From: Spelaeicoccus albus
GTDB taxonomy: Bacteria; Actinomycetota; Actinomycetes; Actinomycetales; Brevibacteriaceae
DNA: 64,000 bases
Direction: 5' to 3'
Assembly: GCF_013409065.1 (NCBI RefSeq)
Contig: NZ_JACBZP010000001.1
Span: 124,001 to 188,000 of the forward strand
Shown here: positions 1-64,000 of the stretch, piece by piece
How positions within the stretch are numbered: position 1 is the stretch's first letter
Layout: the number at the start of each line of letters is the position of its first letter
Position numbers and translations under genes: made by a program
The notes under the pieces: model-generated
What the model was told of the DNA's origin: nothing
The model's database searches: none
The model's input: only the letters and a program-made list of their open reading frames with translations

Positions 1-32
1 GCCGAGTGGTGGTGCGGGAGGACGGGGGCGGC

Positions 33-1580
33 TCAGTCCACGTCGGGGTCTGCCGGCTTCAGCAGCACTGTGAATTCGGTGCATCCCGGTTCGCTCATGA
101 CGGATACCGACCCGCCCAAGGCGCGGGTGATGGCGTCCACGATGGACAGGCCGAGGCCGGTGCTGCCGACGCCGCGAGAGCGCCCCGAATCGCCGCGGGC
201 GAACCTGTCGAAGACCGAGTCGATCAACTCGCCGGGTATTCCCGGCCCGTCGTCCGACACCGTGACGGCCACCCAGCCGTCGCCTCCCCCGGCGGCGTCC
301 GCTGCGCCCCCGGAACCATCGCTCCCGGCATGTTCGGCGTCGCCGGCGCCGGCCGGACGTCGAAGGCGCACCGCCACATGCGTGCCGAAGGGCGTGTGCA
401 CGCGCGCGTTGGTCAGCAAATTGCCGAAAACCTGCCGCAAGCGCATATCGTCGCCGCGCACGAAGACCGGCTGGTCCGGCAGATCCAACGACCATTCGTG
501 CCCGCTGCCGGCCACGTGCGCATCCGCGACGAGGTCGAGCAGAACGGCCGACACGTCGACGTCGCGGATCTCGATCTCGCGCCCCGAGTCGAGCCGGGCC
601 AACAACAACAGGTCGTCGACAAGAGTCCCCATGCGGCTGGCGCCGAGCTCGACCTGCGTCAATGCGTGCGTGACGTCGGGCTCCAGCGAATCGCGGTAGG
701 GCCGCGTCAGCTCGGCGTATCCGCGGATGGTGGCCAGCGGGGTGCGCAGCTCGTGACTGGCGTCGGCGACGAACCGTCGCACCTGCTGCTCGCTCGCGTG
801 CCGCGATTGCAGCGCCTCGCCGATATGGTCGAGCATCCTGTTGATGGCGGCGCCGACCTGGCCGATCTCGGTCTGCGGGTTCGCATCGGGTTCCCGGACC
901 CGGTCGGCCAGCACGACCTCGCCGCGGTCCAGCGGCAATTCCGACACGCGGGTCGCGGTTTCCCGGACGCGTTGCAGCGGACGCAACGCCCTTTCCACCA
1001 GCGTCGATACCCCGACAGCGGCAATCAGCAACCCCAAGACGACGATGATGAGCTCGGTGAAGATGACCTGCCGCGTCGTCCGGGACACGTCGGACAGGGA
1101 AATTCCGGATATCGCCGTCCCGATCGGCGTTCGAGACGCAATGACGCGGAACGATCCGAGTCCGGGCACCCGCACCGTCTGGATATCGTCCGTCTGCCGC
1201 ACGCCGGCCAATACGTCGCGCTGCTTGGCGCTGAGCGGTTGAATGGCGCCCGGCGCCTCGACGAATCCCGAGCTGACGACGGTGCCGTCGACGACGAGTG
1301 CCGCCAGGGACCCGACACCCTGACCGGGCTGGCAGAGCACGTCGGGCGGTGCGCCGCGTTGCCGGCTCAGCGTGCACGTGCGCTCGGTCCCGCCCGATTG
1401 CGGGTTGAACCGGGCCGCACCGGCGACCAGGCGCGAGTCGAGCTGATTGATCTGATAATTCCGGACGGCCAGCACGGTCACCAGCCCCAGGCACACGGCC
1501 ACGACCGTGAACACCGTGACCGTCGACAAGACGATCCGCGACCGGAGCGTCCACCGGCCCGGATGCAGCAAATCAGCCAT
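33..1580 (-). CDS. Two-component sensor histidine kinase
   Basis: Membrane histidine kinase of 515 aa that should autophosphorylate and pass phosphate to the regulator encoded just upstream. A first membrane segment lies at about 18-40, followed by an extracellular sensor loop to about 170, a second segment at 171-192, a HAMP linker, the HisKA box ASHELRTPL with His276, the N box near 381-397 and the G1 box DDGPGIPG near 443. The loop has no family I recognise, so the signal is unknown. A Gly/Ala/Asp-rich insert sits at 408-435 inside the ATPase domain. The start overlaps the regulator stop by 8 bp, so the two are co-transcribed. It resembles TrcS/MprB-type actinobacterial kinases; the exact orthologue is not assigned. 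Confidence 0.93.
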   Translation of the reverse strand: MADLLHPGRWTLRSRIVLSTVTVFTVVAVCLGLVTVLAVRNYQINQLDSRLVAGAARFNPQSGGTERTCTLSRQRGAPPDVLCQPGQGVGSLAALVVDGTVVSSGFVEAPGAIQPLSAKQRDVLAGVRQTDDIQTVRVPGLGSFRVIASRTPIGTAISGISLSDVSRTTRQVIFTELIIVVLGLLIAAVGVSTLVERALRPLQRVRETATRVSELPLDRGEVVLADRVREPDANPQTEIGQVGAAINRMLDHIGEALQSRHASEQQVRRFVADASHELRTPLATIRGYAELTRPYRDSLEPDVTHALTQVELGASRMGTLVDDLLLLARLDSGREIEIRDVDVSAVLLDLVADAHVAGSGHEWSLDLPDQPVFVRGDDMRLRQVFGNLLTNARVHTPFGTHVAVRLRRPAGAGDAEHAGSDGSGGAADAAGGGDGWVAVTVSDDGPGIPGELIDSVFDRFARGDSGRSRGVGSTGLGLSIVDAITRALGGSVSVMSEPGCTEFTVLLKPADPDVD

Positions 1581-2307
1581 CCGCCGCCTTCAGCATGTAC
1601 CCGGCGCCGCGCAACGTCTTGATCATGGGGCTGCGGCCGGCGTCGATCTTCTTGCGCAAATACGAGATGTACAGTTCGACGACGTTGGCGTTGCCGCCGA
1701 AGTCGTAGCTCCAGACGCGGTCGAGGATCTGCGGTTTGGACAGCACGCGTCGCGGATTGCGCATCATGAATCGGAGCAGTTCGAACTCCTTGGCCGTCAA
1801 CTCGACCGGCTCGCCGGCCCGGTACACTTCATGGCTGTCCTCATCGAGGGTGAGATCGCCGACCTGGATGACGGCATCGTCGCCTACTTCCACGGACCCC
1901 GCGCGACGCATCAAGGCGCGCACCCGTGCCACCACTTCTTCCAAGCTGAACGGTTTGGTCACATAGTCGTCGCCGCCGGCCGTCAGCCCGACCACGCGGT
2001 CTTCAACGGCGTCCTTGGCCGTCAGGAACAGCACCGGAACGTCTTGATTGATTCCGCGGATCTTGGCAAGCAGTTCGAGCCCGTTGATATCGGGCAACAT
2101 GACGTCGAGAATGACGATGCTGGGCCGGAAATCACGCATTGCGGCAAGTGCGCCGGCGCCGTCGAACGCGGTGGCGGATTCCCATTTTTGATAGCGGAAC
2201 GCCAACGACAGTAATTCGGCGAGATTCTGCTCATCGTCGACGATGAGCGCCCGTACGGTTTCTGCAGCCTTTTCCTGGGCGGTACCTGTGTTCACATTCT
2301 TCAGCAT
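1573..2307 (-). CDS. Two-component response regulator, OmpR/PhoB type
   Basis: DNA-binding response regulator of 244 aa. The receiver domain carries the acidic pair D24-D25, phospho-acceptor D68 in ILDVMLPD and the conserved Lys near 118 in YVTKPF. A winged-helix output domain fills residues about 140-244. The open frame continues upstream, but only from the ATG at 2307 does the protein match family length; the extension overlaps acpS in another frame and is rejected. It overlaps the downstream kinase gene by 8 bp and lies 47 bp after acpS. Its target genes are not evident. TrcR-like by overall layout. Confidence 0.93.
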   Translation of the reverse strand: MLKNVNTGTAQEKAAETVRALIVDDEQNLAELLSLAFRYQKWESATAFDGAGALAAMRDFRPSIVILDVMLPDINGLELLAKIRGINQDVPVLFLTAKDAVEDRVVGLTAGGDDYVTKPFSLEEVVARVRALMRRAGSVEVGDDAVIQVGDLTLDEDSHEVYRAGEPVELTAKEFELLRFMMRNPRRVLSKPQILDRVWSYDFGGNANVVELYISYLRKKIDAGRSPMIKTLRGAGYMLKAADG

Positions 2308-2354
2308 GCCACTCGCGGCTATCCCGCAGATATGGGCAACCTGTGCGCCGGCTG

Positions 2355-2720
2355 TCAGTCGTGCTGGTCGGAGGTCTCGGCGATCACGACTGCCGAAGCG
2401 ATACCGGCATCGTGCGACAGCGACAAGTGGAAGACGTCGGCGCCGAGCCGTTCGGCGCGGTCTCGTACCGAGCCCGTCACCCGCAGCATCGGCCTGCGGT
2501 CCGCAATCCGTTCGACCCAGGCGTCCTGCCAGCTGAGTCCGGACGGCGCCGCAAGAGACTTGGCCAGCGCTTCCTTGGCGGCAAACCGGGCCGCCAAGGA
2601 CGAGACCGGCAGATCGCGCTCGGATTCGACGAACAATCGCCGGACCAAAGCGGGCGTGCGCTCGAGCTGGCGGGCGAACCTGTCGATGTCCACCACGTCG
2701 ATCCCCACGCCGATAATCAC
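2355..2720 (-). CDS. acpS: Holo-[acyl-carrier-protein] synthase
   Basis: Transfers 4'-phosphopantetheine from CoA to the conserved serine of acyl carrier protein, activating fatty acid synthesis. The 121-aa product has the N-terminal signature [12 protein letters not shown], with the Mg-binding Asp, and the second signature [11 protein letters not shown], both diagnostic of the AcpS family; length is normal. The GTG start overlaps the glmS stop as GTGA, so the two are translationally coupled. It shares a theme, though not a transcript, with coaA and panB-panC elsewhere in the window, which supply CoA. Confidence 0.95.
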
Positions 2721-4573
2721 TCGACCGTGACCGATTTCGCAAGATTGCGGGGCTGATCGACGTCGAGCCCCTTGGCCGTGGCAAGTTCCATGGCAAACAC
2801 CTGGAGCGGGACGACGGTGAGCAGCGGTGCCATCAACGTCGGACAGCGCGGCACGTAGACGACGTGTTCGGCATATTTCCGCACGTCCTCATCGCCTTCC
2901 TCGGCAATGACAAGGGTGCGGGCGCCGCGAGCGCGGACCTCTTGAATGTTCGACACGACCTTGGCGTGCAACGAGTGCCGGCCCGATTTGGTCGGCACGA
3001 TCATGAACACCGGCTGGCCGTCCTCGATCAACGCGATTGGCCCGTGCTTGAGCTCCCCGGCCGCAAATCCTTCCGCGTGGATATACGCAAGCTCCTTGAG
3101 TTTCAACGCGCCTTCCAGCGCGACCGGGAAGCCGACGTGGCGGCCCAGGAACAGTACCGACGTCGCATCGGCCATCGAATGGGCAAGCGTTTCGACCTCG
3201 CCCATTCGGCCCAGCACTTCGGCAATCTTGCCGGGCATCCGGTGGAGTTCACCGAGCTTGTCGGAGATCTCGTCGGCGAACATATTGCCGCGTAGCTGTG
3301 CCAGGTAGAGGCCGAGCAGGTAACAGGCTGTGATCTGCGCCAAGAACGCCTTTGTCGATGCGACGGCGATCTCGGGGCCGGCGTGCGTGTAGAGGGCGCC
3401 GTCCGATTCGCGTGGGATTGTCGATCCGTAGGTGTTGCAGATGGCCACCACCTTGGCTCCCTGTTCGCGGGCGTGCCGGACGGCCATGATGGTGTCCATC
3501 GTCTCACCGGATTGGGAGACGGCCACGACAAGCGTTTTTTCGGTGACGACCGGGTCGCGGTACCGGAATTCGTGCGCCAGCTCGACCTCGACCGGGATCC
3601 GGCACCAGTGTTCGACCGCATAGCGGGCTACCTGCCCGGCGTAACTGGCAGTGCCGCAGGCGATCACGATGATCTTGTCGACGCTGCGCATCACCGACTC
3701 CTCGATGTGCATCTCGTCGAGCATGAGCCGCCCGGTCTGGTCGGTGCGGCCGCGCAGCGTATCGGCCACTGCAGCCGGCTGATCGGCGATCTCCTTGGCC
3801 ATGAAGCTGGCGAATCCGCCCTTTTCGGCCTCGGCGGCGTCCCAGTCGACGTGGTAGGCGTTGCCGGAGACCGGGTTGCCGTCGCTGTCGGTGATGTCGA
3901 CCGAGGACGGCGTGATGGTGACTATCTGATCCTGACCGATCTCGACGGCTTCCTTGCTGTAGGCGATGAAGGCGGCGACATCCGAGCCCAAGAAATTCTC
4001 GCCGTCGCCCAGCCCGATCACGAGAGGCGAGTTGCGCCGGGCGCCCACGACGGTGCCGGGCAGATCGGCGTGCACGGCCAACAGCGTGAACGCGCCCTCG
4101 AGCCGCGCGGTCGTGCGCCGCATGGCCGCGGCAAGATCGTTGTCGACGCGATATTCGCGGGCAAGGAGATGAGCAACGACTTCGGTGTCCGTTTCGGACA
4201 AGTACTCGTCGCCGTCCATCTCGTCTTTGAGTTCGGCGAAGTTCTCGATGATGCCGTTGTGGATGAGTGCCAGCCTGCCGCCGTCGCTCACGTGCGGATG
4301 AGCGTTGGCGTCGGTCGGCCCACCGTGCGTGGCCCACCGCGTATGCCCGATGCCGGTCAGCGCGTCCGGCAGCGGATGCTCGCCCAGCTCGTCGAGCAGA
4401 CTGGCCAGCTTGCCGGCCTTCTTGGCCGAGGCCAGCCGGCCGTCGGGGGTCACGAACGCCACGCCGGCGGAATCATATCCGCGGTATTCCATCCGGCGCA
4501 GGCCGTCGAGGACTACTTCCTCGGCAGTGTGCCCCGAGGCGCTCCGGCCCACATATCCCACAATTCCACACAT
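2717..4573 (-). CDS. glmS: Glutamine--fructose-6-phosphate aminotransferase (isomerizing)
   Basis: Makes glucosamine-6-phosphate from fructose-6-phosphate and glutamine, the first step to UDP-GlcNAc and peptidoglycan. The 618-aa product starts MCGIVGYVG, so Cys2 is the N-terminal nucleophile of the glutaminase domain. Two SIS sugar-isomerase domains follow, with CGTASYAG near residue 320 region and the C-terminal [13 protein letters not shown] tail that reaches the active site. The ATG at 4573 is chosen because Cys2 must follow it; the longer open frame upstream is spurious. It is divergent from coaA over 112 bp and overlaps acpS. GlmM, the next enzyme, is encoded about 1.3 kb away at 5824-7176. 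No glmS ribozyme was seen. Confidence 0.97.
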
Positions 4574-4685
4574 GCGCCCAAGCCTATCGGCGCGCACGTG
4601 CATCCTGCGAATATGGCCCGGCGCGCCACCGCCCCGCACTCCCCGAGCGCCCCGGAGCGGCGCCGGATCCTGCGGGTACGGCAGA

Positions 4686-5726
4686 ATGGCGGACATGTCC
4701 GAGAACGATCTCGATACGGCCCGCAGCATTGCCGGCATCCGTCCAAAGCGGCGGTTCGGCGTAGGGAGCACCGCACGCACCCCCTTCGTCGAACTGGACC
4801 GCAAGTCGTGGGCAACGCTTGCCGCATCGACGCCGTTGCCGTTGACGGATGCCGACGTCACCCGGCTGTCCGGCCTGGGCGAGCGGATCGACCTGGACGA
4901 GGTCTCGGAGGTCTATCTCCCGCTGTCCAGGCTGCTGAACTTGTACGTGAAGGGCAAGGGGGCGCTGCACCACGCCACGCAAACATTCCTCAGCCCGCTG
5001 GGGCCCGAGAACTCGGGAGTCGAGGCGCCGACGCCGTTCGTGATCGGCGTGGCCGGCTCGGTCGCGGTCGGCAAATCCACGACTGCCCGCATCCTGCGCG
5101 AGCTGCTGGCCCGTTGGCCGGATACGCCGCGCGTCGAGCTCGTCACTACCGACGGCTTCTTGTTTCCCAACGCCGAGCTGGCTCGTCGCGGCATCAGCGA
5201 CCGGAAGGGCTTCCCGGAGTCGTACAACCGGCGCGCGCTCTTACGGTTCGTCTCCGAAGTGAAATCCGGGGTGCCAGTGGTGCGCGCTCCCGTGTACTCG
5301 CATTTGACGTACGACATCGTGCCGGGCGCCGAGGTGGTCGTCCGCCAGCCGGACGTGTTGATCGTCGAGGGGTTGAACGTGCTGCAACCGGCCCGTCCGC
5401 GCGTCGACGGGCGGCAGGGCCTGGCCGTCAGCGACTTCTTCGATTTCACCGTGTACGTCGATGCCAAGACGAAATACATCCGCCAGTGGTACATCGACAG
5501 GTTCCTGAGCCTGCGCTCCGGCGCTTTTGCCAACCCCGAGTCCTATTTCCACCGCTACGCCAGTCTCGATGACGATGCGGCGGTGACGCTGGCCGGCGAT
5601 ATCTGGTCGAGCATCAACGAACCGAACCTCATCGAGAACGTGCTGCCAACCCGCGGGCGCGCCTCGCTCGTGTTGACCAAGGCGCAGCACCACCGGGTCA
5701 AAAGGATGCTGTTGCGCAAGTTGTGA
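4686..5726 (+). CDS. coaA: Type I pantothenate kinase
   Basis: Phosphorylates pantothenate with ATP, the first step of CoA synthesis in the cytosol. The 346-aa product has the P-loop [12 protein letters not shown] around residues 117-128, TTDGFL, and the family motifs ending in a basic tail, typical of bacterial CoaA. It is somewhat longer than the usual 310-320 aa because of a variable N-terminus. ATG at 4686 is taken as start; a second ATG at 4695 is equally possible, and neither has a strong ribosome site. It is divergent from glmS and convergent with glmM. Confidence 0.94.
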
Positions 5727-5760
5727 TGTCCTTGCCGCGTCGACGGGGCGAATTGTCTGC

Positions 5761-5786
5761 CGCGGGGCGGTAGTTTTCACCCCGCG
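5761..5786. terminator. Possible bidirectional terminator hairpin
   Basis: CGCGGGG at 5761-5767 pairs with CCCCGCG at 5780-5786 around a 12-nt loop that contains a short T run. It lies between the convergent ends of coaA (5726) and glmM (5824). There is no clear T tract after the stem, so the call is weak. Confidence 0.3.
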
Positions 5787-5823
5787 CAGGACGAACGACC
5801 CCGCCGATGACGGCCGGCGCGGC

Positions 5824-7176
5824 TTACAGGCTCAGGCGGTCGCGGACGACGCCGGCAAGGGTGTCGGCCGCCGATTGGGCGTGCGCTTCGTCCGATGCTT
5901 CGACCATCACCCGGATGAGCGGCTCGGTGCCCGAGGCACGCAACAGCACTCGTCCGGTGCTGCCGAGCTCGCGTTCGACTTCGGCCACGGCGCCCGTCAC
6001 CGCGGCGTCGCCGACGCGGTCCTTGTCGACGTCGGGCACGTTGATGAGCACCTGCGGCAGCTTGGGGATGCCGGAGGCCAGATCGGCAAGGGTCCGCGAC
6101 GTCGCCGCCATCCGCGCAGCGAGATGCAACGCGGTCTGGACGCCGTCGCCGGTCGTGCCGTGATCGAGCATGAGCACGTGGCCGGACTGCTCACCGCCGA
6201 GCGAGTAGCCGCCGGACAGCATTTCTTCGAGCACGTATCTGTCGCCCACCTGGGTGCGCACTGTCGTGATGCCGGCTTCTTCCATCGCCAGCCACAGGCC
6301 GAGGTTCGACATGACTGTCGTGACGAGGGTGTTCGACTTGAGCAGGCCGCGCTCGGCAAGGCCGATCGCCAAGATGCCCATGATCTGGTCGCCGTCGACA
6401 AGACGCCCGCGCGCATCGACGGCAAGGCACCTGTCGGCGTCCCCGTCGAAGGCGACGCCGAGATCCGCCCCCTCGGCCACGACTGCGGCCTGCAGCGCAT
6501 CGATATGAGTCGATCCGCGTTCGACGTTGATGTTGAGACCGGACGGCTCGGCGCCAATGACGCTGACGTCGGCTCCGGCCTGCCGGAGAACGGCCGGCCC
6601 GACGACGCTGGCGGCCCCGTGCGCGCAATCGACGACGATGCGCAGACCCTCGAGGGGCGGCGCGCCGTTACCCACCGAGGCAACGAGATGTTCGGTGTAT
6701 TTGTCGGTCGCGGCGGGGAACCGGCGGATGCGCCCGACTTGCTCGCCGATGGGCCGGCTCCACTCCTCGCCGAGCCGTGCTTCGATCCGGTCCTCGAGGG
6801 CATCGGGCAGTTTGGTGCCGCCACGGGCAAAGAACTTGATGCCGTTGTCCGGCATCGGATTGTGGGAAGCCGACAGGACCACGCCCAAATCGGCGTCCGT
6901 CGCGCGCACCACGTAGGCGACGCCCGGAGTCGGCAGCACTCCGGCGTCCGCAACGTCGACGCCTGCCGAGGCCAGACCCGCCGCAACCGCCGAGGAAAGG
7001 AATTCGCCGCTGGCCCGCGTGTCACGGCCGATCACGGCCCGCGGGCGGTGGCCGGAGAATTCGCCGACTTCCGAGAGCACCCGGGCCGCCGCGACCGACA
7101 GATCGAGAGCCAGTTCGACCGTGACGTCGCGATTGGCAAGTCCACGCACGCCGTCCGTGCCAAACAGTCGACCCAT
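5824..7176 (-). CDS. glmM: Phosphoglucosamine mutase
   Basis: Converts glucosamine-6-phosphate to glucosamine-1-phosphate for UDP-GlcNAc synthesis. The 450-aa protein has the full phosphohexomutase set: the phosphoserine loop [15 protein letters not shown] near residue 103, the Mg loop DGDADRC near 245, a sugar-binding loop, and the C-terminal phosphate-binding [12 protein letters not shown]. The start [12 protein letters not shown] is the classic GlmM N-terminus. It follows rpsI-rplM in the same direction, separated by a strong terminator, so it probably has its own promoter. Confidence 0.96.
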
Positions 7177-7219
7177 TGTTCTCCTTCGACGAGGCGCCGG
7201 GGAACGGCGCGCAGCTGGT

Positions 7220-7257
7220 AAAAGGCCCCGGGGCGATCTTAGTCCCCGGGGCCTTTT
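7220..7257 (-). terminator. Intrinsic terminator after rplM-rpsI
   Basis: A perfect 14-bp stem (AAAAGGCCCCGGGG at 7220-7233 and its complement at 7244-7257) with a 10-nt loop. In the direction of rpsI the stem ends in four T residues. It lies 38-75 bp beyond the rpsI stop and before glmM. Confidence 0.85.
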
Positions 7258-7294
7258 CGGCGGCAGATTGTCGAGTTACCGCGCCGTGCGTGTT

Positions 7295-7804
7295 TTAGCG
7301 CTTGCTGAACTGCGGCGCCTTGCGGGCCTTCTTCAGTCCTGCCTTCTTGCGTTCCTTGGCGCGGGCGTCGCGCGAGAGGTAGCCGGCCTTCTTCAGCTCG
7401 ACGCGGTTGTGCTCGGCGTCGATCTGGTTGAGCGAGCGGGCGATGCCAAGACGCAGCGCACCGGCCTGGCCGGACGGGCCGCCGCCGCTGATGCGGGCGT
7501 GCACGTCGAAACGTCCTTCGAGGTCGAGCAGGCGGAACGGCTCGTTGACCAACTGCTGGTGGAGCTTATTGGGGAACACGTCCTCCAAGCTCTGCCCGTT
7601 GAGCTTCCACTCGCCGGTGCCCGGGATCAGGCGCACGCGGGCAACGGCACGCTTGCGACGTCCCACAGCGGCGCCGGGCGCCGTCAGCGACTGGCCGCGG
7701 CCGCCGGCCGGAGCGGCGCCGAGACCGGCGTCGGCCGGGGTCTCGGTGGAATAACTGGACAGGTTCTCCGAGGCCGGTTCGGTCTCGTTTGTGGTTTCAG
7801 CCAC
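7295..7804 (-). CDS. rpsI: 30S ribosomal protein S9
   Basis: Small-subunit ribosomal protein whose basic C-terminal tail reaches the P-site tRNA. The 169-aa product has the S9 core ([12 protein letters not shown], the GGG/GQAGAxRLGIAR region) and the near-universal C-terminus ending KAPQFSKR. The first 40 or so residues are a low-complexity extension common in actinobacteria. It follows rplM by 36 bp and the pair ends at the terminator 7220-7257. Confidence 0.97.
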
Positions 7805-7840
7805 GGTTCTCCTTGAAAGTAGATGCGGTCGGAATGCGCG

Positions 7841-8284
7841 TTACTGCGCGACCTGGCCGATTTCGTACGGCTGCGGGTTCTGCGCCCGGTGCGGGTGCTC
7901 GGGGCCCGTGTACACCTTGAGCTTACCCAGCTGCGTCGACCCGAGAGCGCCCTTCGGGATCATGCCGCGGATCGCTTTTTCCACGGCACGGCGCGGGTCG
8001 TGTTCGAGCAGCTCTTCATAGCTCATGCTGGAGAGCCCGCCCGGGTAGCCGGAGTGCCGGTACGCGCGCTTCTTTTCCAATTTCGCGCCGGTGAGCGCCA
8101 CCTTTTCGGCGTTGACGATGATGACGAAGTCGCCGGTGTCGATATGCGGGGCGTAGATCGCCTTGTGCTTGCCACGCAGCAACGTGGCGGCGTGGCTGGC
8201 CAGACGGCCAAGAACCACATCGGTGGCGTCGATGACGTGCCACCCACGCTTCACGTCGGCGGGCTTGGGGGTGAACGTACGCAC
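7841..8284 (-). CDS. rplM: 50S ribosomal protein L13
   Basis: Early-assembling large-subunit protein. From the GTG at 8284 the product is 147 aa, the normal length, beginning [19 protein letters not shown] and containing [17 protein letters not shown] and the GMIPKG region. An in-frame ATG at 8314 would add ten residues, but the GTG has an AAGAAGG ribosome site about 8 nt upstream and matches family length, so it is preferred. First gene of rplM-rpsI; the 274 bp between it and the divergent gene at 8559 must hold both promoters, but I cannot point to clear boxes. Confidence 0.95.
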
Positions 8285-8558
8285 GGTTGCAGCCTTCTTC
8301 TCTGATCGATTCATGAAATTCGTTCGTGCCCGCGGCTTCGTAGCAGGCGGCGAAAGAGGTCAGTCCATTACGCTGTGCGCCACGTTGCGACGACTGTCGT
8401 CCGTCAGGACGCGTCGGCGGATGAGGCACGGCACATGACTACCTAGAAAAGATACCGGAAAACCGGTCCCCGGGGCAAAGCGAGACCGGTCGGACGATGC
8501 CGACGCGACGCTCGCGGCATCGCTCGGGCGCGTGCCGGATGCCGGGTAGGGTTGGAGC

Positions 8559-10982
8559 GTGACGCTCGATTCGACCGCCGCCGCGGCCCGGCCCCCGGGC
8601 CCCCGGCGACGCGGCACCCGGCGGCTCGGCACCCGGCGACGCGTGGCCGGCGTCCTTGCACTCATCGTGTTCCTGCTCGCTGCCGCCGGCCCGGCCCGGG
8701 CCGTATCGGCCGTGGACGCCGGCACCGCCGCAGGCAAGCAGGCCGGGCGGGCGCAAGGCGCCGTGACCGGGGACGGCCCGCTAGTGGTGCTGGGAATCGG
8801 CGGTCTGACCTGGGCCGATATCTCGCCGGCCACGACGCCGCACATCTGGCGGCTGGCCGAGAGATCGGCAAAGGGCGACCTCAGCTTGCGCACCACCCGG
8901 TCCACCAGCTGCGCACTCGATGGGTGGCTGACGCTTGGCGCCGGACGACGGGCCGGCACGAAATTGCCGACGAAACGGTCCGTGCGCTGCCCCGCCATGC
9001 CAAGGATTGAACCCGCCGGCCACGACTCGGGCCACCGCGCCGGCCGAGAACCCGTGCCCGCCGAGGTGACCGGATGGGGCGCCTACCGCACGTTCAACTC
9101 GCACCAGGCCTATCAGGCGAAGCCCGGCACCCTGGCCACGACGGTGGCAGCGGACGACGGCATGTGCACCCTCGCGATCGGGCCGGGCGCGGCCACCGCG
9201 CTGGCCGACCGGTCCGGCACGGTGCAGCGGTATCTGGAGGCCGGCACGGTGCCCTCCCCCGGCGGTCCGCACCGGCTGGGCACGTGCCCGCTGTCCCTTG
9301 TCGACCTGGGCTCGGTCGGCGACTCGTCGTGGCTTCCGAATTCGGACACGACGTCGTGGGTCGCCGGAGACCACCGGGCCAAGAACACGGTGCCCGATGC
9401 GCTGACGCTCGGCAACGATTCCGAGCGCGACAGGCTTGCAGCGGCCGTCCGCGCTACGCAGCTTCGCGATGCCGACCGGATGGTCGGACGCTACGTGCAC
9501 GCGCTCCCGCACGACGCGTCGGTCATGCTGCTCGGCCTGAGCGATTCGTCGTATTCCCCGCAGCTGGGCGCCATCATGATTGCCGGAGGGGGCCGTCACG
9601 GCCTGCTCACGTCGGACTCGACCCGGCGCCGCGGACTCGTGCAGCTCACCGACGTGACTCCCACCATCACGCGGCTCCTGGGCGAAAAGCGCCACCCGGC
9701 GTTCGTCGGCACGCCGGCCACGCACGCCGACCAGGCGGCGACGAAAGCGAACGGGCCGGACTCGACCTTGGACGAGGTCAATTCGTTGCGTGAGGACGCT
9801 CTGAAGGCGAGCCTGGTACACGACAGCGTCGGCGCCTTCTCGATCTGGCTCGATATCGCGTTTTACGTGTTCTTCATCCTTGTGGCGCTTGGACTCTACC
9901 GCGGGCGGAGAGACACGAGCACCGCCGCACGGCGAACGGGCCGGTCGCGGGCAGCGTGCTGGACGGCGCTCGCGCTTGGCGCAGTGCCGGCCGGCACGTT
10001 TGTGGCAAACCTCGCGCCGTGGGCTCGCGGACCCCACCCCGTCGCGTTGCTGGCCGCCGGCATTCTGGTGGGCGCGGCGGCCGTGTTCGCCGTGACGCTG
10101 ATTCGCCCGTGGGGGCGCACCTGGCTGGGCAGGGTCGGGGCGCTCGGACTCGTCACGGCCGGAATCCTCGGCGTCGATGTGGCGACGGGATCGCATTTGC
10201 AGCTCAATTCGCTGCTCGGCTACAACGCAATTGTCGGCGGACGCTTTTACGGAATCGGCAATCTCGCCGTCGCCTTGTACATCGTCGGCGCACTCATGGG
10301 CACCGCCGCCCTCGTCTCGCCGCTGCGGCGACGGGGCGCGGCGGTCGCCGTGGCAACGGTGCTCGGCCTCGCGACGGTCACGGTGATCGGCGATCCGGCG
10401 TGGGGCGCAAAATTCGGCGGCACGATTGCGGCGGTGGCCGGGTTCGGAGTGCTCGTGCTCTTGCTGGCCGGGGTGCGGCTCGGCATCCGCCGGCTCGTCG
10501 CGGTAGCGGTCATCGCGCTTGCCGCGTTGTTCGCGGTAGCCGGGCTGGACTATTTGCGTCCGCCCGGGCAGCGCTCGCATTTCGGCATATTCTTCCAGCA
10601 CGTGCTCTCCGGCGACATGGGTGAGGTCATCGCGCGCAAGCTGGAGGCCAATCTGTCCATCCTGGTGATCAACCCGCTGTTGTCGCTGCTCGTGCCGGTC
10701 GGGTTCGTCATGATCGCGCTGGTGCTGGGGTGGGCGGCGCGGTGGCGGCGTCGGTGGCCGCGCGGCGCGCGGGCGGCCGAGCGGTTTGCCGGCCGGCTTC
10801 CGGAGGCCGCCGATCGCAGGCCCGCGCTCGGACTCGGCCTTGCCGCGACCTCGATGGCGCTGGCCGTCGGCCTGGTCATCACCGATTCCGGCGCGGCGGT
10901 TCCGGCAACCGGGTTCATGCTGCTCATTCCGATGCTGGTGGCCGCGTGCGGCGATATCCCGGCCGAAACGAGCCGGTCATGA
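8559..10982 (+). CDS. Large membrane protein with phosphatase-superfamily-like ectodomain (paralogue 1)
   Basis: Function unknown. The 807-aa product has an N-terminal signal/anchor at about 29-47, an extracytoplasmic domain to about 430, and a C-terminal half with roughly nine or ten membrane segments from about 425 to 800. The ectodomain opens with LGIGGLTWADI and later has LLTSDSTRRRGLVQLTDVTPTI, which looks like an alkaline-phosphatase/phosphodiesterase superfamily core, but I could not place a complete metal site. The membrane half contains GGRFYGIGNLAVALY and YLRPPGQRSHFG, both repeated in the next gene. GTG start; its stop overlaps the next start as ATGA, so the two paralogues are coupled. 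A cell-envelope role is only a guess. Confidence 0.85.
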   Translation: MTLDSTAAAARPPGPRRRGTRRLGTRRRVAGVLALIVFLLAAAGPARAVSAVDAGTAAGKQAGRAQGAVTGDGPLVVLGIGGLTWADISPATTPHIWRLAERSAKGDLSLRTTRSTSCALDGWLTLGAGRRAGTKLPTKRSVRCPAMPRIEPAGHDSGHRAGREPVPAEVTGWGAYRTFNSHQAYQAKPGTLATTVAADDGMCTLAIGPGAATALADRSGTVQRYLEAGTVPSPGGPHRLGTCPLSLVDLGSVGDSSWLPNSDTTSWVAGDHRAKNTVPDALTLGNDSERDRLAAAVRATQLRDADRMVGRYVHALPHDASVMLLGLSDSSYSPQLGAIMIAGGGRHGLLTSDSTRRRGLVQLTDVTPTITRLLGEKRHPAFVGTPATHADQAATKANGPDSTLDEVNSLREDALKASLVHDSVGAFSIWLDIAFYVFFILVALGLYRGRRDTSTAARRTGRSRAACWTALALGAVPAGTFVANLAPWARGPHPVALLAAGILVGAAAVFAVTLIRPWGRTWLGRVGALGLVTAGILGVDVATGSHLQLNSLLGYNAIVGGRFYGIGNLAVALYIVGALMGTAALVSPLRRRGAAVAVATVLGLATVTVIGDPAWGAKFGGTIAAVAGFGVLVLLLAGVRLGIRRLVAVAVIALAALFAVAGLDYLRPPGQRSHFGIFFQHVLSGDMGEVIARKLEANLSILVINPLLSLLVPVGFVMIALVLGWAARWRRRWPRGARAAERFAGRLPEAADRRPALGLGLAATSMALAVGLVITDSGAAVPATGFMLLIPMLVAACGDIPAETSRS

Positions 10983-13096
10983 CGCGGCGCCGCACTCTCG
11001 GGGCGGTCGTGGCCGCGCTGATTACCGCTTTCCTGCTTCTCGGCGTTGCCCCGGCCCGCGCGGCAGCGTCCCTGCCCACGGGGCCCCCATCGGCGTCCAC
11101 GTCGGCACAACCGCGACGCACCCTGCTGATCGGCATGTCCGGTCTGACGTGGCACGACGTGACGAAATCGGGGACGCCGCGGCTCTACCGGCTTGCCGAA
11201 CGGGCAAGCATCGCCAGCCTGACGGCGCGCAGCGTGCGCCGGTCGAGCTGCCCCATCGATGGGTGGTTGGCGATCAGCGCCGGCAAGCGCGCAGCGGCGC
11301 CCGCGGGAGCCGGATGCGATCAGCCGCCGGCCCCCAAAGGCGGCAGCGTGCCGAACTGGCGGTCGTACCTCTCCGAAGCCGCAACGGACAATTTCAATGC
11401 CGAGCCCGGTTCGCTGGGCAGCGCGCTGGCGGCCCGGCCGGGCGCCGCCATCGGGCCGGGCGCCGCCATCGCGTTGGCCGATCCGTCCGGCGACGTGGCC
11501 GACTATTCGCGCGTCCCGCGCCGTCCGCGCGCGCTGGCGTCCCTGGTGGATGCGAAGTTCGCCGACCACCGGCTCGTCGTTGTCGATCTGGGCAACGTCG
11601 CCGGCGCCGGTCCGCACCGGTTGAAGGAACTCGACACGATGGTCGGCGCCGCGCTGGACGGCGCCGGGCGGAACGCCGCGGTGCTCACGGCGAGCATTGC
11701 GGACGGCGGCGGCACACCGAGGATGCAGTTCGCGGCGCTGCGCCGGCCCGGTGAGCGGCCCGGCCTCCTGACCTCGGATTCGACGCGGCAGCCGGGCCTG
11801 GTTCAATCCGTCGACATCGGCCCGACAATCGAATCGGACGTCGGCAGGCGGGTGCCTTCGACGGATGCGGGGGCGCCCGTCGAGCGCACGGCGAACTCCC
11901 CGGAGTCCGCTGCCGACCGCATCGCATCGATGCATGACCGGGACCGCGCAGTGAGAGCGCAGCTGTCCATCAGCGCATGGTTCTTCCCGGCGCTGATCGC
12001 GCTCATGTTGGCCGCCGGCGCGTCGGCAGCTCTCGTGCGGCGGATCCGCCCGCGGGCTGCGCTGACCGGTGCGCGGGTCGGCGGCATCGCACTGGCGGCG
12101 GTGCCCGTGTCGACATTCCTGGTGAATGTCGTGCCGTGGGAATCGGTCGCGCACGCCGTCGCCGCCATGCTGGCATGCCTGGTCGGCATGACCGCGGCAG
12201 TGACGGCTGTCGCATTCGCCGGACCGTGGCGGCGCCGGTTGCTGGGCCCGTTGACCGTCGTGTCCGGCATTACCGTGGCAACGCTCGCCGCCGACGTCCT
12301 GACCGGATCGGGGCTGCAGATGTCGACGCTGCTGGGCGAGCCGCTGCTCACCGCGTCACGCTTTTACGGCATCGGCAACTCCGCGTACGCCTTGTTCGCC
12401 ACGACGCTGGTGCTCTGCGTCGTCACGGCCATGCAGATTCGCCGTCTCGGCCGGGGCGGGCGGGCGACGCTCGTCGTCGTCACGGGCGTGCTGGCCGGTC
12501 TGTTGCTGGGGCTGCCCGGACTCGGCACCAAGTTCGGGTCGGTGCCCACGATAGTTGTCGGGTTCGGTCTGCTGTTCCTGGTGGCGGTCGGGCTGCGGCT
12601 GACATGGCGGCGGGGCCTTTACCTGCTGCTGGGCGCGGCAGCCCTGATGGCCGCGCTGCTCTACCTCGATTGGCTGCGTCCGCCGGATCAGCGCACTCAC
12701 TTCGGCAGGTTCTTCGCAACGATCCTGGCCGGGGACGCCTGGCCCGTGATTTGGCGCAAGATCGAGATGAATCTCGGCATTTTGACGCAGAGCTGGATGA
12801 CTTTGCTGCTGCCGCTCTTCGTGGCTGCCGTCGTGCTGGTGGTCTTGAACCCGGCCAGGGCCGGAGTGCCGGCCCTGGCCGGCGTCTATGACCGGACGCC
12901 GTTCCTCCGGGCCGGTCTGGGCTCGTTGTTCGCGCTGCTGATCCTCGGCGCGTTCGTCAACGATTCCGGCATCATCGTTCCGGCCGTCGGCATTCTGTTC
13001 TTGGCACCGGCCCTGACGCATGTGGGCGCGAGCTACTCCCTCACGTCCGGTGACAATGCCGAGCAACCCCGCGCACGGCAGACGGACGGCGCGTGA
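10979..13096 (+). CDS. Large membrane protein with phosphatase-superfamily-like ectodomain (paralogue 2)
   Basis: Function unknown; paralogue of the preceding gene, which it overlaps by 4 bp. The 705-aa product has a cleavable-looking signal peptide (hydrophobic core at about 8-25 ending APARAAAS), an ectodomain with LLIGMSGLTWHDV, SSCPIDGWLAISAGKRA and LLTSDSTRQPGLVQSVDIGPTI, and a polytopic C-terminal half with ASRFYGIGNSAYALF and WLRPPDQRTHFGRF. The ectodomain is about 100 residues shorter than in paralogue 1. The ATG at 10979 is fixed by the overlap. Likely a two-protein envelope system from an old tandem duplication. Confidence 0.85.
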   Translation: MTRRRTLGAVVAALITAFLLLGVAPARAAASLPTGPPSASTSAQPRRTLLIGMSGLTWHDVTKSGTPRLYRLAERASIASLTARSVRRSSCPIDGWLAISAGKRAAAPAGAGCDQPPAPKGGSVPNWRSYLSEAATDNFNAEPGSLGSALAARPGAAIGPGAAIALADPSGDVADYSRVPRRPRALASLVDAKFADHRLVVVDLGNVAGAGPHRLKELDTMVGAALDGAGRNAAVLTASIADGGGTPRMQFAALRRPGERPGLLTSDSTRQPGLVQSVDIGPTIESDVGRRVPSTDAGAPVERTANSPESAADRIASMHDRDRAVRAQLSISAWFFPALIALMLAAGASAALVRRIRPRAALTGARVGGIALAAVPVSTFLVNVVPWESVAHAVAAMLACLVGMTAAVTAVAFAGPWRRRLLGPLTVVSGITVATLAADVLTGSGLQMSTLLGEPLLTASRFYGIGNSAYALFATTLVLCVVTAMQIRRLGRGGRATLVVVTGVLAGLLLGLPGLGTKFGSVPTIVVGFGLLFLVAVGLRLTWRRGLYLLLGAAALMAALLYLDWLRPPDQRTHFGRFFATILAGDAWPVIWRKIEMNLGILTQSWMTLLLPLFVAAVVLVVLNPARAGVPALAGVYDRTPFLRAGLGSLFALLILGAFVNDSGIIVPAVGILFLAPALTHVGASYSLTSGDNAEQPRARQTDGA

Positions 13097-13139
13097 CTGT
13101 CCGGGACGAGTCCGTCCGAGCCGGTGGCCGGGCGGGCGG

Positions 13140-13661
13140 TTACGCGCCGGTGGCCATTGGCCGGCGCGCCGCCGTCTGCCCGATTTCGAGGTCGAGCAGG
13201 AACCGTTTGCGTGCAACGCCGCCGCCGTAGCCGGTGAGGTTGCCGGTGGAGCCGATGACGCGGTGACACGGCACGATGATGCTCAAGGGGTTCCGTCCAT
13301 TGGCAAGCCCGACGGCCCGGGAGGCTTGTCGGTTGCCGATCCGATCGGCGATCTGGCCGTACGTGCGGGTGTGGCCGTACGGGATCTCGGTGAGCGCCTG
13401 CCACACGCGCCGCTGGAAATCGGTGCCGCGCGGACTGGTGGTGAGCGTGAAATCGCGGCGCTCTCCCGCGAAGTATTCGCCCAGTTGGTCGATGGCGTCG
13501 CCGAAGACCGCGCGTGCTTCGGCGCCGCCGACGCGCCGCCCGTACGTGTTGGCGGGTGGCTGGTGCGTGTGTTCGAGCATGAACAAGGCACTGAGCACGC
13601 CGTCCGTGGCAACGAGCGTCAATTCATCGATCGGTGAGTCGATCACCGTGTAGAGGTTCAT
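13140..13661 (-). CDS. ogt: Methylated-DNA--[protein]-cysteine S-methyltransferase
   Basis: Suicide repair protein that takes the methyl group from O6-methylguanine onto its own cysteine. The 173-aa product has the invariant active-site motif IIVPCHRVIG, the recognition helix region with YGQIA and SRAVG, and the usual length. The ATG at 13661 begins MNLYTVIDSP; the longer open frame upstream is a shadow over the ada-alkA gene. It lies 50 bp after ada-alkA, so the two form an alkylation-repair operon. Convergent with the membrane-protein gene ending at 13096. Confidence 0.94.
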   Translation of the reverse strand: MNLYTVIDSPIDELTLVATDGVLSALFMLEHTHQPPANTYGRRVGGAEARAVFGDAIDQLGEYFAGERRDFTLTTSPRGTDFQRRVWQALTEIPYGHTRTYGQIADRIGNRQASRAVGLANGRNPLSIIVPCHRVIGSTGNLTGYGGGVARKRFLLDLEIGQTAARRPMATGA

Positions 13662-13711
13662 GGGTGCTGCCTTCCGGTCGGTTCGGGTATTGCTGCGAAA
13701 GTGGTCGGCGG

Positions 13712-15172
13712 TCATTCCGGCATCCTGCCCACGGCGTGGTCGCCGGCGGCCCAGAGATATTGGACGGCGTAGGCGCGCCAGGGTCGCCACGCCTCGGCAT
13801 GTTTCGTCAACGCGCCGGGTGTGCCGGGCAGTCCGAGAGCGCGGGCGCTGGTCTTGACCCCCAGGTCGGTCGCGATGAAGGCGTCGGGGTCGCCGAGCGC
13901 GCGCATCAGGATGCTCTCGCGCGTCCAGGGGCCAATGCCCGGTAGCTCGTCGAGCGCTGTTCGGGCGCCCGACCAGTCGGCGCCGAGGCGCAGGTCCAGC
14001 GTGCCGTTGGCGAGTGCGCCGGCCACCGCGAACAGGGTGCGCCGCCGTGACTCCGGCATGGCCAGGGACGACGGGTCGGCGTCCAGCAAGGCTTCGGGGG
14101 TCGGAAACAGGTGGGTCAGCGTGCCGTCCGGATGATCGAGCGGCTTGCCGAGCGAGCGGACCAGCCGGCCGGCGTGCGTGCGGGCAGCCGCCGTCGAGAT
14201 TTGCTGGCCCAGCACGGCGCGGATGGCGAACTGCGGCCCGTCGATGATGCGCGGCACGCGCGCGCCGGGGTGGCTGCGGACGAGCGTGCCCAAGACCGGG
14301 TCGCGGGCGAGTTGAGAGTCGACAAGCACCGGATCGGCATCCAAATCGAGAAGCCATCGACATCTGTTGACTGCTGCCGACAAGTCCCGCATATCGGCGA
14401 GGTGGGCCGTGCAGGCAATGTGTCCGGCCGCCGGGCGCAGTGACACGATGCCCGGCCCGTGCGGCAGGTCGACGGTTGTGCGGTAGGCCCCTTCCGACCA
14501 TTCCTCGACGCCGGGCACGGCGGTGGCGACCAGATGGCCGAACAGGCTATCGGGATGGAAGGGTTCGCGGTAGGGCAGCCGCAAGGACACCGTGCCGCGA
14601 TCGCCGCCGGCGTGCGTGCGGCCGCGCAGGGCGGTCGGGGTGGTGCCGTACACCTGGGCGATGCAGTCATTGAAGGATCGGAGCGAGGAGAACCCGGCCG
14701 AATACGCGATCTCGTGCATCCGCATCGACGTGGACTCAATCAGTGTGCGCCCGGTTTGCGCCCGGGCTGCCCGGGCAAGCGCCAACGGCCCGGCCCCGAG
14801 TTCGGTGTGCAGCAGCCGTTCGACCTGCCGCACGCTGTACCCGAGTCGACGTGCCAGTCCGGGCACCCCGTCACGGTCGACGACGCCGTCCGAGATCAGC
14901 CGCATGGCCCGGGCAGTCGCGTCGGCTCGTTCGTTCCATGCCGGGGTGCCGGGCGAAGCGTCCGGCCGGCACCGTTTGCACGCGCGGTAGCCGGCTTGTT
15001 GCGCGGCCGCGGCGCTCGGGTAGAACTCCATGTTCCTGCTCTGCGGAGTCCGGGCCGGGCAACTGGGCCGGCAATAGATTTTCGTCGTTCGCACGGCAGT
15101 GACGAACCAGCCGTCGAATCGGCGGTCGCGCCCGTCCACGGCCCGTAGGCACGCCTCCCGTGTCATCCTCAT
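13712..15172 (-). CDS. Ada-type regulator fused to AlkA 3-methyladenine DNA glycosylase
   Basis: A 486-aa three-part repair protein. Residues about 1-75 are the Ada metal-binding domain with four cysteines (YCRPSCPA and ACKRC) that accepts methyl from phosphotriesters. Residues about 85-185 form an AraC-type helix-turn-helix. The rest is AlkA: an N-terminal fold and the HhH-GPD glycosylase with DELPGIGPWTRESILMRALGDPDAF, including the catalytic Asp. This Ada-AlkA arrangement is known in actinobacteria and usually activates its own operon on methylation. ATG at 15172 or 15166 are both possible starts. Followed by ogt. Confidence 0.93.
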   Translation of the reverse strand: MRMTREACLRAVDGRDRRFDGWFVTAVRTTKIYCRPSCPARTPQSRNMEFYPSAAAAQQAGYRACKRCRPDASPGTPAWNERADATARAMRLISDGVVDRDGVPGLARRLGYSVRQVERLLHTELGAGPLALARAARAQTGRTLIESTSMRMHEIAYSAGFSSLRSFNDCIAQVYGTTPTALRGRTHAGGDRGTVSLRLPYREPFHPDSLFGHLVATAVPGVEEWSEGAYRTTVDLPHGPGIVSLRPAAGHIACTAHLADMRDLSAAVNRCRWLLDLDADPVLVDSQLARDPVLGTLVRSHPGARVPRIIDGPQFAIRAVLGQQISTAAARTHAGRLVRSLGKPLDHPDGTLTHLFPTPEALLDADPSSLAMPESRRRTLFAVAGALANGTLDLRLGADWSGARTALDELPGIGPWTRESILMRALGDPDAFIATDLGVKTSARALGLPGTPGALTKHAEAWRPWRAYAVQYLWAAGDHAVGRMPE

Positions 15173-15280
15173 GGGTACCAGTCAACACCGTGCCGCCGGC
15201 AAATACTAGCGAAAATACGACATGGCTGTCTCGTCCCCCGAGCCGTCGGTGGCTCGCCACGGTTCCCGTCGACGAGCGGC

Positions 15281-16114
15281 TCAGCCGCGGCGGGCGCGGG
15301 TGGCGTGAGCACGGGCAGCGAGCTCGGCGTCCGGCGGATACGCCACCTCGTCGAGGCACAGCCCGTGAGCCGGGGCCACGTTCACCATCAACTCGCGCGA
15401 GGCTCGCGCAAGCAGCCGGGCCGGCCATGCGGCGTTCTCCCGTCCGCCGCCGACGGCCAGGCACGCGCCGATCAAGGCTCTCACCATGTGGTGACAAAAG
15501 GCGTCGGCTTTGATCGTTGCCGCGACAACACCGTCGTCCTGCCTGTCGAAGCGGAATTCGAGAAGTGTGCGGAACGTGGTGGCACCCTCGCGCGGTTTGC
15601 AGAAACTCAAGAAATCGTGATGCCCGGCAAGCGGCTCGGCCGAGGCGTTCATGGCGTCGATGTCGAGCGGAAATTTCACGTGCAACGTGTCATGACGCCG
15701 CAACGGGTCCATAGTCTGCGGCCGGTCGGCGATCCGATAGGAATAACGCCGCCACAGCGCACCGAACCGGGCATCGAATTCGGGCGGGGCCACGCGGGCA
15801 TCCAAGACGGCGATATCCGGGGCGCGCCCGACCGCGAGCGCTCCGGTCAGCCGCCGCACCAGTGCCTCGCCGATGGGTCGCTCGGTCCGGCCGATGACAC
15901 GGCCCTCGGCCCGGGGCCCGAGGTCCACGTGCACGACCTGCCGGCGAGCATGCACGCCGGCGTCGGTGCGACCGGCAACTGTCATGCGGATCGGCTCGCG
16001 GGTCACCAGGGCGAATGCGTCCCCCAGGCACCCTTCAACGGTGCGCATGCCGGGCTGCCGCGCCCATCCGGCGAAGTCCGTGCCGTCATAGGCCACGTCG
16101 ACGCGGAGCCTCAC
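15281..16114 (-). CDS. truA: tRNA pseudouridine synthase A
   Basis: Isomerises uridines 38-40 in the tRNA anticodon stem. The 277-aa product starts MRLRVDVAYDGTDFAGWARQ, has the catalytic Asp near residue 51 in AGRTDAGVHA, and the C-terminal FCHHMVRALIG motif. The GTG start at 16114 lies one base past the guaA stop codon. In many bacteria truA follows rplQ; here it sits with guaA instead. Confidence 0.95.
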   Translation of the reverse strand: MRLRVDVAYDGTDFAGWARQPGMRTVEGCLGDAFALVTREPIRMTVAGRTDAGVHARRQVVHVDLGPRAEGRVIGRTERPIGEALVRRLTGALAVGRAPDIAVLDARVAPPEFDARFGALWRRYSYRIADRPQTMDPLRRHDTLHVKFPLDIDAMNASAEPLAGHHDFLSFCKPREGATTFRTLLEFRFDRQDDGVVAATIKADAFCHHMVRALIGACLAVGGGRENAAWPARLLARASRELMVNVAPAHGLCLDEVAYPPDAELAARAHATRARRG

Positions 16115-16115
16115 G

Positions 16116-17699
16116 TTACTCCCATTCGATGGTGCCGGGCGGCTTGCTCGTGACGTCGAGCACCACCCGGTTCACTTCGTCGACCTCGTTGGTGATGCGA
16201 GTCGAGATGCGGCTGAGCACCTCGTACGGCAGTCTCGTCCAATCGGCGGTCATGGCATCGTCGCTGGACACGGGCCGCAGCACTATCGGATGGCCGTACG
16301 TGCGGCCGTCGCCCTGCACGCCGACGGAACGGACGTCGGCCAGCAACACGACGGGGCATTGCCAGATCTCGCGATCGAGTCCGGCGGCGGTGAGTTCGTC
16401 ACGCGCGATGAGATCGGCGGCACGCAACGTCGCAAGCCTGTCGGCCGTGATGTCGCCGACGATGCGAATGCCGAGGCCGGGCCCGGGAAACGGTTGGCGC
16501 CACACCATGGCCTCGGGCAGGCCGAGTTCGGCGCCGACGGCGCGGACCTCGTCCTTGAACAGGGTGCGCAACGGCTCGATCAGGCCGAATTGCAGGTCGT
16601 CCGGCAATCCGCCGACATTGTGGTGGCTCTTGATATTGGCAGCGCCCTCGCCGCCGCCCGATTCGACGACGTCCGGATACAAGGTGCCCTGCACCAAGAA
16701 CCGCACCTCGCCGTCCGTTCCGTCCGCTCCCCCTTCGGCGACGACTTGGCGTGCGGCACGTTCGAACACGCGGATGAATTCGCGTCCGATGATCTTCCGC
16801 TTCTCTTCCGGATCGCGGACGCCGGCCAGTGCCGCCAGGAATCTGTCCGCCGCATCGACTACTTTGAGTTTGATCCCGGTTGCGGCAACGTAGTCGTTTT
16901 CGACTTGTTCGGCTTCGCCGGCGCGCAACAGACCGTGATCGACGAATACGCAGGTCAGCCGGTCGCCGATCGCACGTTGCACGAGCGCGGCCGCCACCGC
17001 CGAGTCGACTCCGCCGGAAAGCCCGCAAATGACTTTGCCGGTACCCGCCTTCTCGCGTATTGCTTCCACCTGCGCGTCAATGACGCCGGACGTCGTCCAG
17101 GTCGGTGTGAGCCCGGCTCCCCGATAGAGGAAGTTCTCGATCACGGCCTGGCCGTTGTCCGAATGCGCCACCTCGGGATGCCATTGGACGCCGTACAGCC
17201 GTCGACCCGGATCGGCGATCGCGGCGACCGGCGCGTCGACGGTGCTTGCCAGCACCGTGAAGCCGCTCGGAGCCTGCTCCACCGAATCGCCGTGGCTCAT
17301 CCACACGTTTTGCGCCTCGGGCTGCCCGTCGAGCAGATCGCAGCCGCCGCGCACCGTGACCGCCGTGCCGCCGTATTCGCGCTTACCGGTGCGGGCGACC
17401 GTGCCGCCGAGCGCCGTGTTCATCAGCTGGAAGCCGTAGCAGATGCCGAGCACCGGGACGCCGGCCTCGAACAGCCCGGCGTCGATCGTCGGAGCGCCGT
17501 CGGCGTACACGCTGGCGGGGCCGCCCGAGAGAATGAACGCCGACGGATTCTTCGCGAGCATGGACTCGACGGGCATGGTGTGCGGCACGATCTCGGAATA
17601 CACGCGCGCTTCGCGCACGCGGCGCGCGATGAGCTGCGCGTACTGCGCGCCGTAGTCAACGACGAGGACGGGCCCCGGTCCGGTCGGTGTGGAGGTCAC
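16116..17699 (-). CDS. guaA: GMP synthase (glutamine-hydrolysing)
   Basis: Converts XMP to GMP using glutamine and ATP. The 527-aa product has a class I glutaminase domain (nucleophile in GICYGFQ, His in [10 protein letters not shown]) and an ATP-pyrophosphatase domain with the PP-loop LSGGVDSAV, followed by the GMP-synthase dimer domain. The GTG at 17699 is chosen: an AAGGA ribosome site lies 7 nt upstream and the length matches the family, while the longer frame upstream overlaps the DUF3817 gene. The substrate-making enzyme GuaB is at 47.6 kb and the GuaB3 relative at 19.4 kb. Confidence 0.96.
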
Positions 17700-17728
17700 G
17701 GGCGTTCCTTGCGGGTTGAGAGGGAGGG

Positions 17729-18142
17729 TCAGAGGTTTTTCGGTGCCAGGACGACGGCCTCGTCCAGTTCCTTGGTGCCGCGCGCATGCACGCGCTTTTC
17801 CAAAAAGAACGACAACAGCGGGATGACTCCGCCAAGCGCGATCAAGAGGAATTCCTTGATGGGCCAGCGCATCGATTGCCACAGCCGGAAGTCGGAAATC
17901 AGGTAGACGACATAGCACCAGCCGTGGCCGATGGCGACGGCCGCGAAGATTTGGAAATTGCCGATCTGCCAATTCTGATTGAACAGGTATTTCAAGATCA
18001 GTTCGAGGCACAACGCCAGCAGGAAACAGCCGGTGGTGTAGGCCATCACCTTGTAGAACGTGAGGGCGCCGCGGGCGGCATTATACCTCCGGACGGTCCA
18101 GGGACGCGGCTTTGGAGCCGGGTTCGCCGATGAGCTACTCAT
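17729..18142 (-). CDS. DUF3817 family integral membrane protein
   Basis: Small membrane protein of 137 aa with three predicted membrane segments at about 30-50, 62-82 and 95-112. It matches my recollection of the actinobacterial DUF3817 family, seen in the [18 protein letters not shown] and IAVGHGW-like [11 protein letters not shown] segments. No enzyme function is known. It sits between SURF1, which it overlaps by 4 bp, and guaA, so all three are probably one transcript. Its usual place beside guaA and SURF1 is a conserved actinobacterial layout as far as I recall. Confidence 0.8.
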
Positions 18143-18951
18143 GTACCTTTAACTTCTTCCTCGGGTGCTGTGCCCAGTCTATCGGCCATCTCGGCCTCTT
18201 CGATCTCCCGCAGGTATTCATCGCGAACCATGCGCCACCAGACGTACACGGCGAACAGAGCGAACACTATCCATTCGATGGCGTAAAAGAGGCTCTGCAG
18301 ATTGATTCCCCCCGCTTTGGGAGGCGGCGCCGGGACGGTGGTCAGGCCGGTGGATGTGGCGCCGGGTCCTGATTGGGACATCGGCAGCAGATAGCCGGCG
18401 TACGAGAGCACGTCCCATTTGTTGACAAGTTGCGCGGTCGACAAGGTCGCCATTTGCCCGGCCGGCATCTTGTCGGTCGGGGTCGGACCCTCGATGGGCT
18501 GAATGCGGGCAATCATCCGAATGTGTTTGCCGCTCGCGCGAGAGGTCTCGGCCTCGTGTTCGGACGCCGTCCACCCGCGCACCACCGGTATTTCGATCGG
18601 CCGGCCCCGGCGTTTCACCGTCTGGACGGTTGCGCCGTCGGGTTCGAACATGGTCACGACCCAGTAGCCGTCCCGTCCGTGCAGCTCGCGGGCCGGAATC
18701 ACTATCTGCTGCCTCGGCCGGTAGTTGCCGCTGAGCGAGACCTTCTGGTAGGCGTCCCGTGCCGGAAGCGGCGCTTGGGCCTTGGCGACGGAATTGAACG
18801 GTTTGACGGTTTCGGTCGCGGACTTGGGCGGCGCTTGGCGGGTCCGGGCCCTGTCGAACTGCCAATTGGCAAGAACGACGAAGAGTGATGCCAGAAGTAG
18901 CGCGATGACGAGCACCCCTATCCATTTGGGGCGCAAAGCGACCTTCAGCAC
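18139..18951 (-). CDS. SURF1 family protein
   Basis: Likely assembly factor for the haem-copper cytochrome c oxidase (role known for the family). The product has the SURF1 layout of two membrane segments, at the extreme N-terminus (IGVLVIALLLASLFVVL) and near the C-terminus (FYAIEWIVFALFAVYVWW), flanking an extracytoplasmic domain with ANWQFDRA and RGWTAS. The start is uncertain: GTG 18951 gives 270 aa beginning MLKVALRPKWIG, matching relatives; GTG 18990 would add 13 residues. No good ribosome site supports either. It overlaps the DUF3817 gene. Confidence 0.82.
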   Translation of the reverse strand: MLKVALRPKWIGVLVIALLLASLFVVLANWQFDRARTRQAPPKSATETVKPFNSVAKAQAPLPARDAYQKVSLSGNYRPRQQIVIPARELHGRDGYWVVTMFEPDGATVQTVKRRGRPIEIPVVRGWTASEHEAETSRASGKHIRMIARIQPIEGPTPTDKMPAGQMATLSTAQLVNKWDVLSYAGYLLPMSQSGPGATSTGLTTVPAPPPKAGGINLQSLFYAIEWIVFALFAVYVWWRMVRDEYLREIEEAEMADRLGTAPEEEVKGT

Positions 18952-19014
18952 GCTCACCAGGATACGGGTCGACCCTCGCGCCGTGCACACCGGAGCGGAG
19001 TCGCCGGCAGCCTG

Positions 19015-19278
19015 CTATTCGTCGCCGTCGAACTGGTGCGGATCTCGCACGAGATATTCGACCGGAACCTCGAGCGTGGTCGCCAGGTCGACCACCAGGT
19101 CGAAGCTGGGGCTCGAACTGCCGTTCTCGATCCGGTTGACGGTTTTACGGTCGACGCCGACCCGCTCGCCGAGCTCTTCCTGGCTCCAAAAGCGAGCCTT
19201 GCGGGCAGCACGCAGATTCTCGGCCAAAGCAAGCCGGTGCGGCTTGATGAAGTCCGGATCTTTCGAGGGCGTGCGCAC
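19015..19278 (-). CDS. Xre-family helix-turn-helix regulator
   Basis: An 87-aa DNA-binding protein that is almost only a Cro/C1-type HTH domain: WSQEELGERVGVDRKTVNRIENG at about residues 31-53 with the helix 2-3 pattern typical of Xre proteins, then SSSPSFDLVVDLATTLEV. GTG start at 19278. Two inverted repeats lie 35-67 bp upstream (19313-19345), where its promoter should be, suggesting autoregulation. The gene is flanked by SURF1 and guaB3. No toxin partner is next to it. Confidence 0.85.
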   Translation of the reverse strand: MRTPSKDPDFIKPHRLALAENLRAARKARFWSQEELGERVGVDRKTVNRIENGSSSPSFDLVVDLATTLEVPVEYLVRDPHQFDGDE

Positions 19279-19312
19279 CCTTTAACTTCACCGGCGCGCC
19301 TCGGTTAAGTCT

Positions 19313-19345
19313 GTACCGTTGACGGTACATATACCGCTGCCGGTA
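19313..19345. promoter_or_regulatory. Paired inverted-repeat operator upstream of the Xre gene
   Basis: Two perfect palindromes: GTACCGTTGACGGTAC at 19313-19328 (6-bp arms) and TACCGCTGCCGGTA at 19332-19345 (5-bp arms). They share the arm TACCG/CGGTA and a 4-nt centre, with centres 18 bp apart. Sited just upstream of the Xre start at 19278, they are good candidates for its operator. Confidence 0.6.
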
Positions 19346-19371
19346 CACGGCAGAATCCGTGCCGCCCGTTA

Positions 19372-20496
19372 TCAGCGGCCTTGGTAGGGCGAGACGACGA
19401 CCTCGACACGTTGGAATTCCTTCAAGTCCGAATAGCCGGTGGTCGCCATGGCGCGCCGCAATGCGCCGACGAGGTTCACGGTACCGTCGGCCCGGTGGCT
19501 CGGGCCGAACAGGATTTCGTCCATCGGCGCCACTGTGCCCACGTTGACGCGTTCGCCTCGCGGCAGCAAGCTGTGATGGGCCTCGGCACCCCAGTGCCAT
19601 CCGTGCCCCGGTGCCTCATCGGCCCTGGCCAGCGCCGTGCCGAGCATGACGGCATCGGCACCGACGGCCACCGCCTTGGCCAGATCGCCGGAATAGCCCA
19701 GCCCGCCGTCGGCAATGACGTGCACATAGCGTCCGCCGGATTCGTCCATGTAGTCGCGCCGGGCCGCGGCAACGTCCGCGATGGCGCTGGCCATGGGCGC
19801 GTGGATTCCCAGCGTGGTGCGGGTCGTCATTGCCGCTCCCCCGCCGAATCCGACGAGGACGCCGGCCGCGCCGGTGCGCATCAAATGCAGCGCGGCAGTG
19901 TAGGTGGCGGCGCCGCCGACGATGACCGGAACGTCGAGTTCGTAGATGAAGCGTTTGAGATTGAGCGGTTCGACGTTGCCGGACACGTGTTCGGCCGACA
20001 CCGTGGTGCCGCGGATGACGAACAGGTCGACGCCGGCGTCCACGACGGTCTTCCAGAATTCCTGCGTCCGCTGCGGGGTCAGCGCGCCGGCGACGGTCAC
20101 TCCGGCTTCGCGGATTTCGGCAAGCCGGGCGGTGATCAGCTCGGCTCGGATCGGCTCGGCGTAGAGCTCTTGCATGCGGGCGGTGGCTTCGCCGGCATCC
20201 AGTGCGGCGATCTCGTCCAACAGCGGCTGCGGATCGTCGTACCTGGTCCACAAGCCTTCGAGGTCGAGCACGCCCAGGCCGCCGAGCCTGCCCAATTGCA
20301 CGGCGGTGGCCGGCGACACGACGGAATCCATCGGCGCGCCGATCACCGGGGTGTCGAAGTGGTAGGCGTCGATTTGCCAGGACACCGACACGCCCTCCGG
20401 GTCCCGCGTGCGTCGTGACGGGACGACGGCGATGTCGTCGAGGGAATATGCGCGGCGTCCGCGCTTGCCGCGTCCGAGTTCGATCTCTGTACTCAC
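19372..20496 (-). CDS. guaB3: GuaB3 family IMP dehydrogenase-related protein
   Basis: TIM-barrel protein of 374 aa of the GuaB3 family that accompanies GuaB in actinobacteria. It has DIAVVPSRRT and GAPMDSVVS near the N-terminus and the phosphate loop IADGGLGYSGDLAKAVAVGADAVMLG. It lacks the CBS domains of true IMP dehydrogenase. The catalytic-loop position that reads GSICTTR in GuaB reads GAAMTTR here, so the nucleophilic Cys is replaced by Met. Its reaction is therefore uncertain. GTG start at 20496. Transcribed toward the Xre gene. Confidence 0.9.
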   Translation of the reverse strand: MSTEIELGRGKRGRRAYSLDDIAVVPSRRTRDPEGVSVSWQIDAYHFDTPVIGAPMDSVVSPATAVQLGRLGGLGVLDLEGLWTRYDDPQPLLDEIAALDAGEATARMQELYAEPIRAELITARLAEIREAGVTVAGALTPQRTQEFWKTVVDAGVDLFVIRGTTVSAEHVSGNVEPLNLKRFIYELDVPVIVGGAATYTAALHLMRTGAAGVLVGFGGGAAMTTRTTLGIHAPMASAIADVAAARRDYMDESGGRYVHVIADGGLGYSGDLAKAVAVGADAVMLGTALARADEAPGHGWHWGAEAHHSLLPRGERVNVGTVAPMDEILFGPSHRADGTVNLVGALRRAMATTGYSDLKEFQRVEVVVSPYQGR

Positions 20497-20569
20497 GGCA
20501 CAAGGCTACCTGGTAGCGCCCCTGCCGAGTCCGAGAGTGCGGATATCGGCCGTGCCGGCGCGCCGGACG

Positions 20570-20839
20570 TCACCGGCGGCACGCACGCACGACCACCGCG
20601 ACAAGAACTACTGCGGATGCCGCGACCGCGATCGTAGCGCCGTATTGACGAAGCAGCGCCGGGCCGGTGGCGGCGCCCAGCTCGGCACGGCGGCGGTCCG
20701 CGTCGGCGGCCGGCCGCCGGGCCGGAATGGTCTGCGTCGGCGGACGGCGCGCTGCACGCACGTCGTCGCTCAGCGCAGCCTCGTCGCAAGGGCCCGCCTC
20801 GTCGTCCGCGGCACGGGGCTGTGCCGCCGAGGACGTCAT
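20570..20839 (-). CDS. Small membrane protein at the end of the Mo-hydroxylase cluster
   Basis: Unrecognised 89-aa protein. The first 60 residues are polar and rich in Ala, Arg and Asp; residues about 67-86 form one hydrophobic segment (TIAVAASAVVLVAVVVRA) ending in Arg residues. A tail-anchored topology fits. Its ATG overlaps the stop of the coxG-like gene as ATGA, which supports translation and membership of the same operon. CoxG proteins often end in such a tail, so this may be a detached membrane anchor for the CoxG-like protein; that is inference. Confidence 0.6.
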   Translation of the reverse strand: MTSSAAQPRAADDEAGPCDEAALSDDVRAARRPPTQTIPARRPAADADRRRAELGAATGPALLRQYGATIAVAASAVVLVAVVVRACRR

Positions 20840-21279
20840 GTCGGAAGTTTCGTCTTCACGCAGTCGACGAACTTGCCCATGAGTTTGTTCGACACGCTTT
20901 GAATGATGCCGCGGCCGAACTGTGCGGGCTTGCCGCCGACGTTCATGTCGGTCAGGACGTCGACGGTCGTTCCGTCACCGTCCGGCGCCAGTTGGACGGT
21001 CACCGTGGCACCGGCGTTGCCATTGCCCCGCTTGTCCTTGCCGCTCGCCTCGATGACGGCGCGATGCGCACCCTCATCGCGTTCGGTGAACTTTCCCGAC
21101 CCGGAGTACACCATGCTGATCGGCCCGAGTTTGACCTTGACGGTGCCGGTGAACTCATCACCGTCGACCCCGGTCAGCGTAGCCCCCGGGAAGCACGGCG
21201 CCACGAGCTCCAAGTCGTTGAACGTGGCCCACGTGTCGTCGACCGAACTGGGTACCGTGAAATTGTGGTGCAGTTCCAT
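20836..21279 (-). CDS. CoxG-like SRPBCC protein
   Basis: SRPBCC/START-fold protein of 147 aa of the CoxG type, which in Oligotropha CO dehydrogenase helps attach the enzyme to the membrane. It starts MELHHNFTVPSSVDDTWA and contains PCFPGATL, LGPISMVYSGSGKF and the C-terminal GRGIIQSVSNKLMGKFVDC. The ATG at 21279 is 8 bp after the medium-subunit stop. This CoxG lacks a C-terminal hydrophobic tail; the next gene supplies one. Confidence 0.88.
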   Translation of the reverse strand: MELHHNFTVPSSVDDTWATFNDLELVAPCFPGATLTGVDGDEFTGTVKVKLGPISMVYSGSGKFTERDEGAHRAVIEASGKDKRGNGNAGATVTVQLAPDGDGTTVDVLTDMNVGGKPAQFGRGIIQSVSNKLMGKFVDCVKTKLPT

Positions 21280-21287
21280 ACATCCCC

Positions 21288-22133
21288 CTAGCCCATGGCG
21301 GCCGTGACCGCTCGGCGGGCAAGCACCTCGGCCAAGTGCCTGCGATAGTTGGCGTCGCCGTTGACGTCGGACGGCGGGTCGGTGCCCTCTGCCACGCCGC
21401 TCAACGCGTCGCGGACGTCGGACGCCGTGCCGCCGGTCAGGGCTTGTTCGGCCGCCGCGGCGCGCACCGGGACGGGGCCCATGTTCGTCAGTCCGATCCT
21501 GGCCTCGGCAATACGGTCGCGGTCCATCCGCACCGCTGCCGCCACTGCGACGATCGACCATTGCTGCGCGACGCGGGTGAACTTCTCGTAGTGGGCTCCC
21601 CACCCCTCGAACGTCGGAACGCGGATCTCGGTCAGCACTTCGTCGTCCCCGACGGCCGTCGTGAAGAAATCCTCGAAGAAGTCCGCGGCACTGACGGTAC
21701 GGGTGCCGCCGGACCCGGTAATCACCATCTCGCCTTCCATGGCGAGGATCGGCGCCGGATAGTCCCCGGCCGGATCGGCGTGCACCAAGGCGCCGCCGAT
21801 CGTGCCGCGGTGGCGTACCTGCGAATCGGCGACGGTTGCGGCGGCCTTGCCCAGTAACGGCGCCAAGCGAGCGACGAGCGGGCTGGTGGCGATCTCGTGA
21901 TGGTGCGTCAGCGCGCCCACAACGAGCCGGTCGCCGTCCTGCCGGATGCCGCGAAGCGCATCGATCTTCCCCAAATCGATGACGTGCTCGGGGTCCGCCA
22001 TGCGCAGCTTCATCACGGGGATGAGGCTTTGCCCGCCGGCAAGCAGCTTGGACGTGTCCGGCGATGCAGCGAGCAACGACAGCGCTTCGTCCACGGTGGC
22101 CGGAGTCTGGTAGTCGAACTGGCTCGGAATCAT
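21288..22133 (-). CDS. FAD-binding medium subunit of a molybdenum hydroxylase
   Basis: FAD subunit (281 aa) that passes electrons from the iron-sulfur subunit to the acceptor. It has the two FAD motifs of the family, AGGQSLIP at about 32-39 and TIGGALVHADPAGD-like sequence near 112, and the C-terminal CO-dehydrogenase flavoprotein domain. It starts [11 protein letters not shown] and overlaps the large-subunit stop by 4 bp. Called coxM/cutM-like by position and sequence; the substrate of the complex is not established. Confidence 0.93.
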   Translation of the reverse strand: MIPSQFDYQTPATVDEALSLLAASPDTSKLLAGGQSLIPVMKLRMADPEHVIDLGKIDALRGIRQDGDRLVVGALTHHHEIATSPLVARLAPLLGKAAATVADSQVRHRGTIGGALVHADPAGDYPAPILAMEGEMVITGSGGTRTVSAADFFEDFFTTAVGDDEVLTEIRVPTFEGWGAHYEKFTRVAQQWSIVAVAAAVRMDRDRIAEARIGLTNMGPVPVRAAAAEQALTGGTASDVRDALSGVAEGTDPPSDVNGDANYRRHLAEVLARRAVTAAMG

Positions 22134-24556
22134 GACTGATCTCCTCTAGCGGTCTGCACATTCGGCGCTTCGGCCGTCGCACCCGATCCGGCGTCGTGGA
22201 TCGCTGCCCACACCGTGCTGGGCGAACACGGCATTCGCACGTCCTTGACCCCCAAGTGGCGGATGGCGTCCAGCACGCCGTTGACGATTGCCGGCGTGGA
22301 CGCGATGGTGCCGGCCTCACCGACCCCCTTCACGCCCAGCACGTTCGACGTCGCCGGGGTGGTTGTCGTGTCGGTGATGAACGATGGCAGATCGGCCGCG
22401 CTCGGCACGAGGTAGTCGACGAACGAGCCGGATACCAGCGTGCCGGCATCGTCGTACACGGCCTCTTCGAACAGGGCCTGCGCGATGCCCTGAGCCAGCC
22501 CGCCTTGCACTTGGCCTTCCACCAGCAGCGGGTTGATGATCGTGCCGATGTCGTCCACGCACACGTACTTGCGCAACGTGACTTGGCCGGTCTCCGTGTC
22601 GACCTCCATCGCACACAGGTGGCTGCCGTGCGGGAAGGAGAAGTTCTCCGGGTCGAACGTTGCATCCGAATCGAGGCTTGCTTCTATCCCGTCCGGCAGA
22701 TCGTGGGCGGCGAACGCGGCAAGCGCGACGTCACCGAGTGCGACGCCCTGATCCGTTCCGCGCACGCCGAACCGGCCGGACTCGAATTCGATATCGTCCT
22801 CACTGGCTTCCAGCATGTGCGCCGCAATGACCTTGGCCTTGGCGATCACCTTGTCGGCGGCGGCCACGACCGCCATCCCTCCGACGGTCAGCGATCTCGA
22901 CCCGTACGTGTCCAGGCCGCGCTGGGCGACCTGCGTATCGCCGTGCAGGATCTCGACGTTGTCGAAGGGCACGCCGAGCCGATCGGCCACGATCTGGCTG
23001 AACCCCGTCTCGTGTCCCTGCCCGTGCGGGCTGATCCCGGTGACGACCTCGACGTGGCCGGTCGGCAGCACCCGTACTTGTGCGTACTCCCAGCCGCCGG
23101 CACCGTAATCCAGCGATCCGAGCACGCGGGACGGCGCGAGACCGCACATTTCGGTATAAGTCGACACCCCGATCCCCAGCTGTACCGGGTCGTTCGACTC
23201 GCGGCGGCGTTGTTGTTCGGCACGCAACTCCTCGTATCCGAACAACTCGAGCGCCTTGTCCGTGGCGGCCTCGTAGTTGCCGCTGTCGTATTCCAGCCCG
23301 GAAATTGTCGAGAACGGGAATTCGTCGTGCTTGATCCAGTTCTTCCGCCGGACTTCCAACGGATCCATGCCGAGTTCCGCGGCAAGTTCGTCCATCATCC
23401 GTTCGATGGCGAACGTGGCCTCCGGACGTCCGGCGCCGCGGTAGGCGTCGGTCCACACCTTGTCGGTGAACAGCGCCTTCGACTCGAACCGGTAGGCGGG
23501 GAACTTGTAGATGGCGTTGTACATGAACGCGCCGAGCACCGGAATGCCGGGCCCGACAAGCCCGAGGTACGCGCCCATATCGGCAAGCAGCCGCACATCG
23601 AGTCCCGTCACGGTGCCGTCCTTATTGGCCGACAGCTTCAGCCGCTGCACTTGCGCGCGGCCGTGATGGGCGCCCATCAGCGATTCGCTGCGGGTCTCGG
23701 TGTATTTGCACGGCTTGCCGGTGCGCTGCGCGGCAAGCACGGTTATCACTTCTTCGGGAGTCACTTCGAGCTTGCCGCCGAAACCGCCGCCGACGTCCGG
23801 CGCCGTCACCCGCAGCTTGCCTTCCGGTATGCCGAGAGTCATCGACAGCATCGTGCGCAGGATATGCGGGATCTGCGTGGCCGACCACATCTCGATCCGG
23901 TCGCCGGTCGGGTCCACCAGGATCGACCGGGGCTCCATGAACGACGGGATCAGCCGTTGTTGGTACAACGTGCGTTCGATGACGACGTCGGAGTCGGCGA
24001 TCGCTTGCTGCACATCGCCGCCGGTACCGGCCGAGGCCGAATCGAAGACCCACACCGAGGATGTATTGGTGCCCAGATCCGGGTGCACGAGCTCTTCGTC
24101 CCGCTCGGCGGCTTCCAGATCCACCACGACCGGCAGATCATCGTAGTCCACGTCCACGAGCTCAATAGCATCTCGTGCCTGGGCGGCGGTCCGCGCGATC
24201 ACGACTGCCACGATCTCACCGGCAAAGACCACTTCATCGATAGCGACCGCCGGATGCGCGGGGGCCTTCTGGTCGGGAGTGACGGGCCAGGCGTTCGGCA
24301 GGCTGCCCTGCGAATCGGCCAGATCCGGTCCCGTGAGGACGTCAACCACTCCGGGCGACGCCTTGGCGGCGGACACGTCGAGTCTCGTGATCTTCGCGTG
24401 CGCGACGGGGCTGCGAACCATGCCCAGCGTCAACATGCCGACGCGACTCATGCTGTCGGTGTAATGGTTGCGCCCCGTGATGAGCCGGGCATCTTCCTTG
24501 CGTAACCGGCGGCGGCCGATCTCGGCTGTCGTCTCGGAGTCTGAGGTGACGCTCAT
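22130..24556 (-). CDS. Molybdopterin large subunit of a form II CO-dehydrogenase-like hydroxylase
   Basis: Catalytic subunit of 808 aa of the xanthine-oxidase family, carrying the Mo cofactor. Family landmarks include the Gly-rich loop DVGGGFGGK near 254 and the active-site Glu in GVGEAGT near 760. The active-site loop is AYRGAGR at 371-377, the form II signature; true CO dehydrogenase (form I) has AYxCSFR with the Cys that holds Cu. The substrate is therefore probably not CO, but an aldehyde, heterocycle or similar. ATG at 24556 overlaps the small-subunit stop. Confidence 0.93.
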
Positions 24557-25035
24557 TGCGTATCTCCTTCGCCCGCCGCGGCACTGACTGCCTCGACAAT
24601 GCTTTGGTATCCGGTACACCGGCACAGGTTGCCTTCGAGCCCGCTCCGGATTTCTTCTTGGCTCGGGTGCGGATTCTCGTTCAGCAAGGAGACCGATTGC
24701 ATGATCATTCCGGACGTGCAATATCCGCACTGCAAAGCCGCGTGCTCGTGGAACGCCTGCTGCACCGGATGCAATTCACCGTTCTGCGCAAGCCCCTCGA
24801 CGGTGACGACCTCATGGCCGTCGGCTTGGACGGCGAACATGGTGCACGATTTCACGCTTTCCCCATCAAGCAACACCGTGCACGCGCCGCAATTGGTGGT
24901 GTCGCAGCCGACGGTTGTGCCGGTTTTTCCCAGTCGCTCTCGCAAGTACTGCACCAGCAGCAGCCGCGGTTCTACGTCATCGGAATATTGGGCGCCGTCA
25001 ACGGTCATCGTGACCGTCTGCTTGGTCGTTGTCAT
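24553..25035 (-). CDS. 2Fe-2S small subunit of a molybdenum hydroxylase
   Basis: Electron-transfer subunit of 160 aa with two [2Fe-2S] sites: the plant-ferredoxin motif CDTTNCGAC plus a later Cys at about residues 44-64, and the C-terminal CGYC/CRC motif. First gene after a 131-bp gap, with an AGGAG ribosome site 9 nt before its ATG, so the structural genes may have their own promoter there. Overlaps the large subunit gene by 4 bp. Gene order small-large-medium-CoxG. Confidence 0.94.
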
Positions 25036-25166
25036 CAGTGACCACTCCTAACGAATGACCTGCCTCGATGTGACGAACATTACACCGTTTGGAGTCTTTA
25101 TGACTTAGCCGAGACTTACCTTTCGCAGAACCGGAAATTCACCGCGCGGGCACCCCGCAGCCGCGG

Positions 25167-26285
25167 TCAATCGTGGTGGATCCGACCGGCCAGTTCGCTC
25201 AGCTTGTCGCCCCCGCCGCCCCACTGATCGGCAATGATCTCGGCAGCGATCGACACGGCAGTCTCTTCCGGGGTGCGTGCTCCGAGGTCCAATCCGATCG
25301 GGCTCGACAAGCGTGCGAGCTGCTCGGCGGACACTCCCTGTTCGATGAGCTGGTCGAGTCGATCCTGGTGCGTTTTACGCGATCCCATCGCCCCGATGAA
25401 GGCTACCGGTGGCATAGTCAGGGCAAGCTGCAGCAGCGGCACGTCGAACTTCGGATCATGCGTGAGCACGCCGATCACCGTCCGTTCGTCGATCCGGCCG
25501 GCATCGAGTTCGGCCTGCAGGTAGTCGTGCGGCCACCGAACGACCACCTCGTCGGCGTCCGGGAACCGGGCACGGGTGGCAAACACGGGACGCGCATCGC
25601 AGACAGTCACGTGATATCCGAGGAAATGCCCCTGCCTGGCCATGGCCGATGCAAAGTCGATGGCGCCGAAGATGAGCATCCGCGGCGGCGGCGCATAACT
25701 AGCCGCGAACACGCGCATGCCCTCACCGAGCCGTTCCCCGTCGGGCCCGTACGTCAAGGTGCCGTTGCGTCCGGCGGCCAGCAGACCGCGGACGTCGTCC
25801 GCGACTGCCTGGTCGGCCCTGTCGGACCCCATCGCCCCGGATGCGCGGTCCGGCCAGACGACCATTCGACGGCCCACCCAGGCGCGGTCCGGGTGTTCGA
25901 TGACGGTGGCCACCGCGACCGGATTGCCGGCTTCGATATCGGCTGCAACCTCGGCGAGTTCGCGAAAGTTCTCCTGCGAGACCGGCTCGACGAACACGTC
26001 GATGATGCCGCCGCAGGTCAGCCCGACCGAAAAGGCGTCGTCATCGCTCACGCCGTAGCGTTGCAGCACGGGCACGCCGTCCGCCGCGACCTCGGTGGCC
26101 AGCTCGTACACGGCGCCTTCGACGCATCCGCCCGACACGGAGCCGGATGCCGTCCCGTCCGGCGCCACCAGCATTGACGCGCCCGGCAGCCGGGGCGCCG
26201 ACTGGAACGTCCGCACCACCGTGGCAAGCCCCGCCCGACCACCGGACTTCCATGCCGACAGCAAATCATCCAATATGTCACGCAT
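25167..26285 (-). CDS. XdhC/CoxI family cofactor-insertion protein
   Basis: Accessory protein of 372 aa that in relatives binds the Mo cofactor and delivers its sulfurated form to the hydroxylase. The N-terminal XdhC/CoxI domain has SGSVSGGCVEGAVYE near 46-61; the C-terminal Rossmann domain has MLIFGAIDFASAMARQ and a downstream IGAMGSRKTH motif. It overlaps the coxE-like gene by 8 bp. Located between the maturation genes and the structural genes. Confidence 0.92.
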   Translation of the reverse strand: MRDILDDLLSAWKSGGRAGLATVVRTFQSAPRLPGASMLVAPDGTASGSVSGGCVEGAVYELATEVAADGVPVLQRYGVSDDDAFSVGLTCGGIIDVFVEPVSQENFRELAEVAADIEAGNPVAVATVIEHPDRAWVGRRMVVWPDRASGAMGSDRADQAVADDVRGLLAAGRNGTLTYGPDGERLGEGMRVFAASYAPPPRMLIFGAIDFASAMARQGHFLGYHVTVCDARPVFATRARFPDADEVVVRWPHDYLQAELDAGRIDERTVIGVLTHDPKFDVPLLQLALTMPPVAFIGAMGSRKTHQDRLDQLIEQGVSAEQLARLSSPIGLDLGARTPEETAVSIAAEIIADQWGGGGDKLSELAGRIHHD

Positions 26286-27375
26286 CCGCGATCATCTCCA
26301 ACAGTTCCGCAAATGCGGCCAGCGAATGGCCGGCCACCAATGAATCCACGTGCGGCAACGCCGCCGCCATGCCGCCTTGTGTGGGCGTGAATCCCGCCTT
26401 ACCCCGATGCGGATTCGACCAGAAAACCTTCCTGGCCACGCTCGACAGACGACGCATCTGGTCGGCCAGGAGTTCCGGGTCGCCGCGCTCCCAGCCGTCG
26501 CTGGCTATGACGACGACGGCGCCGCGCGCCATACCGCGCTGCCCCCACAGATCGAGAAAAGCGCCCAGCACGTCGCCCAGCCGAGTGCCGCCGGACCAGT
26601 CGGGGACCGCTTCGCCGGCCAGCAGCAGCGCCCGGTCCGGGTCGATTGTCCGCAACGCGCGGGTCACGCGGGTGAGCCGGGTGCCGAGGGTGAACACCTC
26701 GGTGGTGTGCTCGGTGGAGTGGACGACGCGATGGGCAAGTCGCAGCAACGAGTCGGCGTAGTTCTTCATGGAGCCGGACACGTCGATGAGCAGCACGAGT
26801 CGCCGCTGCCTGATCCGGTTCCGCTGAAATCGCAACGGACCCGGCTCGCCGGCGCGGCGTAATTGATCACGCATCGTGCGCACCGTGTCGATCCGCGCGT
26901 GCCCGTACGGCTCGGTCCGGCGGGCGCGCCTGGTGGGAGCCCGCACGGTGAGAGAGCGAAACTGGCGGTCCAGCAGCACCTTTTCGGCTTGGCTCAGGGT
27001 CGCCACGTCGCGGTGGCGCAGCGTCTCTTCGGCGCTTGCGACGGTCGCGGCAAGGGCGTCGTCGTCCTCTCCGGTGCCGTCCCCGGGTTCCAAGGCGGCT
27101 TGTGTCACCGTCGACGGTGCTTCGTGCGCGGGCCGACTTCCGCCCGATTCGTCGGGCGTAAACCAAGCGTCGAAAGTCCGGCTGAATCCGGCGATGTCAT
27201 CGGGGCACGAGCAGAAGGTGGCGCGTCCGGCCCAATACACGTGATCGCGCCGACCGATGCCGAGCCGGGACGCCGCATCGATGAACGTGTGAGTGCGGTC
27301 CGACGTGACGGGCAGCCCGGCGGCGCTCAGCGCGTGCGCGAACCCGACAAGGAGGGCTTCCGGCGAATTGGGCAT
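26278..27375 (-). CDS. VWA-domain protein, CoxE-like
   Basis: A 365-aa CoxE-type protein with a C-terminal von Willebrand A domain. The MIDAS metal site is visible as DVSGSM near residue 199, a Thr in the SGGTRLGD loop and SDGWERGD. In CO dehydrogenase systems CoxE works with the MoxR ATPase CoxD in maturing the active site. It starts one base after the coxD-like stop and overlaps xdhC, confirming an operon. The Cys pair CSC near residue 50 is a possible metal site, unassigned. Confidence 0.92.
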   Translation of the reverse strand: MPNSPEALLVGFAHALSAAGLPVTSDRTHTFIDAASRLGIGRRDHVYWAGRATFCSCPDDIAGFSRTFDAWFTPDESGGSRPAHEAPSTVTQAALEPGDGTGEDDDALAATVASAEETLRHRDVATLSQAEKVLLDRQFRSLTVRAPTRRARRTEPYGHARIDTVRTMRDQLRRAGEPGPLRFQRNRIRQRRLVLLIDVSGSMKNYADSLLRLAHRVVHSTEHTTEVFTLGTRLTRVTRALRTIDPDRALLLAGEAVPDWSGGTRLGDVLGAFLDLWGQRGMARGAVVVIASDGWERGDPELLADQMRRLSSVARKVFWSNPHRGKAGFTPTQGGMAAALPHVDSLVAGHSLAAFAELLEMIADA

Positions 27376-27376
27376 C

Positions 27377-28261
27377 TCATGCCGCCAACAGCCGGTTCAA
27401 CGAGTCGCGTACCCGGTCAAGGTCCTCGCGGTATTTGCACACGGCTCCGATGGAAGCGGCGGCCGAGGCGAGGTCCAGATCGGTGTGCCCCAATTGCACG
27501 AGGGCTCGGGACCAGTCGAGGGTTTCGGCGACCCCCGGCGGTTTCAGCAGGTTTTCCTCATTCCGCAGCCGCTGTACGACGCCGACCACTTGTTCGGCGA
27601 GTCGCTGCGGCACGCCGGGCAGCCGGGCGCGCACGATCGCCACCTCGCGTTCAAAGCTCGGATGGTCGATCCAGTGGTAGAGGCACCGTCGTTTCAACGC
27701 GTCGTGCAGTTCGCGAGTGCGATTCGACGTCAGCACGACCACCGGCGGGTGCGCAGCGCGAATTGTGCCGAGTTCGGGAATCGACACCTGGTTCGTCGAC
27801 AGAACTTCGAGCAGAAAAGCTTCGAATTCGTCGTCGGCGCGGTCGATTTCATCGATCAGCAATACGGACGGCCCGTCCCGGAGCGCTTGCAGGATGGGTC
27901 GGGCCAAGAGGAACCTCTCGTCGAACAGCGAGCGTTCGACGTCTTCGGGGGCGTGAGCGCCGGCGGCGGAGGTCGCCTCAAGGGTGCGCAAGTGCAGGAT
28001 CTGCTTCGTGAAATCCCAGTCGTACAGGGCCTGAGAGACGTCGATCCCCTCATAGCACTGCAGCCGGATGAGAGGGCGGCCCAGCGAGTCGGCAAGCGCC
28101 TCGGCCAGCGACGTCTTGCCGGTGCCCGGATCTCCTTCCAGCAGCAACGGTCGGTGCATGGACAACGCCAGATAGGCGACAGTGGCAAGCCCGTCGTCAC
28201 TGAGATAGCCGACCGAGCGCAGTCGCTCGGCCACCTCCTCGGTCGTTGAGATATCAGTCAC
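27377..28261 (-). CDS. MoxR-family AAA+ ATPase, CoxD-like
   Basis: Chaperone ATPase of 294 aa. Walker A is EGDPGTGKTSLAE near residues 40-52, Walker B LLIDEIDRAD near 124-133, and sensor 1 VVLTSNRTRELHDALKRRC near 170. The MoxR-VWA pair remodels the immature molybdenum enzyme in CoxD/CoxE systems. It is the first gene of the cluster; the promoter should lie in 28262-28339, where I see no confident boxes. Confidence 0.93.
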   Translation of the reverse strand: MTDISTTEEVAERLRSVGYLSDDGLATVAYLALSMHRPLLLEGDPGTGKTSLAEALADSLGRPLIRLQCYEGIDVSQALYDWDFTKQILHLRTLEATSAAGAHAPEDVERSLFDERFLLARPILQALRDGPSVLLIDEIDRADDEFEAFLLEVLSTNQVSIPELGTIRAAHPPVVVLTSNRTRELHDALKRRCLYHWIDHPSFEREVAIVRARLPGVPQRLAEQVVGVVQRLRNEENLLKPPGVAETLDWSRALVQLGHTDLDLASAAASIGAVCKYREDLDRVRDSLNRLLAA

Positions 28262-28339
28262 AATTTCAGCTTAGCCTGCGAGCGCGTCGCATTGCTCGGT
28301 GCGATCGTTTCCCTTTCACCGAGTGGAGACGAAGCAGCC

Positions 28340-28885
28340 TTATTCGCCGGTCCGGCCGTCAAGCGATTCGCGGATGAGGTCGGCGTGGCCGTTGTGTCTG
28401 GCGTATTCCTCCACCATGTGCGTGAGGATCCAGCGCAAGCTGGGAGCGAAGCCGTCCGCCCTTTTCTCGTCCGCTACCCGGGCGAGGCCCTTGTCGGCGT
28501 AGGCCCGCGCGGCGGCGTCACGGGCGCGGTCGACCGATCCGGCCCATAGCCGCCGAAGCTCCTCGGGAGAGTCATCGGCGGCCGAGTGCCAGTCCCAGTC
28601 CGGCTCCTCGGCCCAGTCCACCGACGCCCAGGGTTCGCGCTCGGGCTCGTTCCAGAGTGAGTTGCCGAACCAGTGGTCTTCGACAGAGGCCAGATGCTTC
28701 ATCATGCCGCCCAGGGTCATCGTGGAGGAGGCAACCGCGCGGCCCAGTTGCTCCGATTCCAGCCCGGCGGTCTTCCACTCGAACGTGGCGCGCTGAAAGT
28801 CGAGGAAACCGCTCAGTGTTTCCCACTCGTCGCCCTGAGTCGGCGGTTCGGCGCGTCCTTGGTCATCGATTCGTGTCTCAGCCAT
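28340..28885 (-). CDS. DinB/DUF664 family protein
   Basis: Four-helix-bundle protein of about 181 aa of the DinB/DUF664 superfamily, in which three His bind a metal; here His in the MMKHLASVEDHWF segment and in THMVEEYARHNGHADLIRE fit that pattern. The exact role is unknown; relatives include mycothiol- and bacillithiol-dependent transferases. The start at 28885 or 28894 cannot be decided. It sits 34 bp beyond the pqqE stop, in the same direction, and may be read from that transcript. Confidence 0.82.
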   Translation of the reverse strand: MAETRIDDQGRAEPPTQGDEWETLSGFLDFQRATFEWKTAGLESEQLGRAVASSTMTLGGMMKHLASVEDHWFGNSLWNEPEREPWASVDWAEEPDWDWHSAADDSPEELRRLWAGSVDRARDAAARAYADKGLARVADEKRADGFAPSLRWILTHMVEEYARHNGHADLIRESLDGRTGE

Positions 28886-28919
28886 GGACAGCATCGTACG
28901 ACGGAGCACCGACAGACCG

Positions 28920-30014
28920 TCACCGGTGCGGACGCGGAACCAGCACTTCCTCACCGGTGCCCGGAGAGGCCGGACGCCGCGGCCTGTTGGCCGCCGCTAC
29001 TTTCTTTGCCACGATCTCGTGGTCCGGCGAAAGCACGCATACCGGGTCGGTCCGCGAGGCGTCGCCGGTGAGCAGGAACGCTTGGCATCGGCATCCGCCG
29101 AAGTCGATATCGCGGCGGAAGCAGCTGCGGCACGGCTCCGGCATCCAGTCGGTGCCGCGAAACTCGTTGAAGACTCGGGACGACGTCCAAATGGCTTCCA
29201 GCGAATCGTCCCTGACGTTCGCACGCGGCAGCGGCAGTGTGTGCGCGGCCGGGCACGGCAGCGCGTCGCCGTTCGGCGTCACGGTGAATTGTCGCTTGGC
29301 CCACCCGTCCATGCAGGGTTTGGGATATTCGCTGTAGTAGTCCGGGATGATGTAGATGACTTCCATCCGCCCGGCCAGCCGTTCCCGGTGCGCGCGGACG
29401 ACCGGCTCGGCGCGCGCCAATTGATCCCTGCTGGGAAGCAGCGCGGTGCGGTTGGTCAGGCCCCAGCCGTAGTACTGGGTATTGGCCAGCTCGATCCGGT
29501 CGGCCCCGAGGTCATCGGCAAGCATGATGATCTCGCCGATCCGGTCGATGTTCATCCGGTGCAGGACGACGTTCAAGGTCAGCGGCCAGCCGAGTTCCTT
29601 GACGACCTTCGCTGCGTCGATTTTGCGCTGGAACGACGGCGTGCCGGCGATCTTGTCGGACAAGGCCGTATTGTCGGCTTGGATGCTGATCTGCACGTGG
29701 TCGAGTCCCGCAGCTTTGAGTTTTTCGGCGCGCGTCCGCGACAGCCCCATCGCGCTGGTGATGAGGTTCGTGTACAGTCCGAGCCCGTGTGCGGTGGCGA
29801 TGATGTCCGCGAGATCGCGCCGCAGCAACGGCTCGCCGCCGGACAAGTGCAGTTGCAGGACGCCGAGATCCCGCGCCTCGGTGAGCACTCGCCGCCATTC
29901 CTCCCCTGTCAGCTCGTCTCGGTAATCGGCGAGGTTCAGCGGATTCGAGCAGTACGGGCAGGCCAACGGGCACCGGTAGGTGAGTTCGGCCAGAAGCCCG
30001 AAGGGATTATCCAT
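28920..30014 (-). CDS. pqqE: PqqA peptide cyclase (radical SAM)
   Basis: Radical SAM enzyme of 364 aa that forms the Glu-Tyr carbon bond in PqqA, the first chemical step of PQQ synthesis. The SAM cluster motif is CPLACPYC (C15, C19, C22); the C-terminal SPASM domain has further Cys, including CPAAHTLP, PCRSCF and GGCRCQAF. The ATG at 30014 ([15 protein letters not shown]) overlaps the pqqD stop by 8 bp; an upstream in-frame extension is spurious. PqqD is needed to present PqqA to this enzyme. Confidence 0.96.
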   Translation of the reverse strand: MDNPFGLLAELTYRCPLACPYCSNPLNLADYRDELTGEEWRRVLTEARDLGVLQLHLSGGEPLLRRDLADIIATAHGLGLYTNLITSAMGLSRTRAEKLKAAGLDHVQISIQADNTALSDKIAGTPSFQRKIDAAKVVKELGWPLTLNVVLHRMNIDRIGEIIMLADDLGADRIELANTQYYGWGLTNRTALLPSRDQLARAEPVVRAHRERLAGRMEVIYIIPDYYSEYPKPCMDGWAKRQFTVTPNGDALPCPAAHTLPLPRANVRDDSLEAIWTSSRVFNEFRGTDWMPEPCRSCFRRDIDFGGCRCQAFLLTGDASRTDPVCVLSPDHEIVAKKVAAANRPRRPASPGTGEEVLVPRPHR

Positions 30015-30291
30015 CGCTGATCTCCAAACATCCGTCGCGTACCTGGCGTGCAACGAATTCCGCTACCTCGCCGGCGGGAACCTCCCGGTACTGTCCGATC
30101 AGTTCCGCCTCGATCTCGGCAACCGACCGGCGCCCGTTGCACAAGCGGAGGATGTCGGCGGCAGTGCCGTTCACTACCGACACGGTCTCGGGGCCGAGCA
30201 GGACGTACTTCCCGCGCACTGCATCGAACTGCAGCCGCAAATGCGCGCCGAGCGACGGCCGGCCCGTCATGATGTGCTGGTCAGTCGGCAT
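30007..30291 (-). CDS. pqqD: PqqA-binding chaperone
   Basis: Small RiPP-recognition protein of 94 aa that binds PqqA and delivers it to PqqE. It shows the PqqD fold signature: [24 protein letters not shown] and [16 protein letters not shown] at 30291 ([10 protein letters not shown]) gives the usual length and overlaps the pqqC stop by 11 bp; the longer frame is not needed. Confidence 0.94.
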
Positions 30292-30967
30292 ACGCACGCC
30301 CGATACCGTCCAGCATGCTCCAGAGCACATCGCACTTGAACGTCAGCGCCGCAACTGCACTTACTTTTTGTTCCGGCGTCCGGCAATATTCGGTCACGAC
30401 TTCAAGCGCGTGCTGCGAATCGCGAGGCGCCTGTTGCAAGCGCGACCGGAAGTACGCCAAGCCGTCCGCATCGATCCACGGGTAGTAGCGTTCGAACGCG
30501 CCGAGCCGTTCGGCCATCAGGTCGGGGGCGAACAGTTCGGTCAACGACGAGGCAACGGCTTCGACCCACGGCCGGGTCCTGGCGAACGTGACGTAGGCGT
30601 CGACGGCAAAGCGCACTCCGGGAACGACGTGGCGTTCGCCGAGTACTTCCTCACGGCTCAGGCCGACGGCTTCGGCAAGCCGCAGCCACGCTTCGATGCC
30701 GCCCCCGCCGTCGGCTGTCCCGTCCTGATCGAGGATGCGACGGATCCATCGCCGGCGCACTGCCGGATGCGGGCAGTTGGCCATGATCGCGGCATCCTTG
30801 CGGGGAATGTTCTCTTGGTAATAAAAACGATTCGCGACCCACCCCTGCAGCTGGCGGCGATTGAGTTCGCCTGCATTCATGGCGACGTGGAACGGATGCT
30901 GATCGTGATACCGCTGCGACTGCGCACGCAACTCGTCAATGAAACCGTCGGTCTCGGTGGTGGTCAT
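30281..30967 (-). CDS. pqqC: Pyrroloquinoline-quinone synthase
   Basis: Cofactor-less oxidase of 228 aa that performs the last ring closure and eight-electron oxidation to PQQ. It has the TenA-like helical fold with [34 protein letters not shown] and AxxxNCP motifs. It directly abuts pqqB and overlaps pqqD. Length is slightly below the 235-250 aa of proteobacterial PqqC but the conserved core is complete. Confidence 0.95.
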
Positions 30968-31885
30968 CTAGATGCTCACTTCTAATCCGTCGGCGGCCAC
31001 TTCGAAACCGCGCGCTTCGACGGCGCGCCGCTCCGGTGAGCCGTCCAGCAGGACGGGATTGGTGTTGTTCATGTGGATATAGATCGTCCGGCCGATGGAC
31101 AGCCCCGTCAGCCGTTCGAGGCTTCCATCCGGCCCGCTGATCGGGACATGCCCCATCGAACGGGACGTCTTGCCGGCAAGGCCCAGCCGGATCAACTCGT
31201 CGTCGCTCCAGCACGTGCCGTCGACGAGCAGGCAATCACAGCCCTCGACGAACTCCAGTACGTCCGGGCCCAAGTACTGGGCGCACGGCAGGTACACAAT
31301 CGACGGCTCGCCGGTACCGTCACTTGGGCCGTCACTTGGGCTTTCACTCAAGCGGTACCCGACGACGCGCGCCTCGGACGCCGCGTGGTCGGCGCCGAAG
31401 CGAGCAGTCTTGGTAGTCGGCACGTCGAACGCCCGGTACGTCAGTCCGCCGTCCAGCCGCACGGCCGTTCCGGGTTCCACTTGCCGCCACACGATCTCGC
31501 TGTACCGCTCGAGGGTGCGCAAAACCCCCGACCCGTCCAGTAGCGTCCGCCGCACTGCGGCTGTGGCGTGCAGATCGAGGGTTTTGCCTTCGCGCACCAA
31601 CAAGAGGCCGAGAGTGTGGTCGAGTTCCGCATCCGTCAACAGCACGGACTTCAGCGGAGTCGTGCGGCCCGGCCGCGGGAGCAGCGCGTCGAACGATTCG
31701 ATCTGCGCGTGGATGTCCGGCGAAAGGTTGATCACCGTCCAACGCCGATCATCGACGCACACCGCCACCGACGACTGGGTCCGCGGACGGGCGGCCCCGC
31801 CGCGAACCGCCGTGCACACCGGGCACGAGCAGTTCCATTGCGGCGAGCCTCCGCCCGCAGCCGATCCCAGTACCCGCAGCCGCAT
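30968..31885 (-). CDS. pqqB: PqqB hydroxylase-type protein
   Basis: Metallo-beta-lactamase-fold protein of 305 aa required for PQQ synthesis, shown in relatives to hydroxylate the Tyr-derived ring. It begins MRLRVLGSAAGGGSPQWNC with the CSCPVC cysteine cluster, and has LSPDIHAQIESF, LLTDAELDHTLGLL and a C-terminal GHVPISGPDGS segment. It follows pqqA by 38 bp and its stop abuts the pqqC start. Confidence 0.95.
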   Translation of the reverse strand: MRLRVLGSAAGGGSPQWNCSCPVCTAVRGGAARPRTQSSVAVCVDDRRWTVINLSPDIHAQIESFDALLPRPGRTTPLKSVLLTDAELDHTLGLLLVREGKTLDLHATAAVRRTLLDGSGVLRTLERYSEIVWRQVEPGTAVRLDGGLTYRAFDVPTTKTARFGADHAASEARVVGYRLSESPSDGPSDGTGEPSIVYLPCAQYLGPDVLEFVEGCDCLLVDGTCWSDDELIRLGLAGKTSRSMGHVPISGPDGSLERLTGLSIGRTIYIHMNNTNPVLLDGSPERRAVEARGFEVAADGLEVSI

Positions 31886-31923
31886 GGTCTCCCTTCGCCG
31901 TCATGGCCGGCAATTCCTCGTCG

Positions 31924-32025
31924 TCAGTCCTCTCGGGCGACGTATGCCGTGACCTCGGCCGAGCAGCCGATGTCGACAATCTCGGGTGTCTCCCACTCGC
32001 GGGACAAATCGGACACGATCTCCAT
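31924..32025 (-). CDS. pqqA: PQQ precursor peptide PqqA
   Basis: Ribosomal precursor peptide of 33 aa from which the Glu and Tyr of PQQ are taken. The core is AEVTAYVA, giving E24 and Y28 in the required Glu-x3-Tyr spacing. The ATG at 32025 has a near-perfect AGGAGGTG ribosome site about 7 nt upstream, consistent with high expression. The leader is longer than in the common 23-24 aa proteobacterial form. It lies between the alcohol dehydrogenase and pqqB, in the same direction. Confidence 0.93.
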   Translation of the reverse strand: MEIVSDLSREWETPEIVDIGCSAEVTAYVARED

Positions 32026-32076
32026 CGATGCCACCTCCTTTCGTCACTGTGGTATCGGAGTCTTGACGGGACGGTC

Positions 32077-33768
32077 TCAGACCGTCTCGGGTAGGGCGAA
32101 AACGAACAAGGCGTCACCGTGCGGCGCGCCGAGCATGGCCGGCAGGAATCCTTCGACCCAGCCGCCCCAGCCGACGGGCACTGCAATGTACTGCCTGCCG
32201 TCGATGCTGTACGTCATGGGGCTGCCGTGGTGACCGTTGCCGGTCTGGAACTGCCACAGGATCTCCCCGGTCTGCGCATCGTAGGCGTTGAATTCTCCGG
32301 TGGGCTCGCCCGTGAAGACGACTCCGCCGGCAGTGGCGAGCATCGACGCGCACATGGGCAGCTTGTGCTCCTGCCGCCACACTTCCTTGCCGGATGCATC
32401 GAATGCCTTCACGAACCCCTTCATATCGGTGGAGTCCACCACTACCGATGCGCCCCAGTACGGCATGCTCTCCTTGAATTCCCGGCGCCGGCGGCGAACT
32501 GTGGCACCGACGTCTTGCACCGGCACGTAGAACAGCTCGGTTTGCGGGCTGTACGCCGCATGCGTCCATTCCTTGGCGCCTGCGGGTCCCGGCCAGAAGT
32601 GCACCGGGTCGCCTTCCTTGTCCGGGTAGACCTTGACGGTGATCTTGCCGTCTTCGCTGATCTCGCCCCAGTCCACGCGTTCGCCGAACTTGGCGGCTCG
32701 AATCAATTCACCGTTCGTCCTGTCGAGCACGAACATGTACCCGTCCTTGTCGAAGTGGGCAAGAAGCTTGCGTCCGCCCTGATCGAACAGGATGTTCTCC
32801 ATGGTGCTGTCGTAGTCCCACAGATCATGCGGGTTGTACTGATAGTGCCAACGAATCTCACCGGTGTCCGGGTCGACGGCTACGACGGAATCCGTGTAGA
32901 GGTTGTCCCCGGGGCGTACTTCGCCGTCGAAATCCGGGGCCGGATTGCCGGTGCCCCAGTACATGAGGTTCAGCTCCGGATCGTAGGTGCCGGTGATCCA
33001 GCAGTTCGCACCGCCTCGCTGCCACGCCTCGCCGTCGGCCGGCCAGGTCTCCGAACCGGGCTCGCCCGGCTTCGGGATGGTGTAGCACCGCCACAGGTGC
33101 TTGCCGGTATTCCGGTCGAACGCGTCGATGTGCCCGCGCACGCCGAATTCGCCGCCGGAGCTGCCGACCATCACCTTGTCCTTGACCACCAACGGTGCCA
33201 ATGTCGCGCTTTCACCGGCCCGGACATCTCCGTACGTGGCATCCCAGACCAGTTTTCCGGTGGCGGCGTCGAGAGCGACAACGTGCGCGTTCAGGGTTGC
33301 CACAAAGACTTTCCCCTCGGCCACCGCGACGCCGCGATTGACGTTGCCGCAGCATAGCGACACGTCGTACGGGATCTCGTGCTTGTACCGCCACAGCTCT
33401 TGGCCTGTCCGACCGTCGAGGGCCCATACCCAGCCGTCCCAGCCGGAGACGAACATGACGCCGTCCACGACCAGCGGGGTGGCTTCGAAGGAATACGTCG
33501 ACGCACCGGCGTGGATTCCCGCCGCGCCGAATTGGAAGACCCAGGCCGGCGCGATCTTCTTGACGTTGTCTTTCGTGATCTGGTCCAGCGTGCTGTAGCG
33601 CTGTCCGTCGTAGGTGCCGTAGTACGTGAGCCAGTTGTGCGGCTCCGACCGGGCGTTCACAATCCTTTCGTATGTGACGTCGTTCGTCACTGCCGGCGCG
33701 TGCCCCACCACATTGCTCAGGTCCGAGTGGTCGACTGCCTCTCCGGCATCGATATATTCAGTCATCAT
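32077..33768 (-). CDS. PQQ-dependent alcohol dehydrogenase, lanthanide-type
   Basis: Quinoprotein of 563 aa with the eight-bladed propeller of methanol/ethanol dehydrogenases. W-motif repeats are scattered through it, and the adjacent Cys pair C139-C140 (LCCGNVNRG) forms the ring over PQQ. Predicted metal ligands are E207, N275 and catalytic D318, plus D320 in WDYDS; that extra Asp two residues on is the mark of lanthanide enzymes such as XoxF and PedH. There is no signal peptide or membrane segment, and an in-frame stop ten codons upstream rules out a longer N-terminus. ATG 33768 or 33765. It is co-directional with the cupredoxin-like gene before it and pqqA-E after it. Substrate unknown. 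Confidence 0.93.
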   Translation of the reverse strand: MMTEYIDAGEAVDHSDLSNVVGHAPAVTNDVTYERIVNARSEPHNWLTYYGTYDGQRYSTLDQITKDNVKKIAPAWVFQFGAAGIHAGASTYSFEATPLVVDGVMFVSGWDGWVWALDGRTGQELWRYKHEIPYDVSLCCGNVNRGVAVAEGKVFVATLNAHVVALDAATGKLVWDATYGDVRAGESATLAPLVVKDKVMVGSSGGEFGVRGHIDAFDRNTGKHLWRCYTIPKPGEPGSETWPADGEAWQRGGANCWITGTYDPELNLMYWGTGNPAPDFDGEVRPGDNLYTDSVVAVDPDTGEIRWHYQYNPHDLWDYDSTMENILFDQGGRKLLAHFDKDGYMFVLDRTNGELIRAAKFGERVDWGEISEDGKITVKVYPDKEGDPVHFWPGPAGAKEWTHAAYSPQTELFYVPVQDVGATVRRRRREFKESMPYWGASVVVDSTDMKGFVKAFDASGKEVWRQEHKLPMCASMLATAGGVVFTGEPTGEFNAYDAQTGEILWQFQTGNGHHGSPMTYSIDGRQYIAVPVGWGGWVEGFLPAMLGAPHGDALFVFALPETV

Positions 33769-33795
33769 CTGCCTCTTGTGTGTGCTCGTGTCCGG

Positions 33796-34260
33796 TTATG
33801 CTCTGGGTTGTGCCGGGCGGTCGAGCTTCGCGTCATCGGCGACGTCGCCCAGCACGACGATAATTCCGTTGAGTCCTCGTCCCTCGTCGTTGCCGACCGG
33901 GGACGAATACCAGTAATAGCCGGGGCCGTCGAGGTTGAGATGCGCCGTCCCCCGCGCCCCGTTTTCCAACCAGATGAACTTTCTGTCATTGTTGCTGGGC
34001 AACAACGCGCAGTGCGTGTTCCGGTCGTCGTTTGTCAGTTCGAGCTCCAGGTCGCCGCCATGCGGCATGACAGTGACCGACGGCTCGAAAATCAACTCGT
34101 CAAACGGGATGCGCACGCTTGCATGCATGCTCCCGTCCGCGTTTTCCTCGGCATGTCCGAGGCCACCCGCTCCGATCATGCGGCCGAGTGTTGCGCCATT
34201 CTGCTTGTCCAGCCCCAGCTCGCTCATTACCGAGCCTAGATTCGCAATGGTGGTCGCCAT
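33796..34260 (-). CDS. Cupredoxin-like protein without type 1 copper ligands
   Basis: A 154-aa protein whose second half reads like a cupredoxin: FEPSVTVMPHGGDLELELTN, His83, then a final strand pair GPGYYWYSS...GLNGIIVVLGD. In copper proteins this end reads YYxxCxxxxH...GMxGxIVV; here the Cys, His and Met positions are Ser119/120, a non-His and Leu130. Only the first His remains, so a blue-copper site is unlikely. No signal peptide. AGAGGTG ribosome site 7 nt upstream. It lies 27 bp before the PQQ dehydrogenase and is probably its partner or an assembly factor; that is inference. Confidence 0.75.
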   Translation of the reverse strand: MATTIANLGSVMSELGLDKQNGATLGRMIGAGGLGHAEENADGSMHASVRIPFDELIFEPSVTVMPHGGDLELELTNDDRNTHCALLPSNNDRKFIWLENGARGTAHLNLDGPGYYWYSSPVGNDEGRGLNGIIVVLGDVADDAKLDRPAQPRA

Positions 34261-34312
34261 GTGACTTCACCTCTTTTTGAATCATTCCGACTTCTGCGTC
34301 GTGCATGTGCAG

Positions 34313-34342
34313 ATTATCACTCGAAGGGCGTGTCGGCTTGCA
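34313..34342 (-). promoter_or_regulatory. Candidate promoter of the cupredoxin-PQQ operon
   Basis: On the minus strand a GATAAT box (34313-34318) is preceded by TGCAAG (34337-34342) at 18-bp spacing, 53 bp before the first gene. The -10 is good and the -35 poor, so an activator may be needed. Confidence 0.35.
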
Positions 34343-34420
34343 GTGAAGCCTTCTGTTTGCTATTGTGCGCGCTGCGTGAAACGCAAGGGGAAAATCGATC
34401 GGATTCGCGCTCAGATTGCC

Positions 34421-35047
34421 TTAGTTTTCGAACCTATGGTCGACGTCTGCGCCGCCGGCCAGGTCCCCGCATTCGACAATCCGGACGTCGCGCGACGCCA
34501 AATAGTGTTTGGCGCCGACGTCGCCGGACAAGGTGGCGGCCAGCGGCCCGAGGTGGTCGACCCCTATCAGTACCGGATGCCCGGGCACGCCTTGGTAGGC
34601 CGCACGGGCCAGCACGCTCGGCCCGGCCACGCGCGTGACGCGTCCGATCACGTCGGCGCCGACGTCGGGCAGGTCGACGAGTTGCACAAGCACTGCGGCC
34701 GGCGGGCGACTCTCGGCATCGGCATCGGCAAGGACAGCCTCCAGCCCGGCTCGAAGACTTTCCCCCATGCCTTCCGTCCAGCGCTGGGCGACAACCACAC
34801 GCACGAGTCCGCCGTCCGGCGCACCCGGCCGGACTTGGGCCAACAGTTCTCGTGCCCGCTCGTGGCCTGATCCGAGCACCACGAGCACGCGGTCGCAGCC
34901 GCCGGCCAATACCGACCGGACGGTCCGGACTATCCACGGCACGCCGTCCGTGCCGATCACCGTGGCCTTCGGCTTGCCCATTCGGCGCCCGGCGCCGGCT
35001 GCCAGGACCAAGCCGGTGACTGACGGTTCATCGGGTGCGGCGCTCAT
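34421..35047 (-). CDS. MobA/MocA-like molybdenum cofactor nucleotidyltransferase
   Basis: Nucleotidyltransferase of 208 aa with the N-terminal signature LVLAAGAGRRMGKPKA and the metal-binding LVDLPDVGADV. Family members add CMP or GMP to molybdopterin; CO-dehydrogenase-type enzymes use the CMP (MocA) form. A role in supplying the hydroxylase encoded at 20.8-25 kb is plausible from distance and function but not shown. The ATG at 35047 begins MSAAPDEPSV; the longer frame lacks support. Confidence 0.85.
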   Translation of the reverse strand: MSAAPDEPSVTGLVLAAGAGRRMGKPKATVIGTDGVPWIVRTVRSVLAGGCDRVLVVLGSGHERARELLAQVRPGAPDGGLVRVVVAQRWTEGMGESLRAGLEAVLADADAESRPPAAVLVQLVDLPDVGADVIGRVTRVAGPSVLARAAYQGVPGHPVLIGVDHLGPLAATLSGDVGAKHYLASRDVRIVECGDLAGGADVDHRFEN

Positions 35048-35134
35048 ACCTGCATGGTAATGGGCGTCACCCGGTGATAGCAGTCGGCGCACGCCCCTGC
35101 GGGTCGTGCGCCGACTGCTGCCTGGTGGCTCGGC

Positions 35135-36955
35135 CTATTCGCCAGGCCGGTCGTCGTCCGTCTGGTCGTCGTCCGTCTGGTCGTCTTCCGGCCGATCGCC
35201 GCGCCGGCGTCGCCCGTGCTCGGCGTCGCCGATCGGGATCTGCCGGGTGGTCACCGGGATCGGGGGCGCGGTCCGCTCCCCGACGGCCGGGCCGGGGACT
35301 GCCGGTTCCTCGGTGTTCTCGCCGCTTTCGAGCCGGGCCTCGACCTCCATCAGGTCGGGTGCATGTTTGCGAACGGGCGGGCTGAGCGACTGTCTCAAGG
35401 GGTCGTGGCGCAGCTCCATGAAGAACGTGATGGCCATCCACCCCATGATGATCATGAACGGAGTTGCGGCAAGGATCACGAATGTCTCGATCGCGTCCAG
35501 ACCCCCGACCAGTATCAACACCAGTGCGACGGCGGCGCTCGACATGCCCCAGATCGCGCTGATCAGTCTGCGCGGTTCTTCGATGCCGTGTGACGACAGT
35601 GTGCCGAGCACAATAGCGCCCGTGTCGGCGCCGGTGATGAAGAAGATCGCAACCAGCGCGATCGCCAGGATTCCGGTGAAGGTGAACAGCGGATACGCCT
35701 GCAGCATCGAGAAGAATGCTGCAGCCTCGCCGTCTTTGGCCTGCGCCGCGGCGATGTCGGTCTTGCCGGTCAATTGCTGATGCAGGCCCGATCCGCCGAT
35801 GATGGCAAACCAGACGAAGCTCCCGAGCGACGGGATGATGACGGCTCCGCCGACGAACTGGCGGATCGTGCGGCCGCGGGACACGCGCGCCAAGAAGGTT
35901 CCGACGTGCAGTGCCCAGGAAATCCACCACGCCCAGTAGAAGATCGTCCACTTCGACAGCCAATCCAGCGCTCCGGGACCCGAGAACCCGGCAGTGTGGA
36001 ACGTCATGGTGATGAAGTTGAACAGATAGTCGCCGGTGGAGCGGGCGAAAACATTCAAGATGAACACTGTCGGACCGACGGCCAGGATGAAGATCATCAA
36101 GAGGAACGCCAGCACAAGGTTCAGGTTGCTCGCGTATTTCATGCCCTTGGCGACGCCCGAGATTGCCGTAATGACGAAGATCGCCGTCATGATGATGATG
36201 ACCCATACCGTCACGGTGTTCGTCGGTTTGATCCCGAAAACATACGAGATGCCTGCTGCGATTTCGAGTCCGGCCAGCCCCAGCGAGGTGGCGGACCCGA
36301 ATTTGGTGACGACGATGGCAAAGATGTTGATCACTCGGCCGAAAATGTTCTCCGGATTTCCCAGAATCGGGGTGAAGGGGGCGGACAACAGGTTGCCGCG
36401 GCCCTTGCGGTACGTGGAGTACCCGAGCGCCAGCCCCACCACCGAGTAGATGGCCCACGGCTGGATTCCCCAGTGGAAGAAGGAATATTGCATTGCGACG
36501 CGCGCGGCTTCGAGGGTGCCGGGGTGCACGCCGGAGTCCGGTGGCGGGGCACCCAGATGGGATATCGGCTCGGCCACGCCGAAGAAGACCAGGCCGACGC
36601 CCATGCCGCCGCCGAACATCAGCGCGATCCATGAGCCCGTCGAAAATTCGGGCTTCTCACCGTCCCGTCCCAGCGGAATGCGGCCGTACCTGCTCAGACC
36701 CAGGAACAGAGTGAAGCCGACAAAGAACGCGACGGCCAGGATGAACAGCCAGCCGAATCGGGCAAGCACCCATTGCAGAGCCGTGTTGGCGATGTCGCCG
36801 GTCTCCTTGGGGAAAATTGCCCCGAGCACAACGAAGACGAGGATCAGCCCGAGGGCGACACAAAAGACCACCGGGTCGACCGGTTTGTCCGCCTTCGGGT
36901 TGAAGAGATTTCTGGGTTTGCGTTCGGTGTCAGCTTTTGCCGTCTCCGATGTCAT
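35135..36955 (-). CDS. BCCT family betaine/choline/carnitine transporter
   Basis: Secondary transporter of 606 aa with twelve membrane segments, importing trimethylammonium compounds for osmoprotection or catabolism. The family signature is clear in the loop GGMGVGLVFFGVAEP and in TM8, FYWAWWISWALHVGTFLAR, whose tryptophans form the substrate box. The cytosolic C-terminus carries an acidic DDQTD repeat encoded by a 15-bp DNA repeat. Substrate cannot be told from sequence alone. It precedes the gene at 34421 and follows the adenosyltransferase by 49 bp. Confidence 0.93.
   Translation of the reverse strand: MTSETAKADTERKPRNLFNPKADKPVDPVVFCVALGLILVFVVLGAIFPKETGDIANTALQWVLARFGWLFILAVAFFVGFTLFLGLSRYGRIPLGRDGEKPEFSTGSWIALMFGGGMGVGLVFFGVAEPISHLGAPPPDSGVHPGTLEAARVAMQYSFFHWGIQPWAIYSVVGLALGYSTYRKGRGNLLSAPFTPILGNPENIFGRVINIFAIVVTKFGSATSLGLAGLEIAAGISYVFGIKPTNTVTVWVIIIMTAIFVITAISGVAKGMKYASNLNLVLAFLLMIFILAVGPTVFILNVFARSTGDYLFNFITMTFHTAGFSGPGALDWLSKWTIFYWAWWISWALHVGTFLARVSRGRTIRQFVGGAVIIPSLGSFVWFAIIGGSGLHQQLTGKTDIAAAQAKDGEAAAFFSMLQAYPLFTFTGILAIALVAIFFITGADTGAIVLGTLSSHGIEEPRRLISAIWGMSSAAVALVLILVGGLDAIETFVILAATPFMIIMGWMAITFFMELRHDPLRQSLSPPVRKHAPDLMEVEARLESGENTEEPAVPGPAVGERTAPPIPVTTRQIPIGDAEHGRRRRGDRPEDDQTDDDQTDDDRPGE
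35149..35190. repeat. Short tandem repeat in the BCCT gene
   Basis: The 15-bp unit GGTCGTCGTCCGTCT occurs twice in tandem (35149-35163, 35164-35178) followed by a degenerate third part. It encodes the acidic DDQTD repeats at the C-terminus of the BCCT transporter and is in frame, so slippage would change repeat number without breaking the gene. Confidence 0.7.
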
Positions 36956-37004
36956 TACGTCTCCCTCTGCGAGTTACTGACGGCTCGCGTCGCGGCTGCG
37001 GGGT

Positions 37005-37670
37005 TCAGTCCTGGTCCGAAACGAGTGGTTCCCACAACTCGAGTCCGTTCCGGTGCGCCGTCAGACCCGGCTCCCACGGTGTATCGCCATGCTCCTCGTT
37101 CGCCGATCGGGCCAGGACGAGGAGTAGGTTGGCCAGTCTGTTCAAGTAGGTGCGCGCCAGCGGGTTGATTTCGCCCTCCTGAAGCGCCTTGATGGCCTTT
37201 TCGGCCGATCGTTCGGCGCGACGGGTGACGGAGCATGCGTAGTACAGCGCCGCGGCGGTCGTCGTGCCGCCGGCCACCACGAAATTCGACGGCTGCGTCA
37301 ACTCCGCGTTGAAATGGTCGCACGCCCGTTCGAGTCGCGCGACGTACTCGCCGTCGATGCGCAAATGTCCTTCGTCGTTCCCGTTGACCGGTGCGCAAAC
37401 GTCGGCAGCCACGTCGACCAGGTCGTTTTGTACGCGGGTGATGACGCGAACCATTTCATTCGACAGCACGCCACCCAACGTCACTGCCAAGCCCAGGATC
37501 GCGGAAGCCTCTTCACAGTCGCCGTATACGGCGATTCGGAGGTTGTCCTTGTCGACCCGCGTGTAGTCGCCCAGCGATGTCTGACCGGTGTCGCCGGTAC
37601 GGGTATACGGCTTCCAGGCAGGCGTCGGCACGGACGCAGTTGGTTCTCCTGCTTTATCAGATTCCTTCAT
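37005..37670 (-). CDS. PduO-type ATP:cob(I)alamin adenosyltransferase
   Basis: Makes adenosylcobalamin from cob(I)alamin and ATP. The 221-aa product has the PduO pattern: YTRTGDTGQTSLGDYTRVDK near the N-terminus for ATP binding, then the helical bundle with ARxYLNRLANLLLVLAR. ATG at 37670 is taken; a GTG one codon earlier is possible. No B12 riboswitch or B12-dependent mutase was seen next to it, so its client enzyme lies elsewhere. Confidence 0.92.
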   Translation of the reverse strand: MKESDKAGEPTASVPTPAWKPYTRTGDTGQTSLGDYTRVDKDNLRIAVYGDCEEASAILGLAVTLGGVLSNEMVRVITRVQNDLVDVAADVCAPVNGNDEGHLRIDGEYVARLERACDHFNAELTQPSNFVVAGGTTTAAALYYACSVTRRAERSAEKAIKALQEGEINPLARTYLNRLANLLLVLARSANEEHGDTPWEPGLTAHRNGLELWEPLVSDQD

Positions 37671-37718
37671 CACTGGGGTACGTTACCATGATGTTCACAG
37701 GATTCTATGCCTACCCTG

Positions 37719-39194
37719 TCAGGCTCCGACCGCTACGCCCCGGGCGCGAAGAGCTTGCCTGGCGTCCGCCGCGGACGTCCAGAGAATGGCATCGATACCG
37801 GCGGCCCGAGCGGCGTCGACGTTGTCGTGCTTGTCGTCGACGAACAGCACGCGACCCGGATCCGGGTCGCCCAGTCGGGAGAGCAGCAACGAGAATATCC
37901 GCTCGTCCGGCTTGGCCATGCCCACATCCCCCGACACGATCAGCTCGGTGAAATAGTCGCCTGCCGGCGTCTCGCGCAGATCCGCTGCGAACGAACTTGC
38001 CGCGTTCGACAGCAGGGCGAGCCGCACCGGCTTTGCGGCAAGCTCGTCAAGCAGAGCGGCGGACTCGGGCTGCAGTTCGAGCCAGGCGTCGTTGTCGGCG
38101 CGCACCAGTTCGGGAATCGACGCGTCGACGCCCAACTCGGCAAGCATTCCCGGCCAGTAGCCCTCATCGTTCAGGTCGTATCCTGCCCGGCCGCGCCAAT
38201 ACGCGGGCGCCACGTCGGATTCGTCCATGCCGAGAAGCGCGGCAACGGCCGGCGGTCCGGCGTCCGGGCGCGAGAGCACATTGCCGAAGTCGAACACCAC
38301 CCACTCGGGGCGACGTGCCGCGTCGAACCTCTCGAGCTCACCGGCCGGCATGGCATAGGCGTGCTCGGGCCCCGGGAACGTGCGTGCGCGCACGTCGCGT
38401 GCGTAGGCATTCAGTCCGCGGGCCGTCTCGGAGCGCACATCGGCGAACCGCTTGACGAACTTCGCCACCCGGCCGTCGGTGACGCCGAGCAGGTCGTGCC
38501 AGACAAGTACCTGTCCGTCGGTGGCCGCTCCGGCGCCGATTCCGATCACGGGGATGCCCGACGCCGCTGTCGCCGCGCAGGCCACCGGATCGGGCACCGC
38601 TTCGATCACGAGCGAGAAACACCCGGCGTGTTCCAGCTCGGCAGCGCCGCGCAGCAGCCGTGCCGCAGCATCGGCGGTGCGCCCTTGCGCCTTCAACCCT
38701 CCGAGCGCCGACGCCGACTGCGGCGTCAATCCGATGTGTCCCATGACGGCGATGCCGGCATCCGCGATCGCGCGGGCACGCGAGACGGAAGTGCCCGCCC
38801 CTTCGAGCTTGACGGCGTCCGCGCCGGTTTCTCGGATGATCCGTTGAGCGCTTGCCACTGCCCGTTCGTCGGATGCCTCGTAGCTGCCGAACGGCATGTC
38901 GACGACGAGCAGCGGGGTGGCGGCGCCGCGACGGACCGCCGCGCCGAACACGATCAGCTCGTCAAGACCGATCGAGACCGTCGACGTGTACCCGAGCACG
39001 CAATTGGCCGCCGAATCGCCGACCAGGATGACGTCGACTCCGGCCTCCTCGGCCAACGCCGCGGACGGAAAGTCGTACGCGGTGACCATGACTATCGGCT
39101 CGCCCGCAGCCTTCATCCGCGCCAGCGTCGCGAGAGTGACGGGCCGTGCATCCGCGCTGCGCGGGCCGGACGGCGCCTTGGATCCGGAACTCAT
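37719..39194 (-). CDS. panB: Ketopantoate hydroxymethyltransferase fused to a HAD hydrolase
   Basis: A 491-aa two-domain protein. Residues about 15-285 are a complete PanB, which makes ketopantoate from ketoisovalerate and methylene-THF: VTAYDFPSA, the metal Asp in LVGDSAAN, and GHIGLTPQ are present. Residues about 297-490 are a complete HAD-IA phosphatase-like domain: VFDFGNVL with D302, Ser in LLSNAAS, Lys in MAKPDERIF, and VDDKHDN. No stop codon or internal ribosome site separates them, so this is a true fusion. The start overlaps the panC stop as ATGA. The HAD substrate is unknown. Confidence 0.92.
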   Translation of the reverse strand: MSSGSKAPSGPRSADARPVTLATLARMKAAGEPIVMVTAYDFPSAALAEEAGVDVILVGDSAANCVLGYTSTVSIGLDELIVFGAAVRRGAATPLLVVDMPFGSYEASDERAVASAQRIIRETGADAVKLEGAGTSVSRARAIADAGIAVMGHIGLTPQSASALGGLKAQGRTADAAARLLRGAAELEHAGCFSLVIEAVPDPVACAATAASGIPVIGIGAGAATDGQVLVWHDLLGVTDGRVAKFVKRFADVRSETARGLNAYARDVRARTFPGPEHAYAMPAGELERFDAARRPEWVVFDFGNVLSRPDAGPPAVAALLGMDESDVAPAYWRGRAGYDLNDEGYWPGMLAELGVDASIPELVRADNDAWLELQPESAALLDELAAKPVRLALLSNAASSFAADLRETPAGDYFTELIVSGDVGMAKPDERIFSLLLSRLGDPDPGRVLFVDDKHDNVDAARAAGIDAILWTSAADARQALRARGVAVGA

Positions 39195-40108
39195 GATTCG
39201 TCTCCCCGTGCTGTGTCATCGATTGCTGTGTCATCGCTCGGTGCGGCGTCAATCACCACATTATCGATCAGCCGGGCCCTGCCCAGGTGCACCGCAGCGG
39301 CAACGAGCACCGGCCGGTCGCCGACTTCGTGCACGTCCGCAAGGGTCTCGGCGTCGCGTGCTTCGAGGTATTCGACATCGAGGCCGGCACCCTCCAGAAT
39401 GCGCCGACCGGCTTCGAGCGCAGCGGTCAGCTCATCGGAAACGGCGCGTTCACGGACGGCGTTCAGCGCCCGGCTGATCGCGGCAGCGCGCGGCCGTTCG
39501 TCCTCGGTCAGATAGGCATTCCGCGAGCTGAGCGCGACACCGTCCTGCTCGCGCACCGTCGGCTGCGCCGAAATGGTGACCGGAAAATCGAGGTCGGCGA
39601 CCATCTTCTTCACCACGATCACCTGCTGAGCGTCTTTTTGGCCGAAATAAGCCACATCGGGGGCCACCGAGTTGAGTAGTTTGCTGACGACCGTGGTGAC
39701 GCCGTCGAAATGTCCGGGCCCGCGACGCGACGGATCCCCGCACAAGACTTCGGACACGCCACTCACCCGCACCTCGGTGGAGAATCCGTGCGGATACACC
39801 TCGGCGACGTCCGGCGCGTACACGATGTCGGTGCCGGCCGCGCCGGCCAAGCGGACGTCGCGCTCTTCGTCCCGTGGATAGCTGTCCAGGTCTTCGCCGG
39901 CGCCGAACTGCGCCGGGTTGACGAAGAGGCTCATCACGACGACGTCGTTCTCGGCGCGCGCCGCTTCAATCAACGACAAATGGCCGGCATGCAACGAGCC
40001 CATGGTCGGCACCAGACCGATGCGGAGTCCGGCGCGGCGGTCGCCGTCCAGCCGCGCGCGAAGGGCGGATTTGGTTCGAATGACTTCAACGGCACACACG
40101 AGTACCAA
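39191..40108 (-). CDS. panC: Pantothenate synthetase
   Basis: Joins pantoate and beta-alanine with ATP. The 305-aa product has VPTMGSLHAGHLSLI with the HxGH nucleotide-binding motif, FVNPAQF, YFGQKDAQQ and SSRN. The TTG at 40108 has an AGTAGG stretch 5 nt upstream; a GTG at 40099 is an alternative. It precedes panB-HAD with a 4-bp overlap and is divergent from the MFS gene over about 90 bp. With coaA and acpS the window holds several steps of CoA supply. Confidence 0.95.
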   Translation of the reverse strand: MVLVCAVEVIRTKSALRARLDGDRRAGLRIGLVPTMGSLHAGHLSLIEAARAENDVVVMSLFVNPAQFGAGEDLDSYPRDEERDVRLAGAAGTDIVYAPDVAEVYPHGFSTEVRVSGVSEVLCGDPSRRGPGHFDGVTTVVSKLLNSVAPDVAYFGQKDAQQVIVVKKMVADLDFPVTISAQPTVREQDGVALSSRNAYLTEDERPRAAAISRALNAVRERAVSDELTAALEAGRRILEGAGLDVEYLEARDAETLADVHEVGDRPVLVAAAVHLGRARLIDNVVIDAAPSDDTAIDDTARGDES

Positions 40109-40201
40109 GCTAACCTACTCGCGCCGATCGCGCGCACCGAGCTGCGTTACAGTGAGACCGAGGTTGTCGATGCGAGGCGAGGTCACGGGCTGAAAGTGCG
40201 C

Positions 40202-41497
40202 ATGCCACCATTTCGACGCCGTCTAGCACTTCCGCGCGATCTTCCCGGCGACGTGTTCGCCATGGCAGGCGTGGCGCTTTGCGTGGCACTCGGGTTCGGG
40301 GTGGTTGCGCCGGCTATTCCACTGTTCGCCACGCAATTCGGCGTGGGCGCAACGCTTGCCGGTGCCGTCGTGTCGGCGTTCGCTTGTCTGCGATTCTTGT
40401 CGGGCTTGGCGGCCGGACGCTTATCGGATTTCCTCGGCGAGCGCACCGCTTTGATGCTGGGGCTGATAGTCGTGGCGATCTCGAGCTTGATCGCCGGACT
40501 CGCCCAGAGCTATCCACAACTGATCGTCTTGCGCGGTGTCGGCGGGATCGGGTCGGCAATTTTCGGCATCGGGGCCATGGGGCTCGTGCTGCGGGCCGCC
40601 GGTAAGCGGATGCGCGGGCGCGCCATCAGCATTTACCGCTCCGGGTTTCTCGTCGGCGGCATCGCCGGGCCGGCCTTGGGCGGCGCCGTCCTGGGCATTT
40701 CGCTGCGTGCGCCGTTCTTCCTCTATGCCGGCACGCTGGGCATCGCGACGGTGGTGGCGTTGATTTTCGTCACCAAGCCGGCATCGCCGTCCGGCACCGC
40801 GACGACCCGCGAGATCGGTGCGGACGACGCGGACGCCGCGGACGCCCCTGATGCCCGGGCCGATGCCGATCTCGCCGACGGCAATGCACCCGATCGGTCG
40901 GTGCGCGAGCTCCTGCGCACACCCGAATATCAGACCGCGCTGCTGACGAACCTCGCCGTGGGACTCACGGTCTTGGGCGTGCGCAGCACCGCAGTGCCGC
41001 TGCTGATGGTCGATTCGCTGCACGTGGCGCCCGGGTGGGTCGGAATCGCCTTCGTCTCGTCGGCAATCGTGCAAACCGCGCTGATGCTCCCGGCCGGCAG
41101 ATTCGTCGACACGGCCGGACGCCGGGCAGCCATCCTGATCGGTACGACCGTCTCGGCAGCGGGCCTCGTGCTCTTAGCTCTCGGCGGCTCGCTGACAATG
41201 GTGCTCATCGCCATGGGAGTCTTCGGCGCCGGCGCAGCGTTCCTGGGCAGCGCACCCGGAGCGCTGGTCGGCGACATGGTCGGACAACGCACCGGCACCG
41301 TCATCGCCATTTTCAATATGGCCAGCGATCTCGGTGCGGTCGCCGGGCCCGTTCTCGCTGGCTGGCTGATCGACACCGGGTCGTTTCCGGCAGCTTTCGG
41401 AATGGCGGCGGCCGTCGTGCTGGCCGCCGGGCTTCTTGGCCTCCGGTTACCTCGCGGCCGTCCGCAACGCGGCGACAAGACGCTGAACGCTACTTGA
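40202..41497 (+). CDS. MFS transporter
   Basis: Major facilitator carrier of about 431 aa with twelve predicted membrane segments. The motif A-like loop GRLSDFLGERTALMLG follows TM2, and a charged Asp/Ala-rich cytosolic loop (ADDADAADAPDARADADL) separates the two six-helix halves. The drug-efflux-like subfamily is likely but substrate is unknown. Start is ATG 40202 or GTG 40196; the long open frame upstream is panC shadow. Its stop overlaps the convergent ABC permease stop by 8 bp. Confidence 0.88.
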   Translation: MPPFRRRLALPRDLPGDVFAMAGVALCVALGFGVVAPAIPLFATQFGVGATLAGAVVSAFACLRFLSGLAAGRLSDFLGERTALMLGLIVVAISSLIAGLAQSYPQLIVLRGVGGIGSAIFGIGAMGLVLRAAGKRMRGRAISIYRSGFLVGGIAGPALGGAVLGISLRAPFFLYAGTLGIATVVALIFVTKPASPSGTATTREIGADDADAADAPDARADADLADGNAPDRSVRELLRTPEYQTALLTNLAVGLTVLGVRSTAVPLLMVDSLHVAPGWVGIAFVSSAIVQTALMLPAGRFVDTAGRRAAILIGTTVSAAGLVLLALGGSLTMVLIAMGVFGAGAAFLGSAPGALVGDMVGQRTGTVIAIFNMASDLGAVAGPVLAGWLIDTGSFPAAFGMAAAVVLAAGLLGLRLPRGRPQRGDKTLNAT

Positions 41498-42332
41498 GAA
41501 AGAGCGCCTTCAGTCGGGTCGTCGTGAGCACCATTCCGACAATTATCATGCCGACGTAATACGCGAGGTGGCCGAGCATGGCCGCGGTGAAGACGCCGGC
41601 GCTGATTCCGCGCAGCAGTTCGACGCCGTGCCACAGCGGCATGATCTCCACGACGACCTGCACCCAGTGCGGGTACACGGTGATCGGATAGAACGTCGCC
41701 GAGAACAAGAACATCGGAAGCATCACGAAATTGATCCAGTCCATGTGCTGGAATGTCTTCATGAAGCTGGTGATCCCCATGCCGAAGCTGGCGAAGCCGA
41801 AGGCGATCAGCACGGCGGCGGGTACCAGGAGCAGCACCGCCCACGGCGAGGTGATCAAGCCGAGCGCCGCCATCACGACGGTGAACCCGGCCGCGTAGAT
41901 CCCGCCGCGCAGCAGCGCCAGCGAGATCTCTCCGATCGCGACGTCGAGCGGGCCCAGCGACGTGTTCAGCATTCCCTCGTAGAGTTTGGCGAAGTTCATC
42001 TTGAAGAACACGTTCCACGTCGAGTCGTACACGGCCCCGTTCATGGCGGACACTGCCAGCAAGGCCGGGGCAATGTAGGCGGCGTAGCTGACGGTGTGCC
42101 CGCCGGGGCCGTCCACGGCTCCGATCATCGATCCCAGGCCGATTCCCATGGCCAGCAGATACAGCACCGGCTCGACGAAGCCGCTGACCATGACGCCCCA
42201 CGTCGAACTCTTTGCCGCCAGCAGCCCGCGGGCCACGACTGCGCGGATATTGCCCGAGTACAGCGATGCGAACGGACGGCGATGCGTGGCGGCAGCCGGC
42301 GTCCCGGCCGTCGTCGTCTGCGAGTCCGTCAT
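41490..42332 (-). CDS. ABC-2 type transporter permease
   Basis: Membrane subunit of 280 aa of an ABC-2 exporter, with six predicted membrane segments and the family C-terminal region PMFLFSATFYPITVYPHWVQ...MPLWHGVELLRG. It starts at ATG 42332, overlapping the stop of the paralogous permease gene by 4 bp. Together with that permease and the ATPase it forms a DrrAB/NodIJ-like exporter with two different membrane halves. Substrate unknown. Confidence 0.9.
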   Translation of the reverse strand: MTDSQTTTAGTPAAATHRRPFASLYSGNIRAVVARGLLAAKSSTWGVMVSGFVEPVLYLLAMGIGLGSMIGAVDGPGGHTVSYAAYIAPALLAVSAMNGAVYDSTWNVFFKMNFAKLYEGMLNTSLGPLDVAIGEISLALLRGGIYAAGFTVVMAALGLITSPWAVLLLVPAAVLIAFGFASFGMGITSFMKTFQHMDWINFVMLPMFLFSATFYPITVYPHWVQVVVEIMPLWHGVELLRGISAGVFTAAMLGHLAYYVGMIIVGMVLTTTRLKALFLK

Positions 42333-43177
42333 TTTCCGAGCCTCCGAGCGAAGAGGCGCCGGCACACGGCCCAGCCGGCGACCGCGAGCGCCAACGGATA
42401 GACGATGTGGGCCGCGGTCAGCCACGGCGGCTCGGCGAGACCATAGCTGACGACCCTGCCAAGTTCGCTGCCGTGCCACAGCGGCGAGAGCCAACCGATC
42501 CACTGCAAATAGACGGGCAGCCGGTCGAGGGGAAAGAACGTGCCCGAGAACAAGAACAACGGGGTGATGACGAACCGCATCATCATGGCGAATTGGCCGC
42601 GGTCCTCGGTAATGCTTGCCGAATACGACATCAGCGGCGTGCCGACGGCAAGCCCGCACAACAGCGCGATCGGCACCGTCAGCGCGCCAAGACCTCCGTT
42701 GGGAACGGCGCCGAAGATCAGCATGATGATGTAATAGACGATGCTGGTGGCCGCCAGTCGTGCCGCGGTGCCAAGAATGATGCCGTCGACCAGTTGCCCG
42801 GTCGAGAGCGGCGAGGCGTTGAAGCCGTAATAGACGCGCCGCCATTTGAACCCGTCCATGACCGGATAGGTGAATTCCTCGGTCGCCGTCATCATTGCGG
42901 CGGTGGCCAACAGCGCCGGCGCCACGAACGGCAGGTAGCCGACGCCGTCCGCCGTGCCGTGCATCCCCTTGTCGACGAGAGTGGCGAGCCCGACGCCCAA
43001 TGCGAACAGGTACACGATCGGCGACCCGACGCCGTCCACGGCAATCGTCCACTTGTACCCGCGCATCGTGCGGATCTTGTGCTCGGCCACGTACCAGGCA
43101 CCGAATCGCCGCGCCTTGGCCGCCGAGACCGCCGGAGAATGCGCATGCTGGGCCGCATCCTTGCTCGCCAGGCTCAT
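42329..43177 (-). CDS. ABC-2 type transporter permease
   Basis: Second membrane subunit, 282 aa, clearly a paralogue of the next gene: LFLFSGTFFPLDRLPVYLQWIGW...SPLWHGSELGR matches its C-terminal motif. Six membrane segments. ATG at 43177 overlaps the ATPase stop as ATGA, and its own stop overlaps the next start the same way, so the three genes are tightly coupled. Confidence 0.9.
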   Translation of the reverse strand: MSLASKDAAQHAHSPAVSAAKARRFGAWYVAEHKIRTMRGYKWTIAVDGVGSPIVYLFALGVGLATLVDKGMHGTADGVGYLPFVAPALLATAAMMTATEEFTYPVMDGFKWRRVYYGFNASPLSTGQLVDGIILGTAARLAATSIVYYIIMLIFGAVPNGGLGALTVPIALLCGLAVGTPLMSYSASITEDRGQFAMMMRFVITPLFLFSGTFFPLDRLPVYLQWIGWLSPLWHGSELGRVVSYGLAEPPWLTAAHIVYPLALAVAGWAVCRRLFARRLGK

Positions 43178-44094
43178 TCGATCAGGCTCCGGCCGGTCAG
43201 GCGCAAAAACACGTCTTCGAGACTCGATCGGCGCACCAGTGACGTGACGGGCCGCAGACCGCGGGCGCGCACGCGTTCGAGATCGGTTTCGCCGTCGTCG
43301 GTGTAGATCAGCACGCGGTCCGGGAGAGTTTCCCTGCGCTGGCCGATATCGTCCATTTCGGCGGCCACGCTCATATTGCGATCGGAACCGAACCGCAGCT
43401 CGAGCACCTCGCGGGTTGAATACTGCCGGATGAGCGAACGCGGCGAGCCTTCGGCCATGATACGACCGTGATCGACGACGACCAGCCTGTCGCACAGTTG
43501 CTCGGCTTCGTCCATATAGTGCGTGGTGACTATCAACGTCACGCCGGATTCCTTGAGCCGGAACAGCCGATCCCACAGGATGTGACGGGCCTGCGGATCG
43601 AGGCCGGTCGTGGGTTCGTCGAGTAGCATCATCTTGGGTTCGTTGACGAGTGCTCGGGCGATAGTCAGACGGCGTTTCATGCCTCCGGAGAGCGAGTCGA
43701 CGCGGGCCTTGGCCCGGTCCGTCAGCTGCGCGAATTCCAAGAGTTCGTCGGCCTTGGGGCGCAAATATTTCAGCGGCAGCCCGAAATAGCGGCCGTACGC
43801 GATGAGGTTCTCGCGCACGCGCAGGTCTTCGTCAAGGTTGTCCTGTTGCGGGACGACGCCGAGGAACGCTCGCACTTCCGGACCGCGCTTGGCCGGGTCG
43901 AGGCCCATGATGTCGAGTTCGCCCGAGGTGCGCCCGGACACGCCGCCGATCATGCGCATGGTGGTGGACTTGCCGGCGCCGTTCGGGCCCAGCAGGCCAA
44001 AGGATTCACCCGGGGCCACGTCGAACGAGATGTCGTCGACGGCGGCAAGGTCGCCGTACACTTTCGTGAGGTGGCGGGCGGTAATGACAGGCAC
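43174..44094 (-). CDS. ABC transporter ATP-binding protein, DrrA-like
   Basis: ATPase of 306 aa for the two ABC-2 permeases that follow. Walker A GPNGAGKST near 36-44, Q-loop VPQQDNLDEDL, signature LSGGMKRR, Walker B MMLLDEPTTGLD and switch His in TTHYMDEAEQ are intact. The C-terminal extension after residue 220 is typical of DrrA/NodI exporters of drugs, lipids or polysaccharides. First gene of the operon. Confidence 0.93.
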   Translation of the reverse strand: MPVITARHLTKVYGDLAAVDDISFDVAPGESFGLLGPNGAGKSTTMRMIGGVSGRTSGELDIMGLDPAKRGPEVRAFLGVVPQQDNLDEDLRVRENLIAYGRYFGLPLKYLRPKADELLEFAQLTDRAKARVDSLSGGMKRRLTIARALVNEPKMMLLDEPTTGLDPQARHILWDRLFRLKESGVTLIVTTHYMDEAEQLCDRLVVVDHGRIMAEGSPRSLIRQYSTREVLELRFGSDRNMSVAAEMDDIGQRRETLPDRVLIYTDDGETDLERVRARGLRPVTSLVRRSSLEDVFLRLTGRSLIE

Positions 44095-44157
44095 CCGTCC
44101 ACTCTATGTGAGGCGGCCGACATCGCGCCGCTGTTTTCTCCCTCTCGGCGGCACGGA

Positions 44158-46380
44158 TCAGGCTTCGATCCATTGCCGTAGTCGGCCGAGGCCCTCCCGG
44201 ATCTTCTCGGCGGGGAGACCGGAGTACGCGAAACGCGCATACAGTCGGTCTTCTCCGGGCTGCGGCCTGCCGAAATGCAGGCGCGTGCAAAAGGACACGC
44301 CGGTGGCGTGCAGAGCGGCGTCCGCGAATTCCTGCATGCCGTTCATGCCTTTCGCGTGGACGGCGTCGGTGATGTCGGGGAACAGATAGAACGTGGCTTC
44401 CGGTTTGGCAAGTGAGATTCCGCGCGTGCCGGCCAGCGCCTCGTATGCGGCGTCGCGTCTTCCCCGCAGTGTGGCCAAAATGGCCCCGGCGCCGGACTGG
44501 TCGCCCGTCAGCGCTTCCACGCCCGCCTCTTGAACGAACTGGGTCGTGCACGATTCGTTATTGGTGCTGAGTTTGGCGAACACGTCGGACACGTCCTCCG
44601 GGGCGATCGCCGCCCCCAGCCGCCAGCCGGTCATGGCGTATTTCTTGCTGAACGTGTACAAGATGACCGTGCGGCCGGCCATCCCGGGCAGCGATGCGAT
44701 CGACGTCGATTCACCGCTGTAGCGCATATCGAAATATGCCTCGTCGCTCAAGACCGCCAAGTCGTGTTCAATGGCCAGCGCAGCGACAGCCTCCTTCTCC
44801 TGCTGCGTGGACTCGGCGGAGATCGGGTTCTGCAGGTCGTTGTAGATCAGTACCGTAGTCTTCGGCGTGATCGATGCACGGAGCCGGTCGAGATCGATGC
44901 GGAATCCCGAGGCATCGGGCACGTACCGGTACGGCACTGCCACACCGCCGAAATAGTCGATCTGACTTTCATAGATCGGATAGCCCGGATTGGGGTAGAG
45001 AACCTCGTCGCCGGAGTTCATGACGGCTTGAATGAACTTGGTGATGACGGGCTTGCCGCCGGGGTGAATTGTGATGTTGCCCGGCCCGAGCGCCAGTCCG
45101 CGGCGGGCGCCCACGTCGGCGGCCAGCGCTTCGCGCAGCTGCGGGATGCCGCCGCCCGGACAATAACCGGTCTTGCCGTCGCGGACGGCTCGGTCCATGG
45201 CTGCGGCGATGTTCGCCGGCGTGGGCAGGTCGATATCGCCCAGGTGGAACGGGTAAATCGTGTTCCCGCGACCGGCCCAATCGGCGGCCGCCGCAGACAC
45301 GGCGAACGCCGTCTCGGTTCCCAGCCTGTTCAAACGCTCGGCAAGCTTCATGGAGAAACTCCTTCCGGTGTTCGGTCGCGGCGCGGCCGTGCCTTCATTA
45401 TTGCCCGGTTTACGGGCGGACTCGGAACTTCGGCGCAAAAATCCGTCGACGAACTGCCGGATCATGCCGATCAGCTCCGCACTGCCGGGCAGGAGCCCGT
45501 ACCGGTTGGCAAAGCCGTGGGTTTGGCCGGCCATTCGGGTCCGGGCCAGCAGTGCTCCGGCGTCGGCCAGCTTGTCGGCGTACGCTTCACCTTCGTCGCG
45601 CAGCACATCGTATTCGGCCGTCACGACGGCGGCGGGGGCGATCCCGCGCAAATCGGCGGCGCGCAACGGCGAGGCGTCCGGATCGTCGCGCACGTCGCCG
45701 GGGGCGTAGTGATCCCAATACCAGATCATGGCGTCCCGGGTGAGGAACAGCTGGTTGCCCGCATCACGGTAGGACGCCGTGTCGAAGTCGTGGTCGGTGA
45801 CCGGATAGATGAGGATCTGCCCGGCCAGCCGCGGAAGCGCCCGTGCGCTCAGGCGCCGGTCCCGTTCACGCCTGGCCACGACGGCGGCGAGATTTCCGCC
45901 GGCGCTGTCACCGGCGATGATCAGCGGAAGGGCGGAAACGCCGGCCGGTCCGGGCACGTCGTCCGCGATCTGGCGCAGCCCGGCCTCGGCGTCCGACAAA
46001 GCCGTGGGAAACGGGAATTCGGGGGCCTTGCGATAGTTGATCAGCGCCACTGCGCAATCGGACGCGTTCGTCAAAGCCCGCGCAAACGCGTCGAACCCGG
46101 CGATGTCGCCAATCACCCAGCCGCCGCCGTGCAGATAGCCGATCACGGCTCGCGGCCGTGCCGGGCTGAAGACGCGCACCGCGATGCTCCCACCGGGAAC
46201 CCCGACTTCGACATTCACTATCGATGCGACGTCCGGGCCGGGACGCCCCCAATCCGCGGTTGCCGCAGTGGCGTCGCGGGCCTCGTCGACCGAAACGCCG
46301 GGCCCCGGACGACGGGACGGCAGCGAGCGCACGCGATCGAGGAATTTCGCGGATTCAGGTTCCAATGGCACGGCAATCAC
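44158..46380 (-). CDS. Alpha/beta-hydrolase esterase fused to a class I aminotransferase
   Basis: A single 740-codon frame encoding two complete enzymes. Residues about 1-325 are an HSL-type esterase: oxyanion motif HGGGW near 84, nucleophile in GDSAGG near 163, a later Asp and the His in GQTHGF. Residues 344-740 are a PLP aminotransferase of fold type I with FHLGDIDLPTP, GYCPGGGIPQLRE, NDLQNP and the PLP Lys in YTFSKKYAMTGWRLG. At residue 344 an ATG (45351) has a GGAAGGAG ribosome site 7 nt upstream, so the aminotransferase (397 aa) may also be made alone. GTG start at 46380. Whether the full fusion is stable is unknown; a lost stop codon is the alternative. Confidence 0.88.
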   Translation of the reverse strand: MIAVPLEPESAKFLDRVRSLPSRRPGPGVSVDEARDATAATADWGRPGPDVASIVNVEVGVPGGSIAVRVFSPARPRAVIGYLHGGGWVIGDIAGFDAFARALTNASDCAVALINYRKAPEFPFPTALSDAEAGLRQIADDVPGPAGVSALPLIIAGDSAGGNLAAVVARRERDRRLSARALPRLAGQILIYPVTDHDFDTASYRDAGNQLFLTRDAMIWYWDHYAPGDVRDDPDASPLRAADLRGIAPAAVVTAEYDVLRDEGEAYADKLADAGALLARTRMAGQTHGFANRYGLLPGSAELIGMIRQFVDGFLRRSSESARKPGNNEGTAAPRPNTGRSFSMKLAERLNRLGTETAFAVSAAAADWAGRGNTIYPFHLGDIDLPTPANIAAAMDRAVRDGKTGYCPGGGIPQLREALAADVGARRGLALGPGNITIHPGGKPVITKFIQAVMNSGDEVLYPNPGYPIYESQIDYFGGVAVPYRYVPDASGFRIDLDRLRASITPKTTVLIYNDLQNPISAESTQQEKEAVAALAIEHDLAVLSDEAYFDMRYSGESTSIASLPGMAGRTVILYTFSKKYAMTGWRLGAAIAPEDVSDVFAKLSTNNESCTTQFVQEAGVEALTGDQSGAGAILATLRGRRDAAYEALAGTRGISLAKPEATFYLFPDITDAVHAKGMNGMQEFADAALHATGVSFCTRLHFGRPQPGEDRLYARFAYSGLPAEKIREGLGRLRQWIEA

Positions 46381-46408
46381 CTTCCGCGTACCATTATCGA
46401 CGCTCGGG

Positions 46409-47455
46409 TCAATCCTCGATGGGTACGGTGCCGAAAACCGTGAAGCTGATGACCCAGTACACGATGTACAGCGCCAGGAGAAGCCATCCGTGCCATCGAC
46501 GAAGATCGCCGGTGGACAGCACCCAGGCAGCGACCGCCGTCATGACGATGAGTGCGGGGAGGTGCCACTCGAGGACGCCGGCGCCGGCCACTATGCTGCC
46601 GCCGGCCAACACGATGATGCCGAGTTTGGCCGTGACGGAAAACACGAGGCTGCCTATCACATTGCCGATGCCGATCAGCGGGACCCGGTTGCGGAAGGGC
46701 TGCACCGTCAACACGATGTCCTCGCCGGTCAGCACGATCGTCGCGATCGTCGCACCGAAGACCGTGCCGTCCAGGTGGTAGTCGTGCAAAATCCCTTCGG
46801 TGCCCATGCTCGTGGTTTGGGCTCCGATGATGATCCCGACCAACGCAAGCACCGCCAGGCCGATGTTCGCCCAGCCGGAGAGTCCGCGTTGCTGGGCGTA
46901 CGGCAGTTGACGCACTTTCGTGCCGATGCCGCCGTCCGGGCCGCTCTCGGACGGATCCGTGTCGGTTGCGCCGGCGGCGACGTGCTCATACACTTCCGGG
47001 CTTTGAAATGTCGGCGCGGAGCGCTGGTGCTCGCGAACGGCGATGTAGACGAGGAACAGTACGAACAGCGCCAGGAGGATCACGCTCTGCGGAATTCCGA
47101 TGGGCGAGGTGAGCGTGATGACGATCATCAGCAGCGGAGCCACCGCGAAGATTGCCAGATAGTCCCTCGGGAGGGTGATCTTCGTGGGCTTGATGATGAT
47201 GGCGAGCGCAAGCACAATGCCGCTGAACGAGACCGCCGTACCAAAGACCAGCCCGAGGGCCACCCCCTTCAGATCGTCGAGGTTGAGGGCCACGCCCAAG
47301 GCCACGTCGTCGAATTCGATGCCGGTAAAGATCACTGCCAGCAAGAAGACCGGAATGAGCAGTCGGCTCGCCGCGCCGACCAGATATCCGACGAGTTTGT
47401 CCGCACTGTAGATCAAGACGGCCGCGCCCGAGACGAACACGAAGATCGATGTCAT
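46409..47455 (-). CDS. Sodium/calcium exchanger-like membrane protein
   Basis: Membrane protein of 348 aa with ten or eleven predicted segments, arranged as two repeats around a polar central loop (about 150-200). Each half has a CaCA-like alpha-repeat: FTGIEFDDVALGVALNLDD and ATIVLTGEDIVLTVQP...GIGNVIGSLVFS. Acidic residues in the repeats fit cation binding, but the motifs differ from classic CaCA sequences, so the ion is uncertain. ATG at 47455. A small inverted repeat (CCAGCA/TGCTGG, 47479-47496) lies upstream in its leader. Confidence 0.78.
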   Translation of the reverse strand: MTSIFVFVSGAAVLIYSADKLVGYLVGAASRLLIPVFLLAVIFTGIEFDDVALGVALNLDDLKGVALGLVFGTAVSFSGIVLALAIIIKPTKITLPRDYLAIFAVAPLLMIVITLTSPIGIPQSVILLALFVLFLVYIAVREHQRSAPTFQSPEVYEHVAAGATDTDPSESGPDGGIGTKVRQLPYAQQRGLSGWANIGLAVLALVGIIIGAQTTSMGTEGILHDYHLDGTVFGATIATIVLTGEDIVLTVQPFRNRVPLIGIGNVIGSLVFSVTAKLGIIVLAGGSIVAGAGVLEWHLPALIVMTAVAAWVLSTGDLRRWHGWLLLALYIVYWVISFTVFGTVPIED

Positions 47456-47622
47456 AGCCCCTGCTCCATCGTGGACGGCCCAGCACGCTCTGCTGGCCAC
47501 ATAACAACCGAAGCAGGGGGTTGTCAAGACCTTGGCGCGGCTCGTCAAAGATCGGCGACGCCGCGCAACTCAGTGAACGAGGGCAGTCCCGGCGGCTCTC
47601 ATCGACCGGCCGTTTTCATCCA

Positions 47623-49257
<1,635 letters not shown>

Positions 49258-49289
49258 TGACACGAAGTCGCCGGTCGGCGACGGGACGG

Positions 49290-50993
<1,704 letters not shown>

Positions 50994-51008
50994 TCAAATG
51001 CTTCGTAT

Positions 51009-51302
51009 CTAGCCGATCACGGCGAGCACGTCGCGGGCCGAGAGAACGAGGAACTCTTCGCCGGCGTACTTCACTTCGGTGCCGCCGTACTTGGAGTAGA
51101 TGACCTTGTCGCCCTCTGCGACGTCGACGGGGACGCGATTGCCGTTATCGGCGACGCGGCCCGGTCCAACCGCCACGACTTCGCCCTCCTGGGGCTTTTC
51201 CTTGGCGGTATCGGGAATGACGAGGCCGGATGCCGTGGTCTGCTCAGCGTCTAGCTGGCGAACGACGATCCGATCCTCAAGAGGCTTGATGGAGACCGAC
51301 AC
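51009..51302 (-). CDS. groES: 10 kDa co-chaperonin GroES
   Basis: Lid of the GroEL chamber, 97 aa. The product reads [17 protein letters not shown], has the mobile loop [16 protein letters not shown] and [19 protein letters not shown] at 51302 has a GGAGGT ribosome site 7 nt upstream and matches family length; the longer open frame is not needed. Two CIRCE operators lie 106-178 bp upstream, so it should be repressed by HrcA and induced by heat. Confidence 0.97.
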
Positions 51303-51407
51303 TGGCGGACCTCCCCCTTCGAGTACGTAGTTCCAACGAAATGTCATAGCCCTTAAAGACGCTGCCCTACCGTCGTCGCGGTGCCGGTCGAACTGGCGAT
51401 TCAAGGG

Positions 51408-51434
51408 TTAGCACCCTCATAGGGAGAGTGCTAA
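51408..51434. promoter_or_regulatory. CIRCE operator 1
   Basis: TTAGCACCC, 9-nt spacer, GAGTGCTAA: the HrcA-binding CIRCE element (consensus TTAGCACTC-N9-GAGTGCTAA) with one mismatch. It covers the likely transcription start and leader of groES-groEL. Confidence 0.93.
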
Positions 51435-51439
51435 TAGTG

Positions 51440-51468
51440 ACTCTATGCCGCAGTTAGCACTCATGCAA
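51440..51468 (-). promoter_or_regulatory. Candidate groES-groEL promoter
   Basis: Minus-strand TTGCAT (51463-51468) and TAGAGT (51440-51445) with 17-bp spacing. The -35 lies in the spacer of CIRCE 2 and the start point would fall at CIRCE 1, the usual geometry for HrcA repression. Confidence 0.55.
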
Positions 51469-51480
51469 CCCGAGTGCCAG
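51454..51480. promoter_or_regulatory. CIRCE operator 2
   Basis: TTAGCACTC, 9-nt spacer, GAGTGCCAG: the left arm is perfect and the right arm has two mismatches at its end. It lies 46 bp (start to start) from CIRCE 1 and 9 bp upstream of the rpf stop is not reached. Confidence 0.85.
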
Positions 51481-51488
51481 AAAATCTT

Positions 51489-52802
<1,314 letters not shown>

Positions 52803-52870
52803 TCACAATGCCGGTCGAGAATCATCCGCGCGAGTGGTGGCCGGTATCGACGGGCGCCCCTCGAGGTTGC

Positions 52871-54046
52871 TCAGTCGTACAGGTGCGACCCGCACGACCA
52901 CTGGCCGGATCCCGCGGCGTTGTACAACTTCTTGGCAAGCGCCAGCTGGGTGGCCGGCGACGCGTTGATCGGGTTACCCGACCCGCCCATGGCATGCCAG
53001 GTCTGCAGCGAGAACTGGTACAGCCCGTAGTGGCCGTTGCCGTTGACGGCACGCGGGTTTCCACCGGATTCGCACTGGGCCAGCGCCGTCCAGTTGAGCG
53101 AATCGGCAGCGGTTCCGGTAGTGGACGACGGCGGGGTCGTGGACGTCGAGGAGTGCGATGAGGAAGAATCCGACGAGGACTCCGACGGCTCCGGAGCCGG
53201 CTTCTCCTTCGTACCCACCAACACCACTTCAGTCACCGGCTTCTTCGTCACCTTCGACGACACCTTCGACTTCGACACCACCTGACCATTGACCACCCGC
53301 GTGGCGAACTTCACCGTCCGCACACCATCGGCGCCCTCGGTCTTCACCTTCGTCTGACCCTTGAACAAATCATCCGACTCCTTCCGCGTCGTGTCATGAT
53401 CAATCGACTTCGTCGTCGACTCATGCTTCTTCGACACCCGGAACACCTGCACAACAGAACCAGCCACCACCGGCGAACCCGCAGGAACCGACAACCGATC
53501 CCCCGACCCCAACGACACACCAGCAGCCTTCACAGCCTCGCCGACAGTCGCCGCAGCCGACGACACCCGATGCACCTTCCCATCAGCCAAAACCTTCACG
53601 GACTTACTCGTACTCAACCGCACCGACAAACCCTGCCGACCAATCGACTCCGACCGCGACGCCGACAACCGACCATCACCAGCCCGAATCCCCAAACCCT
53701 TCAACGCACCACCCACAGTCGACGCAGTCGTCCAATACACCTGCGACTTCCCATCAACCGTCAACGACAACTTCCGACCATGCCGAACCACAATGTCCGA
53801 CCCTTTCGACACCGACGACGACAACGACGGCGACACCAAATCATGCTGACCGGTCGACACACCCTCGGCATCCAAAACCCCACCGACGTCGTGGGCAAAC
53901 GTGCGCACCTCGCTGGTATGCCCGTCGACATTCAACTCGACGGTCTTGTTCATCGCGACAAAGCCAACGGTGCCGGCCACCAACGCGGCAACGACGGTTC
54001 CTTGCCCGGCCATGCGCAGGGCAGAGTTCTTGAAGATGTTTTTCAC
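52871..54046 (-). CDS. Resuscitation-promoting factor, RpfB-like (copy 2)
   Basis: Paralogue of the next gene, 391 aa, same order: signal/anchor at about 15-33, three DUF348 repeats, G5, a short Ser/Thr/Pro linker and a C-terminal transglycosylase-like Rpf domain ([14 protein letters not shown], catalytic Glu). The middle is identical to copy 1, but the N-terminal 67 residues and the catalytic domain differ clearly; the catalytic domain here ends GQWSCGSHLYD. So the two enzymes may share a wall target but differ in cutting. ATG at 54046; 137 bp separates it from copy 1. Confidence 0.93.
   Translation of the reverse strand: MKNIFKNSALRMAGQGTVVAALVAGTVGFVAMNKTVELNVDGHTSEVRTFAHDVGGVLDAEGVSTGQHDLVSPSLSSSVSKGSDIVVRHGRKLSLTVDGKSQVYWTTASTVGGALKGLGIRAGDGRLSASRSESIGRQGLSVRLSTSKSVKVLADGKVHRVSSAAATVGEAVKAAGVSLGSGDRLSVPAGSPVVAGSVVQVFRVSKKHESTTKSIDHDTTRKESDDLFKGQTKVKTEGADGVRTVKFATRVVNGQVVSKSKVSSKVTKKPVTEVVLVGTKEKPAPEPSESSSDSSSSHSSTSTTPPSSTTGTAADSLNWTALAQCESGGNPRAVNGNGHYGLYQFSLQTWHAMGGSGNPINASPATQLALAKKLYNAAGSGQWSCGSHLYD
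53142..53845. repeat. 704-bp direct repeat, copy 2
   Basis: Partner of 51826-52529. The identity starts and stops abruptly: at the 3' side of the coding strand inside the Ser linker and at the 5' side at the codons for HDLVSPS. The flanking coding sequence of the two genes is only moderately similar. Confidence 0.92.
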
Positions 54047-54102
54047 AGATGATTCCCAGATCGACGTCGAGAGATGAATAAGCCCTCAGCGGACACCCAA
54101 CC

Positions 54103-54118
54103 GTAACCGATTCGTTAT
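54103..54118. promoter_or_regulatory. GTAACC direct-repeat site upstream of rpf copy 2
   Basis: GTAACC, 5-nt spacer, GTTAT, 57 bp before the rpf copy 2 start, in the same orientation as the site before copy 1. Shared flanking sequence includes the complement of CGGTTACGG followed by GGTGTC. Confidence 0.4.
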
Positions 54119-54135
54119 CGAAGCCGCAACCCCGT

Positions 54136-54165
54136 CATGCCGCCGCACGGGCCGGCATGCCTGCC
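54136..54165 (-). terminator. Possible terminator after tatD
   Basis: CATGCCG (54136-54142) pairs with CGGCATG (54153-54159); an alternative stem CCGGCA/TGCCGG lies at its right side. It sits just beyond the tatD stop. No T tract; weak call. Confidence 0.35.
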
Positions 54166-54167
54166 GG

Positions 54168-55037
54168 TCACCAGTCGCCAAAGACCTCGAGCGAATTGGC
54201 CCACACTGCTGCACACAATTCCTCCAACGGCTCGTTGCGGACGTCGGCCACCGCTCGGGCCGTCAACGGCGTCAGATACGAACCGCCCGGGCGCCCGCGG
54301 TGCGGGACCGGCGTGAGGAACGGCGCATCGGTCTCCAACAGGAGCTGCCCGCGCGGCACGCGGGAAGCCGCAGCGCGCAGCCCGCTCGCGTTCTTGAACG
54401 TCACGTTGCCGGCGAACGACATATACCAGCCCCGTCGCGCGCAATAATCAGCCATCTCCGCATCGCCGGAAAAGCAGTGGAACACCACTATGTCGGGCGC
54501 GCCCTCTTCGGCGAGAATGCGCAGAACATCGGCATGAGCCTCACGGTCGTGGATCTGCAACGCCAGGCCGTGCCGCTTGGCCATCCCGATGTGCTCGCGG
54601 AACGAATAGTGCTGAGCTTCGCGGCCGTCGTCGCCGGTGCGGAAATAATCCAGCCCGGTTTCGCCGACAACCCGGATGCGATCGCCGGTCAGCAAAGTGT
54701 CGATTTCGCCGAGCGCGTCGTCCAGCGTGCCGAGGCGGGCGAGTTCGGGTGCCTCGTTCGGGTGCAGGGCAACGCCTCCGAGCAGTTCGGGGGTCCGGGC
54801 GACGACGTCCGCGGTCCACCGGGCCGACGCCAGCTCGCAGCCGATTTGCACGGCACGCGGGACGCCGACGTCGCCCGCACGGGTGAGGAACCAGTCGAGC
54901 GGCGGATACTCGTGGCCGTCGTCCGGGTCGGCCAGCGCGCCGGTGCCCATGTCGAGGTGCGTATGGCTGTCGATGATGGCGTGCGGCAGCGGCTCGGGGC
55001 GGTCGGGATAGCTGCCGGCTGCTCGGGACGACGTCAC
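54168..55037 (-). CDS. tatD: TatD family metal-dependent deoxyribonuclease
   Basis: Metal-dependent hydrolase of 289 aa with a TIM-barrel fold; relatives act as 3'-5' DNA exonucleases. Metal ligands are visible as IDSHTHLD near the N-terminus, [23 protein letters not shown] and ETDAPFLTP. The GTG at 55037 overlaps the metG stop as GTGA. The metG-tatD order, often followed by rpfB, ksgA, is a standard actinobacterial arrangement and fits the rpf gene found next. Confidence 0.94.
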
Positions 55038-56854
55038 TGGTTCCCGGCGGAAGCGCCGCCGGCCGCGCCGGCCCTCTCGAGTTCCTCCTCGACCGCCTTC
55101 GGGTCGATCTTGGCGAAGATCGGCGTCGGTTTCGGCACGGATTGGCCGGGCTCGAGTGTCGCGGGCGCCCAAGCCGGGACCCGCGAATAGTCACCGGTGA
55201 GAATCATGTAGTTCGGCCCGCCGTCCAGATCCTCGACCTCGACCAGATCGGGCATCGGTGCCACTACTCCCTCGCCGCCGAACGCGCGGTGTACTGCGTC
55301 GGTGGCGTGCGGCAGGAACGGGCTGAGCAGGGTTTCGATGTCGCGCACCGCTTGCGCGGCCGTGAACAGTACGGTGCCGAGGCGTTCACGATTGTCATCG
55401 CCCTTGAGTTTCCACGGCTCTTCGGACGCCAGGTAGCGGTTTGCGTCGGAGGCCAGCCGCATGGCTTCGCTCAAGGCCTGCTTTTGCCTGTGCTTTTCGA
55501 TCAGCGACCCGACGACGTCGAATCCGCCGCGTACCCGTTCGAGCAGCTCTTCGTCGGAGGCGGTCAGCGTGCCCGGCTCCGGGATCTCGCCGAAGTTCTT
55601 GTGGATCAGGGACGCCGTCCGGTTGACGAGGTTGCCCCACACCGACACGAGTTCTTCGTTATTCCGGCGAACGAACTCGGCCCACGTGAAATCGGCGTCC
55701 TGATTCTCCGGCCCGGCCGCCGAGATGAAGTATCGGACCGCATCGGCCTGGTACCGGGCCAAGATATCGCGTACGTAGATGACGATCCCGCGCGAGGAGG
55801 AGAATTTCTTGCCTTCCATCGTCAGGTATTCGCTGGAGACCACCTCGGTGGGAAGATTCAGCCGGCCGTAGTCTCCCGGTTCGCCGCCTCTGTCCCCTTC
55901 GCCGTCGTAGCCGAGCAGCTCGGCCGGCCAGATCTGCGAGTGGAAGGTGATGTTGTCCTTGCCCATGAAGTAGTACGAAAGCGCTTCGGGGTCGTTCCAC
56001 CAGTCGCGCCACGCGTCCGGGTCGCCGGTGCGGCGGGCCCATTCGATGGACGCCGACAAGTAGCCGATGACGGCGTCGAACCACACGTAGAGTCGTTTGT
56101 TCGGGTTTTCCGCCCAGCCGTCGAGCGGAACCGGGATGCCCCAGTCGATATCGCGGGTCATGGCGCGCGGGCGCATGTCGTCGACGAGGTTGAGCGAGAA
56201 GTTCAGCACGTTCTGACGCCAATTGCCTTCTTCTTGACGGCCTCGCAACCATTTGTCGAGAGCCTTGGCCAGCGCCGGCAGGTCGAGGAAGAAGTGCGTG
56301 GTCTCGACGAATTTCGGCGTTTCCCCGTTGATGCGGCTGTGCGGGTCGATCAGGTCGATCGGGTCGAGCTGATTGCCGCAGTTGTCGCATTGATCGCCGC
56401 GCGCGGAGTCGTACCCGCACTTCGGGCAGGTGCCTTCGATATACCTGTCCGGCAGGGTACGGCCGGACGACGGGCTGATGGCTCCGAGGCTGACTTGCTC
56501 GACGAAGTACCCGTTGGCGTAGACGGTCTTGAACATCTCCTGCACGACCGCGTAATGGTTGCGCGTCGTGGTGCGGGTGAACAGGTCGTACGAGAGGCCG
56601 AGCGCATGCAGGTCTTCAACGATGACCTTGTTGTACTTGTCCGCCAGTTCGCGCGGCGTCACGCCCTCTTGCTCGGATTGCACGAGGATGGGCGTGCCGT
56701 GCTCATCGGTGCCCGACACCATCAGCACCCGGTGGCCGGCCATCCGCATATAGCGTGAGAACACGTCGGAGGGGACGCCGAAACCGGCCACGTGGCCGAT
56801 ATGACGCGGCCCGTTGACGTACGGCCAGGCCACTGCGGAAAGGATATTCGTCAT
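55034..56854 (-). CDS. metG: Methionyl-tRNA synthetase
   Basis: Class I synthetase of 606 aa charging tRNA-Met. It has the HIGH motif in [12 protein letters not shown], a zinc knuckle with four Cys ([17 protein letters not shown]), the KMSKS counterpart KFSSSRG and an alpha-helical anticodon domain. There is a short Ala/Gly-rich C-terminal extension. ATG at 56854. It precedes tatD with a 4-bp overlap. Confidence 0.97.
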
Positions 56855-56874
56855 GTCTTACACCTTAATGGTGG

Positions 56875-57720
56875 TCATCGGGCTTTAATGACGGCCTCGT
56901 ACAGCTCACGCGTACGCAGGCCGTGCCGGGCGGCGACCGTCGCTGCCGCATCCTTGAGCCGGACGCCGCTTGCGGCAAGATCGCGAACGTCGTCGACGAG
57001 GTCTTCCGGTCGTTCCGGCGCGGGCGGCGGAGCACCGTGCACGACGATGCAGATCTCTCCCCGGACGCCGGCCTCGGCCCACTCCCGTAGCGCGCCGAGG
57101 GTGTCGCGGCGCACTTCTTCGTGGGTCTTGGTCAATTCGCGGCATACGGCGGCATCGCGATCATTGCCGAAGATCTGCGCGAGATCGGCAAGTGAATCGC
57201 CGAGTCGGTGCGGTGATTCGAAGAACACCATGGTGCGCGGCTCGGCCGCCAGCTCCGACAGGATTTTTCGACGGTCGCCCGGCTTACGGGGAAGGAATCC
57301 CTCGAAGCAGAATCTATCGGTCGGCAGCCCCGACAAGGCGAGCGCCGTCAGAACGGCGGAAGGGCCCGGTGCGGCGGTTACCCGACGTCCGCTGGACGCT
57401 GCCGCACCGACCAGCCGGAAGCCCGGATCCGACACGGCAGGCATCCCGGCGTCCGATACGACAAGGACCGTCTGCCCTGCATCGACGGCCGCCAAGAGCT
57501 CGTCGGTGCGCGATGCCTCGTTGTGCTCGTAAAAGCTGCGGATGATCCCGCGCGGCGTCACGCCGAGCCGGTCGGCCAGCGAACGCAGTCGCCTGGTGTC
57601 CTCGGCCGCGATTACGTCGGCGGTAGCCAGGAGGTCGATCAGTCGTGCCGACGCGTCGGCGGGGTTGCCGATGGGTGTTGCGGCCAACACAATGGTGCCG
57701 GCGTCACCCGTCACCGTCAC
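56875..57720 (-). CDS. rsmI: 16S rRNA (cytidine1402-2'-O)-methyltransferase
   Basis: SAM-dependent methylase of 281 aa modifying C1402 in the ribosomal P site. It has the tetrapyrrole-methylase-like motifs [38 protein letters not shown] and FFESPHRL. The GTG at 57720 overlaps the DUF4190 gene stop as GTGA. It lies near, and divergent from, the mannosyltransferase gene, a conserved actinobacterial neighbourhood, here with three DUF4190 genes inserted. Confidence 0.95.
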
Positions 57721-58133
57721 ACGCCCTGGCCGGACGAGGTTGTGGATGCCAAGCCGGCCATACCAAGAATGAACACGAAGAACAGGATGTACGCCAGGAT
57801 GACCAGCACGGTGATGATGCCGAAGACGTAACCGATGATCAGCCCGGCCCTCGCCATGCCTTCACCGGCCTCCCCGGTGCGCTGGATCTGCCGAACGGCC
57901 ATATGCCCGCAAATGATTCCCGGAATCCATCCGATACCGACGACCAGCGTGGCAAGACTCGACACCAGCGATACGACGGCCATCGTGTTGGTCGGCGGTG
58001 CCGGCACGTACCCGTAAACGGGCTGATATCCGTAAGGAGCGGGCGGCGGCGCGGGCTGGCCGTACTGCGGCGGCGGGGGCGGGACGTACTGCGGTCCGTT
58101 TTGCGGATCCGGCGGCGGATACTGATTGGACAT
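57717..58133 (-). CDS. DUF4190 membrane protein (third of three)
   Basis: A 138-aa protein with a Pro/Tyr/Gln-rich cytosolic N-terminus (about 1-48, PPPQYGQ-type repeats) and two membrane segments forming the DUF4190 unit: [51 protein letters not shown] and a third hydrophobic stretch. Function unknown. It lies 6 bp after a paralogue and overlaps rsmI. Confidence 0.85.
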
Positions 58134-58139
58134 GGCGGA

Positions 58140-58679
58140 TCAGTAGTTCCCGCTATAGGTGGTCGCGGCGCCGCTCGCGCTCCCGATCGCCACCAGAATC
58201 ACGATCATGAAGATGATGTACAACACCCACAGCGCCGTGAGAACGATGCCGATGATGAGGCCGGCCTTGGCCATGCCGCGGCCTTCCTCACCGGTCCGGT
58301 CAATCTGCTTCAGCGAAATGATGCCGCACACGATGCCGACCGGGGCCGCAATGATTCCGCCGATCAGCGCGATGATCGCCAGCACGTTCGTCTTGGCCGG
58401 CGCATATCCGGGCGCATACGGCTGCGCACCGTATTGCGGCCCGCCATACGGCTGCGCGTACTGCTGATTCGGGTACTGCTGATTCGGGTACTGCGGCGGT
58501 GCCGGTTGCCCGTATTGCGGCGGCGGGGCCTGACCGTAGTCGGGCTGCTGCGGCGGCGGGTTCTGGCCGTACTGGGGAGCCTGGCCGTATTGCGGCTCGG
58601 CAGGCGATTCCTGCTCGGGCCCGGCCGCGTAAGGGTTGTTCGGGTCCGGGGTATTCGGGTCCGGATGATTGTTCGACAC
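58140..58679 (-). CDS. DUF4190 membrane protein (second of three)
   Basis: A 179-aa paralogue with a long Pro/Gln/Tyr-rich N-terminus of about 100 residues made of degenerate PQYGQ-like units, then the DUF4190 hairpin with IVCGIISLKQIDRTGEEGRGMAKAGLIIG. GTG at 58679 has AGGAG 9 nt upstream; the longer open frame is not needed. The repetitive N-terminus may mediate protein contacts; function unknown. Confidence 0.85.
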   Translation of the reverse strand: MSNNHPDPNTPDPNNPYAAGPEQESPAEPQYGQAPQYGQNPPPQQPDYGQAPPPQYGQPAPPQYPNQQYPNQQYAQPYGGPQYGAQPYAPGYAPAKTNVLAIIALIGGIIAAPVGIVCGIISLKQIDRTGEEGRGMAKAGLIIGIVLTALWVLYIIFMIVILVAIGSASGAATTYSGNY

Positions 58680-58778
58680 TGTAAGCAACTCCTGGTTGGC
58701 AACCGTTCTGGCTTGGACTGGTTCAATCGTCCCACAATTGAATTGCGGGCTACCAGCCGCGAATGCGCGTGAAGCACG

Positions 58779-58812
58779 CCGAGGTGCTTCCGCGAAGACG
58801 GAAGCACCTCGG
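58779..58812 (-). terminator. Hairpin terminator after the first DUF4190 gene
   Basis: Perfect 14-bp stem, CCGAGGTGCTTCCG at 58779-58792 and its complement at 58799-58812, with a 6-nt loop, starting 20 bp past the stop at 58832. No T tract follows, as is common in actinobacteria. Confidence 0.65.
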
Positions 58813-58831
58813 TACGAGCAACGGCGCAACG

Positions 58832-59155
58832 TTACATCGAGCCGGTGTCCAGTTGTGTACCGGAGTTGACCATCGCCACTGCAACGATGATGGCAAAGAC
58901 GACATAAAGGATCCACAGCACGGTCAGGATGATGCCGATGATCAGGCCGGCCTTAGCCATGCCGCGGCCGGCTTCACCGGTGCGAGCGATCTGCTTCAGC
59001 GAAATGATGCCGCAGATGATGCCGCCGGGGGCAACGACGATGCCGAGGATCAATGCGACGATCGCCAGCGTATTGGTCTTGGCCGGGCCCTGGACGGGAG
59101 CGTTTTGGGCGTAAGCCTGCCCATAGGGCGCGGGGTCGTTCGGGTTCGAGCTCAT
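58832..59155 (-). CDS. DUF4190 membrane protein (first of three)
   Basis: Shortest paralogue, 107 aa, with an N-terminus of about 25 polar residues and the DUF4190 pair of membrane segments around GIICGIISLKQIARTGEAGRGMAKAGLIIG. ATG at 59155 has GGAG 9 nt upstream. A hairpin separates it from the other two, so it may be expressed separately. Divergent from the mannosyltransferase gene over 126 bp. Confidence 0.85.
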   Translation of the reverse strand: MSSNPNDPAPYGQAYAQNAPVQGPAKTNTLAIVALILGIVVAPGGIICGIISLKQIARTGEAGRGMAKAGLIIGIILTVLWILYVVFAIIVAVAMVNSGTQLDTGSM

Positions 59156-59281
59156 AGGATCATTCTCCAAAATGGTCGCGAAAGCGATTTGGGGGGTCGA
59201 GGGTTGAACATGCACCAGATACTTTAGCGCATTTCCGCGCCGATTCGTATTCGCCGAGCGCCGCGGCGCGGCCGTTAGACT

Positions 59282-60889
59282 GTGCCGGTGAGCACCGCCC
59301 CCCGTCTTCGCGCCTCGATGCCCCCGGGACGGCGTCCTGCGCTGGCCGAGCGCGCGCTGTCGGCCGCCGAGTTGAAGATACTGCTGTTGGGAACCCGCGC
59401 CGGCCGCACCATCATCGGATGGGCGGTACCGATCGTGATCGCGGCTCTCGGCGGGGCTCTGCGCTTTTACCGGCTCGGTCGCCCGCACGCCCTCGTGTTC
59501 GACGAGACCTATTACGTCAAGGATGCTTATAGCTATCTGCACGGGGGCTACGAACGCAATTGGCCGGATAAGGCAAATGAACTGTTCACGAGCGGACACC
59601 AGAACATCCTGCTGCACACGCCCGAGTTCTCCGTCCACCCGCCGGTCGGCAAGTGGATGATCGCTGCCGGCATGAAGCTCTTCGGCACCGATTCCAGTTT
59701 TGGCTGGCGATTTGCGGCTGCCGTTGTCGGCACGCTGAGCATCCTCATGGTGGCGCGGATAGCGCGGCGCTTGTTCGGATCGAACCTGCTCGGCGCGACG
59801 GCCGGTCTCCTGCTGGCCGTGGACGGCGAGCATTTCGTCCACTCGCGCACGTCACTGCTCGACATATTCGTCATGTTCTGGGCGCTGGCGACCTTTGCTG
59901 CCGTTTTGCTCGACCGCGACTATTCGCGTAAAAAGCTTGCGGACAGGACGGCCGCACCACATCCGGCAATGCGGCGTCCGCGTCTCGGGTTTCGCCCGTG
60001 GCTCGTCACGGCAGGGATCTGTGCCGGGCTCACGATGGGCACGAAATGGTCGGGCGTGTATTTCCTCGCGGCCTTCGGTCTGCTTGCCGTGTTTTGGAAC
60101 GTCGGTGCCCGGCGTACCGTCGGCGAGCGGCACTATCTGAAATCCGGTCTGCTGGGCGACGGCATTCCGGCGTTCTTCCAAATGGTGCCCATCGCTTTTG
60201 CCACCTACGTGGCCAGCTGGATCGGATGGATCCGGGCGTCGAACAGCTACGACCGGCAGTGGGCAGCCGACCACACGGCGTCGGCCTGGTCGTGGTTGCC
60301 GGACTGGCTTCGGTCGCTCGCCGAGTATCACGCGCAGATGTACCACTTCAACATCACGCTGCATGCCGGGCATCCGTATATGTCCAATCCCTGGGGCTGG
60401 CTCGTGCAATGGCGTCCGACGTCGTTTTATTACGAGCAGTACCACCAGGGACAGCACGGCTGCTCGGCGCACACGTGTTCGGCGGCCATCACCTCGTTGG
60501 GGAACCCGCTCTTGTGGTGGCTCGGCGTGATCGCCCTGCTGGTGTGCGTTGCCGCGTGGGCGCTGCGCCGCGATACGCGGGCCGGAGCGGTCCTGGCCGG
60601 GATCGCGGGCGGCTATTTGCCGTGGTTCCAATACGAGGACCGCACGATCTTCACTTTCTATACGATCGCGTTCACGCCGTTCGTCGTCCTCGCCGTCACC
60701 TACCTGATCGGCATCCTGGTGGGGCCCGCCGCGGCACGCCGGCGACGACGGCTCATCGGAACGCTCGTCGCCGGCGTCTTGGTGGCCGCGATAGTTGTCG
60801 TTTTCGCGTTCTACTGGCCCATCTACTCGGCCGAGGTCATCCCCTACAAGGACTGGCAGCTGCGCATGTGGACGCCGACCTGGATCTAA
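59282..60889 (+). CDS. pmt: Protein O-mannosyltransferase
   Basis: Membrane GT-C enzyme of 535 aa that transfers mannose from polyprenyl-phosphate-mannose to secreted proteins. The catalytic DE pair is in [14 protein letters not shown] near residue 73, with HPPVGKW and multiple membrane segments; the C-terminal part has the PMT_4TMC-type [19 protein letters not shown] at 59282 or 59288. Glycosylated targets could include the Ser/Thr-rich linkers of the Rpf proteins; that is speculation. Its stop overlaps the convergent kynA stop by 4 bp. Confidence 0.92.
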
Positions 60890-61716
60890 ACCTCGGTACG
60901 TACGGAGTACAACTCGGGGAAGAACGTGAGGTCGAGCGCCCGTTGCAGGAACGGGACGCCCGAGGACCCGCCGGTGCCCTTCTTGAACCCGATGATGCGC
61001 TGTACCGTGCGCAGATGGCGAAAGCGCCACAGCTGAAAGGCATCCTCGATGTCGACGAGTTCCTCGCAAGCTTCGTAAACGTCCCAGTGATCGTCGGCGT
61101 GCCGGTAGATGTCGCGGAATACGTGCACCAGCTCGTCGTTGTGGGTGTGTGCCTTGGTGACGTCGCGCTCCAGCAATTCGCGCGGGACGGCGTAGCCGCG
61201 GCGGGCCATCAACGCGAGGAATTCGTCGTACACGCTGGGCGCGGCAAGCGTCGCCTTCAGTATTGCCTGGGCATCCGGGTCATGATCGAAAACCTTGATC
61301 ATTGCGGCATTCTTATTGCCCAGCAGGAACTCGAGTTCGCGGTACTGTGCGGACTGAAAGCCCGACGACTGGCCGAGTCGGTCGCGGAATTCCAGGTATT
61401 CGGCCGGGGTGAGCGTGGCAAGCACCGACCATTGATCGGTGATCTGAGTCTGGATGTGTTTGATGCGGGCCAACCGCTTCAACGCCTGCGCAAGCTCGTC
61501 CTCGGCCAACAGCGCGTTCGCCGACCGGAGCTCGTGGACGATCAGTTTGATCCAGAGCTCGGTCGTCTGATGTTGGATGATGAACAGCATCTCGTCGTGG
61601 TGCCCGGTGATGGGTTGCTGCGCGGACAGCAGGGTTTTCAGCTCGAGATAGCCGGCGTACGTCTGGCCCTTCAAGTCGACGGTGATGCCGTCTTCGAGTT
61701 CACGCGTATTCGTCAT
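60886..61716 (-). CDS. kynA: Tryptophan 2,3-dioxygenase
   Basis: Haem enzyme of 276 aa that opens the indole ring of tryptophan to N-formylkynurenine. Family motifs include [27 protein letters not shown] at about 29-54, with the substrate-binding His, and [25 protein letters not shown] at the C-terminus, where the first His is the proximal haem ligand. ATG at 61716. No kynureninase or formamidase is adjacent, so the rest of the pathway lies elsewhere. Confidence 0.95.
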
Positions 61717-61911
61717 TGATTGCCTCCGCCGTTCACTGTATTTCCTGCCGCCCGTCCTACGACGGCCGGCTCCCGCGGAATACGCCGATGGCAAAAATCG
61801 GTTGTGGCATGTCAGTAGCGAGTGACAAGATGAAAGACACCGCGCTTCACGCGCGATCCCCTATTCACTGTCCTTTTCCACGGGCACATATGAGCAAAAG
61901 GAGCTTCCCCG

Positions 61912-63693
61912 GTGTTGGCGCAAGCAGCAACTGCCGACGTAGCACCGGCGAACCCGAAACGCCCCGGGCTTTCGGCACTGGCCAGGTTCTGGCCGTTCAT
62001 CGAGCCGGCGAAATGGCGGTTCATCGGGGCTGTCGTGTTCTCCCTGGTGTCCACCTTGAGCGGGCTCGTGATCCCGCTGGTTACCCAGCACATCATTGAC
62101 GGGCCGATCGCGCATCGGCATTTCTCCGCACTCTGGTGGCCGACCTTGCTGGTCTTCGGCCTGGGCGCCCTCGACGCTCTCGGCGTGTGGCTGCGCCGCC
62201 TGATCGTGGCCCGGCCGTCCAGCCAGCTCGAGATCACGCTGCGCGCCAAACTGTTCGCCAAACTGCAAAGCCTGTCGATCGGAGTCCACGACGGCTGGGA
62301 TTCCGGGCAACTTCTCTCCCGCGCCGTGCAGGACATGTCGACGCTGCGCCGGTTCTCGGCGTTCGCCGCGCCGTTCCTGGTGATCAACACGATCACCATC
62401 GCCGTCGGAATCGTCGTGATGCTGTTCTTGTCGTGGCCGCTCGGCCTGGTCGTCGTGATCTGTTCGATACCGGTCTTGTTCATTTGCAAGAACTTTCAGC
62501 AGAAATACCGCATCGTGTCCCGACTCGCCCAGGACCAGACCGGCGACGCCGCCACAATCGTCGAGGAGTCGGTGCAGGGAATCCGCATCTTGAAGGCGTT
62601 CGGACGCAGCGGTCATCTCGGACGTCGGTTCATCCGTCAGGTGGCGACGCTGCGCGGCACCGAGCTGAAAAAGGTGCACAACGAGGCAACGCTCTGGGCC
62701 TTGATCTCCGGTATCCCGGCCATCGCGATAGGTCTCATTCTGGCAATCGGCACCTGGTCGATCACCGCCGACCGGATGACGGCCGGCACCGTCGTTGCCG
62801 CGATCACCATGGCCACGTTCTTGCAGTGGCCGACCATTTCACTCGGCTTCCTGCTGGCTGAGCTGAACAATGCCGGCACGGCCGCCGACCGCTATTGGGA
62901 GATCATCGATGCGCCGGTCGACATCCAAAATCCGGCCACTCCGCGCACACTTCCGGTGCCGGTGAGCGGCCGGCTGGAATTCCGGGGCACGACCTTCACC
63001 TTCCCCGACGGTTCGGCTCCCGTGCTGCGCGACGTCGCGCTGAGTATCGAACCCGGCGAGACAGTTGCACTTGTCGGAGTCACCGGCTCCGGCAAGACGG
63101 CTCTGACGACGCTGGTGCCGCGCTTGTACGACGTGACGGGCGGCTCGATCGCCATTGACGGCGTCGACATCCGCGATCTCGATCTGACCGAGCTGCGCAG
63201 TGTCGTGACCGTCGCATTCGAAGAGCCGATCTTGTTCTCGGCAAGCGTGCGGGAGAACGTGTCGCTCGGTGCGCCCACTGCCACCGAGTCGGAGATCCGA
63301 CAGGCCCTGGATCTCGCGCAGGCCACCGATTTCGTCGAAGGACTTCCCTGGGGCCTGGACACCCGAGTGGGAGAACAAGGCATGAGCTTGTCCGGCGGGC
63401 AGCGTCAGCGTCTTGCCTTGGCTCGGGCCGTACTCGGGACGCCGCGCATCATGGTCCTCGACGATCCGCTCTCGGCGCTCGACGTCAATACCGAAGCGAA
63501 AGTGCAAGCCGGGTTGAAGGCGGTGCTCCGCGAATCGACGACACTTCTTGTCGCGCATCGGCCCTCGACGGCCGCGCTTGCCGACCGGGTGGCGCTGCTG
63601 GACGGCGGCACGATCGCCGCCGTGGGCACGCACGAGGAACTTCTGGCGTCGTCCGCCCGCTACCGCTACGTGATGGGGTCGGTCCATGTCTGA
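61912..63693 (+). CDS. ABC exporter half-transporter with degenerate ATP site
   Basis: Fused membrane and ATPase half of 593 aa of the MsbA/LmrA type. Six membrane segments fill about 25-320. The ATPase has Walker A GVTGSGKTA, signature LSGGQRQR and switch His in LLVAHRP, but Walker B ends LDDPLSALD, with Asp where the catalytic Glu belongs. This is the pattern of the degenerate half of a heterodimeric exporter; the next gene should carry the active site. GTG start with AAAGGAG 8 nt upstream. Divergent from kynA over 195 bp. Confidence 0.92.
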   Translation: MLAQAATADVAPANPKRPGLSALARFWPFIEPAKWRFIGAVVFSLVSTLSGLVIPLVTQHIIDGPIAHRHFSALWWPTLLVFGLGALDALGVWLRRLIVARPSSQLEITLRAKLFAKLQSLSIGVHDGWDSGQLLSRAVQDMSTLRRFSAFAAPFLVINTITIAVGIVVMLFLSWPLGLVVVICSIPVLFICKNFQQKYRIVSRLAQDQTGDAATIVEESVQGIRILKAFGRSGHLGRRFIRQVATLRGTELKKVHNEATLWALISGIPAIAIGLILAIGTWSITADRMTAGTVVAAITMATFLQWPTISLGFLLAELNNAGTAADRYWEIIDAPVDIQNPATPRTLPVPVSGRLEFRGTTFTFPDGSAPVLRDVALSIEPGETVALVGVTGSGKTALTTLVPRLYDVTGGSIAIDGVDIRDLDLTELRSVVTVAFEEPILFSASVRENVSLGAPTATESEIRQALDLAQATDFVEGLPWGLDTRVGEQGMSLSGGQRQRLALARAVLGTPRIMVLDDPLSALDVNTEAKVQAGLKAVLRESTTLLVAHRPSTAALADRVALLDGGTIAAVGTHEELLASSARYRYVMGSVHV

Positions 63694-64000
63694 GCAGCAA
63701 GAAGAGCAGGTCACGAAGCCGGGCGCCCAACCCGAAACAGCGACCCAACCCGAATCGCCCACGCAGACCGGATCGCCGGCCCAGGAATGGCGGGGTGTCG
63801 CCGGCGAGGATGCCGAGGTCACGGCGTCCGGAAATCTGGCCCTGGCGGCGCGCTCCCGGCGCCTGCTTGGATCACTGGTACGTCCGTACCGCGGCAAGGC
63901 GTGGCTGGCGCTGGCGATCATCGTCATCGACAACGTGGCAAATATGGTCGGACCGCTGTTCATCGCCGTTGCGCTGGACGCCGGAGTCAGCTCGGCCGTC
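63686..64000 (+). CDS. ABC exporter half-transporter, partial at window end
   Basis: First 105 codons of the partner half-transporter, cut by the window end. The N-terminus is a polar Gln/Pro/Thr-rich tail of about 45 residues, then the first membrane segment (WLALAIIVIDNVANMVGPLFIAVALDAGV). Its ATG overlaps the stop of the previous gene by 8 bp, as expected for a heterodimer. The ATPase domain is outside the window. Confidence 0.85.
   Translation, partial: MSEQQEEQVTKPGAQPETATQPESPTQTGSPAQEWRGVAGEDAEVTASGNLALAARSRRLLGSLVRPYRGKAWLALAIIVIDNVANMVGPLFIAVALDAGVSSAV

What the first reader, a model, noticed from the sequence alone, without database searches (positions are those of the whole stretch)
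32077..33768. PQQ alcohol dehydrogenase with a lanthanide-type active site in an actinobacterium
The predicted metal ligands E207, N275, D318 are joined by D320 in WDYDS. In XoxF, PedH and relatives the extra Asp two residues after the catalytic one coordinates a lanthanide; calcium enzymes have a small residue there. The full pqq set follows in the same direction. Lanthanide quinoproteins are described mostly in Gram-negative bacteria.
Basis: partly seen in the sequence, partly recalled or inferred. Interest (0 to 1): 0.7.

Follow-up and report, generated by a model that had tools for sequence, protein, structure and literature searches.

The report
Lanthanide-type enzyme without export signal
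An actinobacterial alcohol-oxidising enzyme keeps the metal site that in its relatives holds a rare-earth ion, but it and its partner protein show no sign of being exported, so it may be a rare-earth enzyme that works inside the cell.

Summary
In detail: a 563-residue PQQ alcohol dehydrogenase (minus strand, 33768-32077) has E207, N275, D318 and D320 aligned with the lanthanide ligands of PedH and XoxF, and pqqA-E follow. The nearest solved structure is lanthanide PedH (Z 48.0).

The larger finding is location. The enzyme belongs to one actinobacterial clade, beside the cupredoxin-fold protein MSMEG_3727. Two Gram-negative relatives (64% identical, sister clade) have lipoprotein-type signals on both proteins, a complete type-1 copper site in the cupredoxin and a second Cys pair in the enzyme. 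In the actinobacteria these are gone: no signal on the enzyme (43 of 43), Cys pair absent (41 of 41), copper ligands C, H, M replaced by S, D, L (43 of 43). The four metal ligands and the vicinal Cys pair stay (40 of 40). A cation transporter (MntP-like or calcium-exchanger type) often lies nearby.

Best reading: an exported lanthanide-type quinoprotein moved into the cytoplasm once, at the base of this clade, and gave up its copper electron carrier. Metal, location, substrate and acceptor are inferred, not measured. An XoxF5-like amplicon from an Arthrobacter is already published, so a lanthanide-type PQQ enzyme in an actinobacterium is not new by itself.

The parts
32077..33768 (-). PQQ-dependent alcohol dehydrogenase, lanthanide-type site, no signal peptide (563 aa)
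   Evidence: TIGR03075 633.7 bits; nearest structure PedH 6zcw Z 48.0, rmsd 2.1 over 522; hydropathy of the N-terminal stretch at most 0.82
33148..33150 (-). codon of metal ligand E207 (GGEFG)
32944..32946 (-). codon of metal ligand N275 (GTGN)
32815..32817 (-). codon of D318, catalytic base and metal ligand by homology
32809..32811 (-). codon of D320, the additional Asp of lanthanide enzymes
   Evidence: D in 40 of 40 clade members counted and 2 of 2 sisters
33349..33354 (-). codons of the vicinal pair C139-C140, kept although the second Cys pair (columns 392/421) is absent
33796..34260 (-). MSMEG_3727 / PF23509 family partner: cupredoxin fold, no signal peptide, no copper site (154 aa)
   Evidence: TIGR04339 237.9 bits, PF23509 255.4 bits; fold; ligands
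33871..33903 (-). former copper loop S120..D125..L130 (C, H, M in the Gram-negative sisters)
31924..32025 (-). pqqA precursor peptide, 33 aa, with AGGAGGT upstream
30968..31885 (-). pqqB
   Evidence: TIGR02108 348.6 bits
30281..30967 (-). pqqC
   Evidence: TIGR02111 323.9 bits
30007..30330 (-). pqqD
   Evidence: TIGR03859 68.7 bits
28920..30053 (-). pqqE
   Evidence: TIGR02109 531.1 bits
46409..47548 (-). calcium-exchanger-type membrane protein; 57% identical to the one directly after pqqE in Geodermatophilus (L070); only match in this genome at E 0.001; 12 kb from the operon here, so its link is inferred
   Evidence: below the curated cut-off of TIGR00367

Best explanation
This is a PedH/XoxF-like quinoprotein whose lineage moved from the cell exterior into the cytoplasm. 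PQQ is made in the cytoplasm by pqqA-E of the same operon and binds with a trivalent lanthanide held by E207, N275, D318 and D320 (inferred). D318 takes the alcohol proton, hydride goes to PQQ and an aldehyde leaves (mechanism of the family, not tested here). The Gram-negative sister systems would pass the electrons to a type-1 copper lipoprotein encoded next door (inferred from its ligands). In the actinobacterial clade that partner is kept as a copper-free protein, so the electrons must leave by another route. A cation transporter (MntP-like or calcium-exchanger type) may handle the metal across the cytoplasmic membrane (inferred). Shown: site residues, absence of recognisable signals, loss of copper ligands, absence of one Cys pair, single origin on the tree. 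Inferred: cytoplasmic location, lanthanide as the native metal, substrate, acceptor.
For: Site: (40 of 40). Fold: PedH first, Z 48.0, TM 0.87. No signal on the dehydrogenase: maximum 12-residue hydropathy 0.14-1.47 in 31 of 31 named clade loci and 0.10-1.04 in the window and 11 unnamed relatives (L023 and L024 are identical there, L028 is partial), against 2.58 and 2.52 in the two sisters and 1.62 or more in 39 of 47 other relatives. Partner: copper ligands replaced in 43 of 43 (window, 31 named, 11 unnamed; one more partial copy unreadable), present in 2 of 2 sisters, which also have lipoprotein-type signals. Cys pair 392/421: 0 of 41 in the clade (one of them partial), 2 of 2 sisters, 33 of 47 others. 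Tree: 40 clade rows on one branch (SH-aLRT 99), sisters 100, one change of export state. Transporters near the operon.
Against: No metal, activity or localisation was measured. The D-x-D motif is not fully diagnostic, and fold scores do not separate Ln from Ca enzymes (calcium ExaA 1flg 46.0, XoxF 43.9-45.6). The vicinal Cys pair, a disulfide in exported enzymes, is kept, and its state in a reducing cytoplasm is unclear. 14 of 47 other relatives also lack the 392/421 pair. Extra cysteines are a weak sign: clade mean 7.6 against 4.0 in the sisters, but the window enzyme has only 5, the fewest, and three exported-type Planctomycetes proteins have 12-14. Only two Gram-negative sisters were found, both from metagenome assemblies. 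In one partner protein (L063) an upstream TTG/GTG start could give a hydrophobic N-terminus; in L030 the hydrophobic stretch precedes every start codon and in L091 it is weak. Members share one ancestry, so counts are not independent. The neighbours are named after Mn and Ca, not lanthanides.
Confidence: 0.6

Rival explanations
1. An ordinary lanthanide quinoprotein that works outside the membrane and is exported by an unrecognised route (Tat passenger, ESX or non-classical secretion).
For: Characterised relatives are periplasmic (PMC5487730; PMC10875860); the vicinal Cys pair is kept in 40 of 40.
Against: No signal on the dehydrogenase in 43 of 43; the partner lost its copper site and the enzyme its second Cys pair along with the signals, which continued export would not explain.
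Confidence: 0.2
2. A cytoplasmic quinoprotein that uses calcium or another divalent metal (the neighbours are Mn- and Ca-type transporters), with D320 a leftover of its lanthanide ancestry.
For: D-x-D occurs in glucose dehydrogenases treated as Mg/Ca enzymes; neighbours are MntP-like and calcium-exchanger-type.
Against: D320 is invariant in 40 of 40 members (the named ones were partly found by a pattern that contains it, but so it is in 11 of 11 complete members found by family model); free cytosolic calcium is kept very low (general knowledge).
Confidence: 0.25
3. A PQQ-cassette relic with little or no activity.
For: Rare: 2 of 394 genomes of its class hold the partner family, the window's own being one; of 60 genomes of its family only its own holds the enzyme.
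Against: 67-78% identity to members across the phylum, all four metal ligands invariant, complete pqq set, recurring gene order.
Confidence: 0.05
4. A cytoplasmic alcohol oxidase (compatible with the best explanation): PQQH2 is re-oxidised by oxygen, with catalase-peroxidase or an R2-like oxidase nearby to deal with the products.
For: KatG within the fetched flanks in 16 of 31 named loci and an R2lox-like protein in 7 others, never both.
Against: No match to either in the 64 kb window; of the unnamed loci only L142 has KatG; the neighbours follow subclades, so they count as few events; 8 of 31 named loci have neither.
Confidence: 0.15

Closest known systems
PedH / ExaF (lanthanide-dependent ethanol dehydrogenase)
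   Same: Fold (Z 48.0, 40% identity), four metal ligands, GTGNPAP loop, vicinal Cys pair
   Different: PedH is periplasmic (PMC5487730); here no signal, a copper-free cupredoxin-fold partner, no cytochrome gene in the operon
XoxF lanthanide methanol dehydrogenases
   Same: Fold (Z 43.9-45.6), Gly before the ligand Glu, second Asp (roles from PMC11845868, passages)
   Different: No cytochrome gene in the operon, no signal peptide, lower structural score than PedH
MSMEG_3726/3727-pqq cassette of Mycolicibacterium smegmatis (TIGR04339, PF23509)
   Same: Same partner family and gene set by name; mentioned in PMC3023750 and PMC6529628 (passages)
   Different: The passages seen do not call it lanthanide-type, cytoplasmic or derived from a copper protein; I did not see the M. 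smegmatis sequence itself
Exported sister systems in Armatimonadetes and Gemmatimonadetes assemblies (L088, L089)
   Same: 64% identical enzyme, same partner next door, same metal ligands
   Different: Lipoprotein-type signals on both proteins, complete copper site, 392/421 Cys pair
XoxF5-like amplicon from Arthrobacter (PMC5606694)
   Same: Actinobacterial; the lanthanide Asp was present in all amplicons of that study that covered it; one Arthrobacter strain (from which no amplicon came) grew more with Ce than Ca
   Different: PCR fragment assigned to XoxF5; the passages and discussion read describe no location, partner or operon; all tested isolates also grew with Ca

Membership tests
[quoted passage not shown]
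   633.7 bits, cut-off 480.05
Lanthanide-dependent alcohol dehydrogenases (XoxF, ExaF/PedH) | Asp two residues after the catalytic Asp, with Glu and Asn ligands | tested here: met
Lanthanide-dependent alcohol dehydrogenases (XoxF, ExaF/PedH) | activity that requires a lanthanide | not testable with these tools
   needs purified protein
Lanthanide-dependent alcohol dehydrogenases (XoxF, ExaF/PedH) | export signal (periplasmic enzyme) | tested here: not met
XoxF methanol dehydrogenase operon | cytochrome c partner gene (XoxG) next to it | tested here: not met
   No cytochrome family among the 10 operon and flanking proteins scanned; a distant gene is not excluded
MSMEG_3727 family (TIGR04339 / PF23509) | score over the curated cut-off | tested here: met
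   237.9 and 255.4 bits
Type-1 blue copper proteins | cupredoxin fold | tested here: met
   Foldseek matches to cupredoxins, best E 1e-6; TM 0.74-0.80 by target but 0.48-0.49 by query for the first four rows
Type-1 blue copper proteins | His, Cys, His, Met copper ligands | tested here: not met
   Only the first His is kept in the window protein; C, H, M are S, D, L

The most novel reading that the evidence does not exclude
This is the first intracellular lanthanide enzyme system: a quinoprotein that moved into the cytoplasm at the base of an actinobacterial clade, with its copper electron carrier turned into a copper-free protein, perhaps a metal or PQQ loading factor with a new His-Cys pair, a cation transporter of its own, and electron disposal by a route not known for any PQQ enzyme.
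Probability: 0.4. Interest if true: 0.87.

Novelty: new variant of a known kind. Interest (0 to 1): 0.7.

Why it matters
[quoted passage not shown] A cytoplasmic lanthanide quinoprotein, found in species of Streptomyces, Pseudonocardia, Amycolatopsis and Geodermatophilus and in Solirubrobacterales assemblies, would give a reason to carry lanthanides inside, widen lanthanide biology to Gram-positive bacteria, and pose a clear question: what takes electrons from PQQH2 when neither cytochrome c nor copper is at hand.

Tried and rejected
Considered and dropped. (1) Gene call truncated before a signal: the frames upstream of the dehydrogenase were read up to 90 residues before W46, or to the preceding stop, in 43 clade members and hold no strongly hydrophobic segment. 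(2) Search bias: the named scan used the patterns HD[LV]WDYD and M[TM][QT]EY[IVT]DA, so D320 is favoured by the first and the signal-free start by the second. The family-model samples do not carry that bias: the 10 hits over the TIGR03075 cut-off in 396 phylum genomes (9 genomes, the window's among them) and L142 have WDYD and no signal. (3) Cox-like oxidase as an obligate partner: it flanks the operon in the window; no coxL match in the 31 named clade loci. (4) Clustering of all neighbouring frames was swamped by spurious GC-rich frames and was replaced by targeted comparison. (5) A search of plasmids served only to look for further members; no XoxF, PedH, MxaF or PedE reference sequences were placed in the tree, so the clade's place among named Ln and Ca subfamilies was not tested.

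Dropped rows: L091 (partial) from residue counts and tree; L028 (partial) from residue counts and tree; L031 (partial) from the partner count; L142 was fetched later and is in neither the residue counts nor the tree; 21 of 49 non-clade relatives were left out of the tree for size. Of the 26 outgroup rows labelled 'exported', L093, L102 and L132 have no verified signal. Of the 47 other relatives, eight fall below hydropathy 1.6 (L093, L102, L120, L127, L129, L130, L132, L135), some with N-terminal extensions or a contig edge.

Not in print: that this clade is signal-free, or that MSMEG_3727 is a copper-free cupredoxin, was not seen in the listings of ten paper searches nor in the passages read; one search was mis-set to years up to 2005 and counts for nothing. 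Only open-licence papers are held. Papers were seen as search listings or passages; of PMC5606694 the whole discussion was read.

Full report
1. What is there. On the minus strand the window carries a compact gene set: a 154-residue protein (34260-33796), the PQQ alcohol dehydrogenase (33768-32077), pqqA (32025-31924), pqqB, pqqC, pqqD and pqqE (to 28920). The dehydrogenase scores 633.7 bits against TIGR03075. PedE has Ser and PedH Asp there (PMC5487730, passage). An AlphaFold model (mean pLDDT 85.0) matches lanthanide PedH best (6zcw, Z 48.0, rmsd 2.1 over 522 residues), before ExaA (46.0) and the XoxF structures (43.9-45.6). Model coordinates could not be measured, so the metal site rests on alignment. 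The species was not identified.

2. The family. The 154-residue protein belongs to MSMEG_3727 (TIGR04339, PF23509). In 396 genomes sampled from the phylum 11 carry that family over its cut-off, 17 at E 0.001, and the hits over the TIGR03075 cut-off, 10 in 9 genomes, are all of this clade. In its own class 2 of 394 genomes and in its own family 1 of 60, each time including the window's genome, have it, so it is patchy and probably moves between genomes; a 73% identical copy lies on a 1.56 Mb Streptomyces plasmid. A scan of named genomes, capped at the best 80 of 588 candidate loci, gave 31 clade members from Solirubrobacterales, Streptomyces, Amycolatopsis, Pseudonocardia, Geodermatophilus, Actinomycetospora, Saccharopolyspora, Kineosporia, Micrococcaceae and others. 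The partner gene is near the dehydrogenase in 31 of 31.

3. No export signal. None of the 31 named dehydrogenases has a strongly hydrophobic N-terminal stretch (maximum 12-residue hydropathy 0.14-1.47), while 39 of 47 more distant relatives do (1.62 or more). The window (0.82) and 11 unnamed relatives (0.10-1.04) agree. Two relatives outside the actinobacteria, from Armatimonadetes (L088) and Gemmatimonadetes (L089) assemblies, 64% identical and with the same partner gene, have lipoprotein-type signals: on the dehydrogenase (2.58 and 2.52) and on the partner (1.87 and 2.50; sequences). These are hydropathy and eye judgements; no trained signal predictor was at hand.

4. The partner lost its copper site. 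In L088 and L089 the partner has a complete type-1 copper set: a His, then C, H and M in one loop. In 43 of 43 readable actinobacterial partners (window, 31 named, 11 unnamed) Cys is Ser, the second His is Asp and Met is Leu; the first His is kept, and a Cys stands one or two places after it. Its predicted structure (mean pLDDT 88.5) is a cupredoxin by Foldseek; no PDB chain matches by sequence. Signals on the partner are absent too, with one doubtful case, L063, where an upstream TTG/GTG start could give a hydrophobic N-terminus.

5. The enzyme changed too. The Cys pair at columns 392 and 421, taken to be the second disulfide of exported enzymes (recalled from methanol dehydrogenase structures), is present in both sisters and 33 of 47 others, and in 0 of 41 clade members, one of them partial. 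Cysteines per enzyme have a mean of 7.6 in the clade against 4.0 in the sisters, but the window enzyme has only 5, and the other relatives range from 2 to 14, so this is weak. By contrast E207, N275, D318, D320 and the vicinal pair C139-C140 are unchanged in 40 of 40. On a tree of 68 proteins the clade is one branch (SH-aLRT 99), the two sisters are its nearest kin (100), and one change of export state suffices. As 23 of the 26 outgroup rows have a hydrophobic N-terminus, loss is the simpler direction. Signals, copper ligands and a Cys pair gone while the metal site was kept: that pattern fits a move into a reducing, copper-poor compartment, the cytoplasm.

6. Neighbours. Of 31 named clade loci, 15 have an MntP-like transporter and 7 others a calcium-exchanger-type protein within the fetched flanks; 16 have KatG, 7 others an R2lox-like protein, 19 a LytTR regulator; none of the 49 other loci matches these probes (those are mostly other phyla, so this control is weak). 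In ten genomes searched whole, the MntP-like gene occurs in 7, as eight copies: seven beside an operon, one (G184) on another contig that was not examined. The two genomes with a close exchanger, the window's (12 kb away) and G784 (beside the partner gene), lack the MntP-like gene; G065 has neither but a weak exchanger match elsewhere; G098 has a weak exchanger match (25-33%) beside its MntP-like gene. So the two are mostly, not strictly, alternatives. Both families scored far below their curated cut-offs, so the ion is unknown. Metal passage across the cytoplasmic membrane may matter to this operon.

7. How it would work. Lanthanide and PQQ meet in the cytoplasm, the alcohol is oxidised to the aldehyde, and PQQH2 gives its electrons to an unknown acceptor. 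The sisters would use the copper lipoprotein. In the clade the partner may be a structural, loading or contact protein. In the window the operon sits inside a molybdenum-hydroxylase (Cox-like) gene set, which might take the aldehyde further; that arrangement was not seen in the named loci.

8. What is known. PMC3023750 and PMC6529628 mention the M. smegmatis cassette; the passages seen give no metal or location. PMC5606694 reported an XoxF5-like amplicon from an Arthrobacter, and better growth of another Arthrobacter strain with Ce. PMC12482762 found no canonical methanol dehydrogenase in the one methanotrophic Mycobacterium (passage). PMC10875860 and PMC11845868 state the periplasmic view (passages). 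Cytoplasmic lanthanide stores are known in M. extorquens (PMC8316094, passages).

9. Verdict. The system is a new variant of lanthanide-type quinoproteins; its probable intracellular life is the surprising part and is open to direct test.

Noticed in passing
window 21288-28261 and 34421-35092, minus strand: CoxM, CoxL, CoxS, XdhC, VWA and MoxR-type genes lie downstream and a MobA/MocA-like gene upstream, so the PQQ operon appears inserted in a molybdenum-hydroxylase gene set (MoxR and MobA by HMM; the rest named by reading); CoxL reads AYRGAGR rather than the AYRCSFR of true CO dehydrogenase (motifs recalled).
   Followed up: partly
window 28340-28954, minus strand: Mycothiol-S-transferase (PF04978) gene starting inside the end of pqqE; a possible aldehyde or thiol link.
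   Followed up: no
L099 7001-8557: An Acidimicrobiia assembly has a different PQQ dehydrogenase with D-x-D and a hydrophobic N-terminus, grouping with Bryobacterales, so exported types also occur in the phylum.
   Followed up: partly
L062, L073, L074, L077, L081, L090, L116: R2-like ligand-binding-oxidase relatives near the operon, in loci that lack KatG; the two tested are well below the curated cut-offs.
   Followed up: partly
L078 3299-4981 (-) and 7001-8680 (+): Psychromicrobium silvestre shows two identical, head-to-head copies of the dehydrogenase and partner: a recent inverted duplication or an assembly artefact.
   Followed up: partly
window 37719-39194, minus strand: By reading the translation, PanB (ketopantoate hydroxymethyltransferase) seems fused to a HAD-type phosphatase domain.
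   Followed up: no
window 51489-52775 and 52871-54046, minus strand: Two adjacent Rpf/G5-like cell-wall proteins with a nearly identical long middle part (by reading), likely a recent tandem duplication.
   Followed up: no
L100: Metagenome bin labelled Klebsiella pneumoniae carries a PQQ dehydrogenase that groups with uncultured proteobacterial ones; the label looks doubtful.
   Followed up: no
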